DNA of 34,116 nucleotides from Candidatus Poribacteria bacterium (lineage in GTDB: Bacteria > Poribacteria > WGA-4E > WGA-3G): assembly GCA_021295735.1 (NCBI GenBank), contig JAGWBU010000018.1:18184-52299 (forward strand), read 5' to 3'. The notes under the pieces were generated by a model. That model saw nothing but the letters and a program-made list of their open reading frames with translations, had not been told where the DNA came from and ran no database searches. Positions 1 to 34,116 of the stretch are shown piece by piece. Position 1 is the first letter of the stretch. The number at the start of each line of letters is the position of its first letter. The position numbers and the translations under genes were made by a program.

Positions 1-127
1 TAGGGACGATATGTTTATAGCACAAATGCAAATATATGTGAAAACCAACAAAACAAAATGTTAACTGGCACAAGTCGTAAGACTAATAATTGCCTTTTAT
101 AAACATACGATTGATCGGGATTAACAA

Positions 128-732
128 ATGGTATTTGATAATAAACCGATATCTGAAATCACTGATCAAGATTTGAAAAAACTAATCGGTAGACAAGAAG
201 AAAATTTATGGATTGATTTTAAGGAGGAGCACTACCAAGGATACAAAACTCACCATGAGATATATATAGACGTGAGATATGCAAAGATGTTACTGCAATG
301 GCTAATGCTGAAGGTAGATATATCCTTATTGGTGTTGATGAAAAAAACAAGATCGCAAAAGAATTTGTTGATATCCTTGATGCAGATGGAAAAGCAGATA
401 GTATCTATAAAACTTGCCAACAACATATAGTTACACGAATCGTAAAATTAAAAGTAAAACCATATAAATTGAGATTGTCGGCTCGAGAAGTTAACCTTAT
501 AATTATTCATATTCCTTTTAGTGAAAATCGTCCTCACGGTTTTAATTCGAATGGGACACTCAATTTTGTAAAGCGGTATGGAGATACTACAAAAGAATTT
601 CAGATAGAAGAGTTCAGGCACGAACTTTTAGCACGACATCATTTGCCATTCATGGATGACATTAGAGGGCAGTTGGATAGGATTGAAAGTCACACCACAA
701 TTATTTTAAAGGAAATCGAAGAGAACAAGTGA
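128..732 (+). pseudogene. Frameshifted AlbA_2/Schlafen-type putative DNA-binding protein
   Basis: The N-terminal part (ATG 128, first frame) contains ENLWIDFKE, like the conserved E..xxFK start of AlbA_2 (Schlafen ATP/nucleic-acid-binding) domains. The continuation, ICKDVTAMANAEG then YILIGVD, matches the 'AxANxxGGxxxxGV' core of the same domain but lies in another frame. The switch falls near 268-280, around a TATATATA run; one missing base or one extra TA would explain it. The second frame ends with TGA at 730-732 and has an intact C-terminal region (FRHELLARHH, then a helix). About 200 codons in total, a normal size for a stand-alone AlbA_2 protein. The stop overlaps the GTG start of the next gene, so the two were probably translationally coupled. 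Real mutation and assembly error cannot be told apart here. The domain call is by motif only. Confidence 0.65.
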
Positions 733-1436
733 ATTCGCTTTCGGCAAGATGCAATTCTTTTGTTAAAGTTATATCCGACCAACCCTATTATCGCATCTTC
801 GCGTTACCAAACGAATCCAATGGAAAAGTTGTACCTACCGAAGATCAACGTATACGCGATATTTTGCATAATCCACCGAACAAACGTTGGGCAGGTTTTG
901 GTGTTACAGGACTATTGGAACGGGACGAGCATCAATGGGAAGAGGGCATAGAAGGAAACAATGTAACCGGAGGGCAAATTACCTTACTAAAGAATGGATA
1001 TTTTGAAGTTATATGTCCTATCAATATCCAGTTTCAAAGAGGATGGAATTCCCCTCAATTTGCAATTCCTAAATCTGTAAAATGGCTGTACCCGTATGTA
1101 GTCATTGAGTTTCCTGTCTCATTCATGCGATTAGTGAAGGCGATTTACGGTAAGTCTGATATTGACTCTGGTGTAACCATAGAACAGGACTACCATAATA
1201 TCACAGGATATGCTTTGCCAGAGGGACCACCTACCTATCCTACGTTTGGGGCATTTCTGGATGAGAGAGGTGTGTACGAAGGGACATCCTCCATTCACTC
1301 TGTGCAACAGGTTCTCAATAATTTTATCCCTGACCATGTAGCTTACGATCTGGTGGTAGACGTGTACGCCAAATTTGGATTAGGTGCTAAAACAATTCCA
1401 GCGTTTGATGAAAACAAAAAATTTATTTTAGAATAG
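729..1436 (+). CDS. Hypothetical protein coupled to the AlbA_2 gene
   Basis: A 235-residue protein that I do not recognise. Its GTG start at 729 overlaps the TGA of the upstream AlbA_2-like gene (GTGA overlap), which is why I take this start and infer an operon with translational coupling. The protein looks soluble, with no signal peptide or membrane segment. It is rich in aromatic residues (a WLYPYVVIEFP stretch) and has a short C-terminal helix. Its partner is an AlbA_2/Schlafen-like protein, a fold often found in transcriptional regulators and defence-related proteins, so a role as an effector or cofactor is possible but unproven. If the upstream frameshift is real, translation of this gene may be reduced. 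Confidence 0.6.
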   Translation: MNSLSARCNSFVKVISDQPYYRIFALPNESNGKVVPTEDQRIRDILHNPPNKRWAGFGVTGLLERDEHQWEEGIEGNNVTGGQITLLKNGYFEVICPINIQFQRGWNSPQFAIPKSVKWLYPYVVIEFPVSFMRLVKAIYGKSDIDSGVTIEQDYHNITGYALPEGPPTYPTFGAFLDERGVYEGTSSIHSVQQVLNNFIPDHVAYDLVVDVYAKFGLGAKTIPAFDENKKFILE

Positions 1437-1655
1437 CTATTTGAATTAACGGATCCGCACCAAATTTAACTTTAAGTATAATTCGCCAAGTCTCATTTAA
1501 TGATGTCTTGTGCAGGAACCGGCGATTGATTAACAAAACACTATAAATTCCCTCTCATAATTCGTTCTGTTCCCAACTCTTCCATTCCATTACTTAAAAA
1601 ACTTGCGGATTTCTTATTCCGTTTTATACCATAAGTTGAAAATATCGGATTGACA

Positions 1656-2510
1656 ATGAAAACGTTGTTAGCGTATGTTGAACTTGCCCGTCCACTTAAT
1701 GGAATCATTGCTTTTATCTCAGCGTGGTTGGGTGGTATGTTTGCAAGCGGTAAACCATTGGAACTCTTCACTGATGTAAAACTGATATATGTTTCTATTG
1801 CTGCCCTCCTTTTACTTTCCGCTGGAAATGCAATAAATGATTACTGCGATTATAACATTGATAAGATCAACAGATCTCAACGTCCACTTCCTTCTGGACG
1901 TATGCCGCAGCGAAACGCACTAATTTTTGCACTTATTCTAATAGCAATCGGAATTGGACTCGGCACACTGATTAATATATATGCGGTGTACATAGCGGTT
2001 CTTGTTTCAGCACTGCTTGTGAGTTATGCTATCTGGCTAAAACGCACCCCATTCGTTGGAAATTTAGTTGTTGGCAGTTTGACCAGTTTAACTTTTATTT
2101 CTGGTGGTATAGCGATCAGTTCTGTGCAAGGCACTATTATCCCAGCAATTTTTGCTTTTTTGTTTACAACTGCAAGAGAAATTGTTAAAGACCTTGAGGA
2201 TACAGAAGGGGATCTAAAAGACAATGTGAAGACACTTGCGATTCTCAACCCACGGCTCGCAGTAGCGATAGCATTGAGTTTTATGGTGTCGGTTATAATA
2301 TTTAGTCCAATGCCATATCTATACGGGTGGTATACTTGGCACTATTTAGTTGCTATTGTAATAGGTGTTGACCTTGTGCTAATCGGTTTAGGAATTCAAC
2401 TCTCAAGAGATTTTTCAAAAGCAAGCTGTGCGTTCATCCAACGTTGGATGAAGTGGGACATATTTGTGGGATTAGGTGCAATCTATCTTGGAACTATTTT
2501 TCAAAGGTAA
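1656..2510 (+). CDS. UbiA-family digeranylgeranylglyceryl phosphate synthase (DGGGP synthase-like)
   Basis: Integral membrane prenyltransferase of 284 residues with about eight or nine hydrophobic segments. The first Asp-rich motif is NDYCDYNID (D62, D65, D69), followed by NRSQRPLPSG; the second is KDLEDTEGD (D179, D182, D186). These bind Mg-diphosphate in UbiA enzymes. The N-terminus (YVELARPLNG) and the GNAINDY context look like the archaeal branch, which adds a second geranylgeranyl chain to geranylgeranylglyceryl phosphate, rather than like quinone or haem prenyltransferases. A GGGP synthase gene 1.4 kb downstream, which would make the substrate, supports this. ATG 1656 is preferred; an in-frame TTG lies two codons upstream at 1650. 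Other UbiA substrates cannot be excluded from sequence alone. Confidence 0.8.
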   Translation: MKTLLAYVELARPLNGIIAFISAWLGGMFASGKPLELFTDVKLIYVSIAALLLLSAGNAINDYCDYNIDKINRSQRPLPSGRMPQRNALIFALILIAIGIGLGTLINIYAVYIAVLVSALLVSYAIWLKRTPFVGNLVVGSLTSLTFISGGIAISSVQGTIIPAIFAFLFTTAREIVKDLEDTEGDLKDNVKTLAILNPRLAVAIALSFMVSVIIFSPMPYLYGWYTWHYLVAIVIGVDLVLIGLGIQLSRDFSKASCAFIQRWMKWDIFVGLGAIYLGTIFQR

Positions 2511-2548
2511 CGAAGAGGCGGTAATAGGCCGCCGCCGTAATAACAGCA

Positions 2549-3775
2549 TTGGTAAAATACGATAAGTTAATTGCATTTTTAGAAAAAATAGACCCGAATA
2601 CTGAAGAAGTGCTTCACTTTAAACAAATATACCATTCCTATACTAAGACAGGTGAATGGCAACCTACTTATCAGGTTTTTACTTCCGGGTGGCACAATAT
2701 AGAAGGTGCTATGCTGATGACATCGGAGCGTAAATTAGATGCTGATTATCGGGTCTATGTAACTGCTACAACTGAACGGAGTTTAAGAGAACTACTGCTT
2801 GCTTTTCCAAGGCGAAGTGTAGGAATGTTTCGCATTACAGAAAAATGGATAGAAGAAAGGATGCATGACATATTGGAAGGCAATAGTGTACAAACAGATT
2901 CAGGGACGTATTATCGCGGTGTTAAACGGGGGAGTCATGCGGAAGCAGAACAACGAACCGTCTCAAAAAGAAAGGATGCAATCGCATCTCATATCCGTAA
3001 ATTAGCATCCTTAAAAGGCAAACATGAATATTCACAGTTTATTGTTGAAGGTGAAATGATGGTGGAACGTGCTGTTGCGGATGGGTTACCTGTTGAAACA
3101 ATTCTCTATACCGCTAATTTCGTTTCAACATCGGACGGAGTAGATTTCCTAAAACGTGTAGCTGAGGAGAATCTCTCCTGCTATCTGGTTAACGACGGTG
3201 TAATGGGGTCAGTCACAACAACACGTCCAGTGCCTTCAATAGTCGCTTCGGTGCATCTTAACTATCCACCCTTTTTGGCTGAATCAGGACAACTTAATTT
3301 TCACTTCAGCGCAGATTGCACCTTGCTTATCGTTGAAAATGTTAGTAATCCCGATAATCTTGGGATGACGTTACGTACCGCTGACGCGGCTGGTGTCTCT
3401 GCAGTTTTACTGAGCGGAGAAGGGGCAAGTCCTCTACATAAAAACTGCATTCGTGCCTCGCGCGGTGCTGTTGGTCGCCTACCCATGTTCCACATCCCAA
3501 CGACTAATTCCGCAATTGAACAACTCAAGGAATCAGGGTGGAAAGTTATTGGTGCTACAGCAAGCACAGAATACAATCTTTATACGATAGGATTTATTTC
3601 TCCTACTGCGATTGTTGTCGGCAATGAAAATAGCGGTTTATCAGAGGAAACGCGTGAATGTTGTACAGAATTAGTTCGTATTCCTATGGCAGCTGGACAG
3701 TCCTCCTTAAATGTGGGCGTGGCAGCTGGTATTTTGCTTTATGAATTAGCGCGACAAAAGTTGACACAATCATGA
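2549..3775 (+). CDS. SpoU/TrmH-family RNA 2'-O-ribose methyltransferase with extra N-terminal domain
   Basis: The C-terminal two thirds form a SPOUT (trefoil-knot) methyltransferase. A substrate-binding subdomain spans about residues 140-230 (FIVEGEMMVERAV at 164-176). Motif 1 is NVSNPDNLGMTLRTADA (264-280), motif 2 VVGNENSGLS (356-365) and motif 3 RIPMAAGQSSLNVGVA (377-392). The catalytic Arg in RTADA and the Ser-Leu-Asn of motif 3 are present, so it should methylate rRNA or tRNA ribose. Residues 1-125 are additional to the usual family length of about 250-270; this part (EWQPTYQVFTSGW and a later LRELLLAFPRR) is not recognised, although a degenerate acetyltransferase-like fold is conceivable. 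It lies between the two ether-lipid prenyltransferase genes. The start is TTG 2549. Confidence 0.85.
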   Translation: MVKYDKLIAFLEKIDPNTEEVLHFKQIYHSYTKTGEWQPTYQVFTSGWHNIEGAMLMTSERKLDADYRVYVTATTERSLRELLLAFPRRSVGMFRITEKWIEERMHDILEGNSVQTDSGTYYRGVKRGSHAEAEQRTVSKRKDAIASHIRKLASLKGKHEYSQFIVEGEMMVERAVADGLPVETILYTANFVSTSDGVDFLKRVAEENLSCYLVNDGVMGSVTTTRPVPSIVASVHLNYPPFLAESGQLNFHFSADCTLLIVENVSNPDNLGMTLRTADAAGVSAVLLSGEGASPLHKNCIRASRGAVGRLPMFHIPTTNSAIEQLKESGWKVIGATASTEYNLYTIGFISPTAIVVGNENSGLSEETRECCTELVRIPMAAGQSSLNVGVAAGILLYELARQKLTQS

Positions 3776-3782
3776 CTTCAAT

Positions 3783-3811
3783 TTGACAAATTGATCAGAA
3801 GATGGTAAAAT
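3783..3811 (+). promoter_or_regulatory. Sigma70-type promoter upstream of the GGGP synthase gene
   Basis: TTGACA at 3783-3788, a 17-base spacer, then TAAAAT at 3806-3811. Transcription would start near 3818, about 70 bases before the TTG start of the GGGP synthase gene. This suggests the gene can be expressed separately from the methyltransferase upstream. Confidence 0.6.
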
Positions 3812-3890
3812 TGTTTAGTTTTGTGAAGAGATGTAGACAAGTTACAGGTTTTATAACTTTAGGCATTAAATAACTAAGGAACGTTCGCAT

Positions 3891-4637
3891 TTGGCATCAC
3901 GTTGTATTCTAAAATATTTACACAAGGTCCTCGAAAAACAGAATGCTGGTTATATCGTTCTGATTGATCCCGAAGGGTGTGAGGTAGAAAAATGCGCTAA
4001 ACTTGCTTGTGAAGTTGAACGAGCAGGGGCAGACGCTATTTTGCTTGGTGGTAGTCTGTTGACTACTGACCTGCATCCAATTGCAGCAACCCTAAAATCA
4101 GAAACAGCAATACCTATTATTCTTTTCCCAGGGGATTCGATGCACCTTACACCCCACGCAGATGCTATTCTCTATATGAGCCTAATCAGCGGACGAAATC
4201 CAAACTATCTTATTGGTGAACAAGTCAAAGCAGCACCTTGGATTCAACGGTATGGCTTGCAACCTATCCCCACCGGCTATATGCTTATTGAAGGAGGCAA
4301 TCGAACCGCAGTTGAATTTATGAGCGGCACAGTGCCTATCCCTCGCGATAAACCTGACATAGCGGGACCACACGCATTGGCTGCGCAGTATCTCGGAATG
4401 CGGTTGGTCTATTTAGAAGCTGGAAGTGGTGCTGAATTTCCTGTACCTAACATTATGATTTCAAGTGTAAAAGCTCAAATTGAAATTCCACTGATTGTCG
4501 GCGGTGGCATACGAACCCCGGAAATTGCTGCGGAGAAAGTTAATGCTGGTGCCGATTTTATAGTCACAGGTAATATACTTGAAAAGAGTGGTTCCTTTGA
4601 GCTGATGAAGCAGTTTGCAGATGCTGTTCATGGGTAA
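3891..4637 (+). CDS. Geranylgeranylglyceryl phosphate synthase (GGGP synthase / PcrB family)
   Basis: TIM-barrel prenyltransferase of 248 residues that joins the 3-OH of sn-glycerol-1-phosphate to a polyprenyl diphosphate, the first committed step of archaeal-type ether lipids. Diagnostic segments in order: LIDPEG (D26, metal/phosphate region), LLGGSLLTTD (51-60), IILFPGD (76-82), ISGRNPNYLIGEQ (99-111), VYLEAGSGA (173-181), and the phosphate-binding loops VGGGIRTPE (203-211) and VTGN (225-228). The YLEAGSGA and GRNPNYLIG patterns fit GGGP synthases as found in euryarchaea and FCB-type bacteria better than short Bacillus PcrB, but chain-length preference is inferred. The start is TTG 3891 with AAGGA at 3876-3880. 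A promoter lies at 3783-3811. Confidence 0.88.
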   Translation: MASRCILKYLHKVLEKQNAGYIVLIDPEGCEVEKCAKLACEVERAGADAILLGGSLLTTDLHPIAATLKSETAIPIILFPGDSMHLTPHADAILYMSLISGRNPNYLIGEQVKAAPWIQRYGLQPIPTGYMLIEGGNRTAVEFMSGTVPIPRDKPDIAGPHALAAQYLGMRLVYLEAGSGAEFPVPNIMISSVKAQIEIPLIVGGGIRTPEIAAEKVNAGADFIVTGNILEKSGSFELMKQFADAVHG

Positions 4638-4708
4638 CATGTCAGCAATTTTTTTACTGAACGTATGTGAATCAGAGTCCAGTTACAAAGGAAGAGAGGT
4701 AACTCAAA

Positions 4709-5440
4709 ATGTCTAAAAATAATGAGGTAGTAATAGAAATAGAGACAGAGAAAGAAAACAGTAAGAAACCCGATTTTCTCATTGATGAATCTGAAGAAGA
4801 TACGGATGCATCTGCAGAAACGGATGTTGAAGCAGAAGAACGTACATTAGAGACCCTTGAAACTGAACTTGAGGCACTCAAAGAAGACTTTAAAAAACAA
4901 CTTGAAGCAGTTGCCGAATCCGAGCGTGAGCAGTATCAGGAAGAACGCGAACGTTTGTTACGGACCGCTGCTGAAGCCGAAAATATAAAAAAACGGGTGG
5001 AAATAGAAGCACAGAAACAACTCAAGTTTGCTAACAAAAACATTATTGAAGGACTGATTCCGGTATTAGATAGTTTTGAGGCAGCGATTAAAAGCGTTGA
5101 TGGGAAGGTTGAAACGAACGAGACCCCATCAGATTTCCTAAACTTCAGCGAAGGAGTACAGTTAGTTCATAAACAACTCTTAGATGTTCTGAAAATACAC
5201 GGACTTACTCCTATTGAAGCGTCCGGTGGTCCGTTTGATCCGAATCAGCATGAAGCGGTCTTTGCGACGGAATCCGATGAAATTCCAGAGGGAAATGTGA
5301 TAGAAGAATTCAGATGCGGTTACCAATTACACGATCAGATTCTTCGTGCCGCACAGGTCGTGGTTTCTAAAGGAAAATCTGAGCAGCCTCCACCTAAGGA
5401 AAATAAGACAGAAGAAACTGAAAACACCACCGAAAATTAA
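4709..5440 (+). CDS. grpE: Nucleotide exchange factor GrpE
   Basis: Co-chaperone that releases ADP from DnaK. The 243-residue protein has a long acidic, Glu-rich N-terminal tail (about 1-50). A coiled coil rich in Glu/Lys/Arg (about 50-115, with ERLLRTAAEAENIKKR typical of GrpE) follows, then the four-helix dimer segment (IIEGLIPVLDSFEAAI) and the C-terminal beta-wing (GGPFDPNQHEAV and later VIEEFRCGYQLHDQILRAAQVVVSKG). It is longer than E. coli GrpE because of the acidic tail and a charged C-terminal extension. ATG 4709 has GAGAGG 11 bases upstream. dnaJ follows after 33 bases, probably as one operon. No dnaK or hrcA is in the window, and no CIRCE-type inverted repeat is seen upstream. Confidence 0.95.
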   Translation: MSKNNEVVIEIETEKENSKKPDFLIDESEEDTDASAETDVEAEERTLETLETELEALKEDFKKQLEAVAESEREQYQEERERLLRTAAEAENIKKRVEIEAQKQLKFANKNIIEGLIPVLDSFEAAIKSVDGKVETNETPSDFLNFSEGVQLVHKQLLDVLKIHGLTPIEASGGPFDPNQHEAVFATESDEIPEGNVIEEFRCGYQLHDQILRAAQVVVSKGKSEQPPPKENKTEETENTTEN

Positions 5441-5473
5441 ATGAAATTAAAACTGCAGTGTAGGTAGGAACAG

Positions 5474-6589
5474 ATGTTGCAAAAACGGGATTATTATGAA
5501 ATTCTTGATGTAAGCCGAGACGCTGATGAGAACGAAATTAAGAAGGCTTACCGAAAATTAGCGATTAAATATCACCCTGATAAAAATCCTGGTGATGAAG
5601 AAGCTGAAGATAAGTTTAAAGAAGCGACAGAGGCTTATGATGTGTTGCGGACACCTGAAAAAAGGCAGCGTTACGACCAATATGGACATGCGGGACTTGA
5701 AGGCACTTCAAGCGGTTTCGATTTTGGCGTTAACCTTGATGACATTTTCAGTGAAGTTTTCGGAGACGTTTTTGGTGGGTTCGGTAGAACACGGAATAGA
5801 CCTAAACAGGGACGCAGCCTGCAATATAATCTGGAACTTTCACTTGAAGATGCCTTCAACGGTAAAGAGGTAACAATTGAAGTACCGCGTATTGAATCCT
5901 GCCCAGAATGTAATGGAAGTGGTGCAGAAAGAGGTTCAACGGTTGAAACTTGCCCACAGTGTTACGGGCGCGGACAGGTAACCCAATCTCAAGGTTTTTT
6001 CACTATGTCCCGTCCTTGCCCGCGTTGTCGTGGCGAAGGTGAAATAATCCAAAAGCCATGTAGGAATTGTAATGGACAAGGACGCATTAGAGTGGCGCGA
6101 GAAATGAAACTGAAAATTGACAAGGGCGTTGATAGCGGCATTGAATATCGATTGCGAGGAGAAGGTGAAGCCGGAACATTGGGCGGTCCTCCGGGTGATC
6201 TACTCGTCGTCGTTCATATCAAACCACATCAACGGTTTAGTCGTGAAGGTAACGATCTGATTACTTCCACTAAAATTTCATTCGTTGAGGCAGCACTCGG
6301 TAGCACGATCCAAATCGATAGTCTTGCTGGTCCTCAAAAATTGGAGATTCCTGCTGGCACGCAGTACGGTGATAAACTCCGTATACCGGGAAAAGGCATG
6401 CCTAAATACAGAAGTTCAAGTTTCGGGGATCTCATTGTGCAGGTCGGGATTGAAACACCAACAAATCTCAATGAACAACAACACAAACTTTTAGAACAAT
6501 TTGCTGAGTCACAGGGTAAATCAGTTGATTCTCGACACAAAGGATTTTGGGACAAACTTTTTCATCACGACGATGAAGACGACGCGTAA
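5474..6589 (+). CDS. dnaJ: Chaperone protein DnaJ
   Basis: Hsp40 co-chaperone of 371 residues. The J domain covers residues 5-70 with the catalytic HPD at 34-36. A short Gly/Phe region follows (GFDFG and GGFGRTRN, about 80-107). The zinc-binding domain has four CxxCxGxG repeats: CPECNGSG (143), CPQCYGRG (160), CPRCRGEG (182) and CRNCNGQG (196). The substrate-binding C-terminal domain runs to about residue 345 (RLRGEGEAG and later RIPGKGMP). It is therefore a complete type I DnaJ. ATG 5474 has AGGTAGGA just upstream, and grpE lies 33 bases before it. prmA follows after a 317-base gap filled with repeats, so a separate transcript for prmA is likely. Confidence 0.97.
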
Positions 6590-6593
6590 CAAT

Positions 6594-6689
6594 GGGTGTG
6601 TAAATATTTGGTTACATAGGTTCAATTTACAATGATTACGCAGCGTTTTCCACTGTAGGGCGGATTTCTACAAAAACTTTACACACCCC
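6594..6689. repeat. Short inverted-repeat element ending in TTTACACACCC
   Basis: GGGTGTGTAAA (6594-6604) and TTTACACACCC (6678-6688) bracket about 95 bases just after dnaJ. The 17-mer AAAACTTTACACACCCC at 6673-6689 recurs exactly at 11176-11192, and TTACACACCC recurs at 18266-18275. It looks like a small non-autonomous mobile repeat; the function is unknown. Confidence 0.5.
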
Positions 6690-6719
6690 GTAACAATTTA
6701 TAGTAAGACCTATAATTAA

Positions 6720-6837
6720 TGGGACACTTCTGTAGCGCAAACTTTTAGTTTGCGCTACAGAAGGCACAAACTAAAAGTTTGTGCTACAACTTCTATTGTC
6801 CATTATCTTTCCAAGACAAGTTTATCAAAGTGTCCCA
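6720..6837. repeat. 118-bp palindromic element with two internal hairpins
   Basis: Terminal inverted repeats TGGGACACTT (6720-6729) and AAGTGTCCCA (6828-6837) enclose two hairpins. The first is a perfect 15-bp stem with a TTT loop (6729-6743 with 6747-6761, core GTAGCGCAAACT). The second has a 9-bp stem, GCACAAACT/AGTTTGTGC, with an AAA loop (6764-6784). The two hairpins are near copies of each other (GCGC versus GCAC). This resembles a REP/MITE-type element in the dnaJ-prmA gap; a terminator role for dnaJ is possible, although there is no U-run. Confidence 0.6.
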
Positions 6838-6906
6838 ATGAAGGATAAATACCATACTAACGATAGAATAAAACGGAGCAGAATCCAATCAATGCTCCCT
6901 TAAATT

Positions 6907-7821
6907 ATGAATTGGGCGCAGATTACCGTAACGGCTTCTCATGATGCATCTGAAGCCGTTGCAAATTACCTATTTGAAATGGACGCTTTCGGGATTGAAA
7001 TGAAAGATGCTACCGATTCAACAACTTCTCTCATCGCATATTATCCAATGGATGACCGTTTAAACACAAGAGTTGGGAAACTAAGAAATTTTCTCTCTAA
7101 ACTTCCAACATGGGGACTCCCATCTCATCCAGCAAAAATTGATTTAAAACGTGTTGAATCTAAAGATTGGACAGAAGCGTGGAAGTCATCTTTCGCGCCG
7201 CAGCGGATAGGGAAACGTCTACTTATCGCGCCAACATGGTCCGATATTGCCCCTGATGAGACAGAGATTTTAATCCGCCTTGATCCAGGGATGGCATTTG
7301 GCACCGGTTACCATCCAACTACACGTTTATCATTAGAATTGTTGGAGCAAACGATTGAGCCAGATCAAAACGTTGCCGATATCGGAACGGGTTCCGGTAT
7401 ACTTGCAATTGCTGCGGTAAAATTAGGTGCTAAATATGTTGATGCTGTTGAGCTTGACCCCACAGCAATACCGGTGGCAGAAACAAACTTTGCAATTAAT
7501 GATGCTACAGAAAAAATCAGTTTGTATCAAGGTGATGGAATTAAGACTGTCCAAGGTAAATATCATCTAATAGTTGGAAATATCCTAACAAAGGTGATTC
7601 TTCCTATCATTCCACATTGTCCATCGCGATTGCATCTTGAAGGAAACGTTATTTTTTCTGGTATTTTGGAATCAGAATTGAAGCAAGTTCAGGAGGTATT
7701 GTCAGAAAACGGGTTGCGATGTATTGATGTAACGCACGAAGCAGAAGAGGGAGTAATGTGGGTAGCGCTTAGGGCGCAGCTTGCAAGCCCATATTGCGAA
7801 TCAGCGCGCTTCCTTGGCTAA
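6907..7821 (+). CDS. prmA: Ribosomal protein L11 methyltransferase PrmA
   Basis: SAM-dependent enzyme that trimethylates ribosomal protein L11. The 304 residues comprise an N-terminal substrate-recognition domain (about 1-90, WAQITVTA then SKDWTEAWK) and a Rossmann methyltransferase domain. The signature DPGMAFGTGYHPTTR spans 126-140, SAM motif I ADIGTGSGILAIAA 157-170, and the acidic VELDP is at 181-185; GNIL near 225 is the family's NxL motif. Co-location with grpE-dnaJ matches the dnaJ-prmA arrangement of many bacteria. The last 16 or so codons (after WVALRAQ) go beyond the usual end, contain the repeat GCAGCTTGCAAGC (7776-7788), and overlap the convergent cytochrome gene by 21 bases. Confidence 0.93.
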   Translation: MNWAQITVTASHDASEAVANYLFEMDAFGIEMKDATDSTTSLIAYYPMDDRLNTRVGKLRNFLSKLPTWGLPSHPAKIDLKRVESKDWTEAWKSSFAPQRIGKRLLIAPTWSDIAPDETEILIRLDPGMAFGTGYHPTTRLSLELLEQTIEPDQNVADIGTGSGILAIAAVKLGAKYVDAVELDPTAIPVAETNFAINDATEKISLYQGDGIKTVQGKYHLIVGNILTKVILPIIPHCPSRLHLEGNVIFSGILESELKQVQEVLSENGLRCIDVTHEAEEGVMWVALRAQLASPYCESARFLG

Positions 7822-8058
7822 TCCGTGACAGAGAACGCATCTGCCAAGATTGAGGTGTGGCATTGTCGGTGATTTTTCGTCACCTATTAGGTGACATTTT
7901 AGACATGCAGCCGCTTCTTCTGATTTTCGATGATCCTCAATGTTTGAACGCGCTGGTGCCGCGTTGAAAAAGAGAATTACCATTACGATAGCAAAAATAA
8001 AACCTATAACGAAAACAATATAAAATAGCACCTTTGGATTGGCTTGTTCGGTTGGCAT
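7801..8058 (-). CDS. Small membrane-anchored diheme c-type cytochrome
   Basis: An 85-residue protein with a short cytoplasmic N-terminus, one hydrophobic anchor (about 9-32) and a periplasmic tail. The tail carries two haem-c motifs, CLKCH (C52-H56) and CVLCH (C74-H78), plus H43 and H68 as possible axial ligands. The layout recalls tiny membrane-tethered electron-transfer subunits, but I cannot assign it to a named family or partner enzyme. Its 3' end overlaps the end of prmA by 21 bases tail-to-tail. No respiratory genes are adjacent. ATG 8058 has no clear Shine-Dalgarno sequence. Confidence 0.75.
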   Translation of the reverse strand: MPTEQANPKVLFYIVFVIGFIFAIVMVILFFNAAPARSNIEDHRKSEEAAACLKCHLIGDEKSPTMPHLNLGRCVLCHGLAKEAR

Positions 8059-8149
8059 ATAAGAATAAGTAGACTCCGAATCTATAACACTTTATATTCA
8101 ACTAATAGGATACCTTAAAATCGGCTTTTCTGCAACTGAATTTGCAGCA

Positions 8150-8974
8150 TCATTCAAAAAAAGGAAAAAGGTTCGGCAGATTTTCTGCTGTTAGTGCTGA
8201 ACCGTATTCACAGGATTCAAACGCTTCAGCATATTGAATGTTTGCCGCCATCTTTTCTCCATAAAGTTGCACTAAGAGATCACGGTGCTTTTCTGCTATA
8301 GCATTGAAACGATGTCGTAAACGTCCGGCAAGCCATTCGCGCCGTGTTTCGGGACTTTCGGGCACAGCATTTAGGGTGCCACTATTGTAAGGGAGCCATT
8401 CATAAAACTGTGATGTGTGGCAATGAAGCATATCAATTTTCTGCTCCACTACGGTATCAATACCGACAACAACATTTGGTGTAAACAGATAAGGTTTCAT
8501 GAATCCATCGCTGAGATAGACAATAACGGGGTTTTTATCTAAATGCGGTGTAAGTGCACATATATTGGGAACGGTCACCATATAGGCTGCATCCTGCACC
8601 AATATTGACGTATAACGATGGTCTGGATGGTAGTCGTTGGGTCGGTGTGTCATGATTAAGTCTGGACGGAATTCGAGAATGGTGCGGATAATCTGATAGC
8701 GATTTTCTAAAGTCGGCATCAGTTCGCCATCGTGATTGTCAAGTAGTTCGTATTCAATACCGATGATTTTCGCGGCGGCTTGTGCTTCTGCATTACGCCT
8801 TTGTGCTAAAGGACCACCGCCCATCTCATGATGTCCGGCATCACCGTTGGTAACGGAGACGAATTTTACATGGTGTCCTTGTTGGACGTATAGTGCAGCA
8901 ATGCCTCCTGCTTTAATATCACAATCGTCGGGATGCGCTCCAAAGACTAATACGCGAATCTGTTTTTCTGCCAT
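8150..8974 (-). CDS. PIG-L family deacetylase (LmbE-like)
   Basis: Zinc-dependent N-acetylglucosaminyl deacetylase-like protein, about 274 residues. The metal-binding motif AHPDD opens the Rossmann-like fold near the N-terminus (VLVFGAHPDDCDI). HPDH (in NDYHPDHRYTS) supplies the other zinc ligand. The ESPETRREWLAGR and later ASCEYG-like region (ESCEYGSAL) are typical of the bacterial branch, whose substrates include GlcNAc-containing thiol precursors and amino-sugar glycans; the substrate here is unknown. I chose ATG 8974 because it puts the usual short lead before AHPDD; an in-frame ATG at 9004 adds ten residues. Divergent from the PurS-like gene, with which it may share a regulatory region (8975-9117). 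Confidence 0.9.
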   Translation of the reverse strand: MAEKQIRVLVFGAHPDDCDIKAGGIAALYVQQGHHVKFVSVTNGDAGHHEMGGGPLAQRRNAEAQAAAKIIGIEYELLDNHDGELMPTLENRYQIIRTILEFRPDLIMTHRPNDYHPDHRYTSILVQDAAYMVTVPNICALTPHLDKNPVIVYLSDGFMKPYLFTPNVVVGIDTVVEQKIDMLHCHTSQFYEWLPYNSGTLNAVPESPETRREWLAGRLRHRFNAIAEKHRDLLVQLYGEKMAANIQYAEAFESCEYGSALTAENLPNLFPFFE

Positions 8975-9117
8975 TTTATAGTTAAGCCAAAATAAATGAG
9001 ACATTTAGTCTCGATTAGGAATTCAAAGTCAGTAACTGGTAAATATGTTGTATCTGTTTTTGGGCATATACTCTTATATGATTAGGACACATTTCACCCG
9101 CTGGGGTTATTGAATTT

Positions 9118-9585
9118 ATGAAAAACTGGAAAGTTGAAGTTTTCTATAAGCCTGAAGTGCCTGATACTATTGGACAAGGCATTCTTGAAGATATTTCTGA
9201 CCTCGGCATCAGTGGGGTTGAATCTGTCAGGACTGCCACAGTTTATTGGATTGAAGGCAACCTTGACCCACAAACTATTGACCGAATTGGCACGGAACTC
9301 CTTGCCGATCCAATTACGCAAGTCTTCACCTTTGACTCTGATAACGAAAACACGAGAGATTGGACGGTTGAAGTGCAATTCAAAGCTGGTGTTACTGACG
9401 CAGTCGGAGACAGTACAGTCAAAGGCATCAAAGACCTTGGTGTTGCTGGTGTCAACACTGTTCGCACAGGACAAAAGTATTGGCTCAGCGGCACCTTGGA
9501 TGCAGAAATAATGCGGACTATTGCCCAACGTCTTCTGATGAATGATGTTATCCAAACTTTCTCTTACCAGGTACCGCAAGGGTAA
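9118..9585 (+). CDS. Tandem PurS-domain protein (FGAM synthase PurS-like)
   Basis: 155 residues made of two homologous halves of about 75 residues. The first opens with WKVEVFYKPEVPDTIGQGI and the second with WTVEVQFKAGVTDAVGDST. Each continues with an (I/L)GxxGVxxVRT segment and ends in a beta strand. This is the PurS pattern (beta strand, then P/D-x-x-G helix, LG..V..VR strand). PurS dimers bridge PurL and PurQ in formylglycinamidine ribonucleotide synthase of purine synthesis. The usual protein is about 80 residues, so this is a covalent pseudo-dimer. No purL or purQ is nearby, which is unusual. It could serve the enzyme from a distance or be a diverged paralogue. ATG 9118 is preferred because both repeats then start equivalently. 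Confidence 0.8.
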   Translation: MKNWKVEVFYKPEVPDTIGQGILEDISDLGISGVESVRTATVYWIEGNLDPQTIDRIGTELLADPITQVFTFDSDNENTRDWTVEVQFKAGVTDAVGDSTVKGIKDLGVAGVNTVRTGQKYWLSGTLDAEIMRTIAQRLLMNDVIQTFSYQVPQG

Positions 9586-9596
9586 TAGGTATCATC

Positions 9597-9801
9597 TAAT
9601 ACCATTTCTAAAAAATGAGACTTCATTGTGAAATTATCGGTTCAAGCTGTTGAAGAATGTCCGAGGCGCCAAATGCCAAACGCGCATTTGGCGTTGATTT
9701 TGCAATGAATTGCGCTTGGTGAATGTACGTATGACATTCACATTAAACGGGTTTTTGTTAATGAAAGGCGATCAATTAGAAATGTTATAACTTGGTATTA
9801 T
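9597..9801 (+). mobile_element. MITE-like repeat, subfamily A (copy 1)
   Basis: Begins with TAATACCATTTCTA (9597-9610) and ends with the imperfect inverse TAGAAATG...TTGGTATTA (about 9777-9798). Inside are a palindrome CGCCAAATGC/GCATTTGGCG (9667-9693) and a hairpin GAATGT..ACATTC near 9721-9740. Its left 110 bases match the copy at 33872-34050 in the opposite orientation almost base for base (GAGACTTCATTGTGAAATTA, then ATCGGTTCAAGCTG). It has no coding capacity. This element, with AT-rich unassigned DNA after it, fills the gap between the PurS-like and SMP-30 genes. Confidence 0.7.
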
Positions 9802-9901
9802 AGCGGATTCTACAATTAACTGGACATCTGAGCTGTCCGAGGGAACTCCGATTCCCGACTATTAGTGGTTTCGGTGAACTTATTTACATAATTTACTATA
9901 A

Positions 9902-10873
9902 TTAGAATAACGGCAATCCTTGTGCTTCCACATATACTGAATAGAGAGATTGGCTACCTGTCATAAAAAGCCTATTGCGTTTCACGCCACCAAAACAGAG
10001 ATTCGCACAAATTTCTGGGAGGTGAATCTTCCCGATAAGCGTGCCATCTGGCGCAAAAATATGGACACCGTCGTACCCATCGCCAACCCAACCGGCACTT
10101 GCCCATAGATTACCATCAACATCACACCGGATACCGTCAGCAATGCCCGGTGCCATATCACAAAATACTTGTTTGTTGTCTAATCGCTCGCCGTTTACGA
10201 CATCAAAGACATAAATGTGTCTTGGTGTTCCCTCTTTATGTGTAACCCCTGTATCTACGACATACAGTTTTTCATAATCAGGCGAAAAGCATATCCCATT
10301 CGGTTTTTCGAGTTCATCCGTAACAACAGTGGCTTCTTTGGTATCCGGGTCAAGACGATAAACAGAAGTCGGTAATTCAAATTCAGCAATATGTCCTTCA
10401 TAATTGAGCATAATACCGTATCCTGGATCAGTAAACCAGATATTTCCATCAGGGTGAACAGTAACATCGTTTGGTGCGTTGAGGCGTTTTCCTCCGAAGT
10501 TGTCCATCAGCACAGTAACCGGCCCGTCATATTCGGTTCGCGTGACGCGGCGTGTGCCGTGTTCACAACTGATAAGTCTTCCCTGCCGATCTCTTGTATG
10601 CCCATTACTATAGTTAGACGGTTTACGGTATACACTCACTTTACCTGTGGCTTCGTCCCATTTCAGAATACGATTGTTTGGAATATCGCTCCATAGCAGA
10701 TATCCACCATCTCCAAACCATACAGGTCCTTCAGACCACCGCGCACCTGTCCATAACCGTTCAACGACAGAATTGCCGATTTTGTATCTCGCAAAACGGG
10801 GATCAATCGTTTCAATTGCTGGGTCAGGGTATCGGGTAATTGTTCCGTCCCATTCTCTTTCTGAACCATTCAT
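9902..10873 (-). CDS. SMP-30/gluconolactonase/LRE-family protein
   Basis: About 323-residue six-bladed beta-propeller lactonase family member. Typical features are SEGPVWF near the start (the metal-binding Glu), SNGHTRDRQGRLISCEHG, LNAPNDVTVHPDGNIWFTDP (metal-binding Asn; substrate Asp region), LEKPNGICFSPD and GIADGIRCDVDGNLW (catalytic Asp). This set is complete, so activity on sugar lactones such as gluconolactone, or other lactones and esters, is expected; the physiological substrate is open. I chose ATG 10873, preceded by GGAGG (TGGAGGAAACTG), rather than an upstream ATG at 10918 with no ribosome site. Monocistronic as far as can be seen. No signal peptide from this start, so cytoplasmic. 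Confidence 0.92.
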   Translation of the reverse strand: MNGSEREWDGTITRYPDPAIETIDPRFARYKIGNSVVERLWTGARWSEGPVWFGDGGYLLWSDIPNNRILKWDEATGKVSVYRKPSNYSNGHTRDRQGRLISCEHGTRRVTRTEYDGPVTVLMDNFGGKRLNAPNDVTVHPDGNIWFTDPGYGIMLNYEGHIAEFELPTSVYRLDPDTKEATVVTDELEKPNGICFSPDYEKLYVVDTGVTHKEGTPRHIYVFDVVNGERLDNKQVFCDMAPGIADGIRCDVDGNLWASAGWVGDGYDGVHIFAPDGTLIGKIHLPEICANLCFGGVKRNRLFMTGSQSLYSVYVEAQGLPLF

Positions 10874-11022
10874 ACAGTTTCCTCCACAAATCGGTAAAAT
10901 CCACAGATAGTATAGCACAAATTGCGAATTGGATGCATAAAATATTCAAGTAGAATAGGGCATTCAATTGTCAAGTTTTCTAATCCAAAAATAAAAATTA
11001 GCGTTTCCGAAGGTTAAAAGAG

Positions 11023-11175
11023 GCGACGAATGCCATAAGCGCATTTGGCGTTGATTTGGCAATAAATGCACATAGTGAATGTGCGTCCGACATTCACATT
11101 AAACACTTTTGTTGTTAAAGCGGGCTTACAAAGTTCTCCCACAAGAGGACTCAGCGACAATTGAATGGTTCTGCC
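11023..11175 (+). repeat. Diverged repeat copy, subfamily A (copy 2)
   Basis: Contains GCATTTGGCGTTGATTTGGC, a GTGAATGT(gcgtccg)ACATTCAC hairpin and CATTAAAC, as at 9684-9750. Its right half (to GACAATTGAATGG, about 11150-11166) aligns with 21570-21663. It is followed directly by AAAACTTTACACACCCC and the bioD promoter. Confidence 0.6.
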
Positions 11176-11192
11176 AAAACTTTACACACCCC

Positions 11193-11221
11193 TTGACACA
11201 GTCACAGTTTTAAATTAAAAT
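11193..11221 (+). promoter_or_regulatory. Sigma70-type promoter of bioD
   Basis: TTGACA (11193-11198), 17-base spacer, TAAAAT (11216-11221). It begins one base after the repeated 17-mer AAAACTTTACACACCCC. The predicted leader before the GTG start of bioD is about 93 bases. Confidence 0.6.
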
Positions 11222-11314
11222 GTAAATGCAGAATTTATTGAGTTTTTCAACATTTAACACTCATCTAATATTTCTATTAACACATAAAGATTTCAGCAAA
11301 TCTTTTGCGGATAA

Positions 11315-12043
<729 letters not shown>

Positions 12044-12056
12044 CAAACTAAATATT

Positions 12057-13427
12057 ATGAACAACGCTATTGTTTTAGCTGCAGGATTAGGACGGAAAGT
12101 TTGGCCTTATGGTGAATTCCGCCAGAAATGTACGATTCCTGTCGCAAATATACCTATAATTCGTAGAATAGTCAATAATCTCAATGAAGTAGGAATAGAA
12201 CATATTATTGTTGTGGTGGGACATTATGCGCAACAGGTGCGTGGTGCTGTCGCAGACATTCCAAATGTTGAATTTGTAACCCAACACCCGGTTGAAGGTA
12301 CTGCAGATGCAGTTTTGACTGCTTTAAAAAAACTAAATGATGAAAATTTTCTTGTAATTTACGGTGATGTTGTAACCAGTTCTGAAAATTTTCGTAAACT
12401 TATTAAAGCGTTTAACTGTCAGAATGCAGAAGCAGCTGCGTTAATTCAGCCACTTGGCGATGAGGACGCGAACAATTGGCTTTGTGCCAAAGCTACTGAC
12501 GGGTGTTTATCTGGTATTGAAGGACATCCACGAGGTGGTTTACATCGTCTATGTGGGATCTATGCTTTTAAAACGACGGTAACACCCTATTTATTACGGA
12601 ACCCCGGCATTGTTACACAAGTTCCTGTCGGCGGGATGCCACCGCCTGAAGCCGAAATCGCACAATCTCTCCAACTCATGATTAATGACGGGATAGAGGT
12701 GTTAGCAGTCGAAACAACTGGCTTTTTCGTTGACGTTGATAAACCGTGGCATGTTTTAGAAGCAAATCGTCGGTTAGTAGACTATCTCGCAAAACAAATT
12801 GATGAAAACAACATAGCAGCGAGTGCTAAAATTTCCGATGCTGCCGAAATCAACGGACACGTGGTATTAGGGGAAAATACAGTTATTGGTCCACGTGTTG
12901 TTGTAAACGGTACACTTATAGCTGGCGCAAATAACAACATTACGAATGGCGCAATTTTACATGGAAACACATACATCGGCGATCAGTGCCGTATTAGCGA
13001 CTATTGTGATATTCAGAGCAGCACCATCGGAAATAGATGCATCGTAGGACACGGCGCAGAAATGTCCGGCGTCATGTTTGACAAGGTTTATCTATATCAC
13101 TACTGCGAAATGTCCGGTGTTTTTGGATGCGCGACAGATATTGGCGCTGCTACAGTGTGTGGAACGTTACGATTTGACGACAGAGATACATCAATTCAGA
13201 TAGAAGGACGCTACGAAATTCCAACTTACGGTGCAAACGCTACCTACATGGGTGACTACTGCCGCACTGGTGTCAATGCAATGATAATGCCGGGCAGACG
13301 TATCGGTTCTTATAGCGTTGTAGGCCCAGGGGTAATTCTATACGAAGATGTTCCAAGCAAGACCATGGTCATGGCAAAACAAGAATTGATAACGAAGCCG
13401 TGGGGACCAGAACGATATGGGTGGTGA
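12057..13427 (+). CDS. GlmU-like sugar-1-phosphate nucleotidyltransferase with left-handed beta-helix domain
   Basis: 456 residues. The N-terminal Rossmann nucleotidyltransferase domain (1-235) opens with VLAAGLGRKVWPYGEFRQK and then CTIPVANIPII; the usual GxGTR is altered to GLGRK, but the catalytic-type Lys before the IPV segment is kept. VIYGDVV supplies the metal-binding Asp and VDVDKPW the second. A C-terminal left-handed beta-helix (about 255-440) has hexapeptide repeats (GENTVIGPRVVV, GNTYIGDQCRI and so on), as in bifunctional GlmU and related enzymes making UDP- or dTDP-sugars. It could supply activated sugars for cell-envelope polymers. The true sugar and acyl specificity are not evident. 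Follows bioD by 13 bases. Confidence 0.85.
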   Translation: MNNAIVLAAGLGRKVWPYGEFRQKCTIPVANIPIIRRIVNNLNEVGIEHIIVVVGHYAQQVRGAVADIPNVEFVTQHPVEGTADAVLTALKKLNDENFLVIYGDVVTSSENFRKLIKAFNCQNAEAAALIQPLGDEDANNWLCAKATDGCLSGIEGHPRGGLHRLCGIYAFKTTVTPYLLRNPGIVTQVPVGGMPPPEAEIAQSLQLMINDGIEVLAVETTGFFVDVDKPWHVLEANRRLVDYLAKQIDENNIAASAKISDAAEINGHVVLGENTVIGPRVVVNGTLIAGANNNITNGAILHGNTYIGDQCRISDYCDIQSSTIGNRCIVGHGAEMSGVMFDKVYLYHYCEMSGVFGCATDIGAATVCGTLRFDDRDTSIQIEGRYEIPTYGANATYMGDYCRTGVNAMIMPGRRIGSYSVVGPGVILYEDVPSKTMVMAKQELITKPWGPERYGW

Positions 13428-13465
13428 GCATAAAATTATTGCAACGCCTTTGAGTATGAGGTATA

Positions 13466-13852
13466 TTAATCTCCAAGAAGTTCCTTCAGTAGAGATGTGA
13501 GTTCCTCGTTTCCAGCAGCAAGTTCAAAAGCACGTTTCTTTTTATTTTCACGGGAATCTTCTGGTTGGTTAGAGCCCCCTGGTTCCCAGAGCACTTCAAG
13601 GTCTTTTGGATTTAAACGGTCGTAGGTTACTTTGACAATCGTGAGCAGATAATCTTCCGGAATTAGGACAATCCAGTCAATCGTTTCGCCACGGGCTGAG
13701 TACTGTCTATCCACAGTCAGTTTCGTTTCTTGATGTGGCACGTTTTTCTTAACCCACTGTTTGCGGCCGAGTGAGTCAACTTCAAAAGCACCGACCTCAA
13801 GCCAATTGCGGCCTGCACCGTTAGGTTTTGTTGTAACTTCAATACGTTCCAT
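13466..13852 (-). CDS. Hypothetical protein (128 aa)
   Basis: I do not recognise this protein. It is soluble and beta-rich in its first 90 residues (RIEVTTKPNGAGRNWLEVGA, then LTVDRQYSARGETIDWIVLI) and ends in a charged helix (KKKRAFELAAGNEELTSLLKELLG). The start is ATG 13852 with GGAG upstream. It sits alone on the minus strand, convergent with the nucleotidyltransferase gene and divergent from the lactate racemase gene, and ends 38 bases from the former. Codon use resembles its neighbours, so I consider it a real gene. Confidence 0.7.
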   Translation of the reverse strand: MERIEVTTKPNGAGRNWLEVGAFEVDSLGRKQWVKKNVPHQETKLTVDRQYSARGETIDWIVLIPEDYLLTIVKVTYDRLNPKDLEVLWEPGGSNQPEDSRENKKKRAFELAAGNEELTSLLKELLGD

Positions 13853-14109
13853 GTGTATTTAAATTCTCCGTTTTGAATTCTATTCTCAAACCTTTTGCAG
13901 GTTCTACGGAAAGCATGTATAATTTAGCATGCGTTTTAAAAAATTTCAAGTTGATATGTGATCCGAAATGGAAATATTGACATCTAATGTCAGGTATGTT
14001 ACACTCTAAATTAGTATTCACGATTACTCGATTTTAAGTTTCACGATATTTTCAATATGGCATCATAATATTTTCAACTTAAATTACACGTTTTGAAGGA
14101 AATTTAATC

Positions 14110-15393
14110 ATGCAAGTCGAGATGAGATACGGTCACAGCACAGTTGCGGTAGAGATACCTGACAAAAATTTAGCAAGGGTCTTGGAAACAGCGCAAAGCA
14201 CACCGTTAGCTGATGCCGACAAAGCGGTTCGGCAAGCGATTTCGCAGCCTATTGCCTCACCCGCCTTAGCAGAAGTAGCAAAAGGCAAAAACTCTGCCTG
14301 CATTGTAATTTCCGATATAACGCGTCCAGTCCCAAATCAGGTGATTTTGCCACCGATATTAGAAACGCTTGAACAGGCGGGATTGCCACGCGAGGATATT
14401 ACTATCCTCATCGCCACAGGTATCCACCGTCCCAATGAGGGAAAAGAACTTGAGGAATTGGTTGGTCGTTCAATCATGGATTCGTACTGTATTGTCAACC
14501 ATTTTTCTCAAAAGCCAGAGACCCATACATATCTCGGCAAGACGCACAAAGGTACACCCGTTTACATTGATCAGACGTACCTCGCAGCGGACCTGAAGAT
14601 TATAACTGGGTTGATTGAGCCGCACTTGATGGCAGGGTACTCTGGGGGACGGAAGGCAATCTGTCCTGGGCTCGCATCTATTGAAACAATGAAGGTTATG
14701 CATGGCCCTGAATTAATGGAACATCCAAAATCCGCCGTTGGCATTTTGGATGGAAATCCATTTCACATGGAAGCAACCGAGATCGCTAAGATGGCAGGTG
14801 TTAATTTTAACCTTAACGTTGCTATTGACAAACAAAGACAGATAACAGGTGTTTTTGCAGGGGATATGGTTGAATCTCATCTTGCTGGCACACAGTTCGT
14901 AGAAAAACATGCCAAGGTTACGATACCATCCCCGGTTGATGCGGTTGTTGTCTCCAGTGCGGGATATCCCTTGGACACTACGTTCTATCAGGCAATAAAA
15001 GGTTTACTTACTGCTGTTGAAATCGTCAAACAAGGCGGCAGTATTCTGCTTGTAGCTGCTTGTAATGAAGGCATTGGTAGCAAACCATTTACCGATTTAT
15101 TATTTAAAACTGACGACCTAACTGCTTTTGTTCAAGGACTTTACAATCCTGCGAACTTCGTTATTGATCAGTGGCAATTGGAAGAATTGGCCAAAGTCGC
15201 GCGTAAAGCTGATATCTATTTTTATACAGATGGTATTCCGTATCAACAACGATCTAAACTGTTTGTACATCCATTGAAAAAACCGCAGGAAGGGATTGAA
15301 CAGTTTTTGGTACGTTATGGGGAAGATGTTCAAATAGCCGTGATTCCTGAAGGACCTTATGTTTTAGCTAAAGTTGAGAACGATTCTGTATAA
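14110..15393 (+). CDS. Nickel-dependent lactate racemase family protein (LarA-like)
   Basis: 427 residues. LarA enzymes use a covalently bound nickel-pincer (NPN) cofactor to racemise lactate or related 2-hydroxy acids. In Lactiplantibacillus plantarum LarA, H108, H174, K184 and H200 are the two catalytic bases, the covalent cofactor Lys and the Ni ligand. Here H106 (ATGIHRPN), H172 and K182 (EPHLMAGYSGGRKAICPG) and H198 (MKVMHGPE) sit at the same spacing with a constant offset of two. SDITRPVP (68-75) is the other signature. The active site is therefore intact, but family members act on varied hydroxy acids, so the substrate is open. larB, larC and larE are not in the window. ATG 14110 with GAAGGA upstream. 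Confidence 0.88.
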   Translation: MQVEMRYGHSTVAVEIPDKNLARVLETAQSTPLADADKAVRQAISQPIASPALAEVAKGKNSACIVISDITRPVPNQVILPPILETLEQAGLPREDITILIATGIHRPNEGKELEELVGRSIMDSYCIVNHFSQKPETHTYLGKTHKGTPVYIDQTYLAADLKIITGLIEPHLMAGYSGGRKAICPGLASIETMKVMHGPELMEHPKSAVGILDGNPFHMEATEIAKMAGVNFNLNVAIDKQRQITGVFAGDMVESHLAGTQFVEKHAKVTIPSPVDAVVVSSAGYPLDTTFYQAIKGLLTAVEIVKQGGSILLVAACNEGIGSKPFTDLLFKTDDLTAFVQGLYNPANFVIDQWQLEELAKVARKADIYFYTDGIPYQQRSKLFVHPLKKPQEGIEQFLVRYGEDVQIAVIPEGPYVLAKVENDSV

Positions 15394-15470
15394 ATCAGTT
15401 GTATTCAAATTGTTTACTACTACAATGAGTTACTGCTTAGCAGGACAAAATAGTTTCGTGTGTGATAAAT

Positions 15471-16142
15471 ATGGAAAATTCAATCGTGAAACTCAGAGGA
15501 TATAAGGATGGTTTGCATCTTATAATCAATCCGAAAGTCTCGCTGACTGAGGTTGAGACAGCAATTCAGGAGTTGCTGGACAGCATGAATCAACCGTTGG
15601 CAGGGACTTCTATTCATATTGATATGAGGCCATTGCCCCTATCATCTGAAGATCTGAAAAAATTAGAAACACACTTGACTGAAAACTACGATCTTGTTGT
15701 CAGCGGTGTCAACGTTTTTGATGAAAAAGATGAATCCCCAATCTTGGCAGCACCTGCAACGCATAGTATTTCACAGAGTTTGACGAACGATAATCAACCG
15801 GATTTTGAACAATCTCAAATCGTCCGTCAAACGATTCGATCGGGACAGACAACATCTTGTTTATCAGGCAGTATGATTATCTATGGAGATGTTAATCCTG
15901 GTGGTGAAGTTGTTGCTGCAGAAGATATAATAGTACTCGGTGCTCTGCGTGGTAACGCACATGCCGGCGCTCATGGACGCCTTTCTTCTGTTATTATTGC
16001 AATGGAGTTGGTACCATTACAACTTCAGATCGGTTCGTATGTGAATCGTCCACCAGTAGGTCAAAAGCCGAGAGGGTATCCCGAAATTGCTCGGGTTGGG
16101 GCTGAAGATATTATTATCGTAGAGGAATTTATCAAATTCTAA
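15471..16142 (+). CDS. minC: Septum site-determining protein MinC
   Basis: Inhibitor of FtsZ ring assembly. The N-terminal domain (about 1-100, IVKLRGYKDGLHLIINP) is variable as usual. The C-terminal beta-helix domain (about 115-223) carries RSGQTTSCLSGSMIIYGDVN, PGGEVVAAEDIIVLGALRG and AHAGAHG, the segments that bind MinD and promote dimerisation. 223 residues from ATG 15471; an in-frame GTG at 15462 would add three. First gene of minC-minD-minE; 18 bases separate it from minD. The min operon implies a rod-shaped or at least mid-cell-dividing cell. Confidence 0.93.
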   Translation: MENSIVKLRGYKDGLHLIINPKVSLTEVETAIQELLDSMNQPLAGTSIHIDMRPLPLSSEDLKKLETHLTENYDLVVSGVNVFDEKDESPILAAPATHSISQSLTNDNQPDFEQSQIVRQTIRSGQTTSCLSGSMIIYGDVNPGGEVVAAEDIIVLGALRGNAHAGAHGRLSSVIIAMELVPLQLQIGSYVNRPPVGQKPRGYPEIARVGAEDIIIVEEFIKF

Positions 16143-16160
16143 AATAAGGAAGGGTTGACT

Positions 16161-16955
16161 ATGGGTAAGGTTATCGTGATTACTTCTGGAAAGGGGGGAG
16201 TCGGTAAAACGACATCAACTGCCAACCTTGGTACTGCATTAGCGATGATCGGTAAAACGGTCGTAATGATTGATGCCGATGTTGGATTGCGTAATCTTGA
16301 TGTCGTAATGGGATTAGAGAGTCGAGTCGTTTATACGTCTATGGATGTAATTGAAAAGCGATGCGATCTTGATAAAGCTCTTGTGAAAGACCGACGTGTT
16401 GAAGATTTGATGTTACTGGCTGCTTCACAACGGAACAGAAAAGACGATATCAAGCCAGAACAGATGCAGGAAATTTGTGAAAAACTGAAACAAGAATATG
16501 ATTTTGTTCTTATTGACTCTCCCGCTGGGATAGAACAAGGATTTCGCAATGCTGCTGCTGGTGCAGATGAAGCTGTCATTATCACGACCCCCGACGTATC
16601 AGCCATTCGAGATGCTGACCGCATCATTGGTCTCTTGCAACACCAAGGGATTGCATCAATTAACCTTGTACTAAATAGATTGTCGCCAGCACTCGTTAAA
16701 AAAGGAAACATGATTAGTAAGAATGACGTATTAGACATTCTGAACATTGATCTGCTTGGTGTTGTTCCTGAAGATACCGGTATCATCGCCTCTACAAATC
16801 GCGGTGTTCCCCTTGTGCATAACAATGGGTCTCCTGGTGCTGAGGCGTATATGCGGATCGCACGGCGTATGACCGGACAACGCATACCAATTCCTGAAAT
16901 GCGTGAAGAAAACTTTTTTTCTCAAATAGCCAACTGGTTTTCAAGAAATAAGTAG
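16161..16955 (+). CDS. minD: Septum site-determining ATPase MinD
   Basis: Membrane-cycling ATPase that recruits MinC and is released by MinE. The deviant Walker A KGGVGKTT lies near residue 11 and the Walker A' region is MIDADVGLRNLDVVMG. Walker B is FVLIDSPAGIE, and TTPDVSAIRDADR follows. The last 13 residues (FFSQIANWFSRNK) form the amphipathic membrane-targeting helix. 265 residues, normal length. ATG 16161 is preferred over TTG 16155 because AAGGAAGGG (16146-16154) is placed correctly for it. Overlaps nothing; minE follows after 8 bases. Confidence 0.97.
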   Translation: MGKVIVITSGKGGVGKTTSTANLGTALAMIGKTVVMIDADVGLRNLDVVMGLESRVVYTSMDVIEKRCDLDKALVKDRRVEDLMLLAASQRNRKDDIKPEQMQEICEKLKQEYDFVLIDSPAGIEQGFRNAAAGADEAVIITTPDVSAIRDADRIIGLLQHQGIASINLVLNRLSPALVKKGNMISKNDVLDILNIDLLGVVPEDTGIIASTNRGVPLVHNNGSPGAEAYMRIARRMTGQRIPIPEMREENFFSQIANWFSRNK

Positions 16956-16963
16956 AGGATACC

Positions 16964-17221
16964 ATGGATTTTAGAAGTTTATTCACTCGTAAATCGAAAT
17001 CAAGTAATATCGCTACGCAACGTCTACAACTCATTCTCACACAAGACCGGTTTGAGGTGAGTGAGGATTCAATGAAAAAACTACAGTTTGAATTAACCGA
17101 AGTGTTGGCAAAATACTTTGAATTTACGATGAACTCTGTCAGTATGTCCTTAAAACGGGAAGGCAATTCTTACGTATTAATGGCAGATTTTCCGTATAAT
17201 AGGTCTAATAAAACTCGTTAA
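16964..17221 (+). CDS. minE: Cell division topological specificity factor MinE
   Basis: 85-residue regulator that stimulates MinD ATPase and drives pole-to-pole oscillation. The N-terminal helix has basic residues (LFTRKSKSSN), then the anti-MinCD segment ATQRLQLILTQDR typical of MinE, and the C-terminal topological-specificity domain (VLAKYFEFTMNSVSMSLKRE). Normal length. ATG 16964 with AGAGGA just upstream. Last gene of the min operon; the HAD gene downstream is convergent. Confidence 0.92.
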   Translation: MDFRSLFTRKSKSSNIATQRLQLILTQDRFEVSEDSMKKLQFELTEVLAKYFEFTMNSVSMSLKREGNSYVLMADFPYNRSNKTR

Positions 17222-17273
17222 CTTCGTAGTTGTTGCTTTAGAAGGATTCAATATACGGATCCATCCTCTTGTA

Positions 17274-18080
17274 TTACAGAATTAATTCCCATATCGCTTT
17301 GGCAACACCGTTCTCATCGTTGGTGACAGTCGTGTGATCCGCGCAGTCTTTAATGGGAGCGACAGCGTTTCCCATTGCTATGCCAAATCCTGCTGTCTTG
17401 AGCAAGCTTTCGTCGTTGTAACTATCGCCAAAAGCGACAACCGAATCTATCGGAATGTTGAACTGTTTTGCAAGTGCTGTCAGCGCGCGTCCTTTGGTTA
17501 CTTCCGGATTCATGAATTCAATGTATTCCGGTTGTGTCTGTGTTACGTAAAGTTTCCCTACATATCCTGATTTGAAACTATCTAAAAGCGGTGGCAATTT
17601 TTCTGGTGGATGAATAATAAGCAGTTTAGTTGGCGTTTCACCAGCCAACTGTTTAAGATCGCCTATCGGTGTAGCAGGAACCCCCGTTCGAGTTTCATAA
17701 AGTTCACTCCACTTATTCCTTTCCGATACAAAAAGCTCATCGTTCAAGCAAAAATTAATATGCAAATTCTGGTTAACGCAGTCGTCAACTATTGCCATAG
17801 CATAATCTGCGGGAACCGGCGTGTGGTGATATACCTCACCAGTAGTTGCATGTTTCACCATCCCCCCATTATACGAAATTATTGGGTTTTCTAAACCAAT
17901 CTGATCGCTGATCGGCTGAATAGATCGGTGCATTCTTCCAGAAACCAAAACAACAAGGATTTCATTCTCCGCAAGTTGTTGAAGTGCTTCACAGTTCTCA
18001 GGTGATAACTTGTGTTCACTATTCAATAATGTTCCGTCTAAATCGAAAGCTGCTAAACCACACGGTATTTTTTTATTCAT
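17274..18080 (-). CDS. Cof-type HAD-superfamily phosphatase
   Basis: 268-residue haloacid dehalogenase-like hydrolase, class IIB (Cof/YidA type). Motif I is DLDGTLL (nucleophile D13, acid D15), motif II the Ser of VSGR, motif III the Lys in VTKGRAL, and motif IV GDSYNDESLL. The cap domain between about 85 and 190 is the C2B type. Enzymes of this group dephosphorylate sugar phosphates, FMN or PLP; no specific substrate is indicated. ATG 18080 lies directly at the edge of the inverted-repeat element at 18081-18231, so its promoter must lie within or beyond that element. Confidence 0.93.
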   Translation of the reverse strand: MNKKIPCGLAAFDLDGTLLNSEHKLSPENCEALQQLAENEILVVLVSGRMHRSIQPISDQIGLENPIISYNGGMVKHATTGEVYHHTPVPADYAMAIVDDCVNQNLHINFCLNDELFVSERNKWSELYETRTGVPATPIGDLKQLAGETPTKLLIIHPPEKLPPLLDSFKSGYVGKLYVTQTQPEYIEFMNPEVTKGRALTALAKQFNIPIDSVVAFGDSYNDESLLKTAGFGIAMGNAVAPIKDCADHTTVTNDENGVAKAIWELIL

Positions 18081-18231
18081 AATTATACTAAAGTTTGGAC
18101 AATTTATGATTGTTTCATGGTGAGTTTCAAGTATTTTCTTCCAGTCAAATGTTTTATCTATTTCTAAAAGGATAACCTCTTTTTTGCTTTTGTCTCTAAA
18201 AATATTAAATTGTTCAAACTTTAGTATGATT
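18081..18231. mobile_element. 151-bp element with 25-bp terminal inverted repeats
   Basis: Left end 18081-18105 (core TACTAAAGTTTGGACAATTT) and right end 18207-18231 (inverse, core AAATTGTTCAAACTTTAGTA) match over 25 bases with two mismatches. The interior is AT-rich and non-coding. This looks like a MITE inserted immediately before the HAD gene; alternatively, paired operator sites. The termini do not match the other elements in the window. Confidence 0.55.
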
Positions 18232-18292
18232 ATATCACTTCAATAATTCATTGTCAATTCTTTCGTTACACACCCTCGAGTCCACCTATTAC

Positions 18293-18321
18293 TTGACAAT
18301 TAGTTCTTAAATAGGTATCAT
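18293..18321 (+). promoter_or_regulatory. Sigma70-type promoter of the methyltransferase gene
   Basis: TTGACA (18293-18298), 17-base spacer, TATCAT (18316-18321). The leader to the GTG at 18350 is about 22 bases and contains AGAGGAA as ribosome-binding site. It lies 18 bases after a TTACACACCC motif (18266-18275), as in the bioD upstream region. Confidence 0.6.
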
Positions 18322-18349
18322 AAAATCAATTCATCAGAGGAATTGAATT

Positions 18350-19219
18350 GTGGAAACATCATTAAATCCATTTTACACCAAGCAAGAAGTTGCTGCATCA
18401 TGTTGGAAATACTTTTCGGAAACACTGCCATCCGTTAACCGAACTGTCAATGAAATGTTCTTTGTGGAACCTTCCGCTGGCACAGGTGCATTTTACAATT
18501 GCTTGCCACCGCAACGTAGGTTTGGCATAGATATCCTTCCAAAATGCAAAAATGTAATAACACAAGACTTTTTTATGGTCACCCGTTTTCCTTATGCCCC
18601 TAAGGACACTGCTATCATAGGCAATCCGCCATTTGGGAAGCGCGGAAAAATGGCGATTGCATTTTTTAATCACGCTGCTGAATTAGCGGATATTGTCGCT
18701 TTTATTGTTCCCGTCAATTTCAGAAAATATATTGTCCATAAACAGCTTGATACGAGTATGCGGTTTATTAGAAAATTGGCACTACCGAGAGATGCCTTCT
18801 ACCTTGATTCTGGTAAATCATTTTCGGTTAATACAGAGTTTCAGATATGGACCCGCCTGCCAAGTGCTCATCAAGATATGCGCCAATATAAACCGTTACC
18901 CATACGGCATCAAGATTTTCAAATATGGCAATATAATAATACACCCGCCGCGCTAAAAGTCTTTGAAAACAATTTTGATTTTGCCATTCCCTGTCAAGGA
19001 TGGCAAGACTATTCCCGCAAAGAGATAGACGAAAAGCAGTGCGAACGAAATAAACAGTGGATTCTGCTAAAAGCGAACGATCCTAACATCTTAGCAAAAT
19101 TAAAACAGATTGACTATGCACGGTTAGCCAGAGAATGTGGCACCGCCGTTCCTGGCTTTCGGAAAGGTGATCTTGTGAAAATCTATTCGGATCATTTTGA
19201 TGCTCAGTCGCAACGGTAG
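18350..19219 (+). CDS. Adenine-specific DNA methyltransferase-like protein
   Basis: 289 residues with the class I methyltransferase fold. SAM motif I EPSAGTGAF spans 40-48 and the amino-methyltransferase motif IV NPPFGKRG spans 92-99; NPPF is the N6-adenine/N4-cytosine type. The N-terminal NPFYTKQEVA recalls DNA adenine methyltransferases of restriction-modification systems and phage. A C-terminal part of about 150 residues may be the target-recognition region. No restriction endonuclease or specificity gene is adjacent, so it is an orphan; a protein or RNA substrate is not excluded. GTG start at 18350 with AGAGGAA before it. Its end overlaps the next gene by 20 bases, implying co-translation. 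Confidence 0.75.
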   Translation: METSLNPFYTKQEVAASCWKYFSETLPSVNRTVNEMFFVEPSAGTGAFYNCLPPQRRFGIDILPKCKNVITQDFFMVTRFPYAPKDTAIIGNPPFGKRGKMAIAFFNHAAELADIVAFIVPVNFRKYIVHKQLDTSMRFIRKLALPRDAFYLDSGKSFSVNTEFQIWTRLPSAHQDMRQYKPLPIRHQDFQIWQYNNTPAALKVFENNFDFAIPCQGWQDYSRKEIDEKQCERNKQWILLKANDPNILAKLKQIDYARLARECGTAVPGFRKGDLVKIYSDHFDAQSQR

Positions 19220-20213
19220 AGACATTTTGAATCAAAAGCGACTCCAAAGAATTGTCAGAATTGCTTTACAAATCAGTTTAGCAGTTGTTATCTCATTTTT
19301 CGTATTAAAAGAAATTGATCTTAATGAAACATCCAAAATTCTGAGTCGGATGTCAATTAAGGCTATATTAATTGGGTTCGGATGCTATTGTTTACTTGTG
19401 TTAGCTAAAACCCTAAGATTCCGAACTTTACTCGGTTTAGACTCCAATGTGCACAGTATTTTCCCTATTCTTGCTTTGCACACATTTTGGGGTAATTTTC
19501 TTCCGATGCGGACAGGTGATATTTCATACATCTACTTAATGCAACGGCGGCAAAAAGTTGATGCGACGCAGGGAATTGCCACATTAATGGTGGCAAGTAT
19601 CATCGACTTAGTGTTATTAACTGTTTTAATGGCTGCCACTGCGATCCTACTGCTTCCGGAACTGGGTGGGAGCCATTCTTGGACGGTGCTTTATCTGACT
19701 CTATTGGTTATTGGCACGGGATTAACGATGCTGATGGTTTTGGCATGCGTCGCACCTAATTTCTTTGTCTCCCTTGCACAGAATTGGGCAAAACCGTTAT
19801 TGCGTCTGGAGAAAAAACCAATAACTTGGTTTGTCAACAAATGTCTGGTAATCGTTGAGGAAATCACAGCATTTCGATTAAACTTACGCTTTTTGAAAGT
19901 CTGGGGATATTCTTTATTATGTCTTATAATCCGTTTCGGATTTCAGTGTTATCTTGTCGTTGAGATGGGTGTTGATATTCCTTTGATCGAAGTGCTTTTT
20001 GCACTTGCATTTACAAACGGTTTTAACCTTTTGCCGATCCAAAATTTCGGTAACTTTGGAACAACAGAATTTCCGTTTAGAGAATTGCTACACCGTCTTG
20101 GAACTTCAAAAAAAGATGGGTTTGACACCGGATTTAGTTTGCACCTTCTGATCCTACTTTACTGTATACCTTTAGGTATTTACGGATTCTTTAGAAAACC
20201 TAAGGAGGAGTAA
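19200..20213 (+). CDS. Flippase-like integral membrane protein (LPG synthase TM / UPF0104 family)
   Basis: About 337 residues with some eight hydrophobic segments, starting with LQISLAVVISFFVL and ending with LLILLYCIPLGIYGF. NFLPMRTGDISYIYLM is the family-type 'N.(L)P.R.GD' motif near the second or third helix, and GNFGTTEF near the seventh corresponds to the GG..G..E region. Such proteins (AglD-like, or membrane domain of MprF) are linked to lipid or glycolipid transport. ATG 19200 is the start (TTG 19197 is the adjacent alternative). Overlaps the methyltransferase gene by 20 bases and ends two bases before the amidohydrolase, so the three are one transcription unit. Confidence 0.82.
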   Translation: MLSRNGRDILNQKRLQRIVRIALQISLAVVISFFVLKEIDLNETSKILSRMSIKAILIGFGCYCLLVLAKTLRFRTLLGLDSNVHSIFPILALHTFWGNFLPMRTGDISYIYLMQRRQKVDATQGIATLMVASIIDLVLLTVLMAATAILLLPELGGSHSWTVLYLTLLVIGTGLTMLMVLACVAPNFFVSLAQNWAKPLLRLEKKPITWFVNKCLVIVEEITAFRLNLRFLKVWGYSLLCLIIRFGFQCYLVVEMGVDIPLIEVLFALAFTNGFNLLPIQNFGNFGTTEFPFRELLHRLGTSKKDGFDTGFSLHLLILLYCIPLGIYGFFRKPKEE

Positions 20214-20214
20214 T

Positions 20215-21033
20215 ATGAAAATTATCGACCCGCATGTTCACGTCTGGAAAAACGATCCAAGATTCCCATGGGCACCCAATAGAAGAAATCCACCTGCAGA
20301 GGATGCTGCACCTGAAATGTTACTTGAATTAATGGAAGCGAACGGTGTTGAAAGAACTGTCCTCGTACAGGTTATCCACTATCTATGGGATAATAGTTAT
20401 GCTGCGGATGCTATGAAAAGATACCCTGACAAATTTATGGGTGTTTGTAGAATTAACCCTGAAGACCCGGATGCCCCGGATCATCTCAGTCGCTGGACAG
20501 AGGAGGAAAGCTTTCATGGCGTGCGTTTGAGTCCCTCTGTCGGTTCTGATGGAGATTGGTTTGCTGGCCCATTGATACCGCCTATCTTTAGCCGCGCAGA
20601 ATCTCTCGGTGTGCCGATGCTACTCCTTACAAGAGCGGAGCGGTTAGTTGACCTTGTACCGCTTTTAGAACAACACCCTGACCTTGATGTCGTAATTGAC
20701 CACATGGCAGACTGTTCCCCTGACGATCCAGAAAAACTGCAGTTATTGCTCAATCTCGCTCGGTTTCCTCGCGTTTATGTCAAGATTAGCCATACGTGGT
20801 CTATTTCCAAGGTGAGTTATCCGTGGGCAGACACACATGAACTGGTTAAAGAGGTATATCATACCTTCGGTGGATCACGCATAATGTGGGGAACGGATTG
20901 GCCCGTCTGTTTAAGTCGCGCGACTTACGCGCAAACGCTATCTGTTGTCCGTGATGAAATGGATTTCTTCACACCTGAAGATAGAGAGTGGGTGTTAGGA
21001 AAAACTGCACTACAACTCTGGCAGTTTGCTTAA
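20215..21033 (+). CDS. Amidohydrolase family 2 protein
   Basis: 272-residue TIM-barrel hydrolase of the amidohydrolase-2 (PF04909-like) group, near L-fuconolactonase and dicarboxylate lactonases. Metal or active-site signatures are DPHVHVW at the N-terminus, VVIDHMAD in the middle and IMWGTDWPV near the C-terminus. Members hydrolyse sugar lactones or decarboxylate aromatic acids; the HVHVW and TDWPV forms favour a lactonase. AAGGAGG immediately before ATG 20215 is the strongest ribosome-binding site in this part of the window. Third gene of the methyltransferase-flippase-amidohydrolase unit. Confidence 0.9.
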   Translation: MKIIDPHVHVWKNDPRFPWAPNRRNPPAEDAAPEMLLELMEANGVERTVLVQVIHYLWDNSYAADAMKRYPDKFMGVCRINPEDPDAPDHLSRWTEEESFHGVRLSPSVGSDGDWFAGPLIPPIFSRAESLGVPMLLLTRAERLVDLVPLLEQHPDLDVVIDHMADCSPDDPEKLQLLLNLARFPRVYVKISHTWSISKVSYPWADTHELVKEVYHTFGGSRIMWGTDWPVCLSRATYAQTLSVVRDEMDFFTPEDREWVLGKTALQLWQFA

Positions 21034-21080
21034 CAGCGGCTTTCAATTTACATGTTTTTTATCCGTTCAAGTTGTAAAGT

Positions 21081-21168
21081 CGCGATTCGGAGATCGCTCC
21101 TACAGAAAGAGATCGCGATTCGGAGATCGTTCCTACAGATGCAGGTTGTGATCCGGAGATCGTTCCTC
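21081..21168 (+). repeat. Three direct copies of a 25-base repeat
   Basis: CGCGATTCGGAGATCGCTCC (21081-21100, followed by TACAG), a second copy at 21114-21138 with one change, and a degraded third at 21147-21168 (GTGATCCGGAGATCGTTCC). Each unit contains the small dyad GGAG-atcg-CTCC. Too few and too closely spaced to be a CRISPR array. Confidence 0.7.
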
Positions 21169-21172
21169 CTTA

Positions 21173-21216
21173 AAAAGTTACCATACGGTATGTTTTTTCA
21201 TACCATGGTAACTTTT
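21173..21216. terminator. Long near-perfect hairpin, possible bidirectional terminator
   Basis: AAAAGTTACCAT (21173-21184) plus GGTATG (21187-21192) pair with CATACC (21199-21204) plus ATGGTAACTTTT (21205-21216), giving an 18-bp stem with a 2-base bulge and a T6 loop. The outer A4/T4 pairs could act as short U-tracts on either strand. It follows the amidohydrolase gene by 140 bases and also faces the minus-strand remnant. A repeat element is the alternative. Confidence 0.45.
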
Positions 21217-21225
21217 CTAAATTCG

Positions 21226-21438
21226 CTATAACACCAGTTCCTGTATGGGTTTATAGGTGTTTTTCTTGTTTTCAATAAATTTTAATTTTTCTATTACCCA
21301 TCTGTATTGAGAATTTACGGTTTCCTCTTGTTGTAGATATTTGATTTGATAAGTTTTGCGTTGTCGTCTTGCATTTGGATAGTTGTTTGCGATTTTCAGG
21401 GTATCTGATTGTTTTGTGTTTGGGATCGGTTTTGTTTT
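21226..21438 (-). pseudogene. Possible gene remnant without start codon
   Basis: An open frame of 70 codons on the minus strand reads like coding sequence (RRQRKTYQIKYLQQEE, then YRWVIEKLKFIENKK, ending PIQELVL). It has no ATG, GTG or TTG start: a stop (TGA, 21441-21439) sits immediately upstream. It is lysine- and glutamine-rich and not recognised. It lies in the decay zone, so a truncated gene is the simplest reading, but chance cannot be ruled out. Confidence 0.3.
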
Positions 21439-21540
21439 TCATACTGATATTATACCTAATTCTGTGTGGTGATCAGAAGTTTTTGTGGTTTGCCGGACAA
21501 TAGATATCCAATATATTTACAATAAGTTTGCCGGAAAAGT

Positions 21541-21669
21541 TGGGATTGACGCGATGAATTGCACATGGTGAATGTGCGTCCGACATTCACATTAAACGCT
21601 TCTGTTGTTAAATCGGTCGGACCAAGCCCTCCTAAAAGAGTGCTTGGTGGCAATTGAATGGCTCTGTAC
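21541..21669 (+). repeat. Diverged repeat copy, subfamily A (copy 3)
   Basis: GATGAATTGCACATGGTGAA, then TGTGCGTCCGACATTCACATTAAAC (21566-21594 in total with the preceding bases) matches 11072-11103, and the following 70 bases align to 11104-11172 with scattered changes (ending GGCAATTGAATGG). It overlaps the start of the small ORF at 21658. Confidence 0.6.
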
Positions 21670-21915
21670 TCCCAATATATTTCTCTTGACAACCATACCG
21701 TTTCATGGCAAAATCCAACCCAAAAAACCAAACGGAGAAATCTATATCACATCCCGAATGAAATTCAAGAAAAGGTGCTTGAATCCTTTCGTTTACGCAA
21801 GCGCGTCAAAGACCTCTTGGAATATGCCAAATGCGCAGTTGAAATTGCAATTGAGCAGGACGAACAGACCGCTATAAACTGGTTGGATTCTGTTTCATAT
21901 GAGACTGATATTTAA
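21658..21915 (+). CDS. Small hypothetical protein, possibly 5'-disrupted
   Basis: 85 codons; the last 60 (HIPNEIQEKVLESFRLRKRV, then KDLLEYAKCAVEIAIEQ) are convincingly protein-like and mostly helical. The first 25 codons are not, and overlap the end of a repeat. In a neighbouring frame ATG 21704 opens MAKSNPKNQTEKS, which would make a more natural N-terminus if one base were missing near 21740-21755. TTGACA (21686-21691) and CAAAAT (21709-21714) could be a promoter, but it overlaps this reading. Not recognised; similar in size to antitoxins, without a partner. Confidence 0.4.
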   Translation: MALYSQYISLDNHTVSWQNPTQKTKRRNLYHIPNEIQEKVLESFRLRKRVKDLLEYAKCAVEIAIEQDEQTAINWLDSVSYETDI

Positions 21916-21936
21916 AGTTTAAGGAATAAGGTATAT

Positions 21937-21965
21937 TTGCAATTTTTATCTTGTTATGATAGAAT
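21937..21965 (+). promoter_or_regulatory. Putative promoter of the coiled-coil gene
   Basis: TTGCAA (21937-21942), 17-base spacer, TAGAAT (21960-21965), about 40 bases before the ATG at 22007. Confidence 0.4.
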
Positions 21966-22006
21966 CTGTATAATACTTGTTGCAACGCCAATACCTGAAG
22001 AGTGTC

Positions 22007-22350
22007 ATGATAGAGATTGAAAATAGCATACTCAGAAATCTGGAGGCTCATCGGATTCAAAGAGAAGAGACCCAAAGAGAATTGAGTAGGGTTGAGTCAC
22101 GCTTTGAAAATCGGATTAGTGAGGTTAAAATGGATTTTGGAAAAGACATCACACAAGTCAGTGGAGAGGTTGCACAAGTTAAAACGGACATGAAAAAAGA
22201 CATCAGGGAAGTCCAAATAGACCTTAGAGATGACATCAAGGCATAAGAGCACACATTACGGCATTAACTGTTCTCGGCGTTACAAGTCTTCTTACACTGA
22301 TAGGTCTCATTATTACCGTATTACTAAATAATATTCAACATAGGAGATGA
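22007..22350 (+). pseudogene. Frameshifted coiled-coil protein with C-terminal membrane anchor
   Basis: The first part (ATG 22007 to a TAA at 22244-22246) is a charged coiled coil: RIQREETQRELSRVESRFEN, then repeated KxDxxxDIxxVxxxV units (about 40-75). Straight after, in another frame, RAHITALTVLGVTSLL then LIGLIITVLLNN encodes a transmembrane segment and ends at TGA 22348-22350. One base missing near 22235-22245 joins them into a 113-residue coiled-coil protein with a tail anchor, an architecture that makes sense only when joined. The TGA overlaps none of the next gene but an AGGAG lies 7 bases before its ATG. Function unknown. Confidence 0.65.
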
Positions 22351-22652
22351 ATGATGTCCGAAAAAGCACCTGGCTTTTAAGAATACACCCCATCCCGGTT
22401 AGAATGGTTAGCAATGATGTTAAATTCATTTTTGCCATATACGAACATACCACTTACCGGAACACTTAATATAATATTTGTTCCAGGGGCGATGGAAAAA
22501 CGCTTATATTAAGGGTACGTTATTCTAAAGACACAGACTCTGAGATAGTGCAACAATACATAGAGAATGGGAAGTTAAGCGTTAAAGAATTTGCCGCTAT
22601 ATATAAATGGGATTCTTGGGTTCAGATTCAAGTGGAATACGATGCTGAGTAA
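22351..22652 (+). pseudogene. Broken small protein gene (nonsense codon and frameshift)
   Basis: ATG 22351 (AGGAGATGA just upstream) reads MMSEKAPGF, then TAA at 22378-22380. The same frame goes on as EYTPSRLEWLAMMLNSFLPY and later GTLNIIFVPG. From about 22490 the sequence continues in another frame as GDGKTLILRVRYSKDTDSE and later IYKWDSWVQIQVEYDAE to the stop at 22650-22652. Adding one G to the GGGG run at 22486-22489 restores the frame; the TAA needs one substitution. The restored protein has about 100 residues and no recognised domain. Directly follows the broken coiled-coil gene, so a small two-gene operon has decayed here. Confidence 0.6.
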
Positions 22653-22673
22653 ATAATCCATGAGGAGAAAATT

Positions 22674-23021
22674 ATGCCGTTTTGTCCGCAATGCAAAACT
22701 GAATATGGGGAAGATGTCTTGACTTGTTCAGAATGTCAGGAGGATCTTCTTCCTGGCTTAGTTCCTGCACAAGTTCCGGAGGCAGTTGACTGGTACGTTG
22801 TCCAATCTGTACCGAATGAAGTCGCCGGACATATCCTCAAAAGTGTGTTAGAGGATGAAGGGATTGATGTCTATTTGCGAACTCATGAAATGCCAGCTCT
22901 CGGTGGAATAAAAGGTAACGTTGGCAAGTCTGAATGTGGAGATATTCTTGTACCAGGTTTTAGTGTGCAACGGGCCCGGGAATGTCTCAAAGCATATTTC
23001 GATTCGCTGAAAGAAGCTTAG
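22674..23021 (+). CDS. Zinc-ribbon plus DUF2007-type putative signal-transducing protein
   Basis: 115 residues. The N-terminal zinc ribbon has two CxxC pairs (CPQCKTEYGED at 4-14 and CSECQED at 18-24). The C-terminal part (WYVVQSVPNEVAGHILKSVL, then EDEGIDVYL) follows the DUF2007 pattern, an alpha/beta domain similar to PII-like or ACT folds that senses small molecules; the ligand is unknown. ATG 22674 with TGAGGAG seven bases upstream. The gene is intact although it follows two broken genes, suggesting it is under selection. Confidence 0.8.
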   Translation: MPFCPQCKTEYGEDVLTCSECQEDLLPGLVPAQVPEAVDWYVVQSVPNEVAGHILKSVLEDEGIDVYLRTHEMPALGGIKGNVGKSECGDILVPGFSVQRARECLKAYFDSLKEA

Positions 23022-23097
23022 CATTCGTAGAAAGGTCCCATAGCGTATGGGTAATATGCTGCTATGCAGGCAAAGCAAATCTACCTTATTTAAGACA

Positions 23098-23280
23098 ATG
23101 AAACCTCATATTGATACGAGCGGAAAAGTTTACGTTAATGGATACCGTCGATGTGGTGGTACTTACGTCAAACCCTATTGGCGAAAGCAGCCAACGAGAC
23201 AGATTGGTGCGCGTAAACATGTCCCAATAAGGAAAGAGCAACTTGCACTTTTTAAATTAAGTGTTCCGTTAGATAAGTAA
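23098..23280 (+). CDS. Small basic hypothetical protein
   Basis: 60 residues from ATG 23098 (an ATG at 23047 would add 17 less protein-like residues). It is strongly basic with a Tyr/Gly-rich beginning (DTSGKVYVNGYRRCGGTYVK) and a tail PIRKEQLALFKLSVPLDK. A nucleic-acid-binding role is conceivable from charge alone. Not recognised. It lies between the DUF2007 gene and the SLBB export gene. Confidence 0.5.
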   Translation: MKPHIDTSGKVYVNGYRRCGGTYVKPYWRKQPTRQIGARKHVPIRKEQLALFKLSVPLDK

Positions 23281-23321
23281 GCAAATATTAAAAATATATC
23301 AAAAATCTATTAGGATAAATT

Positions 23322-24542
23322 ATGACGTGTTTTTTGCGAAGCTTGCAAGTTGCCTATCTCACTTCGCGTCGCTTGCAAGCTGCAACAATATTACTGTTTT
23401 TGATTACAAGCACCTCGCTCTTTGGTGATGTTTACCGCATTAAGAAAGGGGATAGCCTATTAATTGCAGTAATTGGACAGCCAGAATATTCACAGTCGGT
23501 GATGGTTCGAGAAGATGGACGAATTAGTTACTTCGGCGGCGATTTGCAGGTTGCTGGAAAAACAACTGAAGAAGTTAATCGGATTATCCAAAACTTTCTA
23601 TTAAAAGAGAGCCTTGTTAATAATCCGGTAATTATGGTCTCTCCGATATCTCAAGAGAATAGTGTCTATGTCGGCGGCGCGGTAACCACTCCTGGCCGCT
23701 ATGGTATATCCCCAGAAACTGATATTGACTTATCTCGCGCAATCGCTCTCGCTGGTGGGATGACAGAGAACGCTGACGTTCAACAGGTTCAATTAATACG
23801 TTTTAATGCTATTACACAACAAGAAAAAATCACTCAGAACACTCCTTCAGAAGATGGAACTGAGAAAAAACCTGCCGCACCTATTGAAACTTACGACCTG
23901 TCAACAAACCAACCTTACCGTGATATTCGTGTAAATACCAACGATTTGGTGTTTGTAATGCCGCTCAGTGTAATTGAAGTCCAAGGGGAAGTAAAGACGT
24001 CAGGAAAACTATTTATCCGAAAAAAAATCAGCATAGCTGATGCATTAGCAAGAGCTGGCGGATTCACTGAGGCGGCTGATTTGACTGTCCTGGTGAAAAT
24101 TAATAAGGAAGGTATACTCACTGAATTGAGTGTCACCGAACAATTTTGGAAACCGACTGATAAAAACGGGACAGAAATCTCTCTATCCGATGGTGACGTT
24201 CTATTTGTTCCGAATGCGTTTAAAATAGAACCTATTTATGTCACAGGTTATGTGCGTACACCCGGTGCGCAACGCGTTCGAGGTCCGCTGACGTTACAGA
24301 AAGCAATTGCATTGGCAGGAGGCCTTGACAAAGAAGCAAACCGAGAAAAGTTTCATATCCATCGCCACGATGGCACAACTACAGAACATCTTTTGAAACC
24401 CGGCACAGACACTACTTTACTCTATCCTGGTGACATCTTGGAGATACATAAACGGTTTCAACTGAATTGGGGATTGATTAGCACCATATCCTCTACTGTT
24501 ATTGCAATAACATATTTCATCGTTAACCTAACTGGCGACTAA
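23322..24542 (+). CDS. Polysaccharide biosynthesis/export protein with SLBB domains (Wza-like)
   Basis: 406 residues. An N-terminal hydrophobic segment (about 20-35, ATILLFLITSTSLFG) acts as signal peptide and is followed by the Poly_export domain (YRIKKGDSLLIAVIGQPEYS and VREDGRISYFGG). Three SLBB beta-grasp units follow: NSVYVGGAVTTPGRYGISPE, EVQGEVKTSGKLFIRKK and PIYVTGYVRTPGAQRVRG, each continuing with (A)xALAxAGG. A C-terminal membrane helix (WGLISTISSTVIAITYFIV) resembles that of Wza-type outer-membrane or periplasmic export channels for capsule or exopolysaccharide. No lipobox is seen. ATG 23322 with AGGA at 23312-23315. The first 20 codons contain two copies of GCTTGCAAG(C/T)TGC. Confidence 0.9.
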   Translation: MTCFLRSLQVAYLTSRRLQAATILLFLITSTSLFGDVYRIKKGDSLLIAVIGQPEYSQSVMVREDGRISYFGGDLQVAGKTTEEVNRIIQNFLLKESLVNNPVIMVSPISQENSVYVGGAVTTPGRYGISPETDIDLSRAIALAGGMTENADVQQVQLIRFNAITQQEKITQNTPSEDGTEKKPAAPIETYDLSTNQPYRDIRVNTNDLVFVMPLSVIEVQGEVKTSGKLFIRKKISIADALARAGGFTEAADLTVLVKINKEGILTELSVTEQFWKPTDKNGTEISLSDGDVLFVPNAFKIEPIYVTGYVRTPGAQRVRGPLTLQKAIALAGGLDKEANREKFHIHRHDGTTTEHLLKPGTDTTLLYPGDILEIHKRFQLNWGLISTISSTVIAITYFIVNLTGD

Positions 24543-24576
24543 TGCTACGTGCTTTCTCACAAATCGCTGGTGGTGT

Positions 24577-26397
24577 TTAGGAAATGACTAATAGTTTGCC
24601 TTGTTGTGGGTCAAAGGTCCGATTCAGATACGTCTTTCCGTTCGCTTTCCAAAAAGTTAACGGTATCTGTTCTCCTGTCTGTAAAAGCCACTCTTCAACC
24701 ACTTGTGCTTCACCATCTATCTCGACCAATGTTTCAATCTGCTTTTCTCTGGTGTTGAACAGATAAAACGTTTGGTATTTTCCATGCGTTCTGTGATGTA
24801 CCCGCAATGTTTCCGTTGGTTGTTTCTTCTGCTCTGTATAAATAGAAATAGTTGGCGTAATCCATTTACTGAGAAATTTCCTGAGATCCGTTTCCCTTTC
24901 TCCTTGCGGACCATCTAATATAGTGGTACGGTGTTTGTAGATTAGGCGTTCCAGTAGATACGGTTCAAGTCCAACTCGTCCATTAAGTAAGTACGGGATA
25001 GGTGCGTTGACAATAAGTCTTCCTTTTGCTTTCAAAAATTCTGTTAAACGTTGTACAGTCATTTCGTGCAAGGATAGGCAACTGGGAAGTAGCACAAGAC
25101 GATATTTCTTTCCATTGAGACAGATCACTCCTTCCTTGTTTTCTACGGTGGCATCAAAGAGTTGTGCTTCAGAGACAATATCAAAATCATAACCCATGTT
25201 CCACACTGTCTGGCACAGCCACGCCCAGGCTTTTGTTATGCTGTTCCAATGTTGTTCTTCTGGTTTCATCCAGAGACTCTGCGTTGGTGATAACATTAAA
25301 ATTGGACGTTTTGGATGCCCAACCTGCAACAATTGGACAAAAGAGTCATGTGGATAGGTATCGGAATGGTTCTGCCCCACGCGATTTGCTACCCACTGAT
25401 TAAATCCGAGGGTAGCATCACTGAGGGATTCGGAAGATGTGTGTGTCTCTTTTCTGAAAATTCCGGCATGCTGTGTATTACTACACATCGACTTAGCAAC
25501 AACAAAACGCCTCGGCGTGTCCAACTCCGATGTAATGAGAATTGAACAATCCGCTTGCTCCAAAAGTGTCCCCAATTCATATTGTAGTGACCTTGCACTT
25601 TCTGTTAGTGTTACCGCTAACCTTAAGTTGTGCTGATGACAGAAATTTTTTATTCCTCCCAAGAAACACTTCGCAAATTGTGATGTCAATTCTTGCCAGA
25701 AAACACTTCTGATAACTGACGAATTATAGGTTTCAGTAAAAAGAATAGGTAGGAAACTTCCACGCTCGCCCGAGGAAGTTCTGTGATTATCTTTGAAGTT
25801 TTCTTCTTTAATTCGCTCCAGTAGCGTGCCACTCCATGGTACTGATGTTGCATCCGCTTCAAGCACAGATAAGAAACGTGGCAGTTCAATAGCAAAACCG
25901 ATTACGGCATCTGTGCCATAAGACTCTACATAACTTGTTAGAACCCGTTTTACAAAGGTTTTAACACCAGAGTCGCTAAGTAAGTCATCAGTGTTTTCTT
26001 CAGACTGATAGATGTAAAGAATTGTTCTACCACGTAACCGTTCTGCGACTGAAATGTCCTTTGCTATACAACGTTGAATGTAATCAGTGATGTTATAAAA
26101 TAACGCATCTGTATGTGGTTCTGCAACCAGATAGAATTGATTAAAAAATGCCTCATCGTTTTCATAAACATTTCGTAAGTATCCTTGGATAGATGCAGCT
26201 GTTTCTGATGCCTTAAAATGAAACTCTATAACCCGTAGTCGGTACCGCGTCTGAATTATTGCAGAATCCAATTGGATCCATGCCTGCTTTCTAAACCGAG
26301 CAAGTTTGGCTAACGCATCTTGATGTGCTTTTGATTTTTCTATACTTGGATAAGATAGCAAAGCACCGTTTGGAATATAGGTGAAATTCGTTTTCAC
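24577..26397 (-). CDS. Putative glycoside hydrolase-like protein
   Basis: 606 residues, no signal peptide. The layout suggests a TIM-barrel enzyme (about 1-330, with many aromatic and acidic residues such as ILFTETYNSSV) followed by a flavodoxin/glutamine-amidotransferase-like domain (about 350-480). The second domain is marked by RPILMLSPTQSLWMKPEEQHW, then YRLVLLPSCLSLHEMTVQRL, then GRLIVNAPIPYLLNGR, and ends in beta-rich segments. This tail pattern is common in beta-galactosidase-like and rhamnosidase-like hydrolases. I cannot identify catalytic acids or a GH family. It is convergent with the SLBB export gene. Its upstream region (26398-26600) is AT-rich without obvious signals. Confidence 0.55.
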   Translation of the reverse strand: MKTNFTYIPNGALLSYPSIEKSKAHQDALAKLARFRKQAWIQLDSAIIQTRYRLRVIEFHFKASETAASIQGYLRNVYENDEAFFNQFYLVAEPHTDALFYNITDYIQRCIAKDISVAERLRGRTILYIYQSEENTDDLLSDSGVKTFVKRVLTSYVESYGTDAVIGFAIELPRFLSVLEADATSVPWSGTLLERIKEENFKDNHRTSSGERGSFLPILFTETYNSSVIRSVFWQELTSQFAKCFLGGIKNFCHQHNLRLAVTLTESARSLQYELGTLLEQADCSILITSELDTPRRFVVAKSMCSNTQHAGIFRKETHTSSESLSDATLGFNQWVANRVGQNHSDTYPHDSFVQLLQVGHPKRPILMLSPTQSLWMKPEEQHWNSITKAWAWLCQTVWNMGYDFDIVSEAQLFDATVENKEGVICLNGKKYRLVLLPSCLSLHEMTVQRLTEFLKAKGRLIVNAPIPYLLNGRVGLEPYLLERLIYKHRTTILDGPQGERETDLRKFLSKWITPTISIYTEQKKQPTETLRVHHRTHGKYQTFYLFNTREKQIETLVEIDGEAQVVEEWLLQTGEQIPLTFWKANGKTYLNRTFDPQQGKLLVIS

Positions 26398-26604
26398 AAC
26401 TGATATATCTCCAAGAAATTTGCATATTTGTTGGTTTTGTAGTATACTTTAGAATATGTATTGATTGGAATCTGTTGCCATTTTAACACGTTTTGTTGAC
26501 AGATGCAATGCGTTAGTTGTCAACTTGCAAATTCCGTTTGTGGTGAAATACAAAATATAAACAGCTACCGGTAGGCGCGCTTTGATGAAGTTAAAAAAAA
26601 TAAA

Positions 26605-26677
26605 TCGGTAATTTAGCGAGGTTAGAAAACCTCGCCAGCAGCGGGCACATCTGCCTCGTGCGGACAGAAAATTACCG
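26605..26677. repeat. 73-bp palindromic repeat element
   Basis: Perfect terminal inverted repeats TCGGTAATTT (26605-26614) and AAATTACCGA (26668-26677) enclose a hairpin with an 8-bp stem, GCGAGGTT/AACCTCGC (26616-26635). REP-like, in the gap between the glycoside hydrolase-like gene and the MacB-type gene; termini differ from the other elements in the window. Confidence 0.6.
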
Positions 26678-26771
26678 AAAGAATAAGTTAATCTTCATGT
26701 AAGCGCTCAGTAAAGTGTATCGTTAATCATAAATCTGCTATATCGTTTGTAGTTATATATTCATTTTGAAA

Positions 26772-28013
26772 ATGAGAATTTTAGAGAACCTAATCACAGC
26801 ATTTTCAGCACTTCGGGCAAGCAAACTCCGTACAATTCTGACGCTCTTAGGGATTACAATCGGAATTGCAGGTGTGATAGCGATGATGTCGTTAGGTGCT
26901 GGCGCCGAAAAACTCATCATGTTGGAATTTGAAAAGATTGGCGGGCCCAGTATGTTTGGTGTCTATCGTCCAGGAATGATTAGGCGTAATCATCGATGGC
27001 AACGCAACACAAGCCCACATTATCTAAATATGACGGATCTACGCGATATTATAGAACAGTGTCCATCCGTTGAAGTTGCCACCGTGGAAGGCAGTTATTA
27101 CATCAACTTTGATATTGAGGGAAAACACCGACCTACCTACATGCGTGCAACCACAGTTGAATATCAAGCAGTTCGCCAATGGCATACCGAAGTAGGTAGA
27201 TTTCTCGCCGATACAGACATGGACCTCTGGAATAAGGTTTGTGTCATCGGTTCACGAGTTTGGAAAGAACAGTTCAAGGGGATGGATCCGATCGGGAAAG
27301 AAGTTGGAATCAATAACAAACGTTTTACTGTTATCGGAATTATGGAAAGCCGCGGTCCAGGGTTAGAGGCAGGCAAAAGTGACGATAATATGATTTTCAT
27401 TCCGATTACAACTGCCCAAACTCGGTTTTGGGGACATGATAACGTTGGACACATTATGGTTCGTGCAAAAAGTCCGCTTGTGGTAGACCAAGCGGTTAAA
27501 GAGGTGCAAACCGTAATTAGACGCAACCACGGTGGGGACGACACCTTTTTTAGAACATGGCAAGCGCAAAAAGGCATTGAAAGCGCGAAAAAGACGATCT
27601 TTATTATTGAGTTGGTGTTAGTTATTATTGCTTCTGTTTCGTTGATTGTTGGCGGCATCGGTATTCTAAATATTATGCTCGTTTCGGTTACAGAGCGAAT
27701 ACCGGAGATTGGATTACGAAAAGCTGTCGGTGCAAAAAACTACCAAATTCGGTTCCAATTTCTAACGGAATCGATCCTCCTATGTCTCATTGGCAGTTTG
27801 CTCGGTATTGCCTTAGGAGCATTAGTCGGACAAGGTTTTGCGTGGGCAGTCGGCAAATTCATGAGGGGAATGATCGGATGGCCTTCTGTTGTCACCATAA
27901 AATCTGTGCTTATTTCTGTTGCAGCAGGTACTGCTGTTGGCATATTTTTCGGTTATTACCCCGCCAGTCAAGCAGCAAAATTAAGTCCAATTGATGCTAT
28001 CCGACATACATAG
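26772..28013 (+). CDS. MacB/FtsX-type ABC transporter permease
   Basis: About 413 residues with one N-terminal transmembrane helix (about 18-45, LTLLGITIGIAGVIAMMSLG), a large periplasmic MacB core domain (about 50-275), and three C-terminal helices. The latter include the family signatures GGIGILNIMLVSVTERIPEI and GLRKAVGAK, and the tail YYPASQAAKLSPIDAIR. It is the membrane half of a type VII ABC (mechanotransmission) system exporting lipoproteins, peptides or drugs. The ATPase and periplasmic adaptor genes usually found beside it are absent here, and the next gene is lpxI. ATG 26772 is preferred over TTG 26766. Confidence 0.92.
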   Translation: MRILENLITAFSALRASKLRTILTLLGITIGIAGVIAMMSLGAGAEKLIMLEFEKIGGPSMFGVYRPGMIRRNHRWQRNTSPHYLNMTDLRDIIEQCPSVEVATVEGSYYINFDIEGKHRPTYMRATTVEYQAVRQWHTEVGRFLADTDMDLWNKVCVIGSRVWKEQFKGMDPIGKEVGINNKRFTVIGIMESRGPGLEAGKSDDNMIFIPITTAQTRFWGHDNVGHIMVRAKSPLVVDQAVKEVQTVIRRNHGGDDTFFRTWQAQKGIESAKKTIFIIELVLVIIASVSLIVGGIGILNIMLVSVTERIPEIGLRKAVGAKNYQIRFQFLTESILLCLIGSLLGIALGALVGQGFAWAVGKFMRGMIGWPSVVTIKSVLISVAAGTAVGIFFGYYPASQAAKLSPIDAIRHT

Positions 28014-28018
28014 TAATA

Positions 28019-28112
28019 CCTGTTTTGACTGATGATTCTCATTAACAAAAGACGCGTTTGTAGTCGAGCAATTCATTGCGCCTCTTCCTGTGAATCAACG
28101 CCAAATAAGCGT
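28019..28112 (-). repeat. Partial copy of the subfamily B repeat
   Basis: Read on the minus strand, it has CAAACGCTTATTTGGCGTTG, then GCAATGAATTGCTCGACTAC and AAACGCGTCTTTTGTTAATG. It thus matches the inner part of the copy at 33872-34050 (CGACTACAAACGTGTTTTTT). The outer ends are missing or degraded. Confidence 0.55.
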
Positions 28113-28197
28113 TTGGTATTTGTCGGGAGCGAGTTCCAGCTCGCGACTTTACCGAGAAATGGCAAAAAACGCGGAAACTAAATAGCCTTATGGATGC

Positions 28198-29019
28198 ATG
28201 AATGGAACAAGAGCCGTGGAAAAACTTGGCATTATCGCAGGAGCAGGTGAACTTCCAATCCTTGTTGCGAAAAACGCGGCAGCACAAGGACGAAAACCGA
28301 TAATCATACAGATCACAAAAACGGATGAACAACGTTTTACTGAAATACAGTGTGAAGTCCATTCTTACGGTGTAGGACAGATCCAGAAAATAACACAGAA
28401 ACTTCTCGATTTAAACATAAAAGAACTCGTCGTAATTGGAAAAATTGAGCCAAGTATCTTGTTACGTCCCTTCCAAGTTGATGCAACCGCACTCAAGATT
28501 TTGGCACAGAATCGTAGCCAAAGCCCCACCTCACTCGTTTCAGCAGTCCTTGAACACTTTCAAAACGCGGGACTCTCTATCCTAAATCAAGATCATTTTC
28601 TATTTGATTTATTACCTGAACCCGGTGTACTCACAAAACGCAAACCGAATGATGCACAGTGGGACGATATAAAAATGGGCATAGCGATAGCACGACAGAT
28701 AGCGAACCTTGATATTGGACAAACTGTTATCATCAAAAATCAGATTATTCTTGCGATTGAGGCTATTGAAGGAACAGATGCCACAATTTATAGAGGTGGA
28801 GACTTAGGTGGGAAAGGCGTTGTGGTTGCCAAAGCCGCATCTGAAAACCACGATTTTCGTATTGATGTCCCAACAGTAGGTATGCAAACACTTCAGACGC
28901 TACATGCTGTCAAAGGAAGCGTTTTGGCAGTTGAAGCAAGACGAACCTTTGTTATGGAGCCAGAGATCCTATTTGAACAGGCTGACCGTTGGAAGATTTC
29001 GATTGTTGCCGTGGAATAA
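28198..29019 (+). CDS. lpxI: UDP-2,3-diacylglucosamine diphosphatase LpxI-like
   Basis: Hydrolyses UDP-2,3-diacylglucosamine to lipid X and UMP, the fourth step of lipid A synthesis, in bacteria that lack LpxH. 273 residues: the N-terminal domain begins LGIIAGAGELPILVAKNA; the C-terminal catalytic domain has AIEAIEGTDATIYRGGDLGG, VVAKAASENHDFRIDVPTVG and MQTLQTL. This matches the LpxI (DUF1009) signature, with NHDFRID for the more usual QDxRFD. The presence of lipid A machinery implies an outer membrane. ATG 28198 is taken; a GTG at 28216 just before EKLGIIAG would fit the family's usual start. Confidence 0.88.
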   Translation: MNGTRAVEKLGIIAGAGELPILVAKNAAAQGRKPIIIQITKTDEQRFTEIQCEVHSYGVGQIQKITQKLLDLNIKELVVIGKIEPSILLRPFQVDATALKILAQNRSQSPTSLVSAVLEHFQNAGLSILNQDHFLFDLLPEPGVLTKRKPNDAQWDDIKMGIAIARQIANLDIGQTVIIKNQIILAIEAIEGTDATIYRGGDLGGKGVVVAKAASENHDFRIDVPTVGMQTLQTLHAVKGSVLAVEARRTFVMEPEILFEQADRWKISIVAVE

Positions 29020-29109
29020 GCTGTATACGACAGCATAGGCGATAAGCAACACTGCAAAAAGCAGCACCTGCCGCAGTCAGAGGGCTTTATCCACACAACG
29101 CACAAAAAG

Positions 29110-29143
29110 ACAGGCAGATACCCAAAACGGATAACCTGCCTGT
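29110..29143. terminator. Possible bidirectional terminator between convergent genes
   Basis: ACAGGCAG (29110-29117) pairs with CTGCCTGT (29136-29143) across an 18-base loop, followed by AATTT. It lies between lpxI (+) and the minus-strand Cys-rich gene; only short T- and A-runs flank it. Confidence 0.4.
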
Positions 29144-29166
29144 AATTTGAGAGACTACACGAACCG

Positions 29167-29688
29167 TCATTCAAAAGGGCATTGATGAGAGCCAGCTTCG
29201 CCACATTTTAGGCATTTATTGCCTTTATTCGGATCATAGCAATGATAGCAACCTGTGCCGTAACATCTTATACAGTCGGTTGGATGTGGTGGACAAAAGA
29301 AGTGATTTGATGCTTCTACGTCGACACATCCCCAATGAAAATGCCCTGCAGGGCATTCTCTACGGTGTTCCCAAAGACTGTCAACTTGTTCCTTGCATTT
29401 TGGGCATTCTTTGCCTCCGAAGATTGTGTCAAGTGTCATGCTTATAGAAATGATTGTGCCCATTGTTGGGTTGATAAAGGTAAATAAGTTCATCATTGCG
29501 CTGTTTTTGTCTTTTTCGTCTTGTATGCGCTCAAGTTCGTCAGCGCGCCACATGTCTTCTTCTGCGATTAACTTTGCGCGTCTTGCCATGTCCCAGGCGT
29601 CGTAATCCGATGGGTGATAGCTATGTGGCATTGTAGAGAAGGTGAGTGCAAAGGTGAGAAATATTACAATAGCAGATAGGCGTTTCAT
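29167..29688 (-). CDS. Exported Cys-rich hypothetical protein
   Basis: 173 residues with a clear signal peptide (RLSAIVIFLTFALTFST). A helical stretch (about 30-60) and a hydrophobic segment (about 65-90) follow. The Cys/His-rich C-terminal half has paired motifs CPKC, CPAGHFHWGC, CIRCYGTGC, CYHC, CLKCGEAGSHQC. These look like zinc- or metal-binding knuckles, or disulfides if periplasmic. Not recognised. ATG 29688 overlaps the stop of the upstream gene (ATGA, 29685-29688), so it is translated together with it. Last gene of a three-gene operon. Confidence 0.65.
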   Translation of the reverse strand: MKRLSAIVIFLTFALTFSTMPHSYHPSDYDAWDMARRAKLIAEEDMWRADELERIQDEKDKNSAMMNLFTFINPTMGTIISISMTLDTIFGGKECPKCKEQVDSLWEHRRECPAGHFHWGCVDVEASNHFFCPPHPTDCIRCYGTGCYHCYDPNKGNKCLKCGEAGSHQCPFE

Positions 29689-30443
29689 TTTGTTCCCTCC
29701 GCGTAAAGTTGTGGAATTTCTAATTCCTTAACTTTATTTATATTTTCCATAAAATCAGGATATTTTCTTTGCATGCGTTTTGCGAAAGCAGGGCGTTTAT
29801 TAATTTCATCTGAAATCTCTATGATAAGAGATTGATATTTCAATAAACGCTTGCAGAATGCATCCAGAGATTCGGGGGTTGAAAACTTCTCAATGATTTG
29901 TACCGGGGTTGGATAGGTGAGGATAAAATTATAATCCCCAACTTCCAGCACATCTACAATTTGCTTTTGGAAGTTTGGTATAAGTTTTTCAAACTCCCTT
30001 TGTTCTGCAAAGGCGCGCTCTGCTTCATCCAGCCTTGCCCTTGCTTCCTTTGCTTTTTTTTCCATTTCGGCGAGATATTTCAATGCTTTTTCCCGATCTT
30101 CTTGCTCTTTTCTGTGGACTTCAGCATGTTCCTCGTCGGTTAAACTGTCATGTGGATGTGGCTCGTTGGGCGAAGTATCGGTTGTTTCCGGCTTATGTGC
30201 AGGAATCTTGATTATTCCCTTATGTGGTTCGTTGTGCCACGTGCCGTCTTGATGCCAATGTCCACCTTCCGCTGCGTCGGGCGGTGGTTGTTTGAACATT
30301 GTCAGTTTATCACCGAATTCTTGAATTTGTTGTTGCTTTTGGTTGTATCTCAAGACAGCGAGAGATCCAAATAAAGCGATGACTAATACAAATCCGATTA
30401 CTTTCGCCAAATGTCTTTGCCAAAAAGATTTTTGGGCTTTCAT
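29685..30443 (-). CDS. Membrane-anchored His-rich coiled-coil protein
   Basis: 252 residues. An N-terminal membrane anchor (about 13-30, VIGFVLVIALFGSLAV) is followed by a His/Pro-rich stretch (GGHWHQDGTWHNEPHKG, then a PNEPHPHDS region) that could bind metal. A highly charged coiled coil (about 100-150, EKALKYLAEMEKKAKEARAR) and a globular helical C-terminus (about 160-250) follow. Not recognised; the bulk should lie outside the cytoplasmic membrane. It is 12 bases downstream of the small membrane protein gene and overlaps the Cys-rich gene by four bases, so the three probably work together, perhaps in metal handling; this is inference from composition. Confidence 0.65.
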   Translation of the reverse strand: MKAQKSFWQRHLAKVIGFVLVIALFGSLAVLRYNQKQQQIQEFGDKLTMFKQPPPDAAEGGHWHQDGTWHNEPHKGIIKIPAHKPETTDTSPNEPHPHDSLTDEEHAEVHRKEQEDREKALKYLAEMEKKAKEARARLDEAERAFAEQREFEKLIPNFQKQIVDVLEVGDYNFILTYPTPVQIIEKFSTPESLDAFCKRLLKYQSLIIEISDEINKRPAFAKRMQRKYPDFMENINKVKELEIPQLYAEGTK

Positions 30444-30455
30444 GAAACTATCCTC

Positions 30456-30683
30456 CTATGGATTGATTACCGGTTCTGCTGCGTCCATCGTGCAGCGGGG
30501 ATCGGGTTTAAGTTCGGACAAATCGGTCTTTGTCCACGTGGGGAAACATTCCGACTTGATCTGTTGTTCACAAGGCGGAGGTATATCGGTTGCATCTATG
30601 TTAATGTTCACGATGAACAGTCCACCTATAATAAGAACAATGATAGCGATTGCGAGAATCGCTTTTTTGAGAAGCGTTTTCAT
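30456..30683 (-). CDS. Small secreted or membrane-anchored protein
   Basis: 75 residues: an N-terminal hydrophobic segment (about 8-28, AILAIAIIVLIIGGLFIV) and a short exported tail with three Cys (PPPCEQQIKSECFP and DPRCTMD). Not recognised. ATG 30683 has CTGGAGG (30691-30697) at good spacing. First gene of the operon with the His-rich and Cys-rich proteins; preceded by a structured leader at 30708-30829. Confidence 0.6.
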   Translation of the reverse strand: MKTLLKKAILAIAIIVLIIGGLFIVNINIDATDIPPPCEQQIKSECFPTWTKTDLSELKPDPRCTMDAAEPVINP

Positions 30684-30707
30684 TATAGCACCTCCAGATA
30701 GTATTTT

Positions 30708-30829
30708 GCTTGGTCGTGGGTTCGCCTACCATCTTTAAAAAATGGTGGGCACCCCCAGCAACCAAGCTAGTACTACCTAATATAAATTTAGATATGAGGT
30801 ACCCATATTTTTCAGTACTACCTTGGTTG
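30708..30829 (-). promoter_or_regulatory. Structured leader with alternative pairings, upstream of the His/Cys-rich operon
   Basis: Read as minus-strand RNA, segment A (CAACCAAG, 30829-30822) can pair with B (CTTGGTTG, 30766-30759), or B (as GCTTGGT, 30767-30761) can pair with C (ACCAAGC, 30714-30708). The B-C hairpin contains an inner stem CCACCAT/ATGGTAGG around a U6 loop. C ends 11 bases before the ribosome-binding site. AGTACTACCT occurs twice on the plus strand (30769-30778, 30814-30823). It does not match a riboswitch I know; a mobile palindrome is the alternative. The rest of 30830-31090 is AT-rich with nothing recognised. Confidence 0.4.
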
Positions 30830-31093
30830 TTTAGTATATTATACAAAAAACTGTAAAAAATGTCAAGTATAAATTAGAAAAAATTGAAATTTAGGCATTT
30901 TTTGCTAATTAAACGGATTCCAACGTAAAATGTTTGATTCCATTTCACAAAACAGTGACGTTTGATGCCTTCTTATAATGTTAAGGCACAAGATTATATA
31001 GAAAAGGGTGCATAATATGAAAAATTAGACATTTTTTTCTTTACTGTGTAAATAGGTAATAGAAACACTTTACACGTTCAATCAAATTAATAT

Positions 31094-31122
31094 TTGACAA
31101 ACAAAATTCTATATGGTATTAT
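31094..31122 (+). promoter_or_regulatory. Sigma70-type promoter of the ferredoxin gene
   Basis: TTGACA (31094-31099), 17-base spacer, TATTAT (31117-31122). The predicted leader to ATG 31193 is about 65 bases and ends with GAAAGGAG as ribosome-binding site. Confidence 0.65.
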
Positions 31123-31192
31123 TGAAGTTAGAATAGCCCAACGCTCATGAGGCGAAATTGGTATAAAGTCTAACGAAAGGAGAATTTATACA

Positions 31193-31456
31193 ATGACTTA
31201 TGTAATTTGTGAGCCTTGTATTGACCTCAAGGACAACGCTTGTGTTGATGTTTGCCCGGTGGACTGCATTCATCCGCATCCAACTGATGCTCCCGACGAA
31301 TATGAAGAGGTGAATCAACTGTTTATCGACCCCGAAGAATGCATCGATTGTAGTGTGTGTGAACCGGAATGTCCCGTTGAAGCGATCTTTATGGAAGAAG
31401 ATGTCCCTGAAGAATGGGAACATTTCACACAAATCAATGCAGATTACTTTCTTTAA
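31193..31456 (+). CDS. fdxA: 7Fe ferredoxin ([3Fe-4S][4Fe-4S])
   Basis: 87-residue soluble electron carrier. Cys9, Cys17 and Cys60 would hold a [3Fe-4S] cluster: the usual second Cys of the first CxxCxxC is absent in CIDLKDNACVDVCP. Cys21, Cys50, Cys53 and Cys56 would hold a [4Fe-4S] cluster (CIDCSVCEPECPVEAI). DVCPVDCIHP, LFIDPEECIDC and the acidic C-terminal tail are typical of FdxA-type ferredoxins. Length is slightly shorter than Azotobacter FdI. ATG 31193 with AAAGGAG upstream and a strong promoter at 31094-31122 suggest high expression. Its redox partner is not apparent. Confidence 0.92.
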   Translation: MTYVICEPCIDLKDNACVDVCPVDCIHPHPTDAPDEYEEVNQLFIDPEECIDCSVCEPECPVEAIFMEEDVPEEWEHFTQINADYFL

Positions 31457-31537
31457 TCTCAAAAAGAGGGCGAACGGGTTTGTTAATTAGGTGTCCTTAT
31501 CTAACGTCCTGAAAATTAACATCCGTTTTGACTCCAA

Positions 31538-31852
31538 ATGCTGGAATTTCAACCCACCGAAATCAAACGTTTGCCGCATAGTTTATCAATTCAATGGAAG
31601 GATGGACATCGGAGTGAACACACATACCGATTACTCCGAGAGAGTTGTCCGTGTGCACGGTGTGATGCGATAAGACAAGAAAATGACCCGTTTAGGATGG
31701 TACCATCGGAAGAATATTGGGAAAAATTACATTTGGTGGGGATTCAACGTGTTGGACGCTACGCTATACAGTTAATGTGGAGCGACGGACACAAGACTGG
31801 AATTTATACATTCACCTTTTTACGCGAACTCTCTGACTCAAAGGTTACTTAA
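31538..31852 (+). CDS. DUF971 (GBBH-like N-terminal domain) protein
   Basis: 104 residues that follow the DUF971 pattern: PTEIKRLPHSLSIQWKDGHR, YRLLRESCPCARCDA, then VGIQRVGRYAIQLMWSDGHK, TGIYTFTFLREL. The CPCARC motif plus His residues bind zinc in the related N-terminal domain of gamma-butyrobetaine hydroxylase. Stand-alone members often occur near iron-sulfur cluster genes (Mrp/ApbC-type); the adjacent ferredoxin fits that loosely, but function is unknown. ATG 31538 is the first good start; there is no clear ribosome-binding site. Confidence 0.88.
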   Translation: MLEFQPTEIKRLPHSLSIQWKDGHRSEHTYRLLRESCPCARCDAIRQENDPFRMVPSEEYWEKLHLVGIQRVGRYAIQLMWSDGHKTGIYTFTFLRELSDSKVT

Positions 31853-31909
31853 GTCACTTTTCTCGCCTCTTTCAACCTGCCAGTTTTTTTAATCATGATC
31901 AATCTAACA

Positions 31910-32515
31910 TTACTCCTCTAACAACTGGGCAACCAAATAACAGTTAGGTGTTTTCTGAACAGCACCGAGTGCCTCGCTAAGTTTTTTGCACCTTTGCCAA
32001 TAGTCGGCATACTTCACAGGTTCATAGTTTTTACGTTGTCCGATGAAAGTTTTTTTACAGCAAGCCAATTCCTTGCCGTTATCAATTGGATAGCCCCATA
32101 CACGACATATCACTGGGCGATGTTCATAAACAGAGCATACTCCACCAATAAGCATCGGACATTCGCCAGAAGTTTTCCCTTTGACCACTTCAATCGCTTC
32201 TATACCTGAATCTTTTATCATATTTTCAGCGGTATAACCCTCCGCTTCTAATACTTTGATAGTCCGCTGTGCTTTTTGACGAATATGTTCGCGTATCTGT
32301 TTTGGAAGTGCGTCCAATGCGGTTTTGAGATCGCGTGCTTCCACTTCACTAATTGGTATTGTTGAAGTGTTAAGGCAGCATTGAAAACAATTTGTCGGAC
32401 AAGGAACCCGACCGTATTCTTCTCGTACCCGTTGTACATCTCTATCAATTTCCGCAACAAGTTCGTGATAGACAGTCATTACATGTTCAATTACCTGTTC
32501 AGGTTGCGTTTCCAT
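31910..32515 (-). CDS. YkgJ-family cysteine-cluster protein
   Basis: About 201 residues. CPTNCFQCC near residue 40 and later CPMLIGGVCSVYEHRPVICR, WGYP follow the YkgJ/CxxxCxxCC pattern thought to bind a zinc or iron-sulfur centre; CC in ELACCKK and a final CYL add further Cys. Biochemical function is unknown. ATG 32515 is chosen because GAGGAG lies just upstream (the open frame begins 14 codons earlier without one). It overlaps the 3' end of the cold-shock/Sm-like gene by 17 bases, so the two are co-translated. Confidence 0.88.
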   Translation of the reverse strand: METQPEQVIEHVMTVYHELVAEIDRDVQRVREEYGRVPCPTNCFQCCLNTSTIPISEVEARDLKTALDALPKQIREHIRQKAQRTIKVLEAEGYTAENMIKDSGIEAIEVVKGKTSGECPMLIGGVCSVYEHRPVICRVWGYPIDNGKELACCKKTFIGQRKNYEPVKYADYWQRCKKLSEALGAVQKTPNCYLVAQLLEE

Positions 32516-33449
32516 CTTGTTTCTCCTCTTCAACAACAGTAAACTCACAGATAGCATGTCGAAAAACTACGACCTTAGAACCGTTTTTCAACACCATTTT
32601 GATTTCATACGGACTGATCCAGTCAACTGTGCCTTGAAAAATTTCGCCTTCACGAAGGATTATTTCAATTGAATTCCCATCTTTCCGAGCGTGCCGAATT
32701 GTTTCTGGATCAATGATATATCCTTCATCTTGAGAGAGAGCGGGTTTGAGTTGTTTCGCTTTAATGTCTTCATTATAGCGAAGAAGCGCAATTACGTTTT
32801 CTGCGTCAACGTCCTTATAGCAATACTTCACCTCAGTTTTTGGTACAATTTTTTCCTTACCGTTACAATTAAGTGTTAATCCTGAAAGCGTCATTTCTAA
32901 CACAATAGCAGGCAATTGTACATCATTATAAAGCGCAAAAAACATCGGTGTTTCAAAATTAATTTGCTTAAGGATATATAGGTCACCGAAACTAAGTTGT
33001 CTGGAAGTTTGTTCCTTCTCTTCTGTTACCGTTTCGGTTTGTGTGGTAGAACTTTCACTTTGAGGTCGTTTTCGCGATTGTTCTTGTGTATATTTAGCAT
33101 TCGTATTAGAATCCTTGTCCTTTGTTTTATCGGAAAACGACTTATCTTCATCAAAGAACTGATCCTGATTTTGGGCTGGAAATCCAGAGTAGCCGCGTGG
33201 AATAATAGTTTTACCTTGTCGTAACCACCTTCGTTCTGTCGGTGTTAGCAACACTTCAACGTTTTTAGCGACTAAACCTTTTTCGCCTTCAACAACGCTA
33301 TACTTTACGCGTTGCCCAACCCGAAGTTCCTCGTATTCTGCATACTTAATCGCGGAACTATGTAAGAAGACATCTTCCTCACTGCTATCTTGTGCGATAA
33401 ATCCGAATCCTTTATCCAAATTGTAATACTTAATTCGTCCTGTAGGCAT
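32499..33449 (-). CDS. Cold-shock domain protein with two Sm/Hfq-like domains
   Basis: 316 residues, probably an RNA chaperone. Cold-shock domain at 3-66: RNP1 KGFGFIAQ (13-20) and RNP2 DVFLHSSAI (26-34). A low-complexity, Ser/Thr/Gln/Lys/Glu-rich linker follows (about 90-150). Two small beta-rich domains close the protein, about 152-212 and 247-304. The second (SIEIILREGEIFQGTVDWIS, then YEIKMVLKNGSKVVVFRHAI) has the Hfq order: strand, G-x-x-x-x-G turn, then a final (F/Y)-(R/K)-H-A-I like the YKHAI of Hfq. The first (ILKQINFETPMFFALYN, then GLTLNCNGKEKIVPKTEV) is a diverged copy. ATG 33449. The Sm-like assignment is by motif; the CSD is clear. Confidence 0.8.
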   Translation of the reverse strand: MPTGRIKYYNLDKGFGFIAQDSSEEDVFLHSSAIKYAEYEELRVGQRVKYSVVEGEKGLVAKNVEVLLTPTERRWLRQGKTIIPRGYSGFPAQNQDQFFDEDKSFSDKTKDKDSNTNAKYTQEQSRKRPQSESSTTQTETVTEEKEQTSRQLSFGDLYILKQINFETPMFFALYNDVQLPAIVLEMTLSGLTLNCNGKEKIVPKTEVKYCYKDVDAENVIALLRYNEDIKAKQLKPALSQDEGYIIDPETIRHARKDGNSIEIILREGEIFQGTVDWISPYEIKMVLKNGSKVVVFRHAICEFTVVEEEKQDGNAT

Positions 33450-33871
33450 TATCTGCTCCTGAGTTTTTCCTCCGCATCGGGAAGATGCCTATAACCATTC
33501 GCGTTCCTGCGCCCAGCATTTAATTGTGGCTGCCTCAAAATGATTAAAAATCTGAAAACAACAAAATAGTACACAACGAGAATTTGCCTCGCAACTGAAT
33601 TGTATGTTTCTTTTGACATAACAACACTTTTTATCTATAATGTAAGCATAGACGTTCTGAACGTTTAAACGTAAATGTCTACTTTTTTCTATATCGAATC
33701 TTGCTGGAAACAAGAAAACATTTCAAGGCATACTATAGTACATCATAATCTAATGTATTTGTCAAGTATGATTTTTTATTTAACATAATTATTCCATAAT
33801 TCAACCACTTTGACGGAAAACAACTTTCCACCTTGCCCGACCACTACACTGCATCTTAGGAAACAATAAAC

Positions 33872-34050
33872 TAATACCATTTCTATTTGATCGCCTTTCA
33901 TTTACAAAAAACACGTTTGTAGTCGCGCAATTCATTGCCAAATCAACGCCAAATGCGCGTTTGGCATTTGGCGCCTCGGACATTCTTCAACTCAGCTTGA
34001 ACCGATAATTTCACAATGAAGTCTCATTTTTGAGAAATGGTATAATACCA
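33872..34050 (-). mobile_element. MITE-like repeat, subfamily B (copy 1, inverted)
   Basis: TAATACCATTTCTA (33872-33885) at one end and AGAAATGGTATAATACCA (34033-34050) at the other are inverted repeats. Read on the minus strand, its first part is nearly identical to 9600-9715 (GAGACTTCATTGTGAAATTA, then CGCCAAATGCCAAACGCG), while its other half (CGACTACAAACGTGTTTTTT, then GTAAATGAAAGGCGATCAAA) differs from the 9.6-kb copy. No coding capacity. Confidence 0.7.
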
Positions 34051-34065
34051 AATTACCCTAAATCG

Positions 34066-34094
34066 TAGGGGCGGGTCTCTGTGCCCGCCCTTAC
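34066..34094. repeat. GC-rich hairpin repeat
   Basis: GGGCGGG (34069-34075) and CCCGCCC (34084-34090) pair around TCTCTGTG. The flanks GTAGG and CTTACC extend the partial symmetry. It stands out in AT-rich DNA and resembles a dispersed palindrome. Between 33450 and 33870 there is otherwise only AT-rich DNA (the probable leader of the cold-shock gene) with no convincing gene. Confidence 0.5.
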
Positions 34095-34116
34095 CATCGG
34101 CAATGAAAACAATGCA

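Follow-up and report, generated by a model that had tools for sequence, protein, structure and literature searches.

Can a member of the bacterial candidate phylum Poribacteria form the ether bonds of archaeal-type lipids? The question is raised by a stretch of 34,116 nucleotides (the window) from a Candidatus Poribacteria metagenome-assembled genome (MAG), in which the original prediction placed a GGGP synthase (GGGPS) and a DGGGP synthase (DGGGPS)-like UbiA protein around an RNA methyltransferase. An ORF scan located both genes as claimed, as long intact reading frames, and assigned the gene between them to the SpoU family (Pfam, 127.5 bits) (Table 1). The identity of this UbiA/SpoU/GGGPS gene set is confirmed as beyond chance by far. 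LpxI is also encoded in the window, which points to an ordinary outer membrane.

Table 1 Features of the locus, in window coordinates.
Feature	Position	Strand	Basis
DGGGP-synthase-like UbiA-superfamily prenyltransferase	1656..2510	+	ORF, Pfam, NCBIfam, PDB match
SpoU/RlmB-type RNA 2'-O-methyltransferase, conserved neighbour, not itself a lipid enzyme	2549..3775	+	ORF, Pfam, NCBIfam
GGGP synthase, PcrB superfamily, archaeal/FCB type	3891..4637	+	ORF, Pfam, NCBIfam, PDB, tree
GrpE, recurrent downstream neighbour	4709..5440	+	ORF, Pfam, locus comparison
DnaJ, recurrent downstream neighbour	5474..6589	+	ORF, Pfam, locus comparison

The GGGPS ORF encodes 248 amino acids, which scored 221.6 bits against TIGR01769 (curated cut-off 161.55) and 179.2 bits against TIGR01768 (cut-off 113.25), and the solved GGGPS 4mm1 matches the protein with an E-value of 7.4e-55. 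Bacillus PcrB/HepG belongs to the same Pfam family (PcrB); however, the window protein obtained only 27.2 bits on the heptaprenyl (HepG) model NF003197, for which the cut-off is 260, and a HepG/PcrB identity was ruled out on this difference. Together with a tree built without Bacillus rows, these scores and the structural match bear out the expected archaeal/FCB type. The UbiA reading frame is opened by a TTG at 1650 (286 amino acids counted from there to the stop at 2510), with the ATG at 1656 as its likely start. The protein scored 144 bits against Pfam UbiA. Its best NCBIfam match was the prenyltransferase model NF009523 (210.8 bits, cut-off 269), followed by the DGGGP synthase models NF009521 (208.9 bits, cut-off 296) and NF009522 (173.9 bits, cut-off 353), with another prenyltransferase model, NF009513, next at 108.7 bits. 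Haem O synthase and menaquinone MqnP models reached 63.6 and 41.3 bits, respectively, which agrees with the prediction that DGGGP synthases are its nearest relatives; no MenA model was among the 25 of 28 models listed. The structure of the M. jannaschii DGGGP synthase (6m31) matches residues 3-282 (E 3.9e-37), and both Asp-rich motifs, NDYCDYNID and KDLEDTEGD, are aligned with it. Profiles and PDB match thus suggest a DGGGPS assignment, but because the scores lie under the curated DGGGPS cut-offs, we term the protein DGGGPS-like only. Judged by family membership, GGGPS would join glycerol phosphate to a first geranylgeranyl chain, and attachment of the second would fall to the UbiA protein.

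We then asked how widely this arrangement is conserved. GGGPS was found in 72 of the 84 genomes of the phylum, and a same-strand UbiA gene adjoins it in 59 of these 72, one of which (G011, under the bit threshold) was added by hand to the other 58 in a comparison of 86 loci. SpoU lies between the two genes in 50 of the 59 co-localised loci, so the suspected conserved locus with an RNA methyltransferase inside it does exist. UbiA and GGGPS were not seen together in the remaining 13 genomes and are truly apart in single-contig G045. In 12 of the 59 co-localised loci, all outside the window's family, a geranylgeranyl reductase (GGR) gene is found between UbiA and GGGPS, usually preceded by a ferredoxin-like ORF. 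Among all GGR loci (26 GGR-like loci were first listed, of which L124 and L125 were excluded as other flavoenzymes), such an ORF overlaps GGR or lies at most 120 nt upstream in 19 of 24 and is missing in five. The GGR of M. acetivorans is described as requiring ferredoxin. SpoU is a frequent neighbour, and the functional partner is likely to be the ferredoxin-GGR pair, which is seen in relatives and absent from the window. With up to 24 candidates scored per genome, GGR exceeded the TIGR02032 cut-off of 158.8 in at least 23 of the 84 genomes, the window genome not being among the matches listed. In the window's family, any GGR was found in only 8 of 58 genomes.

The window genome (completeness 93.5%, contamination 5.55%) was also expected to supply G1P and to encode a GGR. 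Profile searches found neither a G1P dehydrogenase (G1PDH) nor a GGR there, nor was CarS found. Four weak PF13685 matches were ruled out as G1PDH, being AroB and three lactaldehyde-reductase/ErcA-like Fe-alcohol dehydrogenases, and a GGR-like match of 128 bits was ruled out as halogenase-like. As for a GGPP synthase, two polyprenyl synthases were found, whose DDxxD context did not settle chain length. In the window genome this part of the original case therefore fails, while enzyme identities and locus conservation stand. The missing G1PDH had been named beforehand as refuting; in our analysis it weakens the case rather than refuting it, because the Cloacimonetes offer a precedent. Like the window, they have two genes for two ether bonds in a bacterium, four of their MAGs are reported without G1PDH and CarS, and yet their enzyme pair produced an archaeal-type lipid in an E. 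coli strain engineered to supply GGPP and G1P (Villanueva et al., PMC7852524). Another source lists G1PDH orthologues in Cloacimonetes (PMC6431249).

Three further readings of the gene pair bear on the missing G1PDH. The first, that the pathway works on G3P instead of G1P, is compatible with our preferred explanation, and we regard it as possible though rather unlikely. It would account for the G1PDH not found in the window genome; moreover, the Cloacimonetes GGGPS is reported to be partly active with G3P (PMC7852524), and both glycerol-phosphate forms are described as accepted by PlsY/PlsC. Against this, archaeal enzymes are reported as strongly G1P-selective even in E. coli without araM (PMC7852524), and other Poribacteria contain G1PDH-like proteins, which in the four scanned scored 114-204 bits on their best model, NF002022, under its cut-off of 413. 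A less probable reading is that UbiA and GGGPS make no membrane phospholipid, either because UbiA uses another acceptor or because GGGPS alone yields a minor glycerol ether, like PcrB/HepG in Bacillus. The UbiA scores under the curated cut-offs, the variety of UbiA acceptors (Ubi-297 is described as farnesylating quinolines), the G1PDH and CarS not found in the window genome and the genomes in which the two genes do not occur together would fit this. However, UbiA matches DGGGPS-type models and a DGGGPS structure far better than anything else, co-localisation with GGGPS is tight, and in relatives it extends to a GGR that is best matched by a digeranylgeranylglycerophospholipid reductase model. 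Still less do we believe that the enzymes run in reverse and break down environmental archaeal ether lipids, a use suggested for FCB bacteria without G1PDH (PMC6431249), which the window genome resembles in this respect; the GGR-ferredoxin pair in the relatives' locus represents a biosynthetic, saturating step.

The GGR of these relatives, which we take as part of an ether-lipid pathway, has an unusual feature. In 16 genomes, all from the window's order, the gene carries an in-frame TGA at the position of the catalytic cysteine, whereas the poribacterial GGRs outside the order have Cys in this column (8 of 8). Among the best 80 of 425 relatives we counted seven TGA forms, all poribacterial, and 73 with Cys, of which 71 are non-poribacterial. 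The poribacterial GGR profile has a near full-length likeness (371 bits) to the Thermoplasma-type digeranylgeranylglycerophospholipid reductase (PDB 3oz2, NF041160) and shares its PVRC motif, the Cys of 3oz2 aligning with the TGA; one TGA form scanned against NF041160 scored 291 bits, under the cut-off of 780. In 3atq, the column aligns with a Cys that is the only one among the first 100 residues aligned. Cys47 is described as essential in the 3atq enzyme, its role being speculative according to the same review (PMC10821996).

Thirteen of the 16 TGA genes are full-length ORFs, the others being broken or cut by a frameshift (G034), an extra TAG (G068) or a contig end (G058). The 13 intact forms constitute one clade with a support of 100/99 in a tree that excluded the damaged or cut L106, L119 and L123 as well as the fragments L121 and L122. 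Behind the TGA, dN/dS was 0.019-0.048 in six close gene pairs (those of 78 with low enough synonymous divergence; three share G038, G039 and G042), so this part of the protein is under strong purifying selection. Sequencing error was ruled out because several MAGs with different names and the single-contig 5.16 Mb chromosome OY282444.1 all show the TGA.

Downstream of the TGA lies a hairpin in which 96.9% of cells are paired in the TGA genes, compared to 28.6% in the eight Cys genes. Its covariation score of 0.468 was reached by none of 500 shuffles, and at least six of the seven pairs form at 13 of 13 TGAs vs 55 of 4902 other codons. Two other measures do not discriminate: 276 of 500 shuffles attained three pairs with two-sided changes, and 125 of 500 attained nine further pair types. 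Relative to a synonymous-codon null, two of 15 TGA genes gave no significant hairpin energy, and two of the eight Cys genes did; L123 was too short for these analyses. The relatives thus possess a SECIS-like hairpin, with a weaker or mixed outcome on the energy null and two covariation measures. Of the 16 TGA genomes, 14 have a SelB match over its cut-off and 15 have tRNA-Sec; across all 84 genomes the counts are 75 and 74, respectively. In the one-contig genome G023, selA (601 bits) adjoins selB, SelA having been scanned at that locus alone. Neither selB nor tRNA-Sec was over cut-off in G024 (80% complete), which has a TGA gene, and selB was not in G058 (81% complete). With 38.2 bits, the tRNA-Sec of the window genome scored low, and it departs from that of sister species at the 5' end. 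Despite visible damage in three of 16 copies, we give next to no credence to the TGA being a true stop or another residue in a pseudogene or truncated gene, given the 13 full-length ORFs with selection past the TGA, the Cys in eight poribacterial and 71 other GGRs, the correctly placed hairpin with Sec machinery, and the GGR genes of G015 and G016, in which just 4 and 5 of the 7 pairs, respectively, form behind their own TGA stop. Judging from these sequence features, the TGA-bearing gene very probably encodes a selenocysteine GGR.

Overall, we hold with good confidence that an ether-bond-forming pair, an ancestral UbiA-ferredoxin-GGR-GGGPS locus, a selenocysteine GGR in the window's order and loss of GGR in the window's family together explain our data. 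The ancestral poribacterial locus probably comprised UbiA, ferredoxin, GGR and GGGPS; its frequent neighbours are SpoU and GrpE-DnaJ. To saturate the chains, GGR would receive electrons from the ferredoxin. A single replacement of its catalytic cysteine by selenocysteine would have taken place among the ancestors of the window's order, with UGA as the codon, which would be decoded with the aid of SelB, tRNA-Sec and the hairpin lying 13 nt downstream. GGR is absent or damaged in most genomes of the window's family, and the window's organism may therefore have an unsaturated ether lipid or use a different reductase; it may also use G3P or another G1P route. It seems fairly likely, in short, that Poribacteria have a selenocysteine-dependent, ferredoxin-fed GGR saturating archaeal-type ether lipids, and that the window's family is shedding GGR and keeping the ether-forming pair.

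Our literature search found no report of an archaeal-type lipid pathway in Poribacteria and no selenocysteine GGR in print. In the available text of a selenoprotein review (PMC13188914), "geranylgeranyl" and "TIGR02032" have no occurrences; the CoA-disulfide reductase type and the type III sulfide quinone reductase described there are, like GGR, FAD-dependent and contain Sec, but they belong to other families with the motifs UGxP and HxxU. Bacterial co-localisation of GGGPS and DGGGPS is described as seemingly restricted to Cloacimonetes (PMC7852524). That pair belongs to another phylum; SpoU and GrpE-DnaJ neighbours are a feature of Poribacteria, as is the ferredoxin-GGR inside some loci, with GGR a predicted selenoprotein in one order.

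Standard gene callers usually stop such an ORF at the TGA, so GGR may be missed in annotations. In a flavoenzyme whose reaction is the hydrogenation of isolated double bonds, selenium seems to take the place of an essential cysteine, which makes the role of this residue testable by Sec/Cys exchange. If our reading is true, the selenoproteins would gain a new family, and one step of an archaeal-type lipid pathway would depend on selenium. Co-localisation of the two archaeal lipid genes now extends beyond Cloacimonetes to another bacterial phylum, which bears on the natural existence of mixed-membrane bacteria.

Both lipid genes of the original prediction, an archaeal-type ether-lipid pair with an RNA methyltransferase gene between them, proved to be real and intact (see table). 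The window represents positions 18184-52299 of contig C52 of a Poribacteria assembly of 5.07 Mb in 230 contigs, which is 93.5% complete and 5.55% contaminated. The GGGP synthase (GGGPS) is of the GGGP rather than the heptaprenyl type, as its score on the GGGP equivalog TIGR01769 is 221.6 bits (cut-off 161.55) compared to 27.2 bits on the heptaprenyl model, and the solved proteins closest to it are GGGP synthases. In a midpoint-rooted tree of 44 sequences, which was built without a Bacillus sequence, the window protein grouped with Poribacteria inside a bacterial clade (support 99/91) that includes Cloacimonadota, Latescibacterota, Zixibacteria, Ignavibacteria-type sequences, Neomarinimicrobiota and one Gemmatimonadetes MAG, and that adjoins Methanosarcinaceae. 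Poribacteria did not form one group; the sequences of two genomes, G003 and G004, were separate from the rest.

Genes of the lipid locus in the window
Feature	Position	Strand	Remark
UbiA gene	1656-2510	+	intact ORF
SpoU methyltransferase	2549-3775	+	between UbiA and GGGPS
GGGPS gene	3891-4637	+	intact ORF
GrpE, DnaJ			downstream of GGGPS

We call the UbiA protein DGGGPS-like. The proposed DGGGP synthase identity holds with regard to the best-matching family and to the solved M. jannaschii DGGGP synthase, which aligns nearly full-length, both Asp-rich motifs being present; it does not with regard to the scores, since the top models (prenyltransferase PRK12884, 210.8 bits; DGGGP synthase, 208.9 and 173.9 bits) all remained below their cut-offs. 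Scores for other families were 84.7 (EboC), 63.6 (haem O synthase), 54.3 (4-hydroxybenzoate octaprenyltransferase) and 41.3 bits (menaquinone MqnP).

Elsewhere in the window, a Schlafen/AlbA_2-type gene (128-732) seems to be spread over overlapping ORFs in two frames, at 128-430 and 298-732, which may reflect a frameshift. An 85-aa ORF on the minus strand (7801-8058), in which two CxxCH motifs and a membrane-like stretch were recognised by eye, is possibly a small c-type cytochrome, and one protein (9118-9582) contains two PurS-like stretches. Because the window encodes the lipid A enzyme LpxI (28198-29016), its organism probably has an ordinary outer membrane, too.

The locus is conserved across the phylum, as had been suspected. 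GGGPS was found over cut-off in 72 of 84 Poribacteria genomes, and in 59 of these (G011 entered by hand) UbiA is located on the same contig and strand, separated from GGGPS by SpoU alone (47 genomes), by a geranylgeranyl reductase (GGR) gene alone (9) or by both (3), so that SpoU lies between the pair in 50. In one of the 47 loci with SpoU alone (L256, genome G027), SpoU is tandemly duplicated, together with a fragment of UbiA. Among the 13 genomes outside the 59, contig edges cut the locus in G002, G017 and G067; UbiA and GGGPS were not seen on one contig in G003, G004, G007, G008, G009, G030, G038, G039 and G042, and are truly apart in the single contig of G045. According to Villanueva et al. 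(PMC7852524), whose main text contains 0 mentions of Poribacteria, co-localization among bacteria is seemingly restricted to Cloacimonetes. The lipid pair is a known kind of gene pair, now in another phylum.

The original prediction proposed looking for glycerol-1-phosphate dehydrogenase (G1PDH) and GGR in the same genome; searches of the 93.5% complete MAG with PF13685, the family holding G1PDH, and with the GGR model found neither. PF13685 gave four matches (36-55 bits), none of them a G1PDH: one is AroB, to which the AroB model gives 396.5 bits, and three are Fe-alcohol dehydrogenases nearest to ErcA or lactaldehyde-reductase-type models. The top GGR match (128 bits, cut-off 158.8) was rejected as halogenase-like. 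The model search for CarS gave no match in this genome, which encodes two polyprenyl synthases. Closer G1PDH relatives occur in two other Poribacteria genomes (118 and 113 bits on PF13685); for the one that was scanned, the G1PDH equivalog (cut-off 413) gave 204 bits. Divergent relatives of about 330-350 aa, of which three were scanned (loci L171, L173 and L175; 114-137 bits, best model NF002022, cut-off 413), constitute a candidate G1P source in other Poribacteria. The four Cloacimonetes MAGs of PMC7852524 had no G1PDH either, and archaeal-type lipid was formed by their two enzymes in E. coli engineered for GGPP and G1P; for Cloacimonetes, PMC6431249 lists G1PDH orthologues. Tetraether synthase (Tes) homologues are reported in 10 of 29 Black Sea Poribacteria MAGs (PMC11868695).

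GGR exceeded the cut-off in at least 23 of the 84 genomes, with fragments elsewhere, e.g. in G017 and G058; within the window's family, a trace was detected in at least 8 of 58 genomes, with up to 24 candidates scored per genome. At 19 of the 24 loci examined (for example L110, before 4042), GGR is preceded by a small ORF that has two ferredoxin-like Cys motifs and either overlaps the gene or ends within 120 nt of it; no such ORF was found in G004, G005, G038, G039 and G042. Its product is likely to supply GGR with electrons. The title of a paper cited in a reference list states that GGR and ferredoxin are both required for full reduction in M. acetivorans.

The GGR genes of 16 genomes have an in-frame TGA at codon 46 (47 in G062), in the context EKRQEIGxPVR-TGA-AE, at a column occupied by Cys in the 8 other poribacterial GGRs. 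The 16 TGA genomes all fall within the window's order, the 8 Cys genomes all outside it. Thirteen TGA genes are full-length; the remainder are frameshifted (G034), contain an extra TAG (G068) or are ended by the contig (G058). The intact TGA forms represent a single clade (100/99) nested within Cys forms. Among the best 80 of 425 GGR relatives, whose poribacterial entries overlap with the 84-genome set, TGA is present in 7, all of which are poribacterial, and Cys in 73, of which two are. The column aligns with a Cys of PDB 3oz2 and with the sole Cys that 3atq has within its first 100 aligned positions. We take the latter, with deposited chain numbering +1, to be Cys47. A review (PMC10821996) describes this residue as essential in S. 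acidocaldarius and as conserved throughout the archaeal GGRs.

Strong purifying selection acts on the codons 3' of the TGA (the six unsaturated pairs of 78 have dN/dS values of 0.019-0.048), and a hairpin begins 13 nt past it. In 15 TGA genes (14 distinct), 96.9% of hairpin cells are paired; slid versions reached at most 62.2%, and the eight Cys genes showed 28.6% at these positions. The covariation score of 0.468 was attained in 0 of 500 shuffles. The two measures least misled by relatedness were not discriminating, as 276 of 500 shuffles also reached the three pairs with two-sided changes and 125 of 500 equalled the nine further pair types. Within genes, 6 or 7 of 7 pairs formed at 13 of 13 TGAs compared to 55 of 4902 other codons, a control tilted somewhat toward the TGA sites from which the hairpin was defined. 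The synonymous-codon null gave p < 0.05 in 13 of 15 TGA genes, but also in 2 of 8 Cys genes.

Of the 84 genomes, 75 (the window's among them) have SelB over cut-off and 74 have tRNA-Sec, the latter at just 48-55 bits in G003, G004 and G005. Of the 16 TGA genomes, 14 have selB and 15 tRNA-Sec, while neither was over cut-off in G024 (80% complete); no selB was over cut-off in G004, which has the Cys form. In G023, selA (601 bits, cut-off 267.9) adjoins selB, at a place taken in the window's genome by two signal peptidase I genes (L166 4134-6112, minus strand, upstream of selB). The tRNA-Sec beside that selB (L166 2042-2107, contig C204) reached just 38.2 bits and departs from its counterparts in sister species in the 5' strand of the acceptor stem, so that it is possibly defective or a product of misassembly. 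This is also the genome in which the search for GGR came up empty. In sponge symbionts, SelA and SelB were noted in most bins of one study (PMC5649159).

The word geranylgeranyl does not occur in the accessible text of a 2026 review of prokaryotic selenoproteomes or of a 2025 prediction paper. In the open-licence literature, where absence is not proof, we found no relevant report of GGR as a selenoprotein or selenocysteine enzyme or of geranylgeranyl in Poribacteria, and no report of poribacterial selenoproteins. The vertebrate selenoprotein SELENOI acts in lipid synthesis, and no first is therefore claimed for lipid synthesis at large. What the analysis establishes directly is the identity of the genes by profile, their synteny, the TGA/Cys exchange, the hairpin, the selection and the presence of the decoding machinery; enzyme activity, electron supply by ferredoxin, incorporation of selenium and the lipid product are inferred. 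The predicted selenocysteine-containing GGR of the window's relatives, into which selenium would be incorporated at the catalytic position, is a variant, not seen before, of a known enzyme.
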